A stretch of 64,000 bases of DNA from Bradyrhizobium sp. CB1717 (GTDB lineage: Bacteria; Pseudomonadota; Alphaproteobacteria; Rhizobiales; Xanthobacteraceae), in NCBI RefSeq assembly GCF_029714325.1, contig NZ_CP121666.1:5146001-5210000 (forward strand), written 5' to 3'. The position numbers and the translations under genes were made by a program. Of the stretch, positions 1-64,000 are shown one piece after another; position 1 is the stretch's first letter; the number at the start of each line of letters is the position of its first letter. The notes beneath the pieces are model-generated. The model saw nothing but the letters and a program-made list of their open reading frames with translations. It did no database searches and was not told where the DNA came from.

Positions 1-3000
1 GCAAAAGGCCGCCGATGATGGAGATGCCGAGCGGAAAGCGCAGCTCGGCACCGGTGCCGCTCTCGATCGCCAGCGGCAGCGCGCCGAACAGCGCCGCCAG
101 CGTCGTCATCATGATCGGGCGGAAGCGCAACAGGCACGCCTGCACGATCGCCTCGTTGGGCGACATCCCCTGCCCGCGCTCGGCCTCGAGCGCGAAGTCG
201 ATCATCATGATCGCGTTCTTCTTGACGATGCCCATCAGGAGGATGATGCCGATCAGGCCGATGACCGACAGGTCCTGCCCGCATAGCACCAGCGCCAGGA
301 TGGCGCCGACGCCGGCCGAGGGCAGCGTCGACAGGATCGTGATCGGGTGGATGTAACTCTCATAGAGCACGCCCAGCACGATGTAGATCGTGATCACGGC
401 GGCCAGCAGCAGCCAGGGCTGCCCGGCGAGCGCCTTGGCGAATTCGGCGGCATCGCCGGCATAGACGCCGACAATGCTGTTGGGCATTTCGATGCGGGTC
501 TCGATCGCCTTCACGGCTTCGACGGCGTCGCCGAGGGCCGCGCCCGGCGCGAGGTTGAAGCTGAGCGAGATCGACGGAAATTGCGCCTGGTGCGAGATCG
601 CGAGCGGCGCCGTGGTCCGCTTCAGCGTCGCCACAGCCGACAGCGGCACCTGGGCGCTGGGCGCGCCGGCGGTCGTGCTCGCCGCGCCCGGCAGATACAG
701 CTTTGACAGGATCGAGGGGTCGCGCTGATACATCGGCAGCGCCTCCAGCACCACTCGGTACTGGTTGGCCTGGCCGTAGATGGTCGAGATCTGCCGCTGT
801 GCGAAAGCATCGTTGAGCGTATCGGTGATGGCCTGGAGGCTGACGCCGAGTTGCCCGGCGCGGGTGCGGTCGACATCGAGCTGCGCCCGCAGGCCGCCTT
901 CCTGCGCCTCGGAGGAGACGTCGCGGAACAGGGGATCGCGCCGCATCTCCGCAACCAGCTTGCGCGCCCATTCCGACACCAGCGCCGCATCGGTGCCGGT
1001 CAGCGTGTACTGGTATTGCGAGCGGCTCGACTGGGTCGATATCTGCACGTCCTGTACCGGCTGGAAATAGACGGTCATGCCGGCAATGCCCGCCACCCGC
1101 TCCTTCAGCCGCGTCACGACCACGCCGACATCGTCACGCCGCTCGCCGCGCGGCTTCAGGGTCATGACGAGCCGGCCGACATTGGTGGTCGGGTTGACCG
1201 AGCCTGCGCCGATCACCGAGACCACGCCGACCACGTCAGGATCGGCCTTGATGGCGTCGGCCGCCTCGGCCTGCCGTTTCTGCATCTCCGCGAACGAGAC
1301 GTCGGGCCCCGCCTCCGTCACCGCCGTGATCGAGGCGGTGTCCTGGAGCGGCAGGAAGCCTTTTGGCGCCACGACGTAGAGGACCAGGGTCGCAATCAGC
1401 GTCGCGAAGGTCACGACCAGCGTGAGGCGCTGGTGCTGCAACACCACAAGCAGCGTGCGATGATAGAACTCGACGGTGCGGTCGATGAAGCGGCTGATGG
1501 CAGCAAGGCCCGGCACCGCCAGTTCCTCATGGGCGTGTTTCAGCAGCCGCGAGCACATCATCGGCGTCAGCGTCAGCGAGACCACGGCGGAGGTCACGAC
1601 CGCGATGGTCAGCGTCAGCGCGAATTCGCGGAACATGCGGCCGACGAGGCCTGACATGAACAGAAGCGGGATGAACACCGCGATCAGCGACACCGTCAGC
1701 GAGATCACCGTGAAGCCGATTTCGCTGGCGCCCTTGAGCGAGGCCTCCATCGGCCCGTCGCCGTTCTCCATGTGACGGACGATGTTCTCGATCATGACGA
1801 TGGCGTCGTCGACCACGAAGCCGGTGCCGATCGTCAGCGCCATCAGCGACAGATTGTCGAGGCTGAAGCCGGCGAAATACATGATGCCAAAGCTGGTGAT
1901 CAGCGACAGCGGCAGCGCAACGCCCGCGATCAGCGTTGCCCGCAGCGAGCGCAGGAACAGCAGCACCACCAGCGTCACCAGCACCACGCTGAGGATCAGC
2001 GTGAATTGCACGTCGCGCACCGAGGCGCGGATGGTGACGGTGCGGTCGGAGACGATGGTGAGGTTGACGCCGGCTGGAATGGCGCGCTGGACTTTTGGGA
2101 TTTCGGCGCGGATCTGGCTGACGACGTCGATGACGTTGGCGCCGGGCTGGCGCTGGATGTCGATGATGACGGCCGGCGTGCCCTGGTACCAGCCGCCGGT
2201 GCGGTCGTTCTCCAGGCCGTCGACGATCTGAGCGACGTCGGCGATTGTGACCGGCGAGCCGTTGCGGTAGGCAATGATGACGGGCTTGTAGGCCTCGGCG
2301 GCGGCGATCTGGTCGTTGGCGGCGATGATGTAGGATTGCTGCGCGCCGTCGAGCGAGCCCTTCGGTCCTGATACGTTGGCATTGGCGATCGCGGTGCGCA
2401 GGTCTTCCATGGCGATGCCATAGGCGGCGAGCCGCGCGAGATCGGCCTGGATGCGCACGGCCGGCTTCAGCCCGCCGAGCACGGAGACGCGGCCGACGCC
2501 GGAGATCTGGCTCAAGCGTTGCGCCAGGAGTGTATCGGCGATGTCGCTCATCGCCCGCAGCGAGATCGTGTCGGAGCGCAGCGCCAGCGTCATCACCGGC
2601 GCATCCGCCGGGTTCACCTTGGCGTAGGTCGGCGGGTAAGGCAGCGTCTTGGGCAGCACGCCGGCGGCCGCGTTGATCGCGGCCTGCACGTCCTGCGTCG
2701 CGCCGTCGATGTCGCGGTTGAGGTCGAACTGCAGCGAGATCTGGCTGACGCCGTACGAGCTCGTCGAGTTCATCGCCGACAGCGACGGGATCTGGCCGAG
2801 CTGCCGCTCCAGCGGCGCCGTGATCAGCGAGGCGATCACGTCGGGGCTCGCGCCCGGCAGCTGCGTCGTCACCTGCACGGTCGGAAAGTCGACCTGCGGC
2901 AGCGCCGAGACCGGCAGCGAGAAATAGCCGAGCAGCCCGCCGATCAAGAGCGCGATGCCGAGCAGCGAGGTCGCGATGGGCCGGCGGATGAAGGGTTCGG

Positions 3001-3010
3001 AGACTCCCAT
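1..3010 (-). CDS. RND multidrug efflux pump permease, MdtB/MdtC (AcrB) type, 3' end outside window
   Basis: Inner-membrane proton-driven pump of a tripartite efflux system. About 1003 residues are visible, close to a full-length RND pump; the C-terminus lies beyond the left edge. The N-terminus (MGVSEPFIRRPIATSLL) is the usual first membrane helix. The central motif VVDDAIVMIENI carries the Asp-Asp pair needed for proton relay, and the second half has the repeated motif GIVKKNAIMMIDFALE. It starts 36 bp after the adaptor gene's stop and is the last visible gene of an outer-membrane factor, adaptor, pump operon. The family exports drugs, detergents or bile-salt-like compounds; the substrate cannot be read from the sequence. 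Confidence 0.93.
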   Translation of the reverse strand, partial: MGVSEPFIRRPIATSLLGIALLIGGLLGYFSLPVSALPQVDFPTVQVTTQLPGASPDVIASLITAPLERQLGQIPSLSAMNSTSSYGVSQISLQFDLNRDIDGATQDVQAAINAAAGVLPKTLPYPPTYAKVNPADAPVMTLALRSDTISLRAMSDIADTLLAQRLSQISGVGRVSVLGGLKPAVRIQADLARLAAYGIAMEDLRTAIANANVSGPKGSLDGAQQSYIIAANDQIAAAEAYKPVIIAYRNGSPVTIADVAQIVDGLENDRTGGWYQGTPAVIIDIQRQPGANVIDVVSQIRAEIPKVQRAIPAGVNLTIVSDRTVTIRASVRDVQFTLILSVVLVTLVVLLFLRSLRATLIAGVALPLSLITSFGIMYFAGFSLDNLSLMALTIGTGFVVDDAIVMIENIVRHMENGDGPMEASLKGASEIGFTVISLTVSLIAVFIPLLFMSGLVGRMFREFALTLTIAVVTSAVVSLTLTPMMCSRLLKHAHEELAVPGLAAISRFIDRTVEFYHRTLLVVLQHQRLTLVVTFATLIATLVLYVVAPKGFLPLQDTASITAVTEAGPDVSFAEMQKRQAEAADAIKADPDVVGVVSVIGAGSVNPTTNVGRLVMTLKPRGERRDDVGVVVTRLKERVAGIAGMTVYFQPVQDVQISTQSSRSQYQYTLTGTDAALVSEWARKLVAEMRRDPLFRDVSSEAQEGGLRAQLDVDRTRAGQLGVSLQAITDTLNDAFAQRQISTIYGQANQYRVVLEALPMYQRDPSILSKLYLPGAASTTAGAPSAQVPLSAVATLKRTTAPLAISHQAQFPSISLSFNLAPGAALGDAVEAVKAIETRIEMPNSIVGVYAGDAAEFAKALAGQPWLLLAAVITIYIVLGVLYESYIHPITILSTLPSAGVGAILALVLCGQDLSVIGLIGIILLMGIVKKNAIMMIDFALEAERGQGMSPNEAIVQACLLRFRPIMMTTLAALFGALPLAIESGTGAELRFPLGISIIGGLL

Positions 3011-3046
3011 GGATTACGCCTGCCGCCTAGGCGGCTGTTGTCGGGA

Positions 3047-4450
3047 TCATGGCTGCTTGGCCCCAGATCCCGATGCCCCCGGCCCCGGTGCCGGACCGGT
3101 CTGTCCCTTCTGGTCGCCTTCACTACTGTTTCGCCTGGCGCGGAACTCGCCGTCCTTACCTTGCGAATCCTTCTGGCCTTCCTTGACGCCGTCCTTGGCG
3201 CCATCCTTCTTCTGGGCGTCTGGTCCGCGCGAGCGCTTGCGCGGGGCGAGATCAGCCGACGGGGTCTGGTCGTCGCGGCCAACGATCACCTTGGAGCCGT
3301 CGGACAGATTGGCAAAGCCGGTGGTGACGACCTTGTCGTTCGCCGACAGGCCGCTGGCGATCACGGCGTCATGCTCGTTCTGCTGCGTCACCGTCACGGG
3401 CTTGGCCGAGACGACATTGTCCTCGCCGATGACATAGCTGAAGGTGCCGATCGGGCCGCGCTGCACCGCAGAGGTCGGCACCACCAGCGCCTGCGTCAAG
3501 GTCTCGACCTTGAGGCGGACATTGACGAACTGGCCGGGCCAGAGTTGGTAATTGGCGTTGGGGAATTCCGCCTTGAGCCTGAGCGTGCCGGTCGTCTGGT
3601 CGACCTGGTTGTCGATGCCGGTCAGCTTGCCGGTATCGATCACGGTGATGCCGTCATTGCCGAACACGTCGACCGCGAGCGTGCCCTTCGCCGCAGCCGC
3701 GTTGACCCGCATGATCTGCTGCTGCGGCAGGCTGAACCACACTGCGATCGGCTGCAATTGCGTGATCACCACGAGGCCCGTGGTGTCGGAGGCGTGGATG
3801 ATGTTGCCCTGGTCGACCTGGCGCAGGCCGGCGCGCCCCGACAGCGGCGCCACGATCTTGGTGTAACTCAGCGTTGCCGCCGCATTGTCGATCGCGGCCT
3901 GGTCGGCCTTGACCAGCGCCTCGGTCTGCGCGACCAGCGCGCGCTGGGTGTCGGCCTGCTGCTTGGAGCCGGCATTGGAGGCAGCGAGCTGCTCGTAGCG
4001 CGCAAGGTCGATGCGCTGGTTGGCGAGCTGGGCCAGATCCTGCGCCTTCTTGGCGACCGCCTGATCGTACGTCGCCTGGTAGAGCGCGGGATCGATCTCG
4101 CCGAGCACGTCCCCCTTCTTGACGTCCTGGCCTTCGGTGAAGTTGACTGCGATCAGCTTGCCGTCGACCTGCGAGCGCACGGTCACGGTGTTGAGTGCGC
4201 GGATCGCGCCGACGCCGTCGAGATAGACCGGCACGTCCTGGATGCGCGGGGTCGCTGCCAGCACGGGCACCGGCAGATCGGGCCGCTGGTTGCGGTTGTT
4301 CGCCTGCTGCTGGTGCATGACGGTCCAGCCGATGTAACTAAGGCCGCCGAGGATCGCGAGCGTGATCAGGGTCATGACGAAGCCGCGGCCGCGCGACTTC
4401 TTCGCCATCCCCTCTTTCACGCCGTCCTTCGTATCCGGCTTAAAGAGCAT
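3047..4450 (-). CDS. RND efflux periplasmic adaptor (membrane fusion protein), MdtA-like
   Basis: Periplasmic adaptor joining the inner-membrane pump to the outer-membrane channel; 467 residues from the ATG at 4450. One N-terminal membrane anchor (GFVMTLITLAILGGLSYIGW) is followed by a lipoyl-like half (VRSQVDGKLIAVNFTEGQDV), an alpha-hairpin rich in Gln/Ala, a second lipoyl half (YTKIVAPLSGRAGLRQVDQG) and beta-barrel/membrane-proximal domains. The ATG at 4450 overlaps the end of the upstream channel gene by 11 bp, suggesting coupling; ATG 4408 (MAKKSRGRGF) is an alternative start. The last 70 or so residues form an unusual low-complexity tail rich in Lys-Asp-Gly and then Gly-Pro, and KDGVKEG from that tail also occurs at the very N-terminus. 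Confidence 0.9.
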   Translation of the reverse strand: MLFKPDTKDGVKEGMAKKSRGRGFVMTLITLAILGGLSYIGWTVMHQQQANNRNQRPDLPVPVLAATPRIQDVPVYLDGVGAIRALNTVTVRSQVDGKLIAVNFTEGQDVKKGDVLGEIDPALYQATYDQAVAKKAQDLAQLANQRIDLARYEQLAASNAGSKQQADTQRALVAQTEALVKADQAAIDNAAATLSYTKIVAPLSGRAGLRQVDQGNIIHASDTTGLVVITQLQPIAVWFSLPQQQIMRVNAAAAKGTLAVDVFGNDGITVIDTGKLTGIDNQVDQTTGTLRLKAEFPNANYQLWPGQFVNVRLKVETLTQALVVPTSAVQRGPIGTFSYVIGEDNVVSAKPVTVTQQNEHDAVIASGLSANDKVVTTGFANLSDGSKVIVGRDDQTPSADLAPRKRSRGPDAQKKDGAKDGVKEGQKDSQGKDGEFRARRNSSEGDQKGQTGPAPGPGASGSGAKQP

Positions 4451-5951
4451 TGACCGGTTTCTCCATCCTCGGCTCCCAGCCGCCGCCGAGCGCCTGATAC
4501 AGGCTGACGATGGCAAGAAGCCGTGCGAGTTGGGCCTGCGACAGCGCGTCTAGCGCCTGGAACAGGGTCTGTTGCACGTTGAGCACGGTCACGATGTCGG
4601 CGGTGCCGGCCCGCAATTGCTGCTCGGCGAGCTCGAAGGCGCGGCGCGAAGAGCTGACCACATCGCGCTGCAATTGCAGCTTGATCGTAGTCTGCTTGAT
4701 CGAGAACAGCGCGTTGTCGACGTCGGCAAAGGACTGGACGATGGTCTTGCGATAGGTCTGGAGCAGCTCGTCCTGCCGCGCTTTGGCAAATTCGAAATTG
4801 CCGAGGATCTTGCCGCCGTCGAAGATCGGCTGCGTCGCACTGCCGACGAGCTGGAAGAACGCCGCATGCGGCTGGAACAGCGAGACCAGCGCCGAGCTCT
4901 GGTAGCCGCCATTGCCGGTGAGCTGGATGGTCGGAAAGAACTGCGCGCGGGCATTGCCGATGTTCGCGGTCGCCGACGCAAGCTGGGCCTCCTGGCGGCG
5001 GATGTCGGGCCGCTGCGTCAAAATCTCCGACGGCAGGCCGGGCGTGACACGCGGAATCGCGATGTTGTTCAGCGAACCGCCGGCGATGCGCACGCTTTCC
5101 GGCGGACGCGACACCAGCACGGCGAGCGCATTTCTGTTTTGGTCGAGGGTCTGGCGCAGCGGCGGCACCAGCGCCTTCTGGTTGGCGAGCAGGCTCTCCT
5201 GCTGGGCGACGTCGAGATCGGTGCCGGTGCCGGCCTTGCGGCGCTCGCGGATGGCATCGAGAACGCGCTGTGCGCTGGCGATGTTGCTCTGGGCGGTACG
5301 CAGGCGGTCCTGCGAGGCCAGCACCTGGAAATAGGCGTTGGCGACGGCGGCGAGCGTCGTCAGGGCGACGACGTCACGATCGAAACGGTTGGCATTCGCC
5401 GTCTCTTCCGCTGTTTGCAGCGCATCGCGGTTCTGGCCCCAGAAATCGAGCTGGTAGCTGGCGCTGAGCGAAGCCTGATAGTTGACGACCTCACGGCCGC
5501 CATTGGTGAGCCCCGAGGCCGAGGAGCCGGAGGTGCGCGAATAGGTTTCTTGGCCGGTGCCGGACAGGCTCGGCAACAACGCCGCGCCGGCCTGCCGCGC
5601 CTGGGCGTCAGCCTGGATGATGCGTGCGACGGCGGCGGCGATATCGAGATTGACGGTCTGCGCCTCCTCCATCAGCTGCGTCAGCTCGCCGGACCGAAAG
5701 CCACGCCACCAATCCAGCGACGGCGGCGCATCGCCCTTTCCGGCATATTTGTATTGTGTGGGAACATCGAGCGCGGGATCCGGAAGATCCTGCGTCAGCA
5801 CGCATGCGCCTGAACTTGCAGCGAGGCATACAACCACGAGCCAGCGCGCTGCACGACGCGTCCGGGACGTAGACCCTAGAGACCGCCAGTCGGCGATCAC
5901 CGGAACAAGCTGTGTCACATCCACCCCCCGCCGGGCAGATCGAGCCGCCAC
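4440..5951 (-). CDS. outer-membrane efflux lipoprotein, NodT/OprM family
   Basis: TolC-like trimeric outer-membrane channel of the efflux operon. A lipoprotein signal with lipobox LAASSGAC (Cys about residue 50 from this start) precedes a mature part with two outer-membrane-efflux repeats, including the typical LPSEILTQRPDIRRQEAQL and the long alpha-helical hairpins. The first codon shown is GTG at 5951; the signal peptide implies the true start may be 10-20 codons later, where other GTG codons sit, so the N-terminus is uncertain. First gene of the operon, overlapping the adaptor start. Confidence 0.88.
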   Translation of the reverse strand: MAARSARRGVDVTQLVPVIADWRSLGSTSRTRRAARWLVVVCLAASSGACVLTQDLPDPALDVPTQYKYAGKGDAPPSLDWWRGFRSGELTQLMEEAQTVNLDIAAAVARIIQADAQARQAGAALLPSLSGTGQETYSRTSGSSASGLTNGGREVVNYQASLSASYQLDFWGQNRDALQTAEETANANRFDRDVVALTTLAAVANAYFQVLASQDRLRTAQSNIASAQRVLDAIRERRKAGTGTDLDVAQQESLLANQKALVPPLRQTLDQNRNALAVLVSRPPESVRIAGGSLNNIAIPRVTPGLPSEILTQRPDIRRQEAQLASATANIGNARAQFFPTIQLTGNGGYQSSALVSLFQPHAAFFQLVGSATQPIFDGGKILGNFEFAKARQDELLQTYRKTIVQSFADVDNALFSIKQTTIKLQLQRDVVSSSRRAFELAEQQLRAGTADIVTVLNVQQTLFQALDALSQAQLARLLAIVSLYQALGGGWEPRMEKPVNAL

Positions 5952-6646
5952 CGCGCAGCCGGATTAACCGATTCGCGGCCTGACGGTCGGGGGGCTTTTG
6001 GCAACTCGTTCACAGCTAATGCTTTCTGCGGAACCTGAATCCATACTAGCCGGGCGCGGAACAGCGGGACAGTCCCGCAGGCGCGAGATGGCTGCCCCCG
6101 CGCCTCCCCAACGCGATCAAGCAAATACGAAATATGCCTGTCTTGCAGAGACTTTTCGACTTTTCACAGCATCGGAAAGAGCGTTCAAGCTTACCAAGAT
6201 TTCATGTGATATTGGCGCCACACCCAGATGAGCTGGCTTGATCCGGCTGCATCGGTCAGCAACGAGCTGCACGCGGCCCTCGGCTCAGTCTCGAGAAGCA
6301 GCCGGCCACCGCGGGTTCATGTCCGCGTTCCGCATGCCAGGAACTGCGTACAGCCAAGCCGGCTTGCACCCGATCACGGTCCGGCTCGCACACGATAGAG
6401 ATTGGCTATCAGAGCTGCTTGCGACGATTGATCTCTCCCATCCCCCGACGGTCGCCGGGCATATTCGTTCCGCCGATATCCGGGATCGCATCCCGGCATC
6501 ATTCGCGCGGTTCTTTGCGCGGAAATATCGCCGCTCCGCGAGCTGCGTCGGGACTTTCGCCGCAGCGCAAAAGCCTTCCCCTTTGGGCTTCCAGGCACTA
6601 GGTTCTGCTCAATCAGATCAACCCTTTGCCAGTGATTTCCCCCGAC
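5952..6646. other. intergenic region between efflux operon and cysK, no gene seen
   Basis: About 700 bp between divergent genes. Apart from the palindrome at 6064-6078 I see no convincing coding region, RNA or repeat. The open frames here lack a plausible start/ribosome-site combination and resemble no family. Confidence 0.5.
6064..6078. promoter_or_regulatory. 15-bp perfect palindrome upstream of the efflux operon (candidate operator)
   Basis: GCGGGAC-A-GTCCCGC is a perfect 7-1-7 palindrome 113 bp upstream of the first efflux gene's annotated start. Dyads of this size upstream of RND operons are often TetR-family sites, but no regulator gene lies nearby, so the role is inferred. Confidence 0.35.
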
Positions 6647-7681
6647 ATGACCTTTCGAACCAACGTTGTCGAAGCCATCGGCAACACCCCGCTGATCAAG
6701 CTCAAGCGCGCCTCGGAATTGACCGGCTGCACCATCCTGGGCAAGGCGGAGTTCATGAATCCCGGCCAGTCGGTGAAGGATCGGGCCGGCAAATGGATGA
6801 TCCTGGAGGCCGAGAAGCGCGGCGAGCTCAAGCCCGGCGGCCTCGTGGTGGAAGCGACAGCCGGCAATACCGGCATCGGGCTCGCGGTCGTCGCCAGCGC
6901 TCGCGGCTACCGCACGCTGATCGTGATCCCGGAGACGCAGAGCCAGGAGAAGAAGGATTTTCTCAAGCTGTGCGGCGCAGAGCTGATCGAAGTGCCGGCC
7001 CTGCCCTACGCCAACCCGAACAACTACCAGCATGTCGGCCGCAGGCTCGCTGACGAGTTGCGCAAGACCGAGCCGAACGGCGTGCTGTTCGCCGACCAGT
7101 GGAACAACCTCGACAACGCCAAGGCGCATTACGAGTCGACTGGACCGGAGATCTGGGAGCAGACCGGCGGCAAGATCGACGGCTTCATCTGCTCGGTCGG
7201 CACCGGCGGCACGCTGGCCGGCACCAGCCGCTATCTCAAGGAGAAGCACCCCGGAATCGTCAATGCCTGCGCCGATCCGCAAGGATTTGCGATGTACGAG
7301 CTGTTCAAGAACGGCCAGGCCAAATCGACCCCGGGCGACTCCATCACCGAGGGTATCGGCCTCGGCCGCGTCACGCCCGTGATCGAAACCGCCAAGGTCG
7401 ACGATGCCTTCCTGATTCCGGACACCGAAGCCGTGTCGGTGATCTACGACCTGCTCCTGCACGAAGGCCTGTGCCTCGGCGGCTCCACCGGCATCAACAT
7501 TGCCGGCGCGATGCGCCTCGCCAAGCAGCTCGGGCCGGGCAAGACCATCGTCACCGTGCTGTGCGATTCCGGCAGCCGCTATCAGTCCAAGCTGTTCAAC
7601 GCGGATTTCATGCGCGCCAAGAACCTTCCGGTGCCGGAATGGCTGGAGAAGCGCAGCAACATCAAGCCGCCGTTCGTTTAG
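6647..7681 (+). CDS. cysK: cysteine synthase A (O-acetylserine sulfhydrylase)
   Basis: PLP enzyme making L-cysteine from O-acetylserine and sulfide in the cytoplasm. 344 residues from ATG 6647. It shows the family opening EAIGNTPLIKLKRASE, the PLP lysine in NPGQSVKDRAGKWM (K44), the substrate loop ATAGNTGIG, the phosphate-binding SVGTGGTLAG and the C-terminal LCDSGSRYQSKLFN. A TTG at 6626 would add seven residues, but the shorter start matches the usual N-terminus (MTFRT). Stand-alone gene, convergent with the DUF805 gene 13 bp downstream. Confidence 0.95.
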   Translation: MTFRTNVVEAIGNTPLIKLKRASELTGCTILGKAEFMNPGQSVKDRAGKWMILEAEKRGELKPGGLVVEATAGNTGIGLAVVASARGYRTLIVIPETQSQEKKDFLKLCGAELIEVPALPYANPNNYQHVGRRLADELRKTEPNGVLFADQWNNLDNAKAHYESTGPEIWEQTGGKIDGFICSVGTGGTLAGTSRYLKEKHPGIVNACADPQGFAMYELFKNGQAKSTPGDSITEGIGLGRVTPVIETAKVDDAFLIPDTEAVSVIYDLLLHEGLCLGGSTGINIAGAMRLAKQLGPGKTIVTVLCDSGSRYQSKLFNADFMRAKNLPVPEWLEKRSNIKPPFV

Positions 7682-7694
7682 CTCTCGAGCTGCA

Positions 7695-8228
7695 TCAACT
7701 CCAGGTCGGGCGCGAGGCGCCCTGCGACACGCGCGCCAGGCGCTCGTTCGTCAGTGACGGCGAGGCCGCGTGCGTGCGCGATTGGAAAGCTCTGGCACAA
7801 GAACCTTCACTGTCGGCGCCCGGCCAGAACGTCAGCACGAGCATCAGCACGAGATTGACCAGCGCGCCGACGGCCGTGCCCTGGTGCTCCTGGCCGATGG
7901 CCCAGGCCGGAAACCGGCCCGCGACGACGTGATCGACGACCATCAGCGCGATCCAGGCGGGGACCACACAGACCGGGTCCCAGCCGATGTCGCGGATGCG
8001 CATCGATTGCAGCATGAAGGTCGCGGCTCCGAACAACACCATCGCAGCGATGATCGCCCGGTTCTTCACGAGCTCGTCCGGCCGGATCATGCCAGGCGAG
8101 GTGTCGCGGAGGACGGCCATCGCGATCGCAAAGCAGATCGCGGTCATCAGGACCGCAAGCGCGACCGTCGCCAGGAAGAAATGCAAGCGCCCGAGGCGGG
8201 CATTGAAGCCGAACAGGAAACCGAGCAT
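7695..8228 (-). CDS. DUF805 family inner-membrane protein
   Basis: 177 residues with about four hydrophobic segments. The opening FLFGFNARLGRLHFFL and the later MRIRDIGWDPVCVVPAWIAL match the DUF805 pattern (R-hydrophobic start; R-x-x-D-x-G-x-x-P before a membrane helix). The final 40 or so residues are polar and non-conserved. The family is abundant in bacteria and has no established biochemical role. It may follow the glycosyltransferase array in transcription (137 bp gap), but nothing visible links them functionally. Confidence 0.75.
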   Translation of the reverse strand: MLGFLFGFNARLGRLHFFLATVALAVLMTAICFAIAMAVLRDTSPGMIRPDELVKNRAIIAAMVLFGAATFMLQSMRIRDIGWDPVCVVPAWIALMVVDHVVAGRFPAWAIGQEHQGTAVGALVNLVLMLVLTFWPGADSEGSCARAFQSRTHAASPSLTNERLARVSQGASRPTWS

Positions 8229-8365
8229 TGGCGCACCTTTTTGGCGCCATATGCGCAGAAATAGCTTTCGGAGCCGTGAAGCGGCGCGACCGCGCGGCGG
8301 TCCATGGTTTCCCGAGAACTAAAGCGGTCCGCGCAGTTTGAGGCGTTCGCTTTGGCTCGCCCGGG

Positions 8366-10600
8366 TCAGGCGCCCTCGCCGCCCTGCGCGGCTGCGGCAC
8401 AATAGTCGCGCCAGAACCGGCGGTAAGCCGCTTCAACCTCGCGCGTATAGACCTCGACATTGCCGGCGGACGACGCCGCGATCCGAGCCGGCAAATCCGC
8501 GCGCAGCTTCGCCAAAGCAGCAGGCTGCGCCGCGAATTTGCGCGCGATCGCGGCATAACCCTCGTCGTCCTCGGCGACCCAGTCATTGAGACCGACGGCG
8601 GCCACGATGGAGCCGCCGGCGCGGGACGAGGCGCCATGGCCGAGCTTGGCGACGACAGGAACGCCCGCATAGAGAGATTCCCAGGTGCTGACGCCACCGT
8701 TTTGCGGGAACGTATCGAGGGAGATGTCGACTTTCGCAAAGGTCTGCAGATGTTCCTGGCGCGGGGTCGAGCCCAGGCAGATGACGTTGTCCTCGGCAAT
8801 GCCCTGCGCCACGAAACGTGCAAGGAGGCCATCGCGCACCAGGGCATCGTCGAGCAGGGTATGCTTGATCATGATCTTCGATCCCGCCACCTCGCGCATC
8901 AGATTCGACCAGACGCGGATGGCCGCGTCCGAGATCTTGTTGACGCGGTTGAACACGCCGAAGGTCACATGGCCGTTGCGGAGCATCGGAAGCTCCGAAG
9001 ACGGCACATCCAGGATGGGATCGACCGTGATCAGGCACGGCAGGTCATGGACTTTCTCGGCCAGCAGATGCCGCGCCGATTGCGGAACGAAGACGGGATC
9101 CGCGAGCACATAGTCCATGGTCCGAAGGCCCGTGCCGGTCGCGTGCCCGAAGCCCGTGACCTGGATGGGGGCCGGCTTCCGTGCGAAGACGGGAAGCCGG
9201 TTGCCGGTCGAGTGCCCGGACACGTCGATCAGGATATCGACCTTGTCGGCCTCGATGCGATCGGCCAGCTCGTCGTCCGAAAGCTGCCAGGCGTCGACCC
9301 AGACGTCCGCCAACGCCATGAATTTAGCGGTCATCTCGTCGCGCGACGGCGAGCACGAATAACAGATGATCTCGAACTTGGCGTGGTCATGACGGCTCAG
9401 CACCGGAAGCAGCGCGAACGCCGCCGAATGGTACCAGAACTCGGCAGCGACATAGCCGATCACGATCCGCCTGTCGGGATCGAGCTGCCGGGATGACAGC
9501 AGCCTTTGCGGCACCCTGGCGGCGACCGTTTCGCCCCAATATTTTCGCGCGGCCTGCTGGACCGCGAAATCGGCATCGGGGAGGAAGTCGAGAAAGTAGA
9601 TCTTCCGCGCGATCAAGTCCGGATCCGGTGCAATGGCCAGCGCGGCGTCGAGATGCTCGATCGCGGCGGCGATCTCGCCCTGGTTGGCGAAACAGGCGCT
9701 CAGCAGCGCGAGCGCGATCGCAGAGCGCGGATTTTCCTCGAGCAACGTCTTGCAGGCCAGGATCGCCTGCGCGGTTTGCCCCATGCCCAGCGCGACTTCG
9801 GCCTTGCCGCGCAAGGCCACTTCGAGCTTCGGCGCGAGCGCAAGCGCTGCGTCGAAATCCGCCGCCGCCTGTGCCGGCCGCAACCGTGCAAGATTGAGCC
9901 GTCCGCGGTGCGCCAGGACCTTCGGCGAACCGGGCCTGATCGCCAGCGCCGCTGCGAGCGCGGCTTCCGCCTCGTCGTAGTGCTTGAGCTCGAGACTGAC
10001 CACGCCCTTGCCGACGAGCGCTTCCGCGTGACGCGGCTGAAACAGCAGCGTGCGCTCGAAGCTTTGCCTGGCGCGGTCGAACCGGCCCAGCGCCAGCTCC
10101 GCCAGGCCGCGATTGCAGAGCGCATCGGCATAGTCGGGCTTCAGCCCGACGGCGCGATCGTACATCTCGATGGCCTGCTCGGGCAGGTTCATCTGCAGCA
10201 AGGTGTTGCCAAGGCCGGCCAGCGCCGGGGCAAAATTCGGCTTGAGCGCGATTGCCTTCTCCTGGCAGGCGCGGGCCGCATCATATTTCTGCAGGGCGAA
10301 GTACACACCCGCAAGATTGCTATGGGCCTCATGCGAGCGTGGATCGATCGCGATCGCGCGTTCGAGCAGTTGCTGCGCCTCCTCCAGACGGCCGCCCTGT
10401 TGCAGGCACAGGCCCAGGAAATGCGTGGCGTCGAAATGGTCCGGAATGGCCTGCAGGATCTGGCGGCAGAGCGCGTCGGTCTCCGCATACCTGCCCTGGT
10501 CGTAGGCGCTTGCCGCGGCGGAGATGACGGCGTCCGCCTGCTTCTTCAACTTCTTTTGCAATCGCGCATTCTGGAATGCGCGTGCGCCGGCGCTGCTCAA
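8366..10600 (-). CDS. TPR-repeat GT41 (SPINDLY/OGT-type) glycosyltransferase, copy 1
   Basis: Predicted soluble O-linked sugar transferase for protein Ser/Thr (family knowledge: O-GlcNAc or O-fucose). 744 residues: a short basic start, about ten TPR units (roughly 20-340), then a GT41 catalytic half with DILIDVSGHSTGNRLPVFA, GFGHATGTGLRTMDYVLADP and VDISLDTFPQNGGVSTWESL. I place the start at TTG 10600, which overlaps the TGA of copy 2 and sits behind CTCCGGAGAG, the same ribosome site used by copies 2 and 3. Where copies 2 and 3 read EFRQHSA, this copy reads EFWYHSA near the expected catalytic histidine. Last of three tandem paralogues; sugar donor and target unknown. Confidence 0.87.
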   Translation of the reverse strand: MSSAGARAFQNARLQKKLKKQADAVISAAASAYDQGRYAETDALCRQILQAIPDHFDATHFLGLCLQQGGRLEEAQQLLERAIAIDPRSHEAHSNLAGVYFALQKYDAARACQEKAIALKPNFAPALAGLGNTLLQMNLPEQAIEMYDRAVGLKPDYADALCNRGLAELALGRFDRARQSFERTLLFQPRHAEALVGKGVVSLELKHYDEAEAALAAALAIRPGSPKVLAHRGRLNLARLRPAQAAADFDAALALAPKLEVALRGKAEVALGMGQTAQAILACKTLLEENPRSAIALALLSACFANQGEIAAAIEHLDAALAIAPDPDLIARKIYFLDFLPDADFAVQQAARKYWGETVAARVPQRLLSSRQLDPDRRIVIGYVAAEFWYHSAAFALLPVLSRHDHAKFEIICYSCSPSRDEMTAKFMALADVWVDAWQLSDDELADRIEADKVDILIDVSGHSTGNRLPVFARKPAPIQVTGFGHATGTGLRTMDYVLADPVFVPQSARHLLAEKVHDLPCLITVDPILDVPSSELPMLRNGHVTFGVFNRVNKISDAAIRVWSNLMREVAGSKIMIKHTLLDDALVRDGLLARFVAQGIAEDNVICLGSTPRQEHLQTFAKVDISLDTFPQNGGVSTWESLYAGVPVVAKLGHGASSRAGGSIVAAVGLNDWVAEDDEGYAAIARKFAAQPAALAKLRADLPARIAASSAGNVEVYTREVEAAYRRFWRDYCAAAAQGGEGA

Positions 10601-12834
10601 GACGTCTCTCCGGAGGCTGCGGCACAATATTCGCGCCAGAACTTGCGATAGCCAGCTTCGAGCTCGCGCGTGTAGATCTCGACATTGCCGGCGGGCGACG
10701 CTGCGATCCGGGCCGGCAAATCCGCGCGCAACTTCGCCAGAAGCGCGGGCTGCGCGGCAAATGTCTTGGCGATCTCGATATAGCCCTCGTCATGCTCGGC
10801 GACCCAATCGCCGAGACCGACGGAGGCCACGATCGAGGCGCCGGCGCGCGAGGAGGCGCCGTTGCCGAGCTTGGCCACGACGGGAACACCCGTGTAGAGC
10901 GACTCCCAGGTGCTGATGCCGCCATTTTGCGGGAACGTATCGAGGGAAATATCGACCTGGCCGAAGGCCAGCAGGTGGTCGTTGCGCGAGGTGGTGCCGA
11001 GGCAGGTGATATTCTCCTCGGCGATGCCCTGCGCCACGAAGCGTGCGACGAGGCCGTCGCGTAGCAAGGGATCATCGAGCAAGCCATGTTTCAGGACGAT
11101 CCTCGATCCCGGCAGCTCCCGCATCAGGCGCGACCACACGCTGATCGCGTGATCCGATATCTTGTAGATGCGGTTGAACGCGCCGAAGGTGACGTAGCCG
11201 TTGCGGAGCATCGGCAGCTCGGACGGCTGAATATCGGAGACTGGCTCCATCGTGATCAGGCACGGCAGATCGTGGATCTTTTCGGCAAACAGATGCCGAG
11301 CCGGTGGCGGAATGAAAATGGGGTCCGCGAGCACATAGTCCATGGTCTGCATGCCCGTGCCCGTCGCGTGTCCGAATCCGGTGGCCTGGATGGGAGCCGG
11401 CTTCCGCGCGAACACCGGCAGCCTGTTTCCGGTCGTGTGGCCCGAAACGTCGATCAGGATGTCGACGTTGTCGGCCTCGATGCGATCGGCGAGTTCGTCG
11501 TCCGAAAGCTGCCAGGCGTCGACCCAGACGTCTGCCAGTTCCTTGAACCGGGCGGTGTACTCGTCTGCTCCCGGCCAGGAGTAGTAGCAGATGATCTTGA
11601 AGTTGGCATGGTCATGGTGGCGCAGCACCGGCAGCAGGGTGAGGCCCGCTGAGTGTTGCCGGAATTCGGCAGCGACATAGCCGACCACAATCTGCTTGTC
11701 CGGATCGAGTGGCCGCTTCGGCAGCTTCCGCCGCGGCAGCTTGGAGCCGATCAAGTCCCACCAATCTCGTCGCACCGCCTGCTGGAGCGCGAAATCGGCT
11801 TCGGCGCGGTAGTCCTGCAGGAAGATCTTTCCGCGGATCGCATCCCCATAGTCCGGGCGGATCGCCAGCGCGCGATCGAGATACTCGATCGCGGCGTCCA
11901 TCTCTCCCTGGTTCGAATAAGCGAAGCCCATCAGCGCCAACCCCATCTCGGAGCGCGGATTTTGCTCGATCAAGGCCGTTGCGGCCGCCATCGCCTGCGC
12001 GGTCTTTCCCATCACGAGGCACGCCTGTGCCTTGCCCCGGAGAGCCAGTTCGAGCTTGGGCGAAATCGCAAGCGCCGCCTCGAAATCCGCAAGCGCCGGC
12101 TCCAGGTGCTGCAGCTCGTAACTGAGCCGCCCACGCTGGGCGAGGATCCTCGGCGCGCCCGGCTTGATCGCCAGCGCCATGGCAAGCTTGGCTGCCGCCT
12201 CCTCGTGGTGCCGCAGTTCCGTGCAGACCATGCTGCTGCCGACGATGGCCTCGGCGTGACGCGGCTGAAACAGCAGGGCGCGATCGAAACTCTCCTTGGC
12301 GCGCATGATCTGTCCAAGCACGATCTCGACCATGCCGCGATTGCAGAACGCATCGGCATAGTCCGGCTTGATCTTGATTGCGCGCTCGTGCAGCTCGAGC
12401 GCCTGTTGGTACTGCCCCAGATGCATCAGCGTATTGCCGAGGTTGGTCAGCGCCACCGCGAAATTCGGCTTCAGCGCGATGGCCTTCTCCTGGCACCGCC
12501 GCGCCTCCTCTAAATTGCCGAGGTCGAAATGCACGGTTGCGAGGTTGTTGTGGGCATCGTGCAGACGCGGATCGAGTGCAATCACGCCCTCGAGCAGCTC
12601 CTTCGCCTCCTCCAGGCGCCGGCCGTCATGCGCGCACATGCCGAGCAGGTGCATGGCGTCGACATGATCCGGAAGCGCCTTCAGGATCTCACGGCAGAGC
12701 GCCTCGGTCTCGGCATATTTGCCCTGGCCATAGGCGCTCGCCGCGGCGGAGAGCACGGCGTCCACCTGCTTCTTCAATTTCTTCTGCAATCGCGCGTTCT
12801 GGAATGCGCGCGCGCCGGCGCCGCTGCTCTGCAA
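10597..12834 (-). CDS. TPR-repeat GT41 (SPINDLY/OGT-type) glycosyltransferase, copy 2
   Basis: 745 residues, same architecture and nearly the same length as its neighbours: TPR array (about residues 20-340) then GT41 catalytic domain (FRQHSAGLTLLPVL, DILIDVSGHTTGNRLPVFA, GFGHATGTGMQTMDYVLADP, DISLDTFPQNGGISTWESL). The best start is TTG 12834 (TTG CAG AGC AGC), aligned with copy 3; an upstream in-frame extension to 12891 would run through the shared leader. Its 3' end contains the ribosome site for copy 1 and its TGA overlaps copy 1's TTG, so the two are probably translationally coupled. Function beyond the family is not assignable. Confidence 0.88.
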   Translation of the reverse strand: MQSSGAGARAFQNARLQKKLKKQVDAVLSAAASAYGQGKYAETEALCREILKALPDHVDAMHLLGMCAHDGRRLEEAKELLEGVIALDPRLHDAHNNLATVHFDLGNLEEARRCQEKAIALKPNFAVALTNLGNTLMHLGQYQQALELHERAIKIKPDYADAFCNRGMVEIVLGQIMRAKESFDRALLFQPRHAEAIVGSSMVCTELRHHEEAAAKLAMALAIKPGAPRILAQRGRLSYELQHLEPALADFEAALAISPKLELALRGKAQACLVMGKTAQAMAAATALIEQNPRSEMGLALMGFAYSNQGEMDAAIEYLDRALAIRPDYGDAIRGKIFLQDYRAEADFALQQAVRRDWWDLIGSKLPRRKLPKRPLDPDKQIVVGYVAAEFRQHSAGLTLLPVLRHHDHANFKIICYYSWPGADEYTARFKELADVWVDAWQLSDDELADRIEADNVDILIDVSGHTTGNRLPVFARKPAPIQATGFGHATGTGMQTMDYVLADPIFIPPPARHLFAEKIHDLPCLITMEPVSDIQPSELPMLRNGYVTFGAFNRIYKISDHAISVWSRLMRELPGSRIVLKHGLLDDPLLRDGLVARFVAQGIAEENITCLGTTSRNDHLLAFGQVDISLDTFPQNGGISTWESLYTGVPVVAKLGNGASSRAGASIVASVGLGDWVAEHDEGYIEIAKTFAAQPALLAKLRADLPARIAASPAGNVEIYTRELEAGYRKFWREYCAAASGETS

Positions 12835-12880
12835 GGTTGCTCTCCGGAGGATGGCCCGCTGAGAGTCTAGCTGATTCGCA
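12835..12880 (-). promoter_or_regulatory. duplicated leader and ribosome site of GT41 copy 2
   Basis: Reading on the minus strand, CCTCCGGAGAG lies just before the TTG start and the octamer TGCGAATC begins 39 bp upstream of it. The same elements at the same spacing precede copy 3 (15207-15252), so the duplication included the 5' leader. Confidence 0.6.
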
Positions 12881-12965
12881 AGCCTGGCCATCCGGCCGGC
12901 TCGACCGGCAATGCCCCCGGGATTTCCCGGTGTTCACCTATGGTCATGCGGCGCAGCCGATCTGC

Positions 12966-15206
12966 CTACGCAACCTCACCGCTCCCCGAGGCAGACGCAC
13001 AATAGTCGCGCCAGAACTGGCGATACCCCGCCTCGACCCTGCGCGTGTAGATCTCGACATTGCCGGCGGCAGAATTTGCAATCTGGGCCGGCAATTCCGC
13101 GCGCAGCTTGGCCAGATGGGCTGGCTGGCCGGCATATTTGATCGCGATCGCGGCATAGCCCTCGTCGTCCTCGGCGACCCAGTCGTCGAGACCGATGGCC
13201 GCCACGATCGACCCGCCGGCCCGCGCCGAGGAGCCGCTGCCGAGCTTGGCGACAACAGGCACGCCCGCATAGAGGGATTCCCAGGTGCTGATGCCGCCGT
13301 TTTGCGGAAAGGTATCGAGCGAAATGTCGACCTCGGCAAAGGCGCGCAAGTGCACGTTGCGCGTCGTCGAGCCCATGCAGATGATGTTCTCTTCGGCAAT
13401 GCCCTGTGCCACGAACCGCGCGATCAGGCCGTCACGCAGCAAGGGATCGTCGAGCAGCCCGTTCTTGATGACGATCTTCGATCCCCTCACCTCGCGCATC
13501 ACCTTCGACCACACCCGGATCGCCTCGTCCGAGATCTTGAGGATGCGGTTGAACACACCGAAGGTCACATAGCCGTTGCGGAGCATCGGAAGCTCCGAAG
13601 GCGGCACGTCCAGGATCGGATCGATCGTGATCAGGCACGGCAGGTCATACACCTTTTCGGCCAGCAGATGGCGCGCCGATTGCGGAATGAAGACCGGGTC
13701 CGCCAGCACATAGTCCATGGTCTGCAGGCCCGTACCGGTGGCGTGCCCGAAGCCCGTGACCTGGATGGGAGCCGGCTTCCGCGAGAACACGTGGAGCCGG
13801 CTGCCGGTCGTATGCCCGGACACGTCGATCAGGATATCGATGCCGTCGGCCTGGATCCGGTCGGCCAGTTCGTCGTCGGACAGCTGTGCGACATCGACCC
13901 AGTCGTCTGCGAAAGGCTTGAATCTCTCGGTCATCCCGTCCTGCAACGGCCAGCAGGAATAGCAGACGATCTTGAACTTGGCGTGATCGTGATGGCGCAG
14001 CACCGGCAACAGGGTGTACGCCGCCGAATGCTGCCTGAATTCGGAAGCGACATACCCGATCACGATCTGTCTGTCCGGATCGAGATCGCGCGGTGCCAGA
14101 GTCCTTTGCGGAAGCTTGGCGCCGATCTGATCCCACCAATATTTTCGCGCCGCCTGCTGGACCACGAAATCGGCCTCCGGCAGGTAATCCAGCACGAAAA
14201 TCTTGTATCCGATGGCCTCGGGAAAGTCCGGCGCGATCGCCAGGGCCGCATCGAGATATTCGAGCGCCGTCGGGACGTCTCCCTGGTTCGCATAGCAAGA
14301 GGCCAGGAGCGACATGCCTGCCTCGGATTGCGGATTGACCTCGAGCAGGGTCTTGATGCGCGCCATCGCCCCCGCCGTGTTCCTCACGAAAAGGTCGACT
14401 TGCGCTCTCCAGCACAGCGCGAGCTCGTTCCGCGGCGATTGCGCCAGGGCGGCGTCGAAATCCGCGGCCGCCTGCTCCAGCCGGTACAGGGTCATGTGGA
14501 GCCGTCCGCGCTGCACCAGAATTCTCGGCGACCCCGGCTTGAGCGCGAGCGCAGCGTCGAAGGCGGCTTCCGCCGCCTCGAAGTGCCTGAGCTCGAGGCT
14601 CACCATGGCCTTGCCGGCGATCGCTTCCGCATGAGCCGGCTGAAGCGACAGGGCGCGATCGAAGTTCCTCCCGGCGCGCTCGAACTGGCCGATCATCAGT
14701 TCCGCCATGCCGCGGTTGCAGAATGCGTCGGCATAGTCCGGCTTCAGCCTGATGGCGCGCTCGTGCAGTTCGATCGCCTCCTTGGCCTGGCCGAGGTGCA
14801 GCATCGTATTGCCGAGATTCGTCAGGGTGATCGTACAATTCGGCTTCAGCGCAATTGCCTTCTCCTGGCACGCGCGGGCGTCCTTGAATTTCTCGAGCGC
14901 GAAATACACAGCCCCGAGATTGCTGTGCGCATCGGGCGAACGCGGATCCAGCATGGTCGCGCGCTCGAGCAGGAATTGCGCGTCCTCAAGCCACCCGCCG
15001 TCGAACGCGCGCAGGCCGAGCAGGTGCGTGGCGTGGAAATGATCCGGAACCTCTTTCAGGATCTCGCGGCAAAGTGTCTCGGCCTCGTCAAGCCTGCCCT
15101 GCCCCAACGCCTCGATGGCGAAGGACATGACGGCGTCCGCCTGCTTCCTCAACTTCTTCTGCAATCGCGCGTTCTGGTAGGCGCGCGCGCCGAGACTGCT
15201 CTGCAA
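12966..15206 (-). CDS. TPR-repeat GT41 (SPINDLY/OGT-type) glycosyltransferase, copy 3
   Basis: 746 residues. It opens MQSSLGARAYQNARLQKKLRKQ from a TTG codon, then about ten TPR units and the GT41 half (FRQHSAAYTLLPVL, DILIDVSGHTTGSRLHVFS, GFGHATGTGLQTMDYVLADP, DISLDTFPQNGGISTWESL). First gene of the array in the direction of transcription, 100 bp downstream of aapP and 131 bp upstream of copy 2. A ribosome site CTCCGGAGAG sits 6-16 bp before the TTG. The three copies have diverged enough that old duplication with retained function is likelier than recent amplification. Targets could be flagellin, adhesins or other surface proteins; no such gene is adjacent. Confidence 0.88.
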   Translation of the reverse strand: MQSSLGARAYQNARLQKKLRKQADAVMSFAIEALGQGRLDEAETLCREILKEVPDHFHATHLLGLRAFDGGWLEDAQFLLERATMLDPRSPDAHSNLGAVYFALEKFKDARACQEKAIALKPNCTITLTNLGNTMLHLGQAKEAIELHERAIRLKPDYADAFCNRGMAELMIGQFERAGRNFDRALSLQPAHAEAIAGKAMVSLELRHFEAAEAAFDAALALKPGSPRILVQRGRLHMTLYRLEQAAADFDAALAQSPRNELALCWRAQVDLFVRNTAGAMARIKTLLEVNPQSEAGMSLLASCYANQGDVPTALEYLDAALAIAPDFPEAIGYKIFVLDYLPEADFVVQQAARKYWWDQIGAKLPQRTLAPRDLDPDRQIVIGYVASEFRQHSAAYTLLPVLRHHDHAKFKIVCYSCWPLQDGMTERFKPFADDWVDVAQLSDDELADRIQADGIDILIDVSGHTTGSRLHVFSRKPAPIQVTGFGHATGTGLQTMDYVLADPVFIPQSARHLLAEKVYDLPCLITIDPILDVPPSELPMLRNGYVTFGVFNRILKISDEAIRVWSKVMREVRGSKIVIKNGLLDDPLLRDGLIARFVAQGIAEENIICMGSTTRNVHLRAFAEVDISLDTFPQNGGISTWESLYAGVPVVAKLGSGSSARAGGSIVAAIGLDDWVAEDDEGYAAIAIKYAGQPAHLAKLRAELPAQIANSAAGNVEIYTRRVEAGYRQFWRDYCASASGSGEVA

Positions 15207-15252
15207 GGTTTCTCTCCGGAGGATGGTCCGAAAAGAGCCAAGCCGATTCGCA
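15207..15252 (-). promoter_or_regulatory. leader and ribosome site of GT41 copy 3
   Basis: Minus-strand CCTCCGGAGAG followed by a TTG start, with TGCGAATC beginning 39 bp upstream of the start, matching the copy 2 leader. No clear -35/-10 pair could be assigned. Confidence 0.5.
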
Positions 15253-15306
15253 TGGTGCCAAGCTTGCGTGCCGGTCAGGCCGGCGCGGCCGCCGGACTGC
15301 AGCCGC

Positions 15307-16044
15307 TCACCGCAGAATTTGGCTCAGGAACAGCTTTGTGCGGGCGTGCTGGGGACTGGCGAAGAACTCGTTCGGAGTGTTGGCCTCGATGATCTGGCCG
15401 GCGTCCATGAACACGACGCGGTTGGCGACCTCGCGGGCAAACCCCATCTCGTGGGTGACGACCAGCATGGTCATGCCTTCCTCGGCGAGGTCGACCATGG
15501 TGTCGAGCACCTCCTTGACCATCTCGGGATCGAGCGCCGAGGTCGGCTCGTCGAACAGCATCACCTTGGGGTTCATGGTCAGGGCCCGGGCGATGGCGAC
15601 GCGCTGCTGCTGGCCGCCGGACATCTGGCCCGGAAACTTGTTGGCCTGGTGCGGGATCTTGACCCGCTCCAGGAATTTCATCGCGGTCTCCTCGGCGTCC
15701 TTCTTGGGGATGTTGCGCACCCAGATCGGCGCCAGCGTGCAGTTGTCGAGCACTGTGAGATGCGGGAACAGATTAAAGCTCTGGAACACCATGCCGACCT
15801 CGCGGCGCACGGCGTCGATGTGCTTGAGGTTGGGCCCGAGCTCGATGCCGTCGACGACGATCTCGCCCTCCTGGAATTCCTCCAGCGCATTGATGCAGCG
15901 AATAAGCGTCGACTTGCCGGAGCCTGAGGGACCGCAGATCACGATGCGCTCGCCCTTCTTGACCTCGAGGTCGATGTCGCGCAGCACGTGGAATTCACCG
16001 TACCATTTGTTCAGGCCGGAAATCTTGACGATGGGGTCGGACAT
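15307..16044 (-). CDS. aapP: general L-amino acid ABC transporter ATP-binding protein
   Basis: Cytoplasmic ATPase powering uptake of a broad range of L-amino acids. 245 residues with Walker A GPSGSGKS (about 37-44), signature [15 protein letters not shown], Walker [15 protein letters not shown] and the switch His in [19 protein letters not shown]. The ATG at 16044 follows the permease stop by 11 bp. Last gene of aapJQMP. Confidence 0.93.
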
Positions 16045-16055
16045 GATGGCCTCGA

Positions 16056-17576
16056 TCAGTTGCGGCGGTGGGCGTTGAGGCGATGCTCGACGAACAGCGA
16101 GTAGCGCGACATTCCAAAGCAGAAGATGAAGTAGACGATCCCGGCGAAGGCAAATCCGGTGAACGCCGTGGATGGCGTCGACCATTTCGGATCCGAGAAC
16201 GAGGCGCGAAGCGAGCCCAGGAGGTCGAACAGCGCCACGATCGAGACCAGCGAGGTGTCCTTGAACAGCGAGATGAAGCTGTTGACGAGGTTCGGAATGA
16301 CGTGGCGCAGCGCCTGCGGCAGCACGATCAGCGAGGTCGTCTTCCACCAGGACAGTCCGAGCGCCGCGGCGGCCTCGCCCTGCCCGCGCGGGATCGCGGC
16401 AAGTCCGCCGCGGACGTTCTCGGCCTGGTAGGCTCCCGTGAACAGCGCGATCCCGATCAGCGCGCGCACCAGGCCGTCGACGGTGAAATTGCCGGGAAGG
16501 AACAGCGGCAGCATGTAGGTGGCGAAGAACAGCACCGTGATCAGCGGCACGCCGCGCCAGAACTCGATGAAGGCGATCGAGAAGATCCGGATCAGCGGAA
16601 TGGTCGAGCGGCGGCCGAGCGCGAGCGCGATGCCGATCGGCAGCGAGGTGACGATGCCGGTGACGGAGACCACCAGCGTCACCAAGAGCCCGCCCCACAG
16701 ATTCGTCAACACAATCGGCAGCCCGCCATGGTCGAGCCCCATCAGCTTGATGACGATGGCAATGGCGACGAAGGTTGCGAAGCTCGACGCGAGAGCGCGC
16801 CAGCCAGTCCGCAGGCCGCCTCCGAGAAAGAAGGCGATCAGACAAATGACCACAGTGGTAACAGCGAAATCGGTCCAGACCGCCTGCCCCGAGGCCTGGA
16901 TCTGGTCACGCAACCAGGTGAGCGGAAAGATCAGCCAATGAATGGCAGTGCCGACCAGCACGATGAGATTGCCGACGACCCACAACAGCGGCGCGATGGC
17001 CGAGGTCTTGCTGAGATTGAGCAGCACCTGACCGGCGCCGATGATGCTCTCGTCGAACAATTGCAGCAGGCCGGCCGTCCAGCTCAGGCCGAAGCCGGAG
17101 ATGCCGCCGCCACGCAGCAGGAAGAATGCGACGACCGGAAACGCGAAGAAGAACAGGCCGGCGCTGAGGCCCTTCGCCGGCAGGCGCGGAACGAGCAGCG
17201 GCACCAGCAGGAGCGCCGCCAGGACGAATGTGAGGTTGACCCGCCAGCGCTCGGCTTCGGGATAGAAGCCGTAGATCAGTTGCGGCAGCTTGGCCTGGAT
17301 ATAGGGCCAGCAGGCACCGACCGCGAAGCCGGCGTTCTCGGTCAGGCAGGCCGTGCGGTCATTGCCGCTCCAGACCGCATCGACCATCAGGAATCTCACG
17401 CTGGGAACGATGGTGAACCAGAGCAGCAAGGCGCCGAGGATCGTGAGCAGGATGTTGGTCGGCGAGTTGAACAGGCGGGTCCGCACCCAGCCGACGAAGC
17501 CGGTCGTCTTCACCGGCGCGGGACGCTCGTTCACCAGATCGTGCCGGACGAAGGAGGATGAGGGGATATCGGTCAT
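16056..17576 (-). CDS. aapM: general L-amino acid ABC transporter permease AapM, with extra internal segment
   Basis: Inner-membrane permease subunit. The N-terminal part ([30 protein letters not shown]) and C-terminal part ([48 protein letters not shown], the EAA-type loop around [33 protein letters not shown]) are standard. At 506 residues it is over 100 longer than the roughly 380-400 I expect; the excess is a hydrophobic stretch at about residues 165-285 between the two conserved parts, which adds membrane segments. The ATG overlaps the aapQ stop (ATGA). Confidence 0.9.
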
Positions 17577-18778
17577 GCGCCAAGGCTCCGGCTGACGCGC
17601 CAACCGTAGACGCTCATGACGGCGCTGGTGACCAGGGAGATCAGGAGATAGACGCCCATCGTCATCGCGATGATCTCGATCGCCTGCCCGGTCTGGCTCA
17701 GCGAGGTGCCGGCGAACACGGAGACGAGGTCAGGATAGCCGATCGCGACCGCCAGCGAGGAGTTCTTTGTAAGATTGAGATATTGGTTGGTCAGCGGCGG
17801 CACGATGACGCGCATGGCCTGCGGCACGACGATCAGCCGGAGTGTGGCGCCGCGGCTGAGGCCGAGCGAGGAGCCCGCCTCCATCTGCCCCTTGTGCACC
17901 GACAGGATGCCGGCACGCACGATCTCCGCGATGAAGGCGGCGGTATAGGTCGACAGCGCCACGGTCAGCGCGACGAATTCCGGGATGATCCGCGAGCCGC
18001 CGGCGAAATTGAACCCCTTGAGCTGCGGCAGCTCGAAGGTGAAGGGCAGACCGAACACCAGCATCGTGGCCAGCGGAAGCCCGAACAGCAAGGCCAGCAC
18101 AGAGGGCCAGATGCGGATCACCTGCCCCCGCTCAAACAGCGCTCGCCGGGCGTAAAAGCGCAAGCCCAGCGAGGCGACGATACCGAGGGCCAGAATCGCC
18201 AGGAACGGCTCGAACCCGCTCTCGCCGATCGGACGGGGAATGACGAGGCCGCGATTGCTGATGAAGGCGATGCCGAGCAGCGAAATGCTCTGCCGCGGAT
18301 TGGGCAGGGCCGCAAGCACCGCCAGGTACCAGAACAGGATCTGGAACAGCAGCGGCAGGTTGCGGATGATCTCGACATAGATCTCTCCGACGCGCGACAG
18401 CAGCCAGTTGGGCGACAGCCGGCACAGCGCGACGATGAAACCGAGCACGGTGGCGATGACGATGCCGACCACCGAGACTACGAGCGTGTTCAACAGCCCG
18501 ACCACGAACACGCGCAGGAACGTATCCGAGCCGGTGTAGGAGATCAGGGTCTGGTTGACGTCGAAGCCGGCATTGTTCCGCAGGAAGCCAAAGCCGGCGG
18601 CGATGTGCTGGTTCTCGAGGTTGGCGCGGGTGTTGGAGACGATTTCATAGGCAATCCAGCCGAGGATCGCCGCGAAGGCAAACTGGACGACGATGCCGTT
18701 CCAGCCGGACTTGCCCCCCAGAGCGCGCCTGATCTTCAGCGCGATCTGGGGTGGCGGTTTACGGGCCTCGGTGCTCAT
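17573..18778 (-). CDS. aapQ: general L-amino acid ABC transporter permease AapQ
   Basis: 401 residues, membrane permease pairing with AapM. Typical landmarks are the N-terminal helix ending in ILGWIAYEIVSNTRANLE, the periplasmic segment FGFLRNNAGFDVNQTLISY, the start of the permease domain LLNTLVVSVVGIVIATVLGF, and the C-terminal AFIAEIVRAGILSV followed by the ATPase-contact loop ASSLGLSRGATLRLIVVPQA. Located 21 bp after aapJ and overlapping aapM by 4 bp. Confidence 0.93.
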   Translation of the reverse strand: MSTEARKPPPQIALKIRRALGGKSGWNGIVVQFAFAAILGWIAYEIVSNTRANLENQHIAAGFGFLRNNAGFDVNQTLISYTGSDTFLRVFVVGLLNTLVVSVVGIVIATVLGFIVALCRLSPNWLLSRVGEIYVEIIRNLPLLFQILFWYLAVLAALPNPRQSISLLGIAFISNRGLVIPRPIGESGFEPFLAILALGIVASLGLRFYARRALFERGQVIRIWPSVLALLFGLPLATMLVFGLPFTFELPQLKGFNFAGGSRIIPEFVALTVALSTYTAAFIAEIVRAGILSVHKGQMEAGSSLGLSRGATLRLIVVPQAMRVIVPPLTNQYLNLTKNSSLAVAIGYPDLVSVFAGTSLSQTGQAIEIIAMTMGVYLLISLVTSAVMSVYGWRVSRSLGA

Positions 18779-18799
18779 CGCCGCCGCGGATCGTGCAGA

Positions 18800-19816
18800 T
18801 CAGCGGATCGGCGGCGCGTACTGAAGACCGCCCTTGTTCCAGAGATTGTTGAGGCCGCGATTGATCGCGAGCGGCGAGCCCGCGCCGACGTTGCGGTCGA
18901 ACACCTCGCCGTAATTGCCGGTAGCCTTCACGATCCGCACCACCCAGTCCTTGGTCAGGCCGAGCTGCTCGCCGAAATTGCCGTCGCTGCCGAGCACGCG
19001 CTTCAGCTCCGGATTTTCCAGCTTGGCCTTCTCGTCGACATTCTTCGAGGTGATGCCGAGCTCTTCGGCGGTGACGAGCGCGAACAGCGTCCATTTCACG
19101 ATGTCGAACCACTGGTCGTCGCCGTGGCGCACCATCGGGCCGAGCGGCTCCTTCGAGATGATTTCGGGGAGCACCATGTGGTCGTTGGGATTGGCGAGCT
19201 TGAGGCGGTTGGCGTAGAGGCCCGACTGGTCGGTGGTGAAGACGTCACAGCGGCCGGCTTCATAGGCCTTGACCGTTTCGTCGTTGGTGGCGAACGCGAT
19301 CACCTCGTACTTCATGTTGTTGGCCTTGAAGTAGTCGGCCAGATTTTGCTCGGTCGTGGTGCCGGTCTGGACGCAGACCGAGGCGCTGTTGAGTTCGAGC
19401 GCCGAATTCACCTTGAGCGACTTCTTCACCATGAAGCCCTGCCCGTCATAATAGGTCACGCCGGTGAAATTGGCGCCGAGCGAGGTGTCGCGCGAGATGG
19501 TCCATGTCGTGTTGCGCGAGAGCACGTCGACTTCGCCGGATTGCAACGCCGTGAAGCGATCCTTGGCGGACAGCGGCACGAACTTGATCTTGGTCGGATC
19601 GTTGAAGATGGCGGCAGCGACGGCGCGGCAGAGGTCCACGTCGATCCCGGTCCAGTTGCCCTTGTCGTCGGGCGAGGAGAAACCCGGCAGGCCCTGGCTG
19701 ACGCCGCAGGACAGCGTGCCCCGGTCCTTGATGGTCTTGAGCGTTTGCGCATCGGCAGCCTGGGCAGACAGGCCGGCGGCAAGAGCGAGAGTGAGAGCCA
19801 GGGGTACGCGTTTCAT
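18800..19816 (-). CDS. aapJ: general L-amino acid-binding periplasmic protein
   Basis: Solute receptor of the Aap system. 338 residues with a Sec signal peptide (MKRVPLALTLALAAGLSAQAADA) and a class 3 binding-protein fold: LKTIKDRGTLSCGVSQGLPG, NWTGIDVDLCRAVAAAIF, VDVLSRNTTWTISRD, SVCVQTGTTTEQNLADYF, and the C-terminal VKATGNYGEVFDRNVG. First gene of the operon; the 380-bp gap upstream, shared with divergent metC, must hold its promoter. Confidence 0.94.
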   Translation of the reverse strand: MKRVPLALTLALAAGLSAQAADAQTLKTIKDRGTLSCGVSQGLPGFSSPDDKGNWTGIDVDLCRAVAAAIFNDPTKIKFVPLSAKDRFTALQSGEVDVLSRNTTWTISRDTSLGANFTGVTYYDGQGFMVKKSLKVNSALELNSASVCVQTGTTTEQNLADYFKANNMKYEVIAFATNDETVKAYEAGRCDVFTTDQSGLYANRLKLANPNDHMVLPEIISKEPLGPMVRHGDDQWFDIVKWTLFALVTAEELGITSKNVDEKAKLENPELKRVLGSDGNFGEQLGLTKDWVVRIVKATGNYGEVFDRNVGAGSPLAINRGLNNLWNKGGLQYAPPIR

Positions 19817-20196
19817 GGGCTATAGGCCTTTCAAGGTCGTCTCAAGGTCAGGAATGTTGTCTCAGGATCGTCTCTGCCAGGGGTAGCCTTGCAAGAGTCA
19901 TGCTGGGAAACCTTGCCGAACACTCGCCGATCCCGGGAGGCCATACCTTAATCCCCGCCGCACGCGCCCGCCATGATGGCCGTGGCGCCAGGTCCGGTCA
20001 GACGATGGATCGAAGGTCGCGGCAGGCCCCTCAACATGCGGCGACTGAATAGCACCTGCGCATCACAGAACGACTGGCGAGCCGGGTCAAGGGGTTGACG
20101 GGACTCTTCTGTGTTCTGTTATTAACGACAGCGGCCTTTCGGCCGGCCCGCACGGCGCAAGGCGCCCGGCGGAAACGCGGTTTTGAAAGCAGACGC
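19817..20196. promoter_or_regulatory. divergent promoter region between aapJ and metC
   Basis: 380 bp without a gene. For metC a plausible sigma-70 promoter is TTGACG at 20095-20100 with TATTAA at 20120-20125, about 70 bp before the start; the 19-bp spacing is long and this is weak evidence. I found no convincing riboswitch fold, and no promoter pair for aapJ that I would defend. Confidence 0.35.
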
Positions 20197-21381
20197 ATGG
20201 ATTCCTCGCACCCCTCCCAGCAACAGGCCGAGACCCGGCTGGTCACCTCCGGCCGCGACACCAAGGCGCAGAAGGGGTTCGTCAATCCGCCGGTCTTCCA
20301 CGGCTCGACCGTGCTTTATCCGACCGCCGAGGATCTGCATGCCCATCGCGGCGAGTTCACCTATGGCCGCCACGGTTCCCCCACCACCAAGGCGTTCCAG
20401 GAGACGCTGATGGCGCTGGAGGGGCCGCAATGCGCCGGCGTCGGCATCGTGCCGTCCGGCCTGGCGGCGATCTCCACCACCCTGCTCTCGGTGCTGAAGA
20501 CCGGCGACCACATCCTGGTCTGCGACAACGTCTATCGGCCCTCGCGCAATTTCTGCAACGGCATGCTGACCCGCTATGGGGTCGAGACCACCTATTTCGA
20601 TCCGCTAATCGGCGCCGGCATCGACAAGCTGTTCAAGCCCAACACCCGCGCGGTGCTGGTGGAGGCGCCTGGCTCGCAATCGTTCGAGATGCCCGACATT
20701 CGCGCCATCGCCGAGGTCGCGCATGCGCGCGGCGCGCTCGTCATCGACGACAACACCTGGGCGACGCCGCTCTATCACCGCTCGCTCGAGCAGGGTGTCG
20801 ACATCTCCATGCAGGCCGCCACCAAATATATCGGCGGTCACTCCGACATCATGTTCGGCACCATCTCGGCCAACGCCAAGGCTTGGCCGCAGATCGCCGA
20901 GGGCATCCGCCTGCTCGGCGTCTGCGCCGGACCCGATGACGTCTTTCTGGCGCTGCGCGGCCTGCGTACGCTGTCAGTGCGTCTCGCGCAGCATCATCGT
21001 TCGGGCCTCGATATGGCGCGTTGGCTCGCTGCAAGACCGGAGGTCGCGCGCGTGCTGCATCCGGCGCTCGAAACCGATCCCGGTCATGCGATCTGGAAGC
21101 GCGACTTCACCGGCGCTTCGGGCCTGTTCAGCATCGTGCTGAAGCCGGCGCCGCAGAAGGCCGTCGACACCATGCTCAATACGCTCAAACTGTTCGGCAT
21201 GGGCTTTTCCTGGGGCGGCTTCGAGAGCCTCGCGATTCCCTTCGACTGCGACGCCTATCGCACCGCGACCAAGTGGGCGCCGGGCGGCCCGACTCTGCGA
21301 CTCCACATCGGCCTCGAGAGCACCGACGACCTCAAGGCCGATCTCGATCGCGGCTTCGCTGCCCTCACGACGGCAATGTGA
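20197..21381 (+). CDS. metC: cystathionine beta-lyase
   Basis: Cytoplasmic PLP enzyme cleaving cystathionine to homocysteine, pyruvate and ammonia in methionine synthesis. 394 residues from ATG 20197. Cys/Met-metabolism fold: VNPPVFHGSTVLYPT, YGRHGSPTTKAFQETL, VPSGLAAISTTLLSVLKTGDHIL, VIDDNTWATP, the PLP lysine in MQAATKYIGGHSDIMFG (K210), and the C-terminal MGFSWGGFESLA and LHIGLES, the beta-lyase version of these motifs. Single gene. The promoter-proximal in-frame TTG at 20095 is not a credible start because it coincides with the best promoter candidate. Confidence 0.92.
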   Translation: MDSSHPSQQQAETRLVTSGRDTKAQKGFVNPPVFHGSTVLYPTAEDLHAHRGEFTYGRHGSPTTKAFQETLMALEGPQCAGVGIVPSGLAAISTTLLSVLKTGDHILVCDNVYRPSRNFCNGMLTRYGVETTYFDPLIGAGIDKLFKPNTRAVLVEAPGSQSFEMPDIRAIAEVAHARGALVIDDNTWATPLYHRSLEQGVDISMQAATKYIGGHSDIMFGTISANAKAWPQIAEGIRLLGVCAGPDDVFLALRGLRTLSVRLAQHHRSGLDMARWLAARPEVARVLHPALETDPGHAIWKRDFTGASGLFSIVLKPAPQKAVDTMLNTLKLFGMGFSWGGFESLAIPFDCDAYRTATKWAPGGPTLRLHIGLESTDDLKADLDRGFAALTTAM

Positions 21382-21514
21382 GCCTGCTCACAAGGCATTG
21401 CGGCGCGGGAACGAGCAACCGGCGCAAACGTTAACGCCGATGCGCCAACAAATGGTTTGATCCTCAAGCATTTGGCGCTAGCCTCACCAATCGACTCCAA
21501 TCCGGACACGGAGC

Positions 21515-23206
21515 ATGGGTACGTTGGTTCTGCTCGATCTGATGGGCGGCGTGGCGCTGTTGCTGTGGGGCCTGCACATGGTCCACAGCGGGATTTTGCG
21601 CGCGTTCGGCCCCGACCTGCGGCGGCTGCTCGGCAGGGCGCTGGGCAACCGCATCAGCGCATTTGCGGCCGGCCTCGGGCTCACCGCGCTGCTCCAGAGC
21701 AGCACGGCGACCGCGCTGATCACCTCTTCGTTCGCGGCCGAGGGCCTCGTCAGCCTCGCCGCGGCGCTCGCGATCATGCTGGGCGCCAATGTCGGCACGA
21801 CGCTGATCGTGCAGGTGCTTTCGTTCAACATCGCCGCCGTCGCACCCGTCCTGTTCGTGCTCGGCCTCGTGGCCTTCCGCTCGGGACCGCGCTCGCGGAT
21901 CAAGGACATCGGCCGCGTCTGCATCGGCCTCGGCTTGATGCTGCTATCGCTGCACATCCTGCTCGACACGCTGGCTCCGGCTGAGAGCGCGCCCGGCGTC
22001 CGCGTCATGATGTCGGCGATCACGAGCGATCCTGTCCTGTGCATCGTCATCGCGGCGCTCGTCACCTGGGCGGTGCATTCGAGCGTCGCCAGCGTGCTGC
22101 TGATCATGTCGCTGGCCTATTCGCAGTTCATCACGCCTTATGCCGCGCTGGCCCTGGTGCTGGGCGCCAATCTCGGCAGCGCCATCAATCCCGTGTTCGA
22201 AGGTGCCAGGCGCGACGATCCCGCGAGCTATCGCCTGCCGGTCGGCAATCTCGTCAATCGCGTGGTCGGGATCGCGCTCGTCCTGCCGTTCCTGAACGTC
22301 ATCGCCGCGCACATGCATGCCTGGCAGCCGGATCTTGCGAAGATGACGGCGGCCTTTCACATCGCCTTCAACGCCGGCACAGCCATCATCTTCATCGGAT
22401 TGCTCGACACCATGTCGCGCCTGCTGACGCGGCTGCTGCCCGATCGCGTGCAGGAGACCGACCCGGCCCGGCCGCGTTATCTCGACGAGAGCGCGCTTGA
22501 GACGCCGTCGCTGGCGCTGACCGACGCCGCCCGCGAAGTGCTGCGCATGGGCGATCTCGTCGAGATCATGCTGCGCAAGGTGATGGCCGCGATGATGACC
22601 GGCGACCGCGCACTGGTCGACCAGGTCTCGAAGATGGACAATGCCGTCGACGGTCTCGACGAGGCCATCAAGCTCTACGTGACCAAGCTCATGCGCGGCA
22701 GCCTCGACGAGAGCGAGGGACGGCGCGCGATGGAGATCGTCTCCTTCGCCATCAACCTCGAGCATATCGGCGACATCATCGACAAGAGCCTGAGCGAGCT
22801 CGCGACCAAGAAGATCAAGCGCCGCTTCCAGTTCTCGGCCGAGGGCGCCGAGGAGCTCGCCGCCTTCCACAAGCGCACAATGGAATCGCTGCGGATCGCC
22901 TTCGGCGTCTTCATGTCGGGCGATGCCAACGAAGCGCGCAAGCTGCTGGTGGAGAAGACCACGCTGAAGAACACCGAGCTCGCCGCCGTCGAGCGCCATC
23001 TCGACCGCCTGCGCGAGGGTCGCCCCGAGACCATCGAGACGACCTCGCTGCATCTCGACGTGCTGCGCGATCTGCGCCGCATTCACTCGCACATCTGCTC
23101 GGTCGCCTATCCCGTGCTGGATGCGGCCGGCGAGCCCTATCGCAGGACCGAGGCGGAGACGGCCGCCCTGCCCGCCTCAGGCGCGGCATCAGTGCTGCCG
23201 CGCTAG
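21515..23206 (+). CDS. Na+/Pi cotransporter family protein with C-terminal PhoU-like domain
   Basis: Inner-membrane sodium/phosphate symporter family (NptA/YjbB-like). 563 residues. Two inverted repeats carry the family signatures LLQSSTATALITSSF with GANVGTTL, and WAVHSSVASVLLIMSLA with GANLGSAINP. After the last membrane helix (about residue 315) a helical PhoU-like domain follows (VEIMLRKVMAAMMTGDRA, AINLEHIGDIIDKSL). It may import or export phosphate; the PhoU domain suggests regulation by phosphate status. It ends 9 bp from the convergent LAB_N gene. Confidence 0.88.
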   Translation: MGTLVLLDLMGGVALLLWGLHMVHSGILRAFGPDLRRLLGRALGNRISAFAAGLGLTALLQSSTATALITSSFAAEGLVSLAAALAIMLGANVGTTLIVQVLSFNIAAVAPVLFVLGLVAFRSGPRSRIKDIGRVCIGLGLMLLSLHILLDTLAPAESAPGVRVMMSAITSDPVLCIVIAALVTWAVHSSVASVLLIMSLAYSQFITPYAALALVLGANLGSAINPVFEGARRDDPASYRLPVGNLVNRVVGIALVLPFLNVIAAHMHAWQPDLAKMTAAFHIAFNAGTAIIFIGLLDTMSRLLTRLLPDRVQETDPARPRYLDESALETPSLALTDAAREVLRMGDLVEIMLRKVMAAMMTGDRALVDQVSKMDNAVDGLDEAIKLYVTKLMRGSLDESEGRRAMEIVSFAINLEHIGDIIDKSLSELATKKIKRRFQFSAEGAEELAAFHKRTMESLRIAFGVFMSGDANEARKLLVEKTTLKNTELAAVERHLDRLREGRPETIETTSLHLDVLRDLRRIHSHICSVAYPVLDAAGEPYRRTEAETAALPASGAASVLPR

Positions 23207-23215
23207 CATCCGCGG

Positions 23216-23554
23216 TCAGCGCTCCAGCGTCTTCGAGGCGCGGCCGCGGTTCTTGACGATCAGCATGATGTTGCGGATGTAGATGATGGTCGCGAGCGAC
23301 TGGCCGAGGATGATCACGGGCTCGCGCTTGACGACGCCATAGACCAGCGTCATCAGCCCGCCGCCCATCGAGCAGAACCAGAACGCCATCGGCACCACGC
23401 TGTTGCCGGCGCGCTCGCTCGCGATCCACTGCACCAGAAAGCGCGCGGTGAAGAACAGCTGAGCGACGAGACCGAACGCGAGCCAAAAGTCGAACTTGGC
23501 GACGAAGACGTCGTAGAGATAGTTGCTCAGCGCCTGACCGTATTGAATGATCAT
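23216..23554 (-). CDS. lipid A biosynthesis N-terminal-domain (LAB_N) membrane protein
   Basis: 112 residues, about three membrane helices, with FDFWLAFGLVAQLFFTARFLVQWIASE followed by VVPMAFWFCSMGGGLMTLVYGVVKREPVIILGQ, the LAB_N signature (also fused to some lipid-A-disaccharide synthases). The ATG overlaps the GT2 stop (ATGA). Last gene of a four-gene operon with GT39, PAP2 and GT2 genes, a combination used to attach or recycle polyprenyl-linked sugars on lipid A. The role of the domain itself is not established. Confidence 0.85.
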   Translation of the reverse strand: MIIQYGQALSNYLYDVFVAKFDFWLAFGLVAQLFFTARFLVQWIASERAGNSVVPMAFWFCSMGGGLMTLVYGVVKREPVIILGQSLATIIYIRNIMLIVKNRGRASKTLER

Positions 23555-24288
23555 GCGTTCACCTCAGTCACATCTGGTGTCGGCTTCTTGCGGCGGATCA
23601 GCCACCACACGCCGGCGAGATCCATGATGCCGATCCAGAGCCGGTCAAAGAAACCGTAGTTGGACACGCCGGAACGGCGCGGACGGTCGATCACGTCGAC
23701 ATAGGCGATGTCGTAGCCCTCGCGGCGGACCAGCGCCGGCAGGAAGCGATGTAGTCCATCGAAATAAGGCATCATCAGGAACACATCGCGGCGGAACGCC
23801 TTCAGTCCGCAGCCGGTGTCGCGCGTGCCGTCCTTCAGGATCGCGTTGCGGACCCTGTTCGCCACGCGCGACTGGAATTTCTTGAAGCCGGTATCCTTGC
23901 GCCCGACGCGCTGGCCCGCGGCAAGACCGACCCGCCCCGCCCCTTTTTCCACTGCAGCGATCAGGTCCGGCAGGAAGGCCGGATTGTTCTGGCCGTCGCC
24001 GTCGAGGGTTGCCACGATCACCCCACGCGCGGCGCGTACGCCGCTGCGCACCGCAGCCGACTGGCCGCCCGATCTGCTGTGGCGGAGCTGACGCAGATTG
24101 CTCCGCTGCGCCATGATGGCCTTGAGCCGCTCGCCGGTCACATCCGTCGAGCCGTCATTGACGTAGATGATCTCGTAATCCCAGCGGCCGTCGAGCGCCG
24201 TCGTGATCTCCTCGATCAGGGGCGCGATGTTGTCGGCTTCGTTGCGCACGGGAACGACGATGGAAACCGATGGCTGGGACGTCGACAA
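23551..24288 (-). CDS. family 2 glycosyltransferase, polyprenyl-phosphate sugar transferase type (ArnC/DPM1-like)
   Basis: 245 residues; transfers a sugar from a nucleotide donor to undecaprenyl (or dolichyl-like) phosphate at the cytoplasmic membrane face. GT-A fold: SVSIVVPVRNEADNIAPLIEEI, IIYVNDGSTDVTGE (DGS metal/nucleotide site), VATLDGDGQNNPAFLPDLI (DGDGQ), DTGCGLKAFRRDVFL. It lacks the C-terminal helix pair of ArnC/GtrB types. The first codon in this frame is TTG at 24288; no ATG lies upstream in frame. Probably supplies the lipid-linked sugar used by the GT39 enzyme of the operon. Confidence 0.88.
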   Translation of the reverse strand: MSTSQPSVSIVVPVRNEADNIAPLIEEITTALDGRWDYEIIYVNDGSTDVTGERLKAIMAQRSNLRQLRHSRSGGQSAAVRSGVRAARGVIVATLDGDGQNNPAFLPDLIAAVEKGAGRVGLAAGQRVGRKDTGFKKFQSRVANRVRNAILKDGTRDTGCGLKAFRRDVFLMMPYFDGLHRFLPALVRREGYDIAYVDVIDRPRRSGVSNYGFFDRLWIGIMDLAGVWWLIRRKKPTPDVTEVNA

Positions 24289-24354
24289 ATCGAGACTCGT
24301 GGTTGGAATTGGCCTGCCCCTCGGGGAACCGGCGGCCCCGGCAGGCAGCCGCTT

Positions 24355-25200
24355 TTATGGGGCGGATGCCCCGCGGGCAACCCTTTTGAGGCGCCCTGTG
24401 GCCGGCCCCGGAAGCGGCACGATGGTGCCGTCGGCACGGATGGCAAAGGCGAGCCGGCGCGCCGCAAACCAGTAGCGCACGGTCATGGCGCCGACGATGC
24501 CCACCAAGGCACCGGCCGTGACGTCGCTCGGGTGATGCGCGAGTAGCACGAGCCGAGTCAGCAGGATCACGATTGCGTAAGTGAACATGAACACCCGCAG
24601 CCGCGGCCAGAGTGCGGAGACCGCAAACGCCAGCGCGAACGCCGTGATTGCATGGCCCGACGGCAGGCTGGCATAGGCTCCCGTCCCCTCGAACGGGATG
24701 AAATTGAACGGATCGGCCTTGCCGCCGACGAACGGACGTCCTCGGCCGATGAGATATTTCAGGATTTCGCCGACGAACACGGAGACGGCAACGGACAGAA
24801 ACAAAAACTGGAGCCGCGTGCCCAACCCCAGCAGCAATGTGCGTCGAGTGCCGTGAAGCCCCGCCGCGACGAGCGCCACGGCCACGAGCGCGACGCCCAG
24901 CACCGAAAGCACGTACTCGTCCTTGCCGAAATCGGTGAGGATGCGGATCGGCCACAGGCTTGGCGTGCCGCGCACCGGCATCAACTGGATCTCGGTCAAG
25001 TCGAACGCCAGCATCAGCGCGATGACCAGGGCCGCGCCCGCCATGCTGAGCCACAGCGAGTGCCGTGCCAGCTTGCGTGCGGCCTCGGCGCGGCGCGAAT
25101 GCGACGGCGAGCGCACGAGTTGTGCCAGCGCACGTCCCGACACCGTGAGTAGTTGCGCGGGATAGCCCGGGCGCGGTGCGATATTTGTCGGGGCCGACAT
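24355..25200 (-). CDS. PAP2-superfamily membrane phosphatase
   Basis: 281 residues, about five membrane helices, with the acid-phosphatase triad motifs KYLIGRGRP, YASLPSGHAITAF and TRLVLLAHHPSDVTAGAL; the last usually reads SR and here reads TR. Candidate activities are removal of phosphate from lipid A (LpxE/F-like) or from undecaprenyl diphosphate. Starts 1 bp after the GT39 stop, hence operonic, which favours a lipid A or lipid-carrier role. Confidence 0.88.
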   Translation of the reverse strand: MSAPTNIAPRPGYPAQLLTVSGRALAQLVRSPSHSRRAEAARKLARHSLWLSMAGAALVIALMLAFDLTEIQLMPVRGTPSLWPIRILTDFGKDEYVLSVLGVALVAVALVAAGLHGTRRTLLLGLGTRLQFLFLSVAVSVFVGEILKYLIGRGRPFVGGKADPFNFIPFEGTGAYASLPSGHAITAFALAFAVSALWPRLRVFMFTYAIVILLTRLVLLAHHPSDVTAGALVGIVGAMTVRYWFAARRLAFAIRADGTIVPLPGPATGRLKRVARGASAP

Positions 25201-25201
25201 C

Positions 25202-26944
25202 TTACTCGGTGCCTTCCGAACGGAAGATCGAGATCGAGATCGCGCGGCCTTGCGAGAAATTATAGCCGTCGATACGCGCGCCGACCTTGTAGCGCAGCCC
25301 GATCGCCTCGGCGCGCTGTACGAAGCTGCGCTCGGAACGCTGCTCGATCAGTGCGAAGCGGCAGCTGCCCTGCCGCAGGAAGTCCGCCGCGCCCGAGCCG
25401 TCGGTCAGCAGCGTCTGCGTGCCGGTGAGGAACACGAGGCTCGGCTCGTGATAGCCGGCGGCAGCCGCCTTCGGCCCGACGCAGGTGACGTTGCGAAGCG
25501 CCCGCGCGATCTCGATGCTCGGAAACAGCGGGGTCAGCGACGGCAGCACGATGCCCCAGACCACGACCGCCAGCATCAGGGCTGCGACCAGCGCGTTCAG
25601 CACCGAGCGCTCGGCGCGGTTGGTGTCGAACAGCCACCAGGCGAACAGGCCGAAGATCAGCGAAGCCGCGATGAACGGCCAGGCCACGAAGGCCGGCTGG
25701 CGGGTCAGCACGACCGCGCCCACCACCGCGATGATCGAGGCCGCCGCGGGGATCGCGAACCACCAGGCCGAGCCCCGCGCCAGCCAGGACCGCGACAGCA
25801 CGCGCCGCTCCACCGCGCCGACCGTGAGGATCGCGATCGCCGGATACAGCGGCAGCACGTAATGCGGCAGCTTGGTCAGCACCGCCTCGAACACGATCCA
25901 GGACGGGATCAGCCAGGCCAGCAGGAATTGCGCACCGGGCTCGCGCCGCGCCCGCCACACCGCAGGCGCCGCCATCGCCGCCAGCGGCGCGCCCGGCCAG
26001 AATGTGATCCAGAACAGCGCGAGGTACATGCCGGGCGGTGCGCCATGGGATTCCTGGGCACCGATCTTGCTGAGCATGTCGCCGCCGACGGAATCGGCGA
26101 AGAAGGCCTCGCCCGCGCGCCAGAAGATTGCGACGAACCAGGGCAGCACCAGCACCAGCATCCACATCAGGCCCCAGACCGGGCGGAGCTTCCACAGCCA
26201 TGAGGCGTCGCGATCCAGGATCGCGAGCGCGACGATGGTGAGGCCGGCGAACATCAAGATCAGCGGGCCCTTGATCAGGATGCCGACCGCGAGCGCGGTC
26301 CAGAACACTGCGGGCCAGCTCCAGGGCGGATGGGTCTCGTCCTCGGCGCGCTGCCAGGACAGGTAAGCCCGCGCCATCGCGCCCATCGTCGCCGTGACGC
26401 AGAACAGCAGCATCGCGTCTGTCTTGGCGAGCCGCGCCTCGACGCCGAGCAGAACGGAAGCGCACATCAGGAGCGCCGCGAGCACGGCAGCGCGCCGCGT
26501 GACGAACGCGAGCGCGGCCCAATAGGTCATCAGCACGGCGCCGATCGCGCCTATCAGCGACGGCAGACGGTAGACCCAGATGCGCAACTCGGCCTTCGGC
26601 AGCTTGAGTGCCGATGCGATTTCGACGGCGGCCGATTGCAACCAGTAGATGCCGACCGGCTTCTTGTAGCGGACGTCCTCCTGGAAGCGGATGTCGACAT
26701 AGTCGCCGCTCTCGACCATCTGCTTGGTGGCCTGGGCGAAGCGTGCCTCGTCGCGGTCGACGGGCGGGATGGTGAAGAAGCCGGGTAGGAACAGCAGCAG
26801 CGCGCAAAGCACCAGAAAGGCGACCGCGCGGGCGTGACTGGCCGTGGCGATATCGAACATGGACACGAGCCGGCTGCCCGGATTCACGGGCGATTTCGGC
26901 TCACGGGGCGCTCCAAAACGGGGGCTTGGGTAGGTCTCGGCCAT
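25202..26944 (-). CDS. family 39 membrane glycosyltransferase (ArnT/PMT-like)
   Basis: 580 residues with about 11-12 membrane helices. The first periplasmic loop has PPVDRDEARFAQATKQMVESGDYV (the Asp-Glu pair typical of GT39/ArnT) and RYKKPVGIYWLQSA. These enzymes move a sugar from polyprenyl phosphate to a periplasmic acceptor, in ArnT's case lipid A phosphates. The C-terminal 200 residues are a variable soluble part. First gene of the operon with PAP2, GT2 and LAB_N genes. Bradyrhizobium lipid A is known to carry mannose and galacturonic acid, so one of those sugars is a reasonable but unproven guess. Confidence 0.88.
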   Translation of the reverse strand: MAETYPSPRFGAPREPKSPVNPGSRLVSMFDIATASHARAVAFLVLCALLLFLPGFFTIPPVDRDEARFAQATKQMVESGDYVDIRFQEDVRYKKPVGIYWLQSAAVEIASALKLPKAELRIWVYRLPSLIGAIGAVLMTYWAALAFVTRRAAVLAALLMCASVLLGVEARLAKTDAMLLFCVTATMGAMARAYLSWQRAEDETHPPWSWPAVFWTALAVGILIKGPLILMFAGLTIVALAILDRDASWLWKLRPVWGLMWMLVLVLPWFVAIFWRAGEAFFADSVGGDMLSKIGAQESHGAPPGMYLALFWITFWPGAPLAAMAAPAVWRARREPGAQFLLAWLIPSWIVFEAVLTKLPHYVLPLYPAIAILTVGAVERRVLSRSWLARGSAWWFAIPAAASIIAVVGAVVLTRQPAFVAWPFIAASLIFGLFAWWLFDTNRAERSVLNALVAALMLAVVVWGIVLPSLTPLFPSIEIARALRNVTCVGPKAAAAGYHEPSLVFLTGTQTLLTDGSGAADFLRQGSCRFALIEQRSERSFVQRAEAIGLRYKVGARIDGYNFSQGRAISISIFRSEGTE

Positions 26945-26994
26945 TGGTTCCGCTTACGCTGAAACCGCCATCGCCACAACCGCTTAAGGCAGGG

Positions 26995-29055
26995 TCATTG
27001 AATTCGAATGACAACTGTGTCCGCGGCGCCCGTGGCATCGATCACGGTAAGCCGTGCAAAGCCCGGGCCGGGCGGATCGATCAGGCGCTGGCGGCGGCCG
27101 TCGATCTCGCCGCGCGCGGTTCCGTTAACCATGACGGTCATCGGCAGAACCCCGCCGGCGACTTTTACGGGCATGGCCGCGCTCTCGGGCCCGCCCGAGC
27201 GATCGACGTCGATCCGCGAGCCGTTCAACGGGAACTGGATGTGCAGCGCCTGCTCGCCGCCAGTCCGCACCAGCTCTCCGACTGGGCGGAACCGCTTGAG
27301 CGGCAACGGCAACTTTGCGTTGCTGGCGACCAGGGTTCCCTTCGGCGGCTTCGGCAAGGGTGCCAGCGTCTTGCCGCTCCGGGCAAACGCGTCGAACAGG
27401 ATGGGGGCCGCGGCGACACGTCCGATCAGACCGGGAACCGGCGCGCCGTCGGGCCGGCCGGCCCAGACGCCGATGGTCATGCGGCCGTCGAAGCCGACCG
27501 ACCAGGCGTCGCGATAGCCGTAGGATGTGCCGGTCTTGAACGCGATCCGGTTGTGGGCCGCGTTCTCCGGCGGCGGCGTGCCGAGCAGCACGTTGCCGAC
27601 CTGCCAGGCCGCGACCTGATCCAGCAACCGCAACGGCTCGCGGTCGTCCTTGGTCGCGACGACCTCGCGCAGCGGCTTGGTGGTTCCAAGACGAGCAAAC
27701 CCGGCATAGAGCTGCGCGAGATCCTGCAGCGTTACGCCGACGCCGCCGAGGCCCATGGCAAGCCCGGGCGCCTCGTCTTTGGGCAGGATTAGATTGCCGC
27801 CGGCTTGCCGCAGCCGCGAAGCCAGCCGGCTCGAGCCGACGCGGTCGAGCAGCACGATAGCCGGAACGTTCAGCGACAATTGCAGCGCCTTTCTCACCGG
27901 CACCGTGCCCTGGAAGGTCATGTCGAAATTTTCCGGCGCGTAGGAGCCGAAGCGGACCGGACGGTCGTCGATCAGGCTGTCGGGATGGACAAAGCCGTCC
28001 TCGAAGGCGAGCCCGTAGATGAAGGGTTTCAGCGTCGAGCCCGGCGAGCGGATGGCGCGGGTCATGTCGACCTGCCCTGCCCGGGTCTCGTCGAAATAAT
28101 CCGCCGAGCCGACGCGTGCGAGCACGTCGCCGCTCTCATTGTCGACCACGATGATGCCGACCGAGATGTTGGGCCCGAGCGCAACGGCGCGGTCGCGCGC
28201 CAACGGCTCCAGCACCTTCTGCAAGTTCGCATCCAGCGTCAGCTTGATGATCGGGTTGTCTTTCACGGTCGACAGCGCGGTGTCGGAGGCATGCGGCGCC
28301 AGGATCGGCATCGGCTTCCGCAGTATCGGCACCGGCGCGGCCTTGGCCTGCCTGGCGTCATCAGCGCTGACCACATGCTCGGCGACCATGCGATCGAGCA
28401 CGCGATCGCGCGCCTTGCGCGCCGCCTCGGGATAGCGGTCGAGCCGGCGCGTCTCCGGCGATTGCGGCAGCGCGACCAGCAATGCGGCCTCGGCCAGCGA
28501 CAGCCGCTTCGGCTCCTTGCCGAGATAGGCAATCGAGGCAGCCCGGATGCCTTCGAGATTGCCGCCGTAGGGCGCGAGCGCCAGATAGAGATCGAGGATC
28601 TGCTCCTTGCTCATGCTGCGCTCGATCTCGATCGCGCGCACCATCTGCCGCAGCTTTGCGTAGAGCGAGCGCTGCCGCCGCGGCTCCATCAGACGGGCAA
28701 GCTGCATCGTGATGGTCGAGCCGCCCGAGACGATGTGGCCGCGCGTTCCAAGCTGCAATGCAGCGCGCCCGAGCGCGAGCGGGTCGATGCCGTCATGGGC
28801 GTAGAAGCGCTGGTCCTCATAGGCGAACAGCAGTTTCAGATAGGTCGGATCGACATTGGTCTTGGCATCGACCGGCAGCCGCCAGCGCCCGTCCGCCATC
28901 GCGTAGACGCGCAGCAGCTTGCCGTTGCGATCGACGATGGTGGTGGAGACCTGCCGCGCCTCGTCGAGCGGGAGCGGCCCGAGGGAGTAGACCCAGGCGA
29001 CGAAACCGATGATGGCGAGGATGAAGGTGAGAGCGAGGGCGGAGAGGATGTGCAT
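26995..29055 (-). CDS. pbpC: penicillin-binding protein 1C
   Basis: Bifunctional peptidoglycan glycosyltransferase/transpeptidase. 686 residues from ATG 29055: N-terminal membrane anchor, GT51 domain with FAYEDQRFYAHDGIDP and GGSTITMQLARL, transpeptidase domain with SPGSTLKPFIYG (STLK), SLN (LSLNVPA) and FKTGTSYGYRDAW (KTG), and the C-terminal 1C-specific beta domain (LHIQFPLNGSRIDV). Reading further upstream enters an intergenic palindrome, so 29055, with GGAGGG before it, is the start. Follows the alpha-2-macroglobulin gene, the usual partner of pbpC. Confidence 0.93.
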   Translation of the reverse strand: MHILSALALTFILAIIGFVAWVYSLGPLPLDEARQVSTTIVDRNGKLLRVYAMADGRWRLPVDAKTNVDPTYLKLLFAYEDQRFYAHDGIDPLALGRAALQLGTRGHIVSGGSTITMQLARLMEPRRQRSLYAKLRQMVRAIEIERSMSKEQILDLYLALAPYGGNLEGIRAASIAYLGKEPKRLSLAEAALLVALPQSPETRRLDRYPEAARKARDRVLDRMVAEHVVSADDARQAKAAPVPILRKPMPILAPHASDTALSTVKDNPIIKLTLDANLQKVLEPLARDRAVALGPNISVGIIVVDNESGDVLARVGSADYFDETRAGQVDMTRAIRSPGSTLKPFIYGLAFEDGFVHPDSLIDDRPVRFGSYAPENFDMTFQGTVPVRKALQLSLNVPAIVLLDRVGSSRLASRLRQAGGNLILPKDEAPGLAMGLGGVGVTLQDLAQLYAGFARLGTTKPLREVVATKDDREPLRLLDQVAAWQVGNVLLGTPPPENAAHNRIAFKTGTSYGYRDAWSVGFDGRMTIGVWAGRPDGAPVPGLIGRVAAAPILFDAFARSGKTLAPLPKPPKGTLVASNAKLPLPLKRFRPVGELVRTGGEQALHIQFPLNGSRIDVDRSGGPESAAMPVKVAGGVLPMTVMVNGTARGEIDGRRQRLIDPPGPGFARLTVIDATGAADTVVIRIQ

Positions 29056-29069
29056 GATGGTGCGCCCTC

Positions 29070-29152
29070 CGTCGTTCCGGGATGGTCCGAAGGACCAGAC
29101 CCGGAACCTCGAGATTCCGGGTTCGGCTCTTCGAGCCGCCCCGGAATGACGA
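29070..29152. repeat. intergenic palindromic repeat between A2M and pbpC genes
   Basis: About 83 bp with near-complementary ends (CGTCGTTCCGGG against CCCCGGAATGACG) and internal small dyads (GGTCCGAAGGACC, GGCTCTTCGAGCC). This is a REP-like element of a kind scattered between Bradyrhizobium genes. It can fold on either strand and may stabilise or attenuate the transcript between the two genes. Confidence 0.75.
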
Positions 29153-29183
29153 GAGCTGTTGTGGCCTTCGCTCATCTCACCAC

Positions 29184-32100
29184 TCACTTCGCCGCCCGCA
29201 CCTCAACCGTGCCCGTGCCCGTCCGCCCATAGCGCGAGGGATTGTACATGTCCTCGACATAGGCCTGCGGCAGCACGTATTTGCCGGGCGAGACCACGCG
29301 CACGACATAGGCGACGGTGAAGACCGACTTGGAATCCGAGGCGCGATCAACAGCCGCGGTGAAGCGGTCGTCGCGGAACTCGGTGTCTTCAGGCTCCTCG
29401 CCGTCCTCGATCCAGTCCAGCGTGCCGCTGTCGCCCGACGAGACCAGCTTCGGATTGTCGATCTCCAGGCCCGCCGGCAGATAGTCGGACACCATGATGT
29501 GGCCGTACTCGGGCTTCGCCTCGGTGATCTTCAGCACCACGGCAAAGCGCTGGTTCTGCTTGACCTTGCTGATGTCGGCGGGCTTGCCGTCGAGCGTGTA
29601 GTAGCTGCGCTCGATCTTGAAGCCGTTCGACGCCGCCGGCTCGGGCGTCACCGGCGAGCCCGACACCGAGACCACCGCCTGCACCGGCGCATCGCCGGTG
29701 TTGGTGATCTTCAGCGGCTTGCCGCTCAGCGTGTCCGCCTTGTAGCTGCGATAGAGCGCGGTCTTCACCGGCTGGCCGTCGACCTCGATCGAGAGGTTCT
29801 CCTTGGCCAGCGCCCGCGCCGCCAGCACCAGCCACGCATTCTCCTGCGTAGAGGTGTAGGGCGTCAGCCCGCGCGCGGTCTCGACCCGCGACACCGCCTG
29901 CGTCAGCGTCGCCCTCGGCGCGTTGCCTTCGCTGGCGAGCGAGACCAGCGCTGCGGCATCGCGGAGCTGCGAGCCGTAGTCGGTGCGGCCGAACTCCAGC
30001 GCCGGTTTTGGCGCGAGGCTGTCGAGCGCGGCACCGTAGACGCGTTCGGCGCGGTTGCGGTCGCCGACCAGGGCCAGCGCTGCGGCAAGCTGCGACTTCG
30101 CGATCGGCGTCGCGAGGTTGTTCAGCTTGGTGTCCGCGAGATAGCGCAGATCGCCGATCGGCGCTGCGCCGTTGCGCGCGAGCACGTAGAGGCCATAAGC
30201 GAGATCGCGGCCGCCGTCCTTCTCCGGCTCGTTGCCGTTGACGACCGAGTTTCTGATACGGTCGAGCGCGTTCTTGAACAGCACGTCCGGCACCGCAAAG
30301 CCCTTCTCGCGGGCGCGGGTGAGGAAGTCCGTGACGTACGCATCAAGCCACGCATCGTCTCCACCCGCCGACCATAGGCCGAACGAACCGTTCGAGCCCT
30401 GACGGGCCAAAAGCCGTTCGATCGCATCGCGAATGCGCTGGTCGACCTCGGTGTCCATGGCGAGATGCGCGCCGGCCGCGAGCTCGTTGACATAGAGCAG
30501 CGGCATGGCCCGGCTCGTGATCTGTTCCGAGCAGCCATAGGGATAGCGGTCGAGCGCCTTCAGGATCGTCGCCGCATCGAGGGCGGTCGACAGGCTCGCC
30601 GAGACCGAGACGCTGCCGGTGCCCGGCACGAGGTCGGAGAACATGTCCGAGGTCAGCGTCAGGCTCTCGCCCTTCGCTAGAGTCCGGATCGAGCGCCGCG
30701 CCAGCACCTGCGTTGCCGCCTTGACGTCGAACGCATAGTGACGCGCCAGTGCGAGGCCATTCGGTCCCTTGATGTCGACGTCGAGCGTCGCCTGCCCCGC
30801 CGCGGTCGCATCGAGCGCGAGCGAGAACGAATTGCGCTGCTTGGCGGCGAGCTTGACCGTGGTTGCAGGATTACCGGTCATCTTCACCGGGCCGCCAGTC
30901 TTGACGTTGATGACGTAGTCGCCGGCCTGGCCCTCGACATTGTCGATCTCCAGATTGACCGTGCCGTGGTCGCCATTGAGCAGGAAGCGCGGAAGGGTCG
31001 TGGTCAGCACGACGGGGTCGCGGATCACGACATCGGTGTTGGCGCGGCCCAGTTTTGTGGCGGTCCACGCCACCGCCATGACGCGCGCGGTTCCGGCGAA
31101 CTCCGGAATGTCGAAGCTCACCTCCGCGGTGCCGTCGGCACCAACCGTTACGATGCCCGAATAGAGCGCCAGCGGCTTTTGCGAGGGCGGCGAGCCCTGG
31201 AGCTCGGCTGCACCTGCGTCACCGCCGGACTTGATCTGGCCGCGCGTGCCCGACATGCCGTCGATGAGCTGGCCGTAGAGATCGCGGATCTCCGCGCTGA
31301 GGCGGCGCTGGCCGAGATAGTAATCATCCGGCGCCGGCGGCTTGTAATTGGTGAGGTTGAGGATGCCGACATCGACCGCAGCGATGACGATCTTGGCGTC
31401 TTCGCCCGGATTGAGCCCGTCGAGCTTGACCGGGATCTTCAGCATCGCGTTGGGCCGGATCAGCGAAGGCGGCGCCAGCTTCACGGCAAGCGTGCGGGTC
31501 TGCTTGTCGATGCCGAACCATTTCAGGCCGATCGCCCTGCCCGGCATGCGCTGGGCCGCGGCATCGAGCGGACGGCGCAGCGTTGCCACCACATAGGCGC
31601 CGGTGCCCCAGTCCTTGCCGACCGGGAGCTTCACCTGAGCGGTGCCTTCCCTAACGTCGATGGTCTGCGTCGTCAGCAGGCGGTCGCCGAGCACGTTGAT
31701 GGTGAGCTTGCCGGCGCTGCGGACGTTGACCGACACCGTCATGGTGTCGCCGGAGGCGTATTGCGGCTTGTCGATCGAGGTCTCCAAGAGGTCCGGCGTG
31801 TCGGCGCTGCCGTCGGAGTACCAGCCGACGTCGAACTGTACCGAGGTTACCGGGCCGTCGGCGTCATTCGACTTGACGTCGAGCCTGTAGCGGCCGGGCT
31901 GGGGCGCCAGCGAGATGCGCGCCGGCTTGTCGGCCGCGATCGTGACGTCACCGTCGGCGACGCGCGAGGTCGACTTGACCGGCTCGTACTCCCAGTAATT
32001 GTTCTGGCGGTACCACTGGTAGCGCGACTCCATCTTCAGCAGCTCGTAGCGCAGGCCGTCGCGGCGCAGCCTCTGGCCCTCGGGCGAGACGAACACGACG

Positions 32101-34388
32101 TCGAACTCGGCCTTGTCGCTCTCGGCGACATTCTTGTCTCCGAACAGCGGCTTGATGCCGATCTGCGCAGCAGTGGGCGCTACCGGCAGCACGATCTTGC
32201 GCTCGACGGCGCGGCCGCCGGTCTCGACCATGCGGACGAAGATCTGCGCCTCCTGCGGACGCGTCGAGGCGGGCTGCTTGTCGAGCGTCACCGGGAAGGT
32301 CGCAACGCCATTGGCGTCCGCCTCGGGCAGGTTCTCCAATGGCGTGCGCTCGTTCGAAGTGGTCTCCTCGTCGGCAACGCCGAACTGGTAGCCGGCAAAG
32401 CCGGGCCGCTCAGCCGCCGGCGCGACCAGCATGTCGCCTTCGAGTGCGAGGCCCGAGGCCGGCGCGCCATAGAGGAAATGGCCGTCCGCCTTAAGCTCCA
32501 CTGGAGCGTTAGCTTTGATCAGCTTGTCCTTGGCAGACAAGTCGAATTCGATCCGATCGGGGACGTAGTCCTCGACCATGAAGGTGGTCTCGCCGACCGA
32601 AGCGCCCTTCGGATCGGTGAAGGCGCGCACGCGCCAGGTGCCGGTCGGCACAGCCGAGTTGAGCGGCACGGACAGCGTTCGGCCGCCGGCGCCCTGGTCG
32701 GGCAGCACCGCACGGCGGTATTCGACGCCGTCAGGGCGTTCGACCACCAGCGTCATCGGCCCGCCGGTCACGGCATTGCCTTGCCCGTCGCGCAGCAGCG
32801 CGGTGAGGAAGACGGTCTCGCTGGAGCGATAGACGCCGCGCTCTGCATAGACGAAGGCATCGGCGCCGGCGGGCACCGCCCGGCCGGCAACGCCGCGGTC
32901 GGAGAGGTCGAAGGCGGACGTCTTCAGGCTCAGGAAGGCGTAGTCGGCCTTCTCGCCTGTGACGGTGAGCATCGCCGGCGACAGGCCGCCCTCGCCGCGC
33001 GCAAGGCCGGCCTCGAACAGCACGTGGCCGGTCTCGTCGGTCTTGCGCGTCGCCAGGATCTCGTTGTTGCGGGCAACCAGCCGCACCTCGGCCTTGCCGA
33101 CCGGATCGGTCGAAGCCAGCGAGTTGACGAAAACGTGGATGCCGTCATTGCCGGAATACGCGGTGACGCCGAGGTCGGAGACGATGAACCATTGCGTGGC
33201 GAGCTGGTACTCGTCGTCCGAGCCCGGGCCCTTGGCCGCGGCGGTCATGACGTAGACGCCGGGCTGGAGCTCGCCGAGCGCCTGATCGACCGGGAACGCC
33301 GTGGTCACGTCCTGGTTCAGCGTCATCGCGGTCGAAAGCTCGCCCGACCAGACCTTGACGCCGCGCTCGTCGCCGAGATCGCTGAGCTGATATTTGGTCA
33401 GCGTCTTCTGGAAATCGCTGTCGACCACCGTGTTGATGAGGTTGCGGTCGCCGATGCGGAAGACGTTGATGTTGACCGCGGGCGTGTTGACGCTGACCAC
33501 GGGAATGCCGCGCTGGCCGGTCCGGGGCAGCACATAGGCCCGGCTGGTGAAGCGCACGAAGGGCTTGCGGTCGCGCACATAGATGTTGAACTCGGCCGAT
33601 TTCGGCAGCCCCTCCTTCACCGTGGACGGCAGGCCGGCGCGCAAGTTGATGTTGTAGCGTTCGCCGTGCTTCAGACCGTCGACGCAGAGCTGCTTGCCCT
33701 CGGCCGACAGCGCCGGCTTGTCCTGCCCTGCGAGGGCCAGGAACGGCGCGAAGTCGGTGCGCTTGGCGAGCTCCTCCGAAAACTGGAAGCAGGCGCGCGG
33801 GCTCGCCGAATCCGAGTCCACGGTGTAGTCGAGCAGCCGGAAGCCGTGCTCGTCGCGCAGCTTCTCATATTGGCCGCGGACATCGGCGACCTCGCGCAGG
33901 TCGAGCGACAGCCGCAGCGAGTCCAGTGCCGGCCGCCACAGCTTGCGTTCGGCCAGCGACTTGCCGAGCACGGCGAGCGCGTCGGCCTCCTCGCCCGGAT
34001 TGCCGGCCCGCATGTAAGCGATATAGGCCGCGGTCGAGGCGCGCTCCAGCAGGAAGGTCTGCTCGCTCGAGTTCTTCGGCCAGATCTGGAAGATCACCTT
34101 GGCGAGCCGCAGCCAGTTGCCGGCATCGTCAGGGGTGGTGACCGCAATCTGGCCGAGCACCGCCAGTCCCGTGCGGTAATCGTTGCGCCGGAAGGCGGCG
34201 TCGGCATCCGTGCGCAGCGTCGCGTTGGTTTTGGCGACCGGGCCCGCCTCGCTCTTGATCTGCGCCTCCAGCTTGATCGCGGAATCGGCGAGATCGTCGC
34301 GTTTGAACGCCTTGTCGGCGGCATGCGCTGCCGAAAGGCCGAGCGCCAGCGCGGCGCAGATTGTGACGGCGCGAACAAGACCGATCAT
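29184..34388 (-). CDS. bacterial alpha-2-macroglobulin (YfhM-type)
   Basis: Periplasmic protease trap. 1734 residues from ATG 34388: Sec signal peptide (MIGLVRAVTICAALALGLSAAHA), MG-type beta domains, bait region, then the thioester motif YGCSEQ (Cys1286; Cys and Gln two residues after Glu-Ser position as in CxEQ) and the thioester-helix domain, ending in a C-terminal MG domain (VSDYLPAGLEIDNP, AYVEDMYNPSRYGR). The presence of Cys-Ser-Glu-Gln means it should form the covalent thioester. It precedes pbpC; the pair is thought to guard the periplasm during cell-wall repair. In place of a lipobox it has a plain signal peptidase I site. Confidence 0.93.
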   Translation of the reverse strand: MIGLVRAVTICAALALGLSAAHAADKAFKRDDLADSAIKLEAQIKSEAGPVAKTNATLRTDADAAFRRNDYRTGLAVLGQIAVTTPDDAGNWLRLAKVIFQIWPKNSSEQTFLLERASTAAYIAYMRAGNPGEEADALAVLGKSLAERKLWRPALDSLRLSLDLREVADVRGQYEKLRDEHGFRLLDYTVDSDSASPRACFQFSEELAKRTDFAPFLALAGQDKPALSAEGKQLCVDGLKHGERYNINLRAGLPSTVKEGLPKSAEFNIYVRDRKPFVRFTSRAYVLPRTGQRGIPVVSVNTPAVNINVFRIGDRNLINTVVDSDFQKTLTKYQLSDLGDERGVKVWSGELSTAMTLNQDVTTAFPVDQALGELQPGVYVMTAAAKGPGSDDEYQLATQWFIVSDLGVTAYSGNDGIHVFVNSLASTDPVGKAEVRLVARNNEILATRKTDETGHVLFEAGLARGEGGLSPAMLTVTGEKADYAFLSLKTSAFDLSDRGVAGRAVPAGADAFVYAERGVYRSSETVFLTALLRDGQGNAVTGGPMTLVVERPDGVEYRRAVLPDQGAGGRTLSVPLNSAVPTGTWRVRAFTDPKGASVGETTFMVEDYVPDRIEFDLSAKDKLIKANAPVELKADGHFLYGAPASGLALEGDMLVAPAAERPGFAGYQFGVADEETTSNERTPLENLPEADANGVATFPVTLDKQPASTRPQEAQIFVRMVETGGRAVERKIVLPVAPTAAQIGIKPLFGDKNVAESDKAEFDVVFVSPEGQRLRRDGLRYELLKMESRYQWYRQNNYWEYEPVKSTSRVADGDVTIAADKPARISLAPQPGRYRLDVKSNDADGPVTSVQFDVGWYSDGSADTPDLLETSIDKPQYASGDTMTVSVNVRSAGKLTINVLGDRLLTTQTIDVREGTAQVKLPVGKDWGTGAYVVATLRRPLDAAAQRMPGRAIGLKWFGIDKQTRTLAVKLAPPSLIRPNAMLKIPVKLDGLNPGEDAKIVIAAVDVGILNLTNYKPPAPDDYYLGQRRLSAEIRDLYGQLIDGMSGTRGQIKSGGDAGAAELQGSPPSQKPLALYSGIVTVGADGTAEVSFDIPEFAGTARVMAVAWTATKLGRANTDVVIRDPVVLTTTLPRFLLNGDHGTVNLEIDNVEGQAGDYVINVKTGGPVKMTGNPATTVKLAAKQRNSFSLALDATAAGQATLDVDIKGPNGLALARHYAFDVKAATQVLARRSIRTLAKGESLTLTSDMFSDLVPGTGSVSVSASLSTALDAATILKALDRYPYGCSEQITSRAMPLLYVNELAAGAHLAMDTEVDQRIRDAIERLLARQGSNGSFGLWSAGGDDAWLDAYVTDFLTRAREKGFAVPDVLFKNALDRIRNSVVNGNEPEKDGGRDLAYGLYVLARNGAAPIGDLRYLADTKLNNLATPIAKSQLAAALALVGDRNRAERVYGAALDSLAPKPALEFGRTDYGSQLRDAAALVSLASEGNAPRATLTQAVSRVETARGLTPYTSTQENAWLVLAARALAKENLSIEVDGQPVKTALYRSYKADTLSGKPLKITNTGDAPVQAVVSVSGSPVTPEPAASNGFKIERSYYTLDGKPADISKVKQNQRFAVVLKITEAKPEYGHIMVSDYLPAGLEIDNPKLVSSGDSGTLDWIEDGEEPEDTEFRDDRFTAAVDRASDSKSVFTVAYVVRVVSPGKYVLPQAYVEDMYNPSRYGRTGTGTVEVRAAK

Positions 34389-34792
34389 GGATGGACTCCC
34401 GGAAATCGCGGACAAACGCCGCTTGTCGCAAGAAATGCGCGGAAAGGTGACGGACTCAAGGCGATGGAACCAGAGGTGCAAAACGTCGCATTCGCCATGA
34501 CAAGGCAGGCCCAGAGGAGACCAGTCCAGATACCGCCGCGCACGCCGTCCTGATGGCGCAGCAACACCTAGCCAGTCGATCGGCGGCCGTGTCCCGGAAG
34601 CTGTTCAGCGTTCCCGGCGATGTGATCCATCGTCCGGTCCGCTGCCGCTCAACCCGGCACCCTGACACCCCACCGTTCCGCTTTGTCGCGGCAATGAGGA
34701 AAACGGTTCGGTTCAGGCTTGGCGAAAGACCAGATTTTTCATATTGGCATGCTAGATGAACGGCCAGCCGCCCAAACCGGGCGGCTCAAGAC
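34389..34792. other. intergenic region upstream of the A2M gene and tRNA-Arg, no gene seen
   Basis: About 400 bp. It must contain promoters for the A2M-pbpC operon (minus) and tRNA-Arg (plus). I see no convincing ORF, fold or repeat. Confidence 0.4.
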
Positions 34793-34869
34793 GGTCCCGT
34801 AGCTCAACTGGATAGAGTAGCGGATTTCTACTCCGCGGGTTGCAGGTTCGAGTCCTGCCGGGATCGCCA
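34793..34869 (+). tRNA. tRNA-Arg (UCU anticodon), integration target
   Basis: 77 nt including an encoded CCA. Acceptor stem GGTCCCG pairs with CGGGATC (one G-T); anticodon stem GCGGA/TCCGC encloses loop TTTCTAC, giving anticodon TCT; T-arm GCAGG-TTCGAGT-CCTGC is canonical. Its last bases form the left half of the element's attachment repeat, so the gene stays intact after integration. Confidence 0.96.
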
Positions 34870-34870
34870 G
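34852..34870 (+). repeat. attL, 19-bp direct repeat in tRNA-Arg 3' end
   Basis: GTCCTGCCGGGATCGCCAG, identical to 46888-46906. It covers the 3' T-arm strand and acceptor end of the tRNA, the usual crossover region for tyrosine integrases. Confidence 0.92.
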
Positions 34871-34914
34871 CCTCCAAACCGGAGCTTGATTTCATTCACT
34901 TATTCGACCGAATT

Positions 34915-34942
34915 GGCTAACCGGGCTGGCAGGTTAGCCACT
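34915..34942. promoter_or_regulatory. left arm-type site / hairpin beside attL
   Basis: GGCTAACC and GGTTAGCC form an 8-bp inverted repeat with a 9-bp spacer. The right half extends to AGGTTAGCCACT (34931-34942), which recurs exactly at 46847-46858 beside attR. Likely integrase or excisionase arm sites; the dyad lies at the 3' end of the integrase gene and might also act in termination. Confidence 0.5.
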
Positions 34943-35977
34943 CGTTGTTCGCATTTTGGCCCCTGCACTCTCGGCCAAAAGCATCCGGTTCGCCTCATCG
35001 ACGTAGCGCTGAGCCTCGCCGATTGTCTTCCAGCCGTGCCACGCCATCAGTTCAAAGGCGCTCGCGCCGTTCAGTGCGTGGCGAACTGCGGAAGCTTTCC
35101 GCAGGCCGTGGGCGGCACAGTGATCGAGCTGGGCTTGATCGCACCACTCGCGAAATTTGTTGCCGAACCCCGCCGCCGTAAACGGCTTGCCATGCTCCGT
35201 GAGCAGATAGGCGAGACCGACCTTCGGGTGCAGCTCAATTTCAGCGACGAGGTCGGGCAACAGCGGGATGTCAAATTGCACGTCAGTCTTCTGCCGACGC
35301 ATTGACAGCTTACCGTTCCTGACGTGCTGGCGGCCCATCCTAACCACGTCGGCGCGCGCATGGCCGGTTTGCAGCAACAATTCAAGGGCAAGACGCGCCT
35401 TTGTTCCCGGTGCATGGCGCGTCCGATATTGCGCGATCTCTTCCTCGGTCCAAGTGTGGTGGCCTTTGGTCTTCATCTTCGAAAGCTTCGTGCCTTCAAG
35501 TGCATCAACCTTCATCAGATTGTGAGAGATGCAATAGTCGATGAACCCGCGCATAGCCTTTTTGAAATTGCGCTGAGCGGCAGGACGTTTCTTGTTGATG
35601 ATGTTCTGGAGCGCCTTAGCGTGCATCAGTGAGACGCGTTTGTCGCCGTGATCAGCACGGAATGCTTCCAGAATTGCCCGGCGGTTCTGCTGAGTGACTT
35701 TCGCAAGAGCCTCACTGAATGCGGCGGATTGATAGTAGCTGATCAGAGCAGCACTAATGGTGCCGTGCACGGTACGTTTGGAGCCGAGTTCGATACCCTC
35801 TCCGCGCTTTAACGCGCGCTCATAAACCTCCATGAATTGCGGCGACCATGGTAATCCCGGCAAGGCCACAGATTTCCACCCCGCCTTGCGGAAGTAAAAC
35901 CGAGGCGCGCCGTGACGATCCACGTAGCCATGAACATAACGGGGCAATTTGCGAGGCTTCATTGGACCGTGTCCCAT
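34934..35977 (-). CDS. tyrosine recombinase (site-specific integrase)
   Basis: Catalyses integration and excision at tRNA-Arg. 347 residues. An N-terminal arm-binding region (RKLPRYVHGYVDRHGAPRFYFR, typical of alphaproteobacterial island integrases), a core-binding helical domain, and a catalytic domain with all residues present: R208 (GHARADV), K230, H290-x-x-R293 (HGLRK), H314 (AWHGW) and Y325 (RYVDEAN). ATG 35977 has GAGGAG 8 bp upstream; ATG 35962 would overlap the preceding gene's stop and is an alternative. The 3' end abuts attL, as expected for an active element. Confidence 0.95.
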   Translation of the reverse strand: MGHGPMKPRKLPRYVHGYVDRHGAPRFYFRKAGWKSVALPGLPWSPQFMEVYERALKRGEGIELGSKRTVHGTISAALISYYQSAAFSEALAKVTQQNRRAILEAFRADHGDKRVSLMHAKALQNIINKKRPAAQRNFKKAMRGFIDYCISHNLMKVDALEGTKLSKMKTKGHHTWTEEEIAQYRTRHAPGTKARLALELLLQTGHARADVVRMGRQHVRNGKLSMRRQKTDVQFDIPLLPDLVAEIELHPKVGLAYLLTEHGKPFTAAGFGNKFREWCDQAQLDHCAAHGLRKASAVRHALNGASAFELMAWHGWKTIGEAQRYVDEANRMLLAESAGAKMRTTSG

Positions 35978-36279
35978 TCGTTGGTCTCCTCGGAGACGTT
36001 CGGGCTGCCGAACAGTAACGTTACACTGCCGTCCGCGTCGAGCGTCGCGCCGCTCACTTCAATTCCCGCCTCACCTGCCTGCCGCATCGCGCGCGCCAAC
36101 GTCATACGACGCTTGCGAGTGCGTTTCAGCTTCGGCGGGTGGGTCTCGATATCCCACGGCTCGTGATCGGGAAGATCATGAAACCGGACAATTCCGACCC
36201 AAGGATTGTTCCAATTCATGAAGCGCACGCCATCTAAATAGTTGTATCTGCGGCCTCGCCGACCTTGACCCCAAAGCAT
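35959..36279 (-). CDS. hypothetical protein upstream of and overlapping the integrase
   Basis: 106 residues with a basic, aromatic N-terminus (MLWGQGRRGRRYNYLDGVRF), a WNNPWVGIVRFHDLPDHEPWD segment and a Lys/Arg-rich middle (KLKRTRKRRMTLARAMRQAG). Not recognised. It overlaps the integrase start, so the two are probably cotranscribed, and its size and charge would suit an excisionase or DNA-binding accessory, though no HTH is evident. The start may be the internal ATG giving MNWNNPW. Confidence 0.55.
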   Translation of the reverse strand: MLWGQGRRGRRYNYLDGVRFMNWNNPWVGIVRFHDLPDHEPWDIETHPPKLKRTRKRRMTLARAMRQAGEAGIEVSGATLDADGSVTLLFGSPNVSEETNEWDTVQ

Positions 36280-36358
36280 TACCGGGCACAGCGGGGAGGT
36301 ATTGGCTTGTCGCTATTGGGCTGGCCGCATCGCCCTCAAATGATCGCTGTGTCCGTCC

Positions 36359-36577
36359 TCAATAACCTTTCGATGACCGCACGACGGCGACAGTCGGTGC
36401 CGCCGTGCCCATGATCTGCGAAATCTCTTCGCGCAGAGACGAGATCGCCGCGCGCATTTCCTCGCCGCTGACGTATGTTGTCGCCCGACCGTCGAACTCG
36501 ACGGTACGCACGCCGGAGCGATACGCCCGTTTGAGTGTATCGAGCTGCGCCCGCAATGTCGCGAAATCAGCCATCAT
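36359..36577 (-). CDS. gpW-like phage head-tail connector protein
   Basis: 72 residues: MMADFATLRAQLDTLKRAYR, SGVRTVEFDGRATTYVSGEE, then a helix and a short tail ending SSKGY. The pattern (helix, beta-hairpin V-EFDGR-xx-Y, helix) is that of lambda gpW, which plugs the portal after packaging and joins head to tail. Its ATG overlaps the capsid stop (TGATG). Being the last head gene, it ends the module where tail genes would start in a full phage; none follow. Confidence 0.7.
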   Translation of the reverse strand: MMADFATLRAQLDTLKRAYRSGVRTVEFDGRATTYVSGEEMRAAISSLREEISQIMGTAAPTVAVVRSSKGY

Positions 36578-38346
36578 CAGGCGCCCGCGTTGGTGACCAG
36601 ACCACGGTGCTCGATGATGCCGCAGCCAAAGTCCAAGCGAACCTTGGTCTCGACGCCATCCACATCGAAGCCGACGCGGGTTTCGATCTGCGGACCGGGC
36701 GCGCCAGCCAGATAAGCGTACTCGATGCACGGCAGCAGCGCCGGATCGGCGGCGAGATACCAGCGCGTAGCACTCGTCAGGCGCGGCTCGACAATCGGCG
36801 TCAGCTTCGTGAACGGGTTCACATCGTCGAACGTGATCGGGTTAGTCGTAACGGCCAACTGGTCGGCAACCGTCTCAAGAGCGCTCGGCACAAGCAGGAA
36901 GGCAGGTACGGCCGAGATGATGCCGCCGCCGGGGCCGGTCTGCGAACGCATCAGCAGCCGCGCGGCCGACAGCGAGGTCACGTTGGGAGCAGCCGCGACG
37001 CTGGCGACGTTGCCGTGTGCCGCATTGAACAGAGCGACGTTGTCCGACATGGTCGGACCGTTGCCGGAGTTCGCCTGCAACAGGTTGGCGAGCTTTTCAT
37101 TCTCGAATTCCGCTGCCGCAAGACCGAGACGGCGGGTCACGTCGCCGAGACCGCCGAGATCGTCATTGATCAGCGCCTGACGGCTGATCGCGAAAACCTT
37201 GCCATAGGTCGAGACGGCATAGCTTTCGGCAGTGTCAACAAAGTAACCGCGCTGGAATTCGCCGCCTTCGAGAACCGGCGCCAGCGTGAAGCCGGAATGG
37301 TCGATCTGAATGCGAGACTTCGCCCGGAAATCAGGCGCCGTCGTCTCACGGGCAATGCGGCGAATGCCGCTCGGGGCGACCGCGTAGGCATCCCGGAGCG
37401 ACTTGTTCATCAGGTTCGCCAGCAAGGCCGGATAATCCGAGGTCGTCTGCAACGCGCGGGTAATCAGCGAAGGGGCAGTCATGCCCATGGTCGAGATGCC
37501 AGCGCGATGCAGGCATTCGCGCGCGATATCGGCACAGGACATGCCGACGTACGGCCGCGCCTGCGGCGCCGGAGTGAAATTCGGCGCGATCCGCGCGTAC
37601 ATGGCTTCAGCGGCGGCGCGCTGGAAGATTTCCGGGTTATCGAGTGTATTGGCGTTGTGCATGTTCATGGTTCCAACGCTGCGAACCGTCACAGAACGGT
37701 CGAGCATGTCATTGAGAAAAGCGCGGCGTGCATCGTCGATGCTCGCGCCGCATTCGATCAGAGCATTGACCCGGTCCGTCGCGATACCAGCGCGGCGGCC
37801 AAGCTCCACAATGGCGCGGTCATCGTTGGCGGCACGGGTGCGAGCAGTAGGATCGGCCGGCACGGCGACGAAGCTCGCTTCCCGGACGGACCACCGGACC
37901 GCCGTCATGGTGCGCTGGCCGCTGGCGTCCTTGCCGGCACGCCACTCATCGACCTGATAGCCGACCGAGAGATTGCGCAGGATGCCGTTGCGCACGTCCG
38001 TCACCACGGGCGCGACTTCCGGACGCGACGAGAAGCGAAGGCGCGCAATCACCTCGCTGCCTTCGATCCAGACGTCGTCAATCGTGCCGAGCACGTTGTC
38101 GATGCCGCCCTGCTGGTGGCTATCGAGAACCGACGCACCACGGGTGACCCCGAGGTCGAGGCCCGACGGATCGAGAATTTCCATGAAGTCGCCACGCGCA
38201 TCACGGCGCCGAACCGGCGTGGTCGATGCGATGACGGCGTCGATGGTCAACGCCTCGGGGTCAAAAGTGCGCGGACGCGGGATCGCGTCGCGGCGGGTAA
38301 GGTCAACTGCGCTCTCGCGCAGCAGAAGGGCAGTCGAGTTACGCAT
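36577..38346 (-). CDS. prohead protease-major capsid fusion protein
   Basis: 589 residues from ATG 38346. The N-terminal 160 or so residues are a U35-type prohead protease: RGDFMEILDPSGLDL, the catalytic His in VLDSHQQGG (H77), IARLRFSSRPEV and the Ser in NLSVGYQV (S127). A linker (about 165-230) leads to a Mu-type/HK97-fold major head protein (AEAMYARIAPNFTP, DYPALLANLMNKSL, YGKVFAISRQALINDDLGGLGD, IVEPRLTSATRWYLAADP). Fusions of protease and capsid occur in some alphaproteobacterial phages; self-cleavage during assembly is expected. Starts overlapping the portal stop by 8 bp. No frameshift or truncation is seen. Confidence 0.9.
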   Translation of the reverse strand: MRNSTALLLRESAVDLTRRDAIPRPRTFDPEALTIDAVIASTTPVRRRDARGDFMEILDPSGLDLGVTRGASVLDSHQQGGIDNVLGTIDDVWIEGSEVIARLRFSSRPEVAPVVTDVRNGILRNLSVGYQVDEWRAGKDASGQRTMTAVRWSVREASFVAVPADPTARTRAANDDRAIVELGRRAGIATDRVNALIECGASIDDARRAFLNDMLDRSVTVRSVGTMNMHNANTLDNPEIFQRAAAEAMYARIAPNFTPAPQARPYVGMSCADIARECLHRAGISTMGMTAPSLITRALQTTSDYPALLANLMNKSLRDAYAVAPSGIRRIARETTAPDFRAKSRIQIDHSGFTLAPVLEGGEFQRGYFVDTAESYAVSTYGKVFAISRQALINDDLGGLGDVTRRLGLAAAEFENEKLANLLQANSGNGPTMSDNVALFNAAHGNVASVAAAPNVTSLSAARLLMRSQTGPGGGIISAVPAFLLVPSALETVADQLAVTTNPITFDDVNPFTKLTPIVEPRLTSATRWYLAADPALLPCIEYAYLAGAPGPQIETRVGFDVDGVETKVRLDFGCGIIEHRGLVTNAGA

Positions 38347-39754
38347 TCTGCGTCTCCGTGTCAGGTTGATTAGCGATGTTGGTGGCATCCGAAGACAGAT
38401 CGTCATCGGCGTAGGGATCGGCCGCGATCTCGGCATCGACATCGGCGATGTCGCGGCCCTGCTCGGCGATGATGTCGGCGCGAGAGCGCAGCTTTGCCGC
38501 GACGGCCAGCGTGTTGGCCTTGGCGGCCTTCAATTCGTCGATGGCAGGCCAGCCGGGGAACAAGAACGACGCGGCATAGCGTTCGGGATTGCTCTCATAG
38601 TCCGGCGCGCGCATGCGGCCGGACAACACTTCCAACAACACGATGCGATCCCAGATCGGGATCAGCAATTGCGCGACCAGATGATTTTGTTGAATGGCCT
38701 TGATACGACGCTGGAACGACGCCAGCGCGAGCTTGCCGGCCGAGTAGTTCACGCTGCCGTAATCGCCCGTCGCAAAGAAGGCGGGGACGCCAGCGCCGCT
38801 ACAGATCATGCGCTCGATATGGGTCAACACCTCGCTGAGCGACGCCATGTCCGAGGTCGGTGAAAACTGGACGTCCGCGCCTTCCGGCAAGCGCATGATC
38901 GCGCCGGGCTCCAGCATCGGAAGCAGCGGGTGATCTTTCAGCATGTAGCCTTCGGGATCGCGGATGAACGCGGTCAGCACGGCAGTCGTCTTCAGCTTCA
39001 CGATCGACGCATCGAGAGCGTCGTCGAGTTCGCGCGCGAGGCCAGCCACGGCCGTCAGCGGGCTGATACCGCGCGGGACGCCCGGCCACTGCGGTTCAAA
39101 AACGTGACAAATGTCCTGCGTCAGCACGCGGACCGGAGGCGCCACGGACGCCCACGGGCTGTCGGGCGGCGTCGGGAGAACCCAGTAAGCCGCGCGACGG
39201 CCGGCGTCGTCGAATTCCACGCCCGCAACAATGTTGGGCGTGTCGCCCGTCATGCCGAACGACGGGAGCGTTTTCGCGCTGTCCACCTGATCAGCCGACA
39301 AGAGCTGCAACTTCAAACGCATGGCGTCGGGATCGACGATCAGCTTCGTAAAGCTCTCACCATCGACAAAGAAGGCGCGCGCCTTGCGAGACAGGTAGCC
39401 ACCGAGAGACATCCCGCCTTCGACTGAGCAATCGGCGAAAAATTTGTTCCAAGCCGCATGGAGCTGCGCCGCGATCTCGGGATCGGGATGCACCGAGCGA
39501 ACGGACGGGCCATCACCGACGATGGCTGTCACCGCGTGCTGGATGATGCTCGCGATCAGGGCATTGTTCTGAGACTGATGGCCGATCTTGCGGGCGGCAA
39601 CGCGGCTCGCCGCGAGCTGCTGCGAGATCGGCGCGGATAGCGCATAGCTGTGCGGCCAGCGACCGCTGCCGCTGGCCGCGTCATAGCCGGACGCGCTGCG
39701 GATGAGGGCGCGGAAGGCCTTGCGGGCGCGGGTGATGATGCTCGCTTTTCGCAT
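38339..39754 (-). CDS. phage portal protein, lambda family
   Basis: 471 residues; dodecameric ring at the head vertex through which DNA is packaged. Family features: RWPHSYALSAPISQQLAASRVAARK at the N-terminus, VDGESFTKLIVDP, a mid-region with CHVFEPQWPGVPRGISPLT, and the C-terminal VPAFFATGDYGSVNYSAGKLALASFQRRIKA. ATG 39754 overlaps the upstream TGA (TGATG); GTG 39757 immediately before is an alternative. Full length and intact. Confidence 0.92.
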   Translation of the reverse strand: MRKASIITRARKAFRALIRSASGYDAASGSGRWPHSYALSAPISQQLAASRVAARKIGHQSQNNALIASIIQHAVTAIVGDGPSVRSVHPDPEIAAQLHAAWNKFFADCSVEGGMSLGGYLSRKARAFFVDGESFTKLIVDPDAMRLKLQLLSADQVDSAKTLPSFGMTGDTPNIVAGVEFDDAGRRAAYWVLPTPPDSPWASVAPPVRVLTQDICHVFEPQWPGVPRGISPLTAVAGLARELDDALDASIVKLKTTAVLTAFIRDPEGYMLKDHPLLPMLEPGAIMRLPEGADVQFSPTSDMASLSEVLTHIERMICSGAGVPAFFATGDYGSVNYSAGKLALASFQRRIKAIQQNHLVAQLLIPIWDRIVLLEVLSGRMRAPDYESNPERYAASFLFPGWPAIDELKAAKANTLAVAAKLRSRADIIAEQGRDIADVDAEIAADPYADDDLSSDATNIANQPDTETQNA

Positions 39755-40230
39755 CACTCGATTTCCACGTTAAAGAAGTCGAGCACATGCTGGTTGATCG
39801 CCTTCAAATCGAACACGATCATGATGCCGTTGCTGTCAGCAATCTGAGCAGCCAGCTTGTTGGGATTGCTAAGCGCGAACGTGAATTGCTCAACCTCTGA
39901 CGTAGTTTTGCCCCGCTTGACGACGAGAAGCGCCGGGATGTTCTCCATCTTCTCCAAGTGAGAGCGAAGCAAGACGCCCACCCCCATCATCGGATGATGG
40001 GCAATCTCAATTGCAATGGGGGCGGTGACGCCACAGTCAGTCAAAAGCTTCACGCCGCGCACGACGCAGGCGTCCAAAATGGAAAACTTCTTGACCTTCA
40101 TGTCGCCGGACACAGTACCGCCGAGGAAGTTGTAGCGATTGCGCCACTGGCGCAGCGCGGCTTCCGAGCAGCCAGCAGCGGCCGTCACTTCGGCCGATGT
40201 GAAGCGCTTGTCGTGCATTTTGATTTTCAT
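39754..40230 (-). CDS. MerR-like helix-turn-helix protein, candidate repressor or small terminase
   Basis: 158 residues with an N-terminal winged-HTH signature (FTSAEVTAAAGCSEAALRQWRNRY, then KKFSILDACVVRGVKLL) as in MerR-type regulators. The C-terminal half is not recognised. It is first in the head-gene operon, directly before the portal, which is where a small terminase normally sits, and it borders a dyad-rich divergent control region, which suits a regulator. Both roles are possible from the sequence; I favour regulator. Confidence 0.7.
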   Translation of the reverse strand: MKIKMHDKRFTSAEVTAAAGCSEAALRQWRNRYNFLGGTVSGDMKVKKFSILDACVVRGVKLLTDCGVTAPIAIEIAHHPMMGVGVLLRSHLEKMENIPALLVVKRGKTTSEVEQFTFALSNPNKLAAQIADSNGIMIVFDLKAINQHVLDFFNVEIE

Positions 40231-40257
40231 GGCCTGCCTAGAATTTAATACGTTTAG

Positions 40258-40301
40258 TTGACACGTAACCGGATATTCGAATACGTGTCAAGTACACGTA
40301 A
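40258..40301. promoter_or_regulatory. divergent operator/promoter with 10-bp inverted repeat
   Basis: TTGACACGTA (40258-40267) and TACGTGTCAA (40282-40291) are a perfect inverted repeat with a 14-bp spacer; ACACGTAA recurs at 40294-40301. Each arm contains TTGACA, a -35 consensus pointing toward the HTH gene on one strand and the replication genes on the other. Likely the genetic switch of the element, bound by the adjacent HTH protein; -10 boxes are not clear. Confidence 0.55.
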
Positions 40302-40359
40302 ACGAGCGCCCGCTCGGTTGGCAGACCGAACGGGCGGGAGCGATTGAAGGGAAATCAAA

Positions 40360-40785
40360 GTGGAAACAACAGCTTATGTCCGTAGCGCGACCCTGTCCAC
40401 CACCGGGCCGGTGAAAATCGGCGACTACTGGGCTTGTTCGGCTGGGTTTTCGACCGAGGACTTCGGCGACCCCATCCCCGACGACGTCCAGCGCAGCCAA
40501 GTGGAGATCGTCAAATCGATCTTTGCTCGTTGCCGCCCGATCCGCACTGTGCCGCCCGACCAGCGCCTGACTATTTGCTGGCTCAAGCATGATATCGAGC
40601 GCTTGGGCCGCCGTGGCTATATCTCGCGCGGCGCGGTTCTGGTCGCGGCGTCCGAGATGGGCTTCAACATCGTTCCCATCTTCGATGAGTATGGTCTGGT
40701 TGACAAAGGCCACGCGCCGATCAGCGCGTACATCGGCATCAACTATCGCGACGTGGAGCGCTTGCTGCGCGAGGTCCGCAAATGA
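40360..40785 (+). CDS. hypothetical protein, first gene of the element's replication operon
   Basis: 141 residues from a GTG start with GAAGG 10 bp upstream. Composition is ordinary and soluble; features include RLTICWLKHDIERLGRRGYISRGAVLVAASEMGFN, which could be a winged-helix-like DNA-binding unit, but I do not recognise the family. The stop overlaps the ATG of the AAA ATPase (ATGA), so the two proteins are translationally coupled and probably act together in replication. Confidence 0.65.
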   Translation: METTAYVRSATLSTTGPVKIGDYWACSAGFSTEDFGDPIPDDVQRSQVEIVKSIFARCRPIRTVPPDQRLTICWLKHDIERLGRRGYISRGAVLVAASEMGFNIVPIFDEYGLVDKGHAPISAYIGINYRDVERLLREVRK

Positions 40786-42164
40786 GCGAGATCGTCACCG
40801 CAGACAAGAAGTTTCTAGCTCAACTCAATCGTCGGATGACAATGATCATCCGGGGAAACGAAATGGCACGTGTGATCGAAGAGCTTATTCAAGAGCATGA
40901 AACTGATGACGACATTCTGAAGTTCTGCATGTCGTTTCGCCGCAACACGCCAGCCGAAATCCGCAAGATGATCGCCGACGCGCGCATCACGCTTGAGATT
41001 TCGGAGGTGATGTCGCGCGGCCAGATGCGTGCGACGCCGTACAAGTGGACGCAACCGGAGCACATTCCGATGCGCGAATTTCTCTATGGCAAGCACCTCA
41101 TCCGCGAATATGTCAGCGCGACGGTTGCGCCGGGCGGGCTCGGCAAATCATCGCTCATCATCACTGACGCGCTCGCGATGGTCTCAGGTCAGGCGTTGCT
41201 CGGCACTACTTCCGAACAGCTCCGGGTCTGGTATTTCAACCTCGAAGACCCCGCCATGGAGACGACGCGTCGCATTCAAGCCACCGCCAAGCACTTCGAA
41301 TTGACGGAAAATGATATCGGCGACCGGCTGTTCGTTAATCATGGCCGTGACCGGCCTCTTGTGATCGCCAAGACGGAAGGCCGCGACACCGTGATCTGCA
41401 CGCCCGTCGTTGACGCCCTGATCGCCGAGATCAAGGAACGCGGCATCGACGTTGTGATCGTCGATCCGTTCATCTCGTCTCACAAGGTCCCGGAAAATGA
41501 CAACAACGCCATCGATCTGGTCGTGAAGGAATGGGGCAAGGTCGCCGATCGAGCCAATTGTGCCGTTGAGCTTGTCCACCATGTTCGGAAGGGCGAGCAA
41601 GAGGTCACGGTGCAGAGCGCGCGGGGCGGCGTCGCGCTGACGGACGGTTGCCGCTCGGTCCGCGTGCTCAACCGGATGACCGAGGCCGAGGCGAAAAACG
41701 CGGGCGTCGATCATCATCGATCCTACTTCTCGTCCTATGCCGACAAGGCCAACCTGACCAAGCCGGCCGACAAGCGGGACTGGTTCAAGCTGGTTTCGAC
41801 CGATGTGGACAACAACCCTCTGAGCCGGCTCGGCGGTAACTCGTTCGGCGATCTCAAGGGCGATGACATCGGCGTGGCGACCCGCTGGGAGTGGCCTGAC
41901 TTGCTGGCCGGCGTCACGGCGTCGGACTTCGAGCGGTGCGCTCAGGCGATCAGAGCAAGCCAATGGCGGGCCAATCAACGGGCGAATAGCTGGGTCGGCA
42001 TTTCGATTGCGAAGACGTTGGGCCTCAGCCTTGCCGACAAGAAAGACCGGGCCAAGGTTGTCGCGCTGATCAAGACTTGGCGGGAGACTGGCGCTTTGAT
42101 CGAGGTCGAGAAGCAGGCCGAGAACCGGCAGATGAAGAAGTTCATCGAGGTGGCCGACGATTGA
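40782..42164 (+). CDS. RepA/AAA_25-type ATPase (RecA-fold replicative helicase-like)
   Basis: 460 residues. An N-terminal 95-residue region is followed by a RecA-type core with Walker A APGGLGKSS (K122), VWYFNLEDPAMETTRRI, Walker B IDVVIVDPF (D228), and the downstream sensor-like VELVHHVRKGE and SARGGVALTDGCRSVRVL. This is the pattern of hexameric RSF1010 RepA-like helicases and prophage or satellite replication ATPases. The C-terminal 110 residues look like a winged-helix domain. Followed at once by a cluster of short repeats, a plausible origin. Confidence 0.82.
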   Translation: MSEIVTADKKFLAQLNRRMTMIIRGNEMARVIEELIQEHETDDDILKFCMSFRRNTPAEIRKMIADARITLEISEVMSRGQMRATPYKWTQPEHIPMREFLYGKHLIREYVSATVAPGGLGKSSLIITDALAMVSGQALLGTTSEQLRVWYFNLEDPAMETTRRIQATAKHFELTENDIGDRLFVNHGRDRPLVIAKTEGRDTVICTPVVDALIAEIKERGIDVVIVDPFISSHKVPENDNNAIDLVVKEWGKVADRANCAVELVHHVRKGEQEVTVQSARGGVALTDGCRSVRVLNRMTEAEAKNAGVDHHRSYFSSYADKANLTKPADKRDWFKLVSTDVDNNPLSRLGGNSFGDLKGDDIGVATRWEWPDLLAGVTASDFERCAQAIRASQWRANQRANSWVGISIAKTLGLSLADKKDRAKVVALIKTWRETGALIEVEKQAENRQMKKFIEVADD

Positions 42165-42174
42165 CTAGGCTGGC

Positions 42175-42306
42175 TGCTCCAGTTGCTCCAGTTGACTGGA
42201 GCAGCAGTGGAGCAACTGGAACACCTGACCTGCTCTGCTCCAGTTATATCCCTTTAGGGATAACTGGAGCTGGAGCAGCAGATCGGGGGTCGGAATGACT
42301 GGAGCA
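42175..42306. repeat. iteron-like repeat cluster with hairpin, candidate replication origin
   Basis: Nine-mer ACTGGAGCA/TGCTCCAGT occurs at about eight places in both orientations, exact or with one mismatch (42175, 42184, 42195, 42206, 42215, 42236, 42263, 42298). In the middle, 42238-42252 and 42257-42269 form a 13-bp stem with a two-base bulge and TTTA loop. It starts 11 bp after the helicase stop. Position and iteron structure suggest an origin or an autoregulatory RNA structure; no T-run follows, so it is not a standard terminator. Confidence 0.65.
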
Positions 42307-42432
42307 GATTGGGGGCGTCGGGATGAAGGTCAGCATTAGACGCGTGCTCGCGCCACATCAGCCTGCGGCTTGCACGTACCAGCGGCTTTGATACGCTTGC
42401 CCCTCTATTTTAGCTATTTTGGAAACCTGACC

Positions 42433-42837
42433 ATGGCTTTGACCATCATCTGCGTGACCGGACCGGGCTCTACCGGCAAGAGCGGCACCATTCGCGAGTT
42501 CACCTCGAAGCACCTCAAATACGTAAAAGCCAAGGGCGACATCCTCGGTGTTTTTCCGATGCCGGGACCGCGCTATGCAGTCGGTGTGAGCGGGACTGGG
42601 GACCAACTCGATTTCATCATCCAGCACCGGAAGTTCCTGACCCGGTACTTTGGCCTTAAGGCCATGATTGTCGCCAGTCGATCTGAGGGAAAGACCATTC
42701 AGGAAGTCGAGCGCTTTGCAAACAAGGCAAAGGCCGTCCTCCATCTCATTCGCACCAAAAAGCTCGCTAGCCCACGTGAACAGAATGCCGCCATCAAGGC
42801 GAACGTCGCGAAGATCAGACGACTTCTGCCTCGCTAG
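42433..42837 (+). CDS. small P-loop NTPase-like protein of unknown function
   Basis: 134 residues from ATG 42433. It opens MALTIICVTGPGSTGKSGTI with a clean Walker A (GPGSTGKS, 10-17) on the first strand, but the protein is short for a full P-loop domain: about four strand/helix units can be guessed (DILGVFPMP, LKAMIVASRS) and there is no obvious Walker B acidic pair. Basic C-terminus (KIRRLLPR). Possible kinase-like or DNA-packaging-like accessory. Family not recognised. Confidence 0.65.
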   Translation: MALTIICVTGPGSTGKSGTIREFTSKHLKYVKAKGDILGVFPMPGPRYAVGVSGTGDQLDFIIQHRKFLTRYFGLKAMIVASRSEGKTIQEVERFANKAKAVLHLIRTKKLASPREQNAAIKANVAKIRRLLPR

Positions 42838-42872
42838 TACACCGCAAGCGTGAACTCATTCGGGGGCCGTGT

Positions 42873-43289
42873 ATGCTTAGGAAGTTGTGGGTGGAGTATC
42901 AATATCGGACGCGAGACGTGCTCCGATTTGAGTACCGCGTCCTGCTTGTTATTCTGCTGTTATCTGCGTTCGTTTGTTTGGCGATCGGATTTGGTCTTGC
43001 ATTGCCAGATATTCGCGGAAAATGGGTCAACAGCGCGGGGCTTTTGTTTGACGTTAGCGGCGTCGTGCAGCTTCATATCAGCGGCCTGTTCGACGAAATC
43101 CTTAGCCGGTACGGTGACGACGAAAAGTACCCCTTCGGTCCGCCATCCCACATTACGCGGCGGATAATCGACAATCCGGACACTCCGATCCGGATGTGGA
43201 TACGAACCCAACTCTTCTTCGAGGGGAGGACGGGCTTTTACTTGCTGCTGGCAGGGTTCTTATTTCAGTTGATCGGGACGTGGGTGTGA
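42873..43289 (+). CDS. two-helix membrane protein, unknown
   Basis: 138 residues. A basic N-terminus (MLRKLWVEYQYRTRD) precedes a membrane helix (LLVILLLSAFVCLAIGFGLAL), a central polar part of about 75 residues and a C-terminal hydrophobic helix (FYLLLAGFLFQLIGTWV). 35 bp after the P-loop gene, same strand. Two-helix membrane proteins carried by satellites and prophages are often exclusion or abortive-infection effectors; that is context only. Confidence 0.6.
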   Translation: MLRKLWVEYQYRTRDVLRFEYRVLLVILLLSAFVCLAIGFGLALPDIRGKWVNSAGLLFDVSGVVQLHISGLFDEILSRYGDDEKYPFGPPSHITRRIIDNPDTPIRMWIRTQLFFEGRTGFYLLLAGFLFQLIGTWV

Positions 43290-43478
43290 TCATCGTGGGT
43301 CCTGTAGGGGGGAGCAATGCGGGGTCGCCTTGCGCGCTGGGTATCAGCACGTCCGATAACGGCTTAGACCCGCAGCAACATAATTATCGCATTGCCTGAA
43401 TTTTTGTAATTTTATACCAACTCCTAGGGGGAAGCTGGGTCTGTTCACAGCGGGGGCGCAGGCGCGATCCGCACTGGC
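43290..43478. other. intergenic, nothing recognised
   Basis: About 190 bp between convergent genes on the element, AT-richer than the host. No ORF or strong hairpin seen. Confidence 0.3.
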
Positions 43479-43685
43479 CTAGTTGGCAGGACCCGAGCCG
43501 CGATGCGTCCCTCTCGCCTCGATAGACATGAATACGGCGCGTACGATCCAAGATGCGACTAGCACTCCAATCGCGATAGCCACAGCAAAGTACCAAGGCT
43601 GGTAGAAAAAAGGTACGGCCATCAGAACGAGCGTTGCCAGCGTCAGCAATTGGCTCTTCGCCATGTAGCTCGCAAAGTTGTGCAT
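43479..43685 (-). CDS. small two-helix membrane protein, unknown
   Basis: 68 residues, mostly hydrophobic (LLTLATLVLMAVPFFYQ then WYFAVAIAIGVLVASWIVRAVF) with a short polar tail. A strong ribosome site (GGAGGAAACGATT then ATG) supports expression. Stand-alone on the minus strand between plus-strand genes. Could be a holin-like or exclusion peptide; not assignable. Confidence 0.65.
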   Translation of the reverse strand: MHNFASYMAKSQLLTLATLVLMAVPFFYQPWYFAVAIAIGVLVASWIVRAVFMSIEARGTHRGSGPAN

Positions 43686-43787
43686 AATCGTTTCCTCCAG
43701 CCATCAACTATTAGCTTCGCTGAACGAAGTAACGCAGGCAACTGGTAGTTTGCGCGTCGGGTCACCTCTACGCTGTTAGGACACTTC

Positions 43788-45155
43788 ATGGCCTACCAAC
43801 TAATGCCCCGACTGGCCCAACTGACCAAGGTCCACGGTGTAACGTTGAACGCTAACGACCTTGTCATTCAGTGTGCCACCGACACAATCGACCATGCCGA
43901 CCTGAGAATGCCTGTCGTCGAGGCGTTGAAGGTCACGGATTGGCTTTCTCGCATACCTCATCATTCGATCTCGCCGAGCTCGAATGAACATCCAGTGGTC
44001 TACGAACCCTTGCCCCTGCTCGCTCAGTTGACCAAGGCGCATGGAATGGTGTTGGACGGAAAGCACCTCATGATCCAGTGCGCCACGAGCGTGGTGGAAT
44101 GGGCCGACTTAGTAATCCCAGTCGAAGAAGCGCTGAAACTGCGTGGGCAGCTTGCAACGTTACTGAGATTGTTCACGCCCATAAGTATGGGAAAGCCCGA
44201 CCGCTTACTCCACTTTCCTCATGGAGTAAGCGTGAGCGCGATATTGGAGATACAGAGATATAACTACCGCACCAACCGCTACATGCAAGGATTGAGCAAA
44301 GACGAGCTCGATCAACGAGTGAAGGACGTGATGGCGAATGTCATAACGCTTCGCGATGACGGCAAGTACACCTTAATACTGCCGAGACGAAATGGAATGC
44401 ACGTTGCAACGCGAAACATCGACTTTGTGCGCCTCTATGTTGAGTTGGGCGAAGAACTGCATATCAGGGGATTGCTAAATGAAAAATCTGCAACTCCGGT
44501 GGAAAAAATAAAGCGCTTGGCTGATGAAAGTTGGTGCCGTCGCCCCGACTGGGTGAATGCTTCGCAGCACTCACGTGAGAGCTATTTCAACCAACCCAAG
44601 ATGCTCTTCAAGTTTGGCAGAGCCGAACATATGCGCGCGTTATATGAACGAGGTGAACTGCTGGTCAGGCCAGCATCGTATTTCGCAAGCGCGGATGGCG
44701 CGGCGCGTCAGGATAACGAACTCATAATGAGTTGGTATCGTGACGGGCAAAAGATCGAGTTTTCTACCAGCGATTATTATTGTTGGCGCTGCGCTTCCGT
44801 CTACGATTATCGGTTATTTATGGACTTCGAGAGTGATGCTTGCCTTGCGATAAACGATCCAGACAGCTTCATTAAGAGATTTGCGAAAGGTGTGGCGGCG
44901 CAGGTGTCAGGTGCGCAGAGCGTACGTCTTGTGCCGGCGTACTATTACGATCCGCTTTCAGTCCTAGACGATCCAGCCGAATTCGCTACCGTTAAAGATT
45001 TGGCTATTCAATGCGCAAAGCACTTCCGTTTTGCGTATCAGTGGGAATTTCGGGTTGTCATCACGCGGTCTTCGCCTCCACCTTTGCAGCCGTTCAAATT
45101 CGAGATGGGTTCGCTGCAAGACATCGCAGAACTGATCGTAGCACCCGCTTCATGA
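43788..45155 (+). CDS. protein with internal N-terminal duplication and DUF2971-like C-terminus, candidate defence cargo
   Basis: 455 residues. Residues 7-53 and 76-122 are a direct repeat (PRLAQLTKVHGVTL... and PLLAQLTKAHGMVL..., both with IQCAT and EALK), period 69. The C-terminal region (about 265-455) has LFKFGRAEHMRALYERGELL, VRPASYF, a polar DNEL, and near the end YQWEFRVVI, the layout of DUF2971-type proteins (short 'FxFG...L..G.L..s...F' lead, acidic loop, late E(F/W)R). I am unsure of that call. GC is clearly lower than the host. Ribosome site TAGGA 7 bp before ATG. Confidence 0.6.
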   Translation: MAYQLMPRLAQLTKVHGVTLNANDLVIQCATDTIDHADLRMPVVEALKVTDWLSRIPHHSISPSSNEHPVVYEPLPLLAQLTKAHGMVLDGKHLMIQCATSVVEWADLVIPVEEALKLRGQLATLLRLFTPISMGKPDRLLHFPHGVSVSAILEIQRYNYRTNRYMQGLSKDELDQRVKDVMANVITLRDDGKYTLILPRRNGMHVATRNIDFVRLYVELGEELHIRGLLNEKSATPVEKIKRLADESWCRRPDWVNASQHSRESYFNQPKMLFKFGRAEHMRALYERGELLVRPASYFASADGAARQDNELIMSWYRDGQKIEFSTSDYYCWRCASVYDYRLFMDFESDACLAINDPDSFIKRFAKGVAAQVSGAQSVRLVPAYYYDPLSVLDDPAEFATVKDLAIQCAKHFRFAYQWEFRVVITRSSPPPLQPFKFEMGSLQDIAELIVAPAS

Positions 45156-45187
45156 GAATAGTCGAACAAGGTGGGGACGTGATCCGC

Positions 45188-45790
45188 TTAGTTGCGAAAG
45201 AATTGAGCCGTGATCTTAATGACGGTCATAAGTGATGGAACGGTAAGCAGACCCAGTCCGTAGAAAAAGAAAAATGCCACGGCTAGGCGACTGTATTTGG
45301 CTTCGGCGGACAGCATTGCATAGTGCAGACGCAAGGTTTGGGCTTTTTCTGCCTCCTCCCAACTCAAGCTCTGAGCACCAATCAATTCGAGGCCCATCAT
45401 CTCGCCGATTGCCTTGATATAGGAGCGGGTCATTGCTGGCCCATCAACGCGGACATAGTCCTCCCAGTCGCCATGTTTCTTTATCTGACGCGGGCAGCGA
45501 TATTGATAAAGCGCTGATCCGACCCCTAGAAACAAGAGCCCGAAATATACGAAGTACAATTTGAGCGACCACATGCGGCTCCACCAATCCGCCTCTTGAT
45601 GGTGTTGCACGCCGCCGATCAACCCGCCATCAAAAATAGACGTGAATTGTGAGCTGAGAAGAACTAGATAGCCGATGACCGGAAAGGCGACAGAAGCCTG
45701 TACGGCACGAGAGTTACCGATTGACCGCAGGCTTGCCCAAGTGGGGATAAAGCTAGTGCGGCGTTGATCCAACCCTTTTTGAGAGATCAT
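45188..45790 (-). CDS. three-helix membrane protein, unknown
   Basis: 200 residues: hydrophobic segments near residues 30-52 (ASVAFPVIGYLVLLSSQF), 78-100 (LYFVYFGLLFLGVGSALYQY) and 170-190 (LAVAFFFFYGLGLLTVPSL), with a soluble helical loop carrying AMTRSYIKAIGEMMGLELIGAQSLSWEEAEKA between the last two. 7 bp after the preceding minus-strand gene, so operonic with it and the DUF7662-like gene. Function unknown. Confidence 0.6.
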   Translation of the reverse strand: MISQKGLDQRRTSFIPTWASLRSIGNSRAVQASVAFPVIGYLVLLSSQFTSIFDGGLIGGVQHHQEADWWSRMWSLKLYFVYFGLLFLGVGSALYQYRCPRQIKKHGDWEDYVRVDGPAMTRSYIKAIGEMMGLELIGAQSLSWEEAEKAQTLRLHYAMLSAEAKYSRLAVAFFFFYGLGLLTVPSLMTVIKITAQFFRN

Positions 45791-45797
45791 TGGCTTT

Positions 45798-46505
45798 TCA
45801 GACGATGTTTTCCGATGCCGCTAAAGCAGCAAATCGTTCGAGGATTTCACGGAAGCTGCCCGCCTCTTTCTTTAAATGAGGATATACCTTGGCGGCTTCG
45901 AGATCGAATTGCTGCCAGCCAGGTACTTCAAGCAGTTTCAGTGAACGCAGCGCAGGGTCGAAGCAACTGAGAAATCGCTTTTGGATCATATTAACGCGGT
46001 TCAATCGGATGGCTTCACTGGTATCGGGGTCATTTGAAACCAGTTCGATTGCGTCCCGTAGGACAGAGAGACGGAAGTAAAATTGCGTCACTGCCAGCAG
46101 TACCTCGGCATCGAGCAATCCAACCTTTCCTGCCACGGCGGGCAACACGAGCGGAAGCGACGGAAGGAATTTGGCGTCTTCACCAACGATCTTTCTCGTT
46201 CCCCAACCTCGCCACGGTTCGATGTAGTCATTCGCGCAGCGTGCAACTCGATCGACGATTTCGGCGTAGAGACTTGCTCTCATAGCTTTGATCTCTTCCT
46301 CTTGACGCCTAGCATCGTGAACCGTCACGGCGCCGAAGCTAATAGCACTGCCCACAATCGTACTTATCAGACCAATCAAGGCCGTGCTTATCGGCCCGCC
46401 AATGCCAAGGCTTAATATCAGCGCGGTGGCAGTTACCAATCCCGCAAGACCGGCTAAAGCGATCAACAATATTAAATGTCGTCGATATGGGTTCGCAGCG
46501 GACAA
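45798..46505 (-). CDS. two-helix membrane protein with long cytosolic domain, unknown
   Basis: 235 residues from TTG 46505 (GGGGA 5 bp upstream, directly after the stop of the preceding gene); a GTG at 46580 would lengthen it but sits inside that gene. Two hydrophobic segments (HLILLIALAGLAGLVTATALIL and ISTALIGLISTIVGSAISFGAV) are followed by a helical domain of about 170 residues starting HDARRQEEEIKAMRASLYAEI. The layout, membrane anchor plus helical cytosolic part, suits a sensor or effector; family not recognised. Confidence 0.6.
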   Translation of the reverse strand: MSAANPYRRHLILLIALAGLAGLVTATALILSLGIGGPISTALIGLISTIVGSAISFGAVTVHDARRQEEEIKAMRASLYAEIVDRVARCANDYIEPWRGWGTRKIVGEDAKFLPSLPLVLPAVAGKVGLLDAEVLLAVTQFYFRLSVLRDAIELVSNDPDTSEAIRLNRVNMIQKRFLSCFDPALRSLKLLEVPGWQQFDLEAAKVYPHLKKEAGSFREILERFAALAASENIV

Positions 46506-46507
46506 TG

Positions 46508-46759
46508 TTATCCCCTGCGTCGAAAGGTTACCGTCCGCTGCAACCGATTTGGTTCGGCTCGATACCCCGGAACTGTCCACGCACGGCTGTGGCTATGATT
46601 GGTATCGTCGGGGTCTTCGTTCGCCCACCATGCATCATACTCATAGGCTGATTTCGGGAGCGAGCGGCCGATCAGCATTTCGATCTCGGCGAAGGTCATC
46701 TTGAGGGACGCGGAGGTGTTAGCCGCGAGCTTGTCCCTCAACGGGTCATAGATCGACAT
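46508..46759 (-). CDS. DUF7662-like small protein
   Basis: 83 residues: YDPLRDKLAANTSASLKMTFAEIEMLIGRSLPKSAYEYDAWWANE, then AWTVPGYRAEPNRLQRTVTFRR. This layout (S-x-YDPL-x-x-xL, a TF-x-EIE-x-xxGxxLP-x-SA motif, WWAN, and a closing W-x-xxGY-x-V-x-x-F-R) is a recognisable small family often found in mobile and defence-rich regions, with unknown biochemical role. First gene of the three-gene minus-strand cargo operon at the right end of the element. Confidence 0.7.
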   Translation of the reverse strand: MSIYDPLRDKLAANTSASLKMTFAEIEMLIGRSLPKSAYEYDAWWANEDPDDTNHSHSRAWTVPGYRAEPNRLQRTVTFRRRG

Positions 46760-46846
46760 CTCGTCCCTCCCCCCATCAGACGATCTCAGAGTAGACGGTT
46801 ATCCACTGGGCTGAAAACTTAAACTAGGCCAGTGGCACCATAAGCT

Positions 46847-46858
46847 AGGTTAGCCACT
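46847..46858. promoter_or_regulatory. right arm-type site beside attR
   Basis: AGGTTAGCCACT, identical to 34931-34942 near attL. It lies 29 bp inside attR; the left copy lies 60 bp inside attL. Matching 12-mers at both ends fit integrase arm-type binding sites. Confidence 0.5.
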
Positions 46859-46887
46859 GTATCCTATTGAATTTGCAGCCAGTATTT

Positions 46888-46906
46888 GTCCTGCCGGGAT
46901 CGCCAG
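46888..46906 (+). repeat. attR, 19-bp direct repeat
   Basis: GTCCTGCCGGGATCGCCAG, identical to the tRNA-Arg 3' end at 34852-34870, preceded by sequence that cannot complete the tRNA. Host chromosome resumes at 46907. Confidence 0.92.
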
Positions 46907-47049
46907 TGTTTTCAAAAAGATGGACGTTCTTCTCTTGCAACCCCCGCGTCAGACGGGCCACACACACTTTGCAGATACTTCTCCGCAATGAGGAGAAGGT
47001 CTTCATTCGCATCTCCAGCCTCGGCGTGCATTCGCAAGCGCCACAAAGT

Positions 47050-47385
47050 CTATTCAGACTTCTTGCCGACAACCCATCTAACGATCGGCCATCCCACGAC
47101 GAAAGCTGACGTTGCAGTGCCGACTACTCGCGTTACCAGGGCGCCGAGGTCCTCTTCGCTGAAGTACGGGTGCCTATTGTAGAAGATGAGTACAAGAATG
47201 GTGCTGAGCGCGCAGCAGAGGGCAACCAACAACCGATATAGCTGCCCTTCCAGATGCGCGACGCGCGCCTCAAGGTTTTCGTTATCCACTATCCGAGATC
47301 CCTCAAAAACTTCTTCCAAAACTACTTCTCGTTGATCCTGTCCGCTGAGCTGGAGCCCAACACCGGCGTGGCAGTCCCCCAGCAT
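47050..47385 (-). CDS. small membrane protein with coiled-coil start, uncertain
   Basis: Up to 111 residues from ATG 47385, or about 79 from GTG 47289, which has GAGGG 10 bp upstream and is the better start. NENLEARVAHLEGQLYRLLVA looks like a short coiled coil running into a hydrophobic helix (LVALCCALSTILVLIFY), and a second one follows (GTATSAFVVGWPIVRWVVG). Unknown function; first possible host gene beyond the element. Confidence 0.45.
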   Translation of the reverse strand: MLGDCHAGVGLQLSGQDQREVVLEEVFEGSRIVDNENLEARVAHLEGQLYRLLVALCCALSTILVLIFYNRHPYFSEEDLGALVTRVVGTATSAFVVGWPIVRWVVGKKSE

Positions 47386-47588
47386 CTTACCAAGGTTGAT
47401 TCGGCGATTGCCACTTTTTCCCGGATCGGCCGTTGGACGTCGTCGCCATCCTCAACGAGCTAAGCTGAGCGTCAGAACCTTTCGCTCCTTCTCATCACGA
47501 ACGCGTGGGTAACCCCGCACCGGGCCTTTGAACCGGGCGCATCGGTCCTATCTATGCGCCGGGCGACGTGCGCCCGAGAAGGACTCCG

Positions 47589-47849
47589 ATGCCACTGTCC
47601 GAGTGGACGAGAATGGCCATCGCATCTGCGGTGGCCGTGATCGCGATATCATTTTTGGCAATTGACGCTGGCGTCGACGTGAACACTGGCGCGATCGTAA
47701 AGCGCGTCGAGACGGCGCGGGCATCCATTACGGACGCGGTGGCGCGCCAGCATGAGCTGGCCTTCGCCGTTCAAGCGTGGTCGCGAGGCAATCACGACAG
47801 GCCGCTCCCGGAAAAGCAGCCCCTGGAGCAGTGCCTGGCGATCGATTGA
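47589..47849 (+). CDS. small secreted or membrane-anchored protein, unknown
   Basis: 86 residues from ATG 47589 with AAGGA 6 bp upstream. An N-terminal hydrophobic segment (MAIASAVAVIAISFLAIDAGV) could be a signal or anchor; the rest is polar (RVETARASITDAVARQHELA). Not recognised. It ends 23 bp from the convergent PLP-fold gene. Confidence 0.5.
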   Translation: MPLSEWTRMAIASAVAVIAISFLAIDAGVDVNTGAIVKRVETARASITDAVARQHELAFAVQAWSRGNHDRPLPEKQPLEQCLAID

Positions 47850-47872
47850 TCCATGCTGCGGCGGCCCGCACA

Positions 47873-49156
47873 TCATCCCCGGCCCGGTGTCTGGTGCGTC
47901 CGCCACCACCCCGCAATCGCCGCCGCCAGATCATTCCACAGCTCGGTCGGCAGATCCGGCACCGCAACCCGGACGCTGTACTCGTCCGTGGTCGCATTGT
48001 GAAACCATTCGGTCGCGGCGAAGTCGAAGCCGAAGCTTCCGGCGTGGCGGATCGGGAAGCCGTCGCGGCCGAGATCGCGGCTCATCGCGTCAGCGGCCTG
48101 CCGCGCGCCGGCTTCATCGAGGGGACGCCTGCTGCGGAGCGTGACGTAGAGGCCGTGGGTGAAGTGGAGCTCGGCCGAGAGCGAGGCCAGCTCACGTGAG
48201 AAAAGTCGGGCCGCATGGCGGCCATTGCGCAAGATGGCTGCGACGCGCCGCTTCGTTAAGGCCCAATAATCCGCCGTACCAACAAACGGAGGGAAATGTG
48301 CCGGCAGCGCCGCGCCGCCGAGAAGGCGGACGGCATCGCGCGTCTCCGCTGCGAGGCGTTCGGCCATTGCGCCATTCGTCGGCGCGCCCTCCTCGCTCCA
48401 GCGGACGAACACCGCGGAGCCGAGCCGGCCGTATTCCGCCCCGAGCGAATCCAGCTTGGTATGGCTTCGCACCATCACGACGGGAATTCCGCTTCGCCTT
48501 GCCCAGCGCAAGACACGCCGGATACGACCGGACCGGCCGGCAAAGCATGTCGTGTCGAAGATCAGGAGATCGAGACCAGAACCATCGCAGCGTAGCGCTG
48601 CTTCGAACGCGCCGGCCGAGACGCAGGAATCCAGCAGAAGGATTCGTGGCGCGCCGGCGCCAGCCAAGACATTGGACGACGGCAAGCTCAACGTGATGAG
48701 CCGCAGTTCCGGGACGAAGCGCTCGATCAGCTCCAGCGTCTCGCCGTAGGAGCCCGGCAAAACCCGGATCTCAGCCCCGGCGACGATCCGGGTGGCGGCA
48801 AACAGCAGCGCCGAGATCGCAGCCATGCCGGAGGCGGTATAGATCGTCTCGCTGCTGCATCCGGGCTCGCGATCATAGAACGAGGGACCGTTCACCTTCA
48901 GATCCGCGCGCTGATAGTCGTAGCTGAATGTGAACGGACCGCTGGTCGGAGACGCCGTGGCCGACCAGGATGTCTCCGTCGCCTTCCAGTCCTGCAACGA
49001 ATGTTCGGCGCGCAGCGCGGCGGTCAGCTGGAATTTGGTCCTGATGACCTCGTCCGCCGTGCGCGGGCACGCCAGGCGCTGCGGGTTGCTCAGGCAGCCA
49101 TTCAGCAGCCCGATCTCCCTGTGCTTGCGCTCCAGATAGGCCTCGATGGTCTCCAT
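47873..49156 (-). CDS. PLP-dependent transferase-fold protein, unassigned
   Basis: 427 residues. A Cys/Met-metabolism-like aspartate aminotransferase fold is suggested by ETIYTASGMAAISALLFAATRI (cofactor phosphate loop), GLDLLIFDTTCF (the cofactor Asp at 201), and VMVRSHTKLDSLGAEYGRLG (K234 as the Schiff-base lysine). The first 95 residues are extra and not recognised. The substrate is unknown; the short LPGSYGETLELIE stretch replaces the usual substrate tyrosine segment. Divergent from the DUF2171 gene. Confidence 0.65.
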   Translation of the reverse strand: METIEAYLERKHREIGLLNGCLSNPQRLACPRTADEVIRTKFQLTAALRAEHSLQDWKATETSWSATASPTSGPFTFSYDYQRADLKVNGPSFYDREPGCSSETIYTASGMAAISALLFAATRIVAGAEIRVLPGSYGETLELIERFVPELRLITLSLPSSNVLAGAGAPRILLLDSCVSAGAFEAALRCDGSGLDLLIFDTTCFAGRSGRIRRVLRWARRSGIPVVMVRSHTKLDSLGAEYGRLGSAVFVRWSEEGAPTNGAMAERLAAETRDAVRLLGGAALPAHFPPFVGTADYWALTKRRVAAILRNGRHAARLFSRELASLSAELHFTHGLYVTLRSRRPLDEAGARQAADAMSRDLGRDGFPIRHAGSFGFDFAATEWFHNATTDEYSVRVAVPDLPTELWNDLAAAIAGWWRTHQTPGRG

Positions 49157-49279
49157 ACCACGCTTGTCAGCTGCAACTCTCCTTCAACGTCCGGCGCGCC
49201 TTTGGGGTCCAAACTGCGGCGCGCTACGCGGAGCAACGAACAGCCGTCTGCATCGTTGAGACTGCGAAAGGAGGACATC

Positions 49280-49507
49280 ATGCCGAAAATCAGGGAACAC
49301 ATGAAAATCATCGGCAAGGACGGTGTGCATGTCGGCACCGTCGACCGTCTCGAGGGCAACCGGATCAAGCTGACCCGCAAGGACAGCCCGCCGGGTCACG
49401 AGGACCACCACCACTACATCGATACGAAATATATCGGCGCGGTCGAGGGCGATACCGTCAAGCTTTCGGTCAATGCCGACGCGGTCCCGAAGTCGGAAGC
49501 TGCGTGA
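49280..49507 (+). CDS. DUF2171 domain protein
   Basis: 75 residues: IREHMKIIGKDGVHVGTVDRLEGNRIKLTRKDSPPGHEDHHHYIDTKYIGAVEGDTVKLSV, a compact PRC-barrel-like beta fold typical of DUF2171. A perfect ribosome site AAAGGAGGACATC precedes the ATG. Abundant in stress-responsive loci of rhizobia; no defined function. Confidence 0.85.
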   Translation: MPKIREHMKIIGKDGVHVGTVDRLEGNRIKLTRKDSPPGHEDHHHYIDTKYIGAVEGDTVKLSVNADAVPKSEAA

Positions 49508-49645
49508 CAGCACCAACGCGCCTTCGGAGCTTTTGTTTGTTCACGGTCCGACTCCGCTTCGTTCGCAAAGCACGAATCGCGACCGCGAAAATCAGCGCTG
49601 CGCAATTGTTAATATGGAATTGCCGTAGCGCTGATCGCGCGACCG

Positions 49646-49798
49646 CTATTCCGTCGGCTCATCGTCGCGCCGCTCGCGGGCAAGCTGATGCCAGGCGATG
49701 GCGAGCTCGATCAGTCGTTGCCGATCGGCGCCTTCGGCCGCTGCGGCGCGCTTCATTGCGGCCTCGGCTTCGTGCTGCGGGTCGTACTTGTTGCACAT
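49646..49798 (-). CDS. small conserved-looking polar protein
   Basis: 50 residues from ATG 49798: MCNKYDPQHEAEAAMKRAAA, then ADRQRLIELAIAWHQLARER. Helical, charged, no membrane segment. Proteins ending in a similar helix (RLIELA-x-W-x-x-LA-x-E) are frequent in Bradyrhizobium. A weak ribosome site keeps the confidence modest. Confidence 0.45.
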   Translation of the reverse strand: MCNKYDPQHEAEAAMKRAAAAEGADRQRLIELAIAWHQLARERRDDEPTE

Positions 49799-50082
49799 GA
49801 GTCCGATTTTAGCCGCTCGATCTGGACAAGTGCGTGGCAATTTCGTCCGTATGATTGCGGAGGACCGACGTTGCTATGAGCGATTCAAACACGCTTTGAT
49901 TGTGGCACCAGAGAAGTTGCACTCGCGGTTTCAGACGCTCTCCGGCGCCAGTCAACGGAGGCGGCTTCATTCCGATCTGTGAATTGCGTCACAGCCTGCG
50001 CACGGCCTCTCGCGCTAAACAGCACTTCAGCGCTGCCAAGGGAGCGCTGCCAAGGGAGCGCGAGACGGCGTGGGAGGTCGTC

Positions 50083-50244
50083 ATGACACAGGAAGCAACC
50101 GCCGAGGCCAGGGTTCCGACACAACGACAGAGGTCCGACCTGTTCGGCATCGCGTGCCTTGCGGCGATCGGTCTCGTGACGCTGGCCTGGATCGCAGGCC
50201 TGGTCTGGGGCGCGATGGCATTCTTCAATTGGCTGGTGTCCTGA
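50083..50244 (+). CDS. small single-helix membrane protein
   Basis: 53 residues with one hydrophobic helix (LFGIACLAAIGLVTLAWIAGLVWGAMAFF) after a polar N-terminus. GGGAGG lies a few bases upstream of the ATG. Unknown role. Confidence 0.6.
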   Translation: MTQEATAEARVPTQRQRSDLFGIACLAAIGLVTLAWIAGLVWGAMAFFNWLVS

Positions 50245-50295
50245 CACGGCAGGCGATCAGCCCTCGTCCGCGCGCAACTGGATCGACCGGCAAAC

Positions 50296-50320
50296 AAAAA
50301 GGCGGGCCTTTCGCCCGCCT
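50296..50320 (-). terminator. rho-independent terminator for the gene at 50348-51130
   Basis: GGCGGGC (50301-50307) and GCCCGCC (50313-50319) form a 7-bp stem with a 5-nt loop; on the minus strand it is followed by TTTTT. It lies just beyond the end of the minus-strand gene. Confidence 0.8.
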
Positions 50321-50347
50321 CTTCGGTTTCAGATCCTGCGCAGAAGC

Positions 50348-51130
50348 TTAGTAGCACGCGCGCGGATCGGCCTGCACATACTGCCCGTTTGGATAGCGGT
50401 AGTAGCAATTGCCCTCGGCCACGTAGTAGCCGGGGCGCGAGGCTGCCGTTGCGCCGGCGATCGCGCCGGTGGCGCCGCCGATCACCGCGCCTGCGGCTGC
50501 ACCCGTGGCGTTACCCGAGATCAGGCCGCCGAGCACGCCGCCGACAATGGCACCGCCCAGCGCGCTTGCGCCGGGATCGGCCGGCGGCGGCGGAGGTGGC
50601 GGCTCGTAAGCGACCGGAGGCGGCGCCGGGGCATAGGCCACCGGCACATCGTCGTAATACTCCTCCGAGATGTAGCCGGGCGGACCGGCCATCCGCTGCG
50701 GATAATAGTACCAGACGCCGCCGACGTCCCACCACCAGCCGGAGCGGCCGTTATGGACTTCGTGGCGCCAGCGCCCGCCATCCCAGGCGAGGTTGCCGCG
50801 ATAGGCATGTCCGCCCCAGTCGCGCGCCGGTGCGGGGCCACGCGCGTAGCTGCGGCCGGGCGGCGGTCCGCCGGCATGGTACGGGCCGGGACCGGGGCCG
50901 CCAGCGTGAGGCTGGCCGCCGGGCTGCTGCGCGGGCCGGGCCGCCTGCTGCGGCGGAGGGCCCTTGCGCATGTTCTGATTGGTCTGGGGCGGCGCGCCGG
51001 CGCCCTGCCCGGCCGGTGGCGGGCTCGCGTCCCTGGGCGGCCTGGCTTCCTGTGCCTGCGCCGAGAGCGCGAGCAAAGACATGGCCGAAACCAAGGGAAT
51101 GATGATTGTCTTGCGGCTGGACGCACTCAT
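50348..51130 (-). CDS. exported glycine-zipper, Pro-rich envelope protein
   Basis: 260 residues from ATG 51130. Signal peptide (IIIPLVSAMSLLALSAQAQ), a Pro/Gly/Gln-rich stretch (about 20-100), a Trp/Tyr-rich segment (WDGGRWRHEVHNGRSGWWWD, WYYYPQRM), a PPPPPP stretch, then a glycine zipper (GGAIVGGVLGGLISGNATGAAAGAVIGGATGA) and a C-terminal YYRYPNGQYVQADPRACY with a paired-Cys pattern. Likely periplasmic or outer-membrane associated. Single gene with its own terminator. Confidence 0.8.
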   Translation of the reverse strand: MSASSRKTIIIPLVSAMSLLALSAQAQEARPPRDASPPPAGQGAGAPPQTNQNMRKGPPPQQAARPAQQPGGQPHAGGPGPGPYHAGGPPPGRSYARGPAPARDWGGHAYRGNLAWDGGRWRHEVHNGRSGWWWDVGGVWYYYPQRMAGPPGYISEEYYDDVPVAYAPAPPPVAYEPPPPPPPADPGASALGGAIVGGVLGGLISGNATGAAAGAVIGGATGAIAGATAASRPGYYVAEGNCYYRYPNGQYVQADPRACY

Positions 51131-51327
51131 GCGTGCATGACCCCCTACTCTCTCGCTTGCCGTGGTCCCGCGCGCGATAGACGATTCGCCTCGCGCCGGG
51201 GTGATGCCGGCTGACATAACTGACCTGCTTGATCGGCCAAGTGATCGGCCAAGTCCCGTTACAAATGGTTAAGATCACGGCAATTTTTCGGCCCCAAAGG
51301 GCTGCGACGAGTCGTGCCGGAGCGCCG

Positions 51328-51552
51328 CTAGCGCGCCGGTTCGATGACGTTGCAATTGCTCCGCCCCGACATCAGGCAATCCTGCATCTTGCTGGCCGAG
51401 GTGAGATCGCGGGCGAGCCACCAGCCGATTCCGAGGATCAGAAGCGCGATGATCAGGCCGGCAATGGCGCCGCGGCGGTTGTCGCCCGGTTGCGGTCTTT
51501 GCGGGGATTTGGGCTTCTCGCCCGGTTCGGGCTTGGAGGTGGGGCTCGACAT
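51328..51552 (-). CDS. small membrane protein
   Basis: 74 residues from ATG 51552: Pro/Lys-rich start (SSPTSKPEPGEKPKSPQRPQ), one helix (GAIAGLIIALLILGIGWWLA), then a short tail with two cysteines (DCLMSGRSNC) facing the periplasm if the N-terminus is inside. Resembles small rhizobial proteins of unknown function. Confidence 0.6.
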   Translation of the reverse strand: MSSPTSKPEPGEKPKSPQRPQPGDNRRGAIAGLIIALLILGIGWWLARDLTSASKMQDCLMSGRSNCNVIEPAR

Positions 51553-51628
51553 GACAACCTGATCGCACGGTTGAGCCGGCTTTATCACCTCTGCGACGTG
51601 GCGTCACATCCTGGCCAGCCCTTCCGGC

Positions 51629-51865
51629 TCAGCCCCGGGTCTGGCGGATCGCATCCTTGCGCAAGGTTTCGACCGCCGGGATTGCCTCGCGGGCCCGCGG
51701 TGCGCAGGTCGTGAGCACGAAGGCGGTCTGGCTGCATTCCCAGTCGGCGCCCAGAACTGCGTTCTCAACCGGTTGTGGACGGGCAAACAGCAATGCGGCA
51801 CCCGCCAGCGCTGCCACCACGAGGATGAGCGCGAGCGCCTTGAGGCCCAGCCGAAAGATGGTCAT
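51629..51865 (-). CDS. small exported protein with two cysteines
   Basis: 78 residues from ATG 51865: hydrophobic anchor or signal (LKALALILVVAALAGAALLFA) and a short mature part with two Cys (WECSQTAFVLTTCAPRARE), which may form a disulphide. Unknown function. 75 bp downstream of the 51328-51552 gene's start region, same strand. Confidence 0.55.
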   Translation of the reverse strand: MTIFRLGLKALALILVVAALAGAALLFARPQPVENAVLGADWECSQTAFVLTTCAPRAREAIPAVETLRKDAIRQTRG

Positions 51866-52132
51866 GCCCGTGCTCCGTCTCGTATTGGGGCGGACGCTAG
51901 GCGTTGCGTCAGGGCGCCCACTATGAGGGACATCACAATTCGGCAGTTTTTCGGGGCTACGAGAGATCGTCGGGGGAGCGATTTTTCGTCTACCTGATCG
52001 GCTGCGATTATGGGTGGCTTCGCGACGCGCGCCGATGTACACGCTTCTGCGTCGCGTTGCGCCTGCTATGCCCAGCCGACGTACCAACAGGCAGTGATGT
52101 AGGATCGAAAGCGAGGAAGACAAGGCTCGTCG

Positions 52133-52480
52133 ATGAGTGGATTCAGGGAACCCGGCTTCGCAGACCGGCAAAAGGCGGCGCAGGACGCACGCAAAAATCT
52201 TTTGAACAAATTCAAGTCGCAGCCGGGGCCCGATGATCCCGCGGTCGCGGCTCGCCGCGCCGAGCGCGAGGCACTCGCGGCCAAGCGCGCCGAGGCAAAG
52301 ACCGCGCGCGAGGCGGAAAAGGCCGAGCAGAAGCGTATCGAGGAAGAAGCCAAGGCCGCCGAAGCCGCGCGCATCGCCCGCGAGGCTGAGGAAGCGGTCG
52401 CCAGACAGGCTGAACTCGAAGCCGAGCAGAAGGCCAAGCGCGACGCGCGCTACGCGGCCCGCAAGGCCAAGCGGAAGTAA
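52133..52480 (+). CDS. DUF6481-like Lys/Ala/Glu-rich helical protein
   Basis: 115 residues: SGFREPGFADRQKAAQDARK then a continuous charged helix rich in Ala, Lys, Glu and Arg (AEREALAAKRAEAKTAREAE). The N-terminal motif is the recognisable part of DUF6481. No membrane segment. Function unknown. Confidence 0.72.
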   Translation: MSGFREPGFADRQKAAQDARKNLLNKFKSQPGPDDPAVAARRAEREALAAKRAEAKTAREAEKAEQKRIEEEAKAAEAARIAREAEEAVARQAELEAEQKAKRDARYAARKAKRK

Positions 52481-52604
52481 CCTTCGCAGCTCACGTTCAT
52501 TTGAATTTGAACTGGGACATCACTTTTCGGGGCGGCACGCATGACCGCCCCGAACGTTCGAGCGTGCGTCTGCCTTTCGCACGCGCGCCGGTGACGACGG
52601 AAGA

Positions 52605-52847
52605 TCAGTTCTTCTTCATCATCCCGTCGTCTTTCTTCATCCCGTCCTTCGACATGTGATCCTTCTTCATGCCGTCGTCCTTGGACATGGCATCCTTCTT
52701 CATGCCGTCCTTTGACATCGTGTCCTTTTTCATCATGCCGTCATCCTTGCCCATCTTGTCCTGGGCAAAAGCGGCCGGCGACAGCGCGAGGCCAAGCGAG
52801 AGAACGGCAGCCGAGACGCCGAGCGCGATACGGGTACGAATGGTCAT
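52605..52847 (-). CDS. pentapeptide MXKDX-repeat protein, exported
   Basis: 80 residues: signal peptide (MTIRTRIALGVSAAVLSLGLALSPAAFAQ) then repeated Met-x-Lys-Asp units (KDGMKKDAMSKDDGMKKDHM). Matches the MXKDX repeat family. The repeats are rich in Met, suggesting copper or silver binding or redox buffering in the periplasm; unproven. Confidence 0.85.
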   Translation of the reverse strand: MTIRTRIALGVSAAVLSLGLALSPAAFAQDKMGKDDGMMKKDTMSKDGMKKDAMSKDDGMKKDHMSKDGMKKDDGMMKKN

Positions 52848-53094
52848 GGATCATCTTCCCTTCGAGATGGTGTTTGTCAGCGACGAACGCCGCTAATTGA
52901 TCTCGACGGATCGAGCAGCGGAGTTGTTACGGCCTTGCCGATAAATTTCTCCAGGCCGCGCATTCGCCGCAATCGCGTCTGCGGTATCGGGCTTCCATCC
53001 GGAGCAGCAGGACGGCAAGTGTGCAGCGCAGCACGGCCGGCACTTGCCGCGGCATTCGGTCTCGAACTATCAGATGAGAGAACATTGGGTGAAA

Positions 53095-53123
53095 GACCGG
53101 CTAGGATGGGCCTGAAGCCGGTC
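53095..53123. promoter_or_regulatory. inverted repeat upstream of first TRAP operon
   Basis: GACCGGCT and AGCCGGTC, 8-bp arms with a 13-bp spacer, 67 bp before the dctP start. Could be an operator or leader hairpin. The rest of 52848-53189 shows no gene. Confidence 0.35.
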
Positions 53124-53189
53124 TGACAAGACCCGATCCAAATCACACCAACAAAAACCGTCCAAAGAAACGTTCAAGGGGATCACACC

Positions 53190-54212
53190 ATGATTACGCG
53201 CCGCCATCTGATCGCGACCGCCGTCGCTGCACCCGCCATCTTGCGCTTCGGTACCGGGACCGCGCATGCCGCCACCACATTGAAGATCTCGCATCAATTC
53301 CCTGGAGGCACCATCGACAAGGGCGATTTCCGCGACCGTCTCTGCCGCATGTTCGCCGCTGAAGTCAGCAAACGCAGCAATGGCGACATCGCCGCCGAGA
53401 TCTATCCGAACTCCTCGCTGATCAAGACCAACGCGCAGTTCTCCGCGATGCGCAAGGGCGCGCTCGACATCTCGCTCTATCCGATGCCCTACGCCGGCGG
53501 CGAACTGCCGGAGACCAATATCGGCCTGATGCCGGGCCTCGTCACCACCTACGACCAGGGCCAGCGCTGGAAGAAAGAGCCGGTCGGCAAGGCACTGACC
53601 GACTTCCTCGCCGACAAGGGCATCATCCTGCTCACCTGGGTCTGGCAGGCCGGCGGCGTCGCCAGCCGCTCCAAGCCGCTCGTCGCTCCGGAAGATGCCA
53701 AGGGCATGAAGGTGCGCGGCGGCTCGCGCGAGATGGACATGGTGTTGCAGACCGCCGGCGCCTCGGTGCTCTCGGTGCCCTCGAACGAAATCTACGCGGC
53801 AATGCAGACCGGCGCGTGCGATGCCGGCATCACCTCCTCGACCAGCCTGATCTCGTTCCGCCTCGAAGAGGTCGCAAAGTCGCTGACATCGGGCGCCGGC
53901 GCCTCCTACTGGTTCATGCTCGAGCCCTTGATGATGTCGAAGGCGATCTTCGACAAGCTGCCGAAGAACCAGCAGGACGTCCTGCTCGCCGTGGGTCAGG
54001 AACTCGAGGCCTTCGGCCGCAAGGGCGCGCAGGATGACGACGTCGAGGTTGCCAAGGTCTACGAGAAGGCCGGCGCCAAGGTCTCGGTGCTCGATGCCGC
54101 GACCGTCGGCAAGTGGCGCGACATCGCTCGTGACACCGCCTGGAAGGATTACGGCGCCAAGACCGCGACCTCGGCCAACCTGCTCAAGCTTGCCACCGAC
54201 GTTGCGGCATGA
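53190..54212 (+). CDS. TRAP transporter solute-binding protein (DctP family), operon 1
   Basis: 340 residues. A Tat-like signal (MITRRHLIATAVAAPAILRF, twin Arg) precedes the DctP fold: TLKISHQFPGGTIDKGDF, FAAEVSKRSNGDIAAEIYPN, MRKGALDISLYPMPYAGGE, APEDAKGMKVRGGSREMD, MQTGACDAGITSSTSL. Receptor for an organic acid, presumably a carboxylate gripped by the conserved Arg in KVRGGSRE. The stop overlaps the start of dctQ (ATGA). Confidence 0.92.
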   Translation: MITRRHLIATAVAAPAILRFGTGTAHAATTLKISHQFPGGTIDKGDFRDRLCRMFAAEVSKRSNGDIAAEIYPNSSLIKTNAQFSAMRKGALDISLYPMPYAGGELPETNIGLMPGLVTTYDQGQRWKKEPVGKALTDFLADKGIILLTWVWQAGGVASRSKPLVAPEDAKGMKVRGGSREMDMVLQTAGASVLSVPSNEIYAAMQTGACDAGITSSTSLISFRLEEVAKSLTSGAGASYWFMLEPLMMSKAIFDKLPKNQQDVLLAVGQELEAFGRKGAQDDDVEVAKVYEKAGAKVSVLDAATVGKWRDIARDTAWKDYGAKTATSANLLKLATDVAA

Positions 54213-54763
54213 GCCACGGTCCGCTTCCGGATCGTGACGATCAGACGAGCGCAGCCGCTGGGTCGGGCCCCGCGGCGGCGATCGATCGCGGTCTCGCTGT
54301 CCTCAACAGCATCATCGTCGTGTTCGCCGCGATCGCGCTGGTCGCAGCCTGCGCCATCCTGAGCTACAGCGTGCTCAGCCGCGCGTTGTTCAAGGCCGCG
54401 AACTACTGGCAGGACGAGGCCGCCGTGTTCCTTTTGGTCGGCGCCACCTTCATGACGGCCGCCTATGTGCAGCAGAACCGCGGCCATATCGGCATCGAGG
54501 CCTTTGTCGGCCTGCTCTCGCCACTCGCCAACAGGGTCCGGCTCTGGCTGGTCGACGCCGCGACGTTCCTGTTCTGCGCTTTCTTCACCTGGAAATCCTG
54601 GACGCTGGCCCACGAGGCCTATGTCGATGGTCAGGTCTCGAACTCGATGTGGTCGCCGCCGCTCGCCATTCCCTATTCGCTGATGGCGCTCGGCATGAGC
54701 CTGCTCTGCGTCCAGATTCTCGTGCAGCTCGCGCTGCCCTTTACTGGAGGCCGGCGGCCATGA
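54209..54763 (+). CDS. TRAP transporter small permease (DctQ), operon 1
   Basis: 184 residues with four predicted membrane helices; YWQDEAAVFLLVGATFMTAAYVQQNRGHIGIEAFV is the DctQ hallmark region. Overlaps dctP (4 bp) and dctM (4 bp). Confidence 0.9.
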   Translation: MSHGPLPDRDDQTSAAAGSGPAAAIDRGLAVLNSIIVVFAAIALVAACAILSYSVLSRALFKAANYWQDEAAVFLLVGATFMTAAYVQQNRGHIGIEAFVGLLSPLANRVRLWLVDAATFLFCAFFTWKSWTLAHEAYVDGQVSNSMWSPPLAIPYSLMALGMSLLCVQILVQLALPFTGGRRP

Positions 54764-56118
54764 GCGTGTTCGGGATCGGCCTTGCCTACGGCATCGCGAC
54801 ACTGGTCATCATGTTCTCGGGCATGCCCATAGCTTTTGCCTTGGGCGCCGTCGCAGTCGTGTTCATGGGCATCTACATGCCCGCGGCCTCGCTCGATACG
54901 GTGACGCAGAACGTCTACGAGGAAATGGCCTCGATCACGCTGCTGTCGATCCCGCTCTTCATCCTGAAGGGCGCGGCGATCGGCAAGTCGCGCGCCGGCC
55001 AGGATCTCTATTCGGCGCTGCATGCCTGGCTGCATCGCGTCCCCGGCGGGCTCGGCGTCGCCAATGTGTTTGCCTGCGCGCTGTTCGCGGCGATGGCGGG
55101 CTCCTCGCCGGCGACCTGCTCGGCGATCGGTTCGGCCGGCATCCCCGAAATGCGCAAGCGCGGCTATTCCGGCGGCTTTGCCGCAGGGATCATCGCCGCC
55201 GGCGGCACGCTCGGCATCCTGCTGCCGCCGTCCATCACCATGATCCTGTTCGCGGTCGCCGCGGAAAAGTCGCTCGGACGGCTGTTCCTCGCCGGCATCG
55301 GACCCGGCCTGCTGCTGGTCACCCTGTTCGGCGCCTATGCCGTGATCCGCTTCCGCCAGGAGTACAAGGCGGCTGAAGCGATCTACAAGAACGGCGGCCC
55401 CGAGGCTGCGATCCTGACTCGCGACGAGTACACGCTGGCCGAACGCTTCAGCGTGCTGCCGCGGGTGATCCCGTTCGTGCTGCTGCTCACCGGCGTCATG
55501 ATCGCGCTCTATGGCGGCTATGCCACGCCGTCGGAAACCGCGGGCCTCGGCGGTCTGCTTGCGCTGGCGCTGATCGCCGCGATCTACAGCGTGTGGCGGC
55601 CGAGCGACCTTGCGCCCATCATGAAATCGACGATCCGGGAATCGACCATGCTGATGATGATCATCGGCATGTCGCTGCTCTATTCCTACGTGATGAGCTA
55701 TCTGCACATCTCGCAATCGGTCGCCGAATCCATCGTCGCGATGCATCTGCCGCGCTGGGAGCTCTTGTTCGCGATCCTCGTCATGGTGGTCGTGCTCGGC
55801 TTCTTCCTGCCGCCGGTCTCGATCATCCTGATGACGGCGCCGATCATCCTGCCGCCGCTCCGCGCGGCGAATTTCGACATCATCTGGTTCGGCGTCGTCA
55901 TGACCATCGTGATGGAGATGGGCCTGATCCATCCGCCGGTCGGCCTCAACATCTTCGTCATCCGCAACGTCGCGCCTGATATCCCCCTGCGCGAGGTGAT
56001 CTGGGGCACGCTGCCTTTCGTGCTCTTGATGATGCTCGCGGTGCTGCTGCTGTGCTTCGTGCCGGGGATTTCAACCTGGCTGCCGGACCTCGTGATGGGG
56101 CCGGACGGGAGCAGGTAG
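54760..56118 (+). CDS. TRAP transporter large permease (DctM), operon 1
   Basis: 452 residues, about 12 membrane helices: FSGMPIAFALGAVAVVFMGIY, SIPLFILKGAAIGKSRAGQDL, FAAMAGSSPATCSAIGSAGIPEM, AAGGTLGILLPPSITMILFAVAAE, and the C-terminal MEMGLIHPPVGLNIFVIRNV. Sodium-coupled membrane channel of the transporter. An inverted repeat follows 16 bp after the stop. Confidence 0.93.
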   Translation: MSVFGIGLAYGIATLVIMFSGMPIAFALGAVAVVFMGIYMPAASLDTVTQNVYEEMASITLLSIPLFILKGAAIGKSRAGQDLYSALHAWLHRVPGGLGVANVFACALFAAMAGSSPATCSAIGSAGIPEMRKRGYSGGFAAGIIAAGGTLGILLPPSITMILFAVAAEKSLGRLFLAGIGPGLLLVTLFGAYAVIRFRQEYKAAEAIYKNGGPEAAILTRDEYTLAERFSVLPRVIPFVLLLTGVMIALYGGYATPSETAGLGGLLALALIAAIYSVWRPSDLAPIMKSTIRESTMLMMIIGMSLLYSYVMSYLHISQSVAESIVAMHLPRWELLFAILVMVVVLGFFLPPVSIILMTAPIILPPLRAANFDIIWFGVVMTIVMEMGLIHPPVGLNIFVIRNVAPDIPLREVIWGTLPFVLLMMLAVLLLCFVPGISTWLPDLVMGPDGSR

Positions 56119-56133
56119 CGACAATCAAAACTG

Positions 56134-56221
56134 CCGTAGGATGGGTAGAGCGCAGCGAAACCCATCGTCTCCCCGCGCGGACGGAATTGATGGGTTTCGC
56201 TGCGCTCTACCCATCCTACGG
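56134..56221. repeat. 33-bp perfect inverted repeat, convergent gene boundary
   Basis: 56134-56166 and 56189-56221 are perfect reverse complements (33 bp) with a 22-bp loop, starting CCGTAGGATGGGTAGAGCG. It lies between convergent dctM and the GntR gene and would act as a terminator in both directions. A similar family of dyads ending in CTACCCATCCTACGG is scattered in Bradyrhizobium genomes. Confidence 0.85.
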
Positions 56222-56232
56222 ACTAACCCACC

Positions 56233-56913
56233 CTACTCGCTCTTCCGCCGCCCCTTCGGCGCGATCGCCACCACCTGCAACAGGTCCTTGCGCACGGCTT
56301 CGATGTGCCGCTCCAGGAAGCGGCAGGCCTCCTCGACCTTCTGCGCGCGGCACAGCGCAATCAGATGGGCGTGCTCCTTTTCGGCCGTCCCCATCGCCTT
56401 GGTGTTGGAGAGCTGAAGGCGCGTGTAGCGGTCGCTGGTCTGGAGCAATGACAGCACAATCGCGCGGGTGCGCGGCTGCGGGGCGTGCATATAGAGCGCC
56501 AAATGGAAGTCGGCGTTGAGCTGGCCCCAGTCGCTGACATTCTTGGCCTTGATGGCCTTTTCGAATTGCCTGTGGATGTCGTCGAGTGCGTCGAAATCGT
56601 CCGCGGAGAAATGCGGTGCCGATTGCGCCAGGAGGCGCGGCTCCAAAATGCGGCGCAGGTCGAACACGTCGTTGATTTCGTCCAGCGACAGCTCGGAGAC
56701 GATGGCGCCCTTCTGCGGAACGATCCGCACCAGACCTTCCGCCTCGAGCTGAAACAACGCCTCGCGCACCGGGATGCGGCTGACGCCATAGGCATCCCCA
56801 AGCGCGTCCTGGCGCAGCTGCGATCCCGCCGGATAGGTGCCGTCGAGGATCGCCTGCCGGAGCTGGTCGACGATCGCCGCCGACAGGGTGCGATGCTTCA
56901 GAGGCTGTTTCAT
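56233..56913 (-). CDS. GntR-family transcriptional regulator, FCD (FadR) subfamily
   Basis: 226 residues from ATG 56913 (ATG 56928 is a second option). N-terminal winged HTH (IVDQLRQAILDGTYPAGSQL, GVSRIPVREALFQLEAEGLV), then the all-helical FCD effector domain (INDVFDLRRILEPRLLAQSA, LNADFHLALYMHA, EKEHAHLIALCRA with metal-ligand His). Divergent from the second TRAP operon, with a palindromic operator in the gap. Expected to release DNA when bound to the transported acid. Confidence 0.92.
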   Translation of the reverse strand: MKQPLKHRTLSAAIVDQLRQAILDGTYPAGSQLRQDALGDAYGVSRIPVREALFQLEAEGLVRIVPQKGAIVSELSLDEINDVFDLRRILEPRLLAQSAPHFSADDFDALDDIHRQFEKAIKAKNVSDWGQLNADFHLALYMHAPQPRTRAIVLSLLQTSDRYTRLQLSNTKAMGTAEKEHAHLIALCRAQKVEEACRFLERHIEAVRKDLLQVVAIAPKGRRKSE

Positions 56914-57053
56914 CTGACCTTCCGTCATCCTTCCCGACTCATTCGGCCGAATCGGTCCCTCTCTTGCATGTTGACGTGTCCTGCAAAAGCCGGTGCCCAG
57001 CGAAAGCGCGTCCTGCCGCCGATTTGACCGCAATCTTCGTTTGACTCCCAAAT

Positions 57054-57068
57054 TGTATAAATTATACA
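57054..57068. promoter_or_regulatory. GntR operator, perfect palindrome
   Basis: TGTATAA-A-TTATACA, 7-1-7 perfect palindrome, 43 bp before the dctQ start and 141 bp upstream of the GntR ATG. Size and AT-richness match FCD-type GntR sites. It should control the TRAP operon and possibly the regulator itself. Confidence 0.75.
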
Positions 57069-57110
57069 TTTGGCAATCGCACGACAAATCTTCGGGGTTG
57101 GGGCCTCTTC

Positions 57111-57734
57111 ATGATCGAGCAGACGATGCCGGCCACGCGCGCGCTCAGCCTCCGGCGTGCGATCGTCCGGATGTCGAGCGCCCTGCTCGCCGTCGAGCGC
57201 ATCGCGCTGATGGGCCTGATGTATCTGCTCACCGGATTGATCCTGGTGAACGTCGTCACCCGCTACGCGCGTTTCCCGATCTACTGGATCGATGAATCCG
57301 CGGTCTATTGCGTGGTCTGGCTGACCTTCGTCGGTGCCTCCGCGATGACGCGGCTGCGGCTCGACTTCGCAGTGACGATGCTGACGGAGCGGCTTTCGCC
57401 GCAGCACCAGAAGGTCGCCAAGGTGATCTCGACCAGTCTGGTCGTCGTGTTCGGCGTCGCCCTGACCATCACCTGCGTGCTCTGGATGGACCCGGTCGGG
57501 CTTGCACGCGCCGGGTTCGACGGGCGCAAGCTCGCGGCCGAAACCTTCAACTTCCTCTACACCGAGCACACCCAGACGCTGAACTGGCCGACCTGGGTCC
57601 TCTATCTGACGCTGCCGATCTTCGCGGTCTCGATGACCGTGCACGGCCTCGCCAATCTCCTCGAAGATCTCGAGCTGGTGCCGCGCACGCCGCCGAAAGG
57701 TTTTCAACTCTCCGAGCTCGACGGGGTCAACTGA
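57111..57734 (+). CDS. TRAP transporter small permease (DctQ), operon 2
   Basis: 207 residues, four hydrophobic helices, with YWIDESAVYCVVWLTFVGASAMTRLRLDFAV matching the DctQ signature. First gene after the GntR operator, overlapping dctM (TGATG). Confidence 0.9.
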   Translation: MIEQTMPATRALSLRRAIVRMSSALLAVERIALMGLMYLLTGLILVNVVTRYARFPIYWIDESAVYCVVWLTFVGASAMTRLRLDFAVTMLTERLSPQHQKVAKVISTSLVVVFGVALTITCVLWMDPVGLARAGFDGRKLAAETFNFLYTEHTQTLNWPTWVLYLTLPIFAVSMTVHGLANLLEDLELVPRTPPKGFQLSELDGVN

Positions 57735-58999
57735 TGGTCACGTCCGCCGCCTTCGTCGCGATCATGCTGGTCGGCGTGCCGATCGGGCTCTGCCTGTGCC
57801 TTGCCGGCCTCGTCTACATCGCCGCCTCAGGCAATCCCGTGCTATTCCAGTCCTATCCGCTCCAGTTGTTCGGCGGGGTCGACAGCTACGGCCTGATCGC
57901 GATTCCGCTGTTCATCCTGATCGGCGAGATCATGAACGGCGGCGGCATCACGCGGCGGATCGTCGACATGGCGATGGCCTTCATCGGCTCGCTCAAGGGC
58001 GGGCTCGCCTACGTCAACATCCTCGCCAACATGTTCATCTCCTCGATCCTGGGCTCCGCCACGGCGCAGGTCGCGATCATGGCCCAGATCATGGTGCCGG
58101 AAATGGAGAAGAAGGGCTACGACAAGACCTTTGCGGCTGGCCTCACCGCCTATGGCGGCATGCTCGGCCCGATCATCCCGCCCTCGGTGATGTTCGTCGT
58201 CTACAGCGTGCTGGCGCAGGTCTCGGTCAGCGACATGCTGATCGCCGGCATCGTGCCGGGCGTCATCCTCACCGTGATGTTCTGCCTCGTCATCGCGCTG
58301 ATGGGATACGTCTACAACTATCCTCGCGCGGACTATCAGACGCCGCGCCAGCGGATCATGACGATCCTGCGGACGTCGCCGACGCTGCTGATCCCGATCG
58401 TCATCGTCGGCACGATCCTGAGCGGCCTCGCCAACGCGACCGAATCCGCAGCGGTCGGCGCGGTCGCTGCTGCACTGGTCGGAAAATACTGGACCAAGGA
58501 GTTCGAGTTCTCGCAGCTGCCGCAGATGATGCTGCGCAGTGGCATCTATTCGGCGATCGTGCTGTTCCTGGTCGCAGCTGCGGCTGTGTTCTCCTGGGTC
58601 CTGATCTTCGGCAAGGTGCCGCAGGAAACCGCCGGCTGGATCCAGTCCGCCGCCAAGGACCCGATCAGCTTCATGCTGATCTGCAACGTCATCCTGCTGA
58701 TCATCGGCACTGTCATCGACGGCATTCCCGGCCTGATCATGACGGTGCCGATCCTGCTGCCGGTTGCGACCGACGTCTATCACATCGATCCCCGCCATTT
58801 CGGCGTCGTGGTGGTGATCAACCTCGTGCTGGGGCTTTTGTCGCCACCGGTCGGGCTCTGCTTCTTCGTCGCGGCCGCGGTCACCGGCGCCAAGCCCGGC
58901 AAGATGTTCATGGTGACGCTGCCGTTCTTCGTCATCTCCTGCGTCCTCCTGGTGCTGCTCTCGCTCTACCCCTCGCTCTCGCTGATCCTCGTCAAATAG
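57734..58999 (+). CDS. TRAP transporter large permease (DctM), operon 2
   Basis: 421 residues. MLVGVPIGLCLCLAGLVYIA, AIPLFILIGEIMNGGGITRRIVDMA, SILGSATAQVAIMAQIMVPEM, YGGMLGPIIPPSVMFVVYSV, SPPVGLCFFVAAAVTGAKP. Clearly a different sequence from the operon 1 permease, so the two systems are separate and not a recent duplicate. Confidence 0.93.
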   Translation: MVTSAAFVAIMLVGVPIGLCLCLAGLVYIAASGNPVLFQSYPLQLFGGVDSYGLIAIPLFILIGEIMNGGGITRRIVDMAMAFIGSLKGGLAYVNILANMFISSILGSATAQVAIMAQIMVPEMEKKGYDKTFAAGLTAYGGMLGPIIPPSVMFVVYSVLAQVSVSDMLIAGIVPGVILTVMFCLVIALMGYVYNYPRADYQTPRQRIMTILRTSPTLLIPIVIVGTILSGLANATESAAVGAVAAALVGKYWTKEFEFSQLPQMMLRSGIYSAIVLFLVAAAAVFSWVLIFGKVPQETAGWIQSAAKDPISFMLICNVILLIIGTVIDGIPGLIMTVPILLPVATDVYHIDPRHFGVVVVINLVLGLLSPPVGLCFFVAAAVTGAKPGKMFMVTLPFFVISCVLLVLLSLYPSLSLILVK

Positions 59000-59023
59000 G
59001 CCCATCCAAAAGGAAGCCCGACC

Positions 59024-60007
59024 ATGCCGCTTTCACGCCGCCGCTTTCTCGCCGCCAGTGCCGCCGCATCGGTGTTCGCGCCGTCGCTGGCGCTTGCCCA
59101 GGCCAAGGAATTTCGCCTCGGACTGATCACGCCCAACGGCCATTCCTGGAACAAGGCCGCGCTTAAATTCGGCGATGAGCTCAAGGCCGCCACCAACGGC
59201 CGCCTGACGCTGACCGTGTTCCACTCCGGCCAGCTCGGCAACGAGCCCGCCATGATGCAGCAATTGCAGTCCGGTGCGCTCGACATGGGCTTCATCCAGG
59301 CCGCCGAGCTCGGTTCGCGCGTGCCGCACATCGCGGCGATCAACGCGCCCTACATCGTCCGCTCGACGCCGGCGGTGGCGAAATTCGTGCGGCATCCGGC
59401 CGCCGTCAAACTGTTCGAGGTGCTGCCGCAGGAGACCGGCACGATCGGCCTCGGCTGGGGCATCACCGGCATGCGCGCGGTGTTCTCGTCCAAGGACCTG
59501 AATACGCTCGCCGACATCAAGGGCATGAAGCTGCGCATTAACCCGACCCCCGTCTATCGCGATTTCTATTCCTCGCTGGGCGCAGCGCCGACGCCGATCC
59601 CGACGCCGCAGGTGTTCGACGCTATGGCCAACGGCCAGGTTGACGGTCTCGAGGCCGATCTCGAATTCTCCTGGAACCAGCGCTTCGACAAGGTGTCCAA
59701 GGTCATTCTCCAGATGAACGCGGTCTTCATGCCAATGGCCGCGGTCGTCTCCGGCCGGGTCTGGCAGTCGCTCCCCGCGGCCGACCGCGAGCTGATCACC
59801 AAGACGATCAAGGCGACGCTGGACGCGCAGATCGACGAGCTCGCCGGCAACGAGCCGGCGCTGATCGAGAACTTCAAGAACGCGCCGATCCCGATCCGTC
59901 AGGTCCCAGCCGGCGACACCGAGGCCGTCATCGCCGAGTTCGACAAGATCTGGCTGCCCAAGGCACCGGTTCTCGCCGAGCTGCGCAAGGTCGGCGCCAC
60001 GCTCTGA
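59024..60007 (+). CDS. TRAP transporter solute-binding protein (DctP family), operon 2
   Basis: 327 residues. Tat-like signal (MPLSRRRFLAASAAASVFAPSLALA), then FRLGLITPNGHSWNKAALKFGDELKAATNGRLTLTVFHSG, QLQSGALDMGFIQAAELGSR, DLNTLADIKGMKLRINPTPV, FDAMANGQVDGLEAD. Third gene, 24 bp after dctM, an order (Q, M, P) distinct from operon 1 (P, Q, M). Confidence 0.92.
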   Translation: MPLSRRRFLAASAAASVFAPSLALAQAKEFRLGLITPNGHSWNKAALKFGDELKAATNGRLTLTVFHSGQLGNEPAMMQQLQSGALDMGFIQAAELGSRVPHIAAINAPYIVRSTPAVAKFVRHPAAVKLFEVLPQETGTIGLGWGITGMRAVFSSKDLNTLADIKGMKLRINPTPVYRDFYSSLGAAPTPIPTPQVFDAMANGQVDGLEADLEFSWNQRFDKVSKVILQMNAVFMPMAAVVSGRVWQSLPAADRELITKTIKATLDAQIDELAGNEPALIENFKNAPIPIRQVPAGDTEAVIAEFDKIWLPKAPVLAELRKVGATL

Positions 60008-60081
60008 CCTCATCAGCCATCCTCTTCACCACAGCCGGCGGCCCCAGCCCCCCGCCGGCCTATTCACTTGGAGTCAAATAA

Positions 60082-61008
60082 ATGAGCCGCCGCGTTTCCT
60101 GGGAAGGCGTCTTCCCGGCCGTCACCACGCAATTCAACGACGACCTGTCGCTCAATATCGACGCAACCGCCAAGGTGATGGACGGATTGATCCGCGACGG
60201 CGTCTCCGGCCTGATCGTCTGCGGCTCGGTCGGCGAGAACACCTCGCTCGAGCGCAAGGAGAAGGTCGCGATCATGGAAGCCGCGAAGTCGGTCGCTGCC
60301 GGCCGCGTGCCCGTGCTTTGCGGCATCGCCGAGTTCACCACGGCCTTCGCGGTCGAGACGGCGAAGGAAGCCGCACGTGTCGGCATCGACGGCGTGATGG
60401 TGATGCCGGCCCTGGTCTATTCGTCCAAGCCGCACGAGACCGCCGCGCATTTCCGTGCCGTTGCCAGCGCGACCGACCTGCCCGTGATGCTCTACAACAA
60501 TCCACCGATCTACAAGAACGACGTCACCCCCGACATCCTGGCCTCGCTCGCCGACGTCGAGACCGTGGTCTGTTTCAAGGACTCCTCTGGCGACACCCGC
60601 CGCTTCATCGACACCAGGAACATGGTCGGCGACCGCTTCGTGCTGTTTGCAGGGCTCGACGACGTCATCGTCGAGAGCGTCGCCATGGGTGCCGTGGGCT
60701 GGGTCTCCGGCATGTCGAACGCCTTCCCGCGCGAGGGCGAGACGCTGTTCCGCCTGGCCAAGGCCGGCCGCCTGGCCGAGGCCATGCCGCTCTACGAATG
60801 GTTCATGCCGCTCTTGCATCTCGATGCCCGCCCGGACCTCGTCCAGTGCATCAAGCTGTGCGAGCACATCATGGGCCGCGGCACCGCGCTGACCCGCCCG
60901 CCGCGCCTCGCACTGCTGCCGCAGGAGAAGGCCGAGGTCGAGGCCATGATGGCCAAGGCGCTGAAGAACCGGCCGCAGCTGCCCGATGTCGGGCTGAAGG
61001 CGGCCTGA
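60082..61008 (+). CDS. dihydrodipicolinate synthase/N-acetylneuraminate lyase-family enzyme
   Basis: 308 residues, TIM barrel: GVFPAVTTQFNDDLSLNIDATAKVMDGLI, VCGSVGENTSLERKEK, GVMVMPALVY, PVMLYNNPPIY, the Schiff-base lysine in VVCFKDSSGDTRRF, GLDDVIVESVAMGAVGWVSG. In catabolic operons such enzymes cleave or dehydrate keto-acids (for example hydroxyproline, glucarate or keto-deoxy acid routes). Last gene of the GntR/TRAP operon; probably acts on the imported acid. A lysine-biosynthesis role is unlikely in this context. Confidence 0.9.
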   Translation: MSRRVSWEGVFPAVTTQFNDDLSLNIDATAKVMDGLIRDGVSGLIVCGSVGENTSLERKEKVAIMEAAKSVAAGRVPVLCGIAEFTTAFAVETAKEAARVGIDGVMVMPALVYSSKPHETAAHFRAVASATDLPVMLYNNPPIYKNDVTPDILASLADVETVVCFKDSSGDTRRFIDTRNMVGDRFVLFAGLDDVIVESVAMGAVGWVSGMSNAFPREGETLFRLAKAGRLAEAMPLYEWFMPLLHLDARPDLVQCIKLCEHIMGRGTALTRPPRLALLPQEKAEVEAMMAKALKNRPQLPDVGLKAA

Positions 61009-61015
61009 CGGCAGG

Positions 61016-61112
61016 TCTCGTAGGGTGGGCAAAGCGAAGCGTGCCCACCACCTGCCAATGATTGCGAAAGATGGTGGGCACGGCGCTTCGCGCCTTTGCC
61101 CACCCTACGAGA
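61016..61112. repeat. imperfect long inverted repeat (TGGGCA type)
   Basis: TCTCGTAGGGTGGGCAAAG at 61016 and its near-complement ending CCCTACGAGA at 61112 flank a shorter dyad. Between the DapA-like gene and the next repeat; folds as a terminator for the upstream operon. Confidence 0.75.
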
Positions 61113-61122
61113 GCTACCCCAG

Positions 61123-61210
61123 CCGTCATTGCGAGGAGCGCAGCGACGAAGCAATCCAGACTGCCTCAATGGGAAGACTCTGGATTGCCTCGCTCCGCTC
61201 GCAATGACGG
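61123..61210. repeat. inverted repeat (CGTCATTGCGAGGAGCG type)
   Basis: CCGTCATTGCGA (61123-61134) and TCGCAATGACGG (61199-61210) are complementary ends with more internal pairing (GAAGCAATCCAGA against TCTGGATTGC). A REP-like intergenic element of a kind widespread in Bradyrhizobium. Confidence 0.75.
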
Positions 61211-61214
61211 AGAA

Positions 61215-62126
61215 CTAGGAGGCCGCCCGCTTCTTCTTCGCATTCAACGCGGACGCCACGCGGCTCACCGGCGGCTTGCCCAGCACGCCGCTCATCGCGT
61301 TCGTCGCCGACAGCAGCTTCGCCATATCCACGCCGGTCCTGACGCCCATGCCTTCGAGCATGTAGACGACATCCTCGGTCGCGACATTGCCGGTCGCGCC
61401 CGGCGCGTAGGGACAGCCGCCGAGCCCGCCGGCGGCGGCGTCGATGACGCGGACGCCCTCCTCCATCCCTGCGTAGAGGTTGGCGAGCGCCTGGCCGTAG
61501 GTGTCGTGGAAATGCATCGCGAGTTTTGCGGGCGGGATGTTGGCGCTGACCGCACGCAACATGTCTTTCGCCTTATCAGGCGTGCCGACGCCGATGGTAT
61601 CGCCGAGCGAGATCTCGTAGCAGCCGAGATCCCACAGCGTGCTCGCGAGATCGGCGACGGCCTTCGGCTTGATCTCACCGTCGAATGGGCAGCCCAGCAC
61701 GCAGGAGATATAGCCGCGCACCTTCACGCCATCGGCCTTGGCGCGCGCCAGCACCGGCTTGAACCGTTCGATGGACTCCGCGACCGTGCAGTTGATATTG
61801 GCGCGCGAAAAGCCTTCCGAGGCAGCAGCGAATACAGAAACGACTTTGGCGCCGGCGGTGCGCGCGGCGTCATAGCCCTTCTCGTTCGGCACCAGCACGT
61901 GGAATTCGGCGCCCTTGATGTGGTTGACGCCCCGCAGCACGGCATCGGAGCTCGCCATTTGCGGGATCGCCTTGGGCGAGACAAACGCGCCGACCTCGAC
62001 AGTATCGAGGCCAGCCCCGACCAGCGCCTCGATGAAGGCGATGCGGGCCTCGACGCTGACGGGCGTCTTCTCGTTCTGGAGGCCGTCGCGCGGCCCCATC
62101 TCGATGATGCGGACCTGGTCGCTCAT
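61215..62126 (-). CDS. mvaB: hydroxymethylglutaryl-CoA lyase
   Basis: 303 residues; splits HMG-CoA to acetoacetate and acetyl-CoA, last step of leucine breakdown. HMGL signature: RIIEMGPRDGLQNEKTPVSVE, CVLGCPFDGEI, MHFHDTYGQALANLYAGM (metal His pair), and the catalytic Cys in GGLGGCPYAPGATGNVATED. ATG 62126 lies 1 bp after the stop of the carboxylase gene, so they are cotranscribed. Confidence 0.95.
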   Translation of the reverse strand: MSDQVRIIEMGPRDGLQNEKTPVSVEARIAFIEALVGAGLDTVEVGAFVSPKAIPQMASSDAVLRGVNHIKGAEFHVLVPNEKGYDAARTAGAKVVSVFAAASEGFSRANINCTVAESIERFKPVLARAKADGVKVRGYISCVLGCPFDGEIKPKAVADLASTLWDLGCYEISLGDTIGVGTPDKAKDMLRAVSANIPPAKLAMHFHDTYGQALANLYAGMEEGVRVIDAAAGGLGGCPYAPGATGNVATEDVVYMLEGMGVRTGVDMAKLLSATNAMSGVLGKPPVSRVASALNAKKKRAAS

Positions 62127-62127
62127 G

Positions 62128-64000
<1,873 letters not shown>

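What the first reader, a model, noticed from the sequence alone, without database searches (positions are those of the whole stretch)
34852..46906. Capsid-forming phage-satellite-like element in tRNA-Arg
Seen: exact 19-bp att repeats; intact integrase; intact portal, protease/capsid fusion and gpW-like connector with overlapping starts and stops; MerR-like HTH; AAA replication ATPase; no large terminase, tail or lysis gene in 12 kb. Known: capsid-forming phage-inducible islands encode their own small heads but borrow a helper phage's terminase and tails. Inference: this is such an element in an alphaproteobacterium, with the head genes fused and reduced. A decayed prophage would be expected to show broken genes; these are intact.
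Basis: partly seen in the sequence, partly recalled or inferred. Interest (0 to 1): 0.88.

Follow-up and report, generated by a model that had tools for sequence, protein, structure and literature searches.

The report
Motorless capsid-encoding phage satellite
A 12-kilobase mobile DNA element in a soil bacterium carries genes for its own virus head but no recognisable packaging motor or tail, so it probably depends on another virus; intact relatives with the same gaps sit in other Bradyrhizobium genomes.

Summary
Observation confirmed. The element lies between exact 19-bp repeats (34852-34870, 46888-46906), the first at the 3' end of tRNA-Arg(tct). It has an integrase, an unbroken operon (MerR-like HTH, portal, protease-capsid fusion, gpW/Ad1 connector) and a divergent orf141-AAA_25 replication operon ending in iterons. 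No terminase or tail gene was found.

It is not the end of a decayed prophage. Among 265 genus genomes, 19 have the capsid gene; seven, this one included, carry the same arrangement without terminase, ~12 kb att to att in the six where repeats were found, head genes open and under purifying selection. Relatives show the empty site. Sister elements, and 9 of 10 relatives elsewhere in the order, do carry TerL, so this clade probably lost it.

Best reading: a satellite that makes its head but borrows terminase and tails. A second clade lacks portal and terminase (12 loci). Packaging, helper and transfer are inferred.

The parts
34793..34869 (+). tRNA-Arg (anticodon tct), the integration site
   Evidence: ARAGORN
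34852..34870 (.). att repeat, copy at the tRNA 3' end
34934..35977 (-). tyrosine integrase
   Evidence: PF00589 1.5e-8, phrog_1 5.4e-21
35959..36279 (-). orf106, small ORF of unknown function before the integrase; relatives in L087, L089, L093
   Evidence: no family; blastp cluster
36359..36577 (-). gpW-like / Ad1 head-tail connector
   Evidence: phrog_2545 6.1e-14
36577..38346 (-). prohead protease - major capsid protein fusion
   Evidence: PF25209, PF04586, phrog_4523; start
38339..39757 (-). lambda-type portal
   Evidence: PF05136 1e-55, phrog_21 1.1e-58
39754..40230 (-). MerR-type HTH protein, first gene of the head operon; probable regulator
   Evidence: family profile to CarH/MerR domains; not related to TerS of relatives
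40360..40785 (+). orf141, conserved partner of the replication gene, function unknown
   Evidence: alignment of 8
40782..42164 (+). AAA_25 (RepA-like) replication ATPase
   Evidence: PF13481 5.1e-36, phrog_906 2.1e-36
42165..42370 (.). iteron cluster, putative replication origin
   Evidence: 8 TGGAGC/GCTCCA vs 0.33 in shuffles, maximum 3 of 500
42370..46759 (.). cargo: orf155, orf138, orf68, orf455, orf200, orf260, DUF7662 protein
   Evidence: DUF7662 1e-19; the others without a significant family match; the same slot holds defence genes in relatives
46888..46906 (.). att repeat, distal copy

Best explanation
A phage satellite that makes its own head but has no packaging motor. Shown by sequence: an element bounded by att repeats in a tRNA gene, with integrase, a replication ATPase beside iterons, an intact head operon (portal, protease-capsid, connector) behind a MerR-type gene, variable cargo, and no recognisable terminase or tail gene; the same set recurs as ~12-kb elements elsewhere in the genus. 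Inferred: when a helper phage enters or is induced, the integrase excises the element, the replication ATPase copies it, the head operon is switched on, and satellite procapsids with the satellite portal are docked by the helper's GpA-type terminase, filled with satellite DNA from an unidentified packaging site, and joined to helper tails through the gpW-like connector.
For: Seven elements of this arrangement without TerL among 19 capsid-positive genomes of 265, head genes full length and under purifying selection; att spans 11.8-12.5 kb in six of seven; empty site in relatives; iterons; defence-type cargo in the same slot in L087 and L091; TerL present in sisters L093 and L094 and in 9 of 10 order-level relatives, so its absence is derived and shared; lambda-type portal and gpW-like connector, partners of GpA-type terminases (recalled); TerL-and-portal loci of that type in host genomes G460 and G319.
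Against: No induction, particle or helper seen. No packaging site identified. Four of the seven host genomes have no GpA-type TerL at all (G000, G479, G477, G315), so the helper would have to come from outside. Two further copies are damaged: L116 has an in-frame stop in the portal, L119 an interrupted capsid gene. No integrase family matches the 416-418-aa protein at the integrase position in L087 and L089, though by eye it looks like a divergent tyrosine recombinase. Only three TerL families were searched in the host genome. No TerS was found.
Confidence: 0.62

Rival explanations
1. Interference module: the element moves by some other route or inside helper capsids, and its portal, capsid and connector are kept mainly to poison or decoy helper head assembly.
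For: No motor; defence-type cargo in relatives; satellites are known to interfere with helpers (PMC12987554 passages).
Against: Protease, shell, portal and connector are all kept together under purifying selection, and sisters keep the same head genes with a TerL; a decoy needs fewer parts.
Confidence: 0.13
2. Decaying remnant: a former cf-PICI-like island or prophage that lost its terminase and is on the way out.
For: TerL was lost relative to sisters; L084 shows a TerL remnant in another lineage; two of nine copies of the clade have a broken head gene.
Against: Seven elements diverged down to ~65% capsid identity keep full-length head genes, sit at different sites and carry different cargo.
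Confidence: 0.12
3. The motor comes from another resident element, a terminase-bearing satellite, rather than from a phage.
For: G520 holds both the motorless L088 and L129, which has TerS, TerL, portal and tape measure but no capsid match.
Against: Seen in one of seven genomes; L129 carries its own distant portal and no att repeat was found for it.
Confidence: 0.06
4. The element encodes an unrecognised packaging motor, for example the AAA_25 ATPase or a cargo protein.
For: An ATPase gene is always beside the head operon; several ORFs have no family match.
Against: The AAA_25 gene is replaced by DUF5906/VapE-type primase-helicases in L091-L093, including L093, which has TerL; orf155, which has only a chance-level AAA match, is not shared with the relatives.
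Confidence: 0.05

Closest known systems
Capsid-forming PICIs (cf-PICIs)
   Same: Integrated island with its own capsid, protease, portal and connector and no tails; size near the cf-PICI mean of 14 kb (PMC10803314 passages)
   Different: No TerL, TerS or HNH found; host lies outside the groups named as main cf-PICI hosts in that passage
Terminase-bearing islands of the same capsid family, e.g. Paracoccus plasmid island L033 and Bradyrhizobium L093
   Same: Portal, protease-capsid fusion, connector, integrase; L093 shares the tRNA-Arg site and 83% integrase identity
   Different: They encode TerL, L033 also a probable TerS; here it is absent
PICIs of the SaPI type, P4 and PLE
   Same: Integrase, own replication genes, cargo, presumed use of a helper's motor and tail (PMC10690885 passages)
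   Different: They use helper capsids; here the element has its own portal and capsid
Streptomyces satellites MulchRoom and MiniFlayer
   Same: Satellites with their own portal and capsid genes (PMC10690885 passages)
   Different: They encode both terminase subunits, parasitise virulent phages and lack key replication genes
Rhodobacter phage RcKemmy group
   Same: Protease-capsid fusion (35.8-36.7% identity in the listed hits) beside a portal and a gpW-like gene
   Different: Tailed phages with terminase, tail and lysis genes

Membership tests
cf-PICI (as described in PMC10690885, passages) | major capsid protein, prohead protease, portal | tested here: met
cf-PICI | head-tail connector | tested here: met
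   phrog_2545 6.1e-14
cf-PICI | large terminase subunit | tested here: not met
   none of three families in the host genome
cf-PICI | small terminase subunit | tested here: not met
   no family match; HTH protein unrelated to TerS of relatives; a very divergent TerS is not excluded
cf-PICI | HNH endonuclease | tested here: not met
   no HNH family among 15 ORFs
cf-PICI | no tail genes | tested here: met
Phage satellite in general | integrase, att repeats and empty site | tested here: met
Phage satellite in general | own replication module | tested here: met
   replication itself not shown
Phage satellite in general | induction and transfer by a helper phage | not testable with these tools
   needs culture
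SaPI-type PICI / P4 | no capsid gene of its own; uses helper capsids | tested here: not met
   own MCP and portal
Complete temperate prophage | terminase and tail module | tested here: not met

The most novel reading that the evidence does not exclude
Satellites of this bacterial family have split the virion into separately inherited part-sets: motor plus head (L036, L093), head without motor (the window clade), shell without portal or motor, at least some with a tape-measure gene (12 loci), and perhaps motor plus portal plus tape measure without a shell (L129, in the same genome as the motorless L088). Each would complete its particle from a helper phage or from one another.
Probability: 0.3. 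Interest if true: 0.82.

Novelty: new variant of a known kind. Interest (0 to 1): 0.64.

Why it matters
Satellites described so far either rely on phage proteins for packaging or, as cf-PICIs, make head and motor themselves (PMC12409344 passages). A stable lineage that makes the head but borrows the motor would show that shell, portal and terminase can be parted, and would demand a portal that fits foreign terminases. It also places capsid-encoding satellites in rhizobia, where cultures release many apparently tailless particles of unknown origin (PMC11599138 passages), so the idea can be tested directly.

Tried and rejected
HTH protein as a TerS: profile comparison with the relatives' TerS gave probability 0.2%, so it is called a MerR-type protein. 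Hidden TerL in the cargo: an unfiltered six-frame profile search gave only noise. Resident helper or gene-transfer-agent terminase: none of three TerL families in the host genome. Packaging site: conserved noncoding blocks lie after the connector gene and at the iterons, but nothing marks either as cos. Relatives through the HTH protein in genome contigs: none; through the MCP: one, B. cytisi; MCP alone in viral contigs: none; MCP alignment: 13 loci. Window cargo as known defence genes: four of seven ORFs scanned, no PADLOC match.

Literature: ten searches, seen as listings. No listing showed a terminase-less capsid-encoding satellite; the library holds open-licence papers only, so this is weak. 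The original cf-PICI and SatelliteFinder papers are not held. Passages only were seen of PMC10690885, PMC11389934, PMC12987554, PMC12409344, PMC11599138 and PMC10803314.

Rows dropped: ORFs of 380 aa or less were left out of the trees (so portal-less L052 is not in the MCP tree); L117 matches L088 at 100% in the genes compared and was not counted apart; L094 was not comparable in the iteron test because the stretch taken lies upstream of its repA. No orf141 match was found by tblastn in L091 and L092, although the ORFs there align at 29-31%.
Full report
OBSERVATION. The window lies in a 9.23-Mb single-contig genome. Exact 19-bp repeats stand 12,036 bp apart, at 34852-34870, overlapping the 3' end of tRNA-Arg(tct), and at 46888-46906. 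G+C is 0.51-0.63 inside and 0.60-0.71 in the flanks. On the minus strand lie MerR-type HTH, portal, protease-capsid fusion, gpW/Ad1 connector, a small ORF and integrase; on the plus strand orf141 and an AAA_25 ATPase, then cargo on both strands. Head genes overlap and none is broken.

NO MOTOR. A profile of 11 GpA-type large terminases, run without filters on six-frame translations, found only noise in the window element (E = 2) and nothing in L087-L092, but full genes in L036, L038, L093 and L094 and a remnant in L084. The host genome has no match for PF05876, PF03354, PF03237 or PhageMin_Tail, and a single lambda-type portal, this one. Other terminase families were not searched.

RELATIVES. 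The capsid protein was found in 48 of 296 genomes sampled from the family and 19 of 265 of the genus, both counts including the window's own genome. By neighbourhood the 19 are: seven with head operon but no TerL (G000, G319, G520, G479, G477, G460, G315; the window and L087-L092); two with TerL (G402 L093, G367 L094); six without portal and TerL (G335, G434, G528, G298, G475, G277); four others (G320 and G380 phage-like, G492 broken, G533 unclear). The seven share connector - capsid - portal - HTH-position gene, divergent from orf141 - replication protein - cargo; L087 has one extra small ORF between portal and HTH. An integrase is recognised at the end in five (window, L088, L090, L091, L092), reversed in L091 and L092. 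In L087 and L089 the protein there matches no Pfam or PHROGs family, though by eye it resembles a divergent tyrosine recombinase. Sites: tRNA-Arg, tRNA-Gly twice, tRNA-Glu, tRNA-Asn, and two where ARAGORN called no tRNA at the element end. att repeats were found in six of seven (not L090), spans 11.8-12.5 kb; L093 spans 11.9 and L094 12.8 kb. Only pieces of ~20 kb were scanned, so uniform size is suggestive only. TerL-bearing islands measure 10.8 (L038), 11.1 (L036), 16.9 (L033) and 17.5 kb (G203), so size does not follow TerL.

CONTROL OUTSIDE THE GENUS. At E <= 1e-110, 11 of 397 genomes of the order matched, one being the window's own. Of the ten others, nine have TerL, portal and capsid in the piece fetched; the tenth piece starts just before the portal and cannot be judged. 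The portal tree groups the seven TerL-less elements (SH-aLRT 85) beside L093 (100); the MCP tree leaves that fork open. Loss of TerL at the base of the clade is therefore likely, not proven. A separate pair, L060 and L066, also has portal without a full TerL near it.

DECAY TEST. Window proteins align over nearly full length to capsid, portal and connector genes in L087-L092. Raw pN/pS of the window against these six is 0.30-0.46 (capsid), 0.37-0.39 (portal), 0.24-0.62 (connector), and 0.16-0.46 for the replication ATPase (four comparisons). pS is 0.44-0.58 for capsid and portal, so partly saturated. Against this, two further copies are damaged: L116 (in-frame stop in the portal) and L119 (interrupted capsid gene).

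MOBILITY. The right flank (46907-48300) had some match in 42 of 60 genus genomes, own included, many of them short; 11 loci besides the own one were fetched. Nine of the 11 show the tRNA-Arg and the left flank; in five the two flank matches are 24-95 bp apart, in four 182-1242 bp. In the window 588 bp after the far repeat have no match at these loci.

REPLICATION AND CARGO. Directly after repA the window has eight TGGAGC/GCTCCA hexamers against 0.33 in shuffles (maximum 3 of 500); L087-L090 have 4-6. L091 has one and L092-L093 none; these carry DUF5906/VapE-type primase-helicases instead, and in L092 and L093 TGGTGCA/TGCACCA repeats are seen by eye at that place. The cargo slot holds a PARIS-type AriAB protein in L087 (673 bits) and a PDC-S33 candidate in L091. 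Four of the window's seven cargo ORFs were scanned with PADLOC, none matched.

HTH GENE. The family profile matches MerR-type domains. It is mosaic: 57% identical to L092 but 28-33% to L087-L090, whose capsids are closer to ours, and the proteins at that place in L091 and L093 are not recognisably related. It does not match the TerS of relatives. A regulator of the head operon is likeliest; a packaging role is open.

MECHANISM. Shown: anatomy, conservation, empty site, absence of TerL. Inferred: excision, iteron replication, satellite procapsid filled by a helper GpA-type terminase, helper tail joined at the connector. GpA-type TerL occurs elsewhere in three of the seven host genomes (G319, G520, G460) and in none of the other four. 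In G460 (L130) and G319 (L131) it stands by a portal gene and may mark prophages, not tested further; in G520 it belongs to L129.

COMPARISON. cf-PICIs are described as encoding capsid, protease, portal, connectors, both terminase subunits and HNH, borrowing tails (PMC10690885 passages); other described satellites rely on phage proteins for packaging (PMC12409344 passages). This element encodes the head but not the motor: it works like a cf-PICI in part but fails its terminase criterion.

SIDE FINDING. Twelve loci in 11 genomes (L052, L053, L055-L057, L059, L061, L095-L099) have the capsid fusion and no match to my portal or terminase profiles; the 11 in the MCP tree form one clade (SH-aLRT 100). 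att spans of 10.9-11.8 kb were found in seven. Tape-measure genes are shown by HMM in two (L053, L061) and by clustering in some others; L099 has an MmeI-like enzyme and L095 a sulfatase in that region. Satellite tape-measure genes are known in PLE and reported for some cf-PICIs (PMC12987554 passages).

Noticed in passing
L052, L053, L055, L056, L057, L059, L061, L095-L099: A clade of islands with a capsid-protease gene but no portal or terminase match; two shown by HMM to carry short tape-measure genes. Spans of 10.9-11.8 kb in the seven with att repeats.
   Followed up: partly
L129:1747-18540 (same genome as L088): Integrase, weak AlpA-like gene (0.0043, below cut-off), primase-like ORF, TerS, TerL, portal, Ad1 connector, a tail gene and tape measure, but no capsid match and no att repeat found.
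   Followed up: partly
L087:13941-16049 and L091:14731-15672: The cargo slot carries a PARIS-type AriAB protein and a RelA/SpoT-type PDC-S33 candidate; the unmatched cargo of the window (42370-46759) may be an undescribed defence system.
   Followed up: partly
window 46907-47494: 588 bp after the far att repeat have no counterpart at the empty sites of the relatives examined; perhaps a trace of an earlier insertion.
   Followed up: no
L035:1-10690: A 10.7-kb linear replicon of Rhodovastum atsumiense (RHOAph) with the capsid-protease fusion, a DUF3987 protein and ParA, but no portal or terminase match.
   Followed up: partly
L043:9110-11045: Capsid part and protease part of the fusion lie in reversed order as separate ORFs.
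   Followed up: no
L087:4419-5675 and L089:4928-6178: A 416-418-aa protein at the integrase position matches no Pfam or PHROGs family; by eye a divergent tyrosine recombinase.
   Followed up: partly
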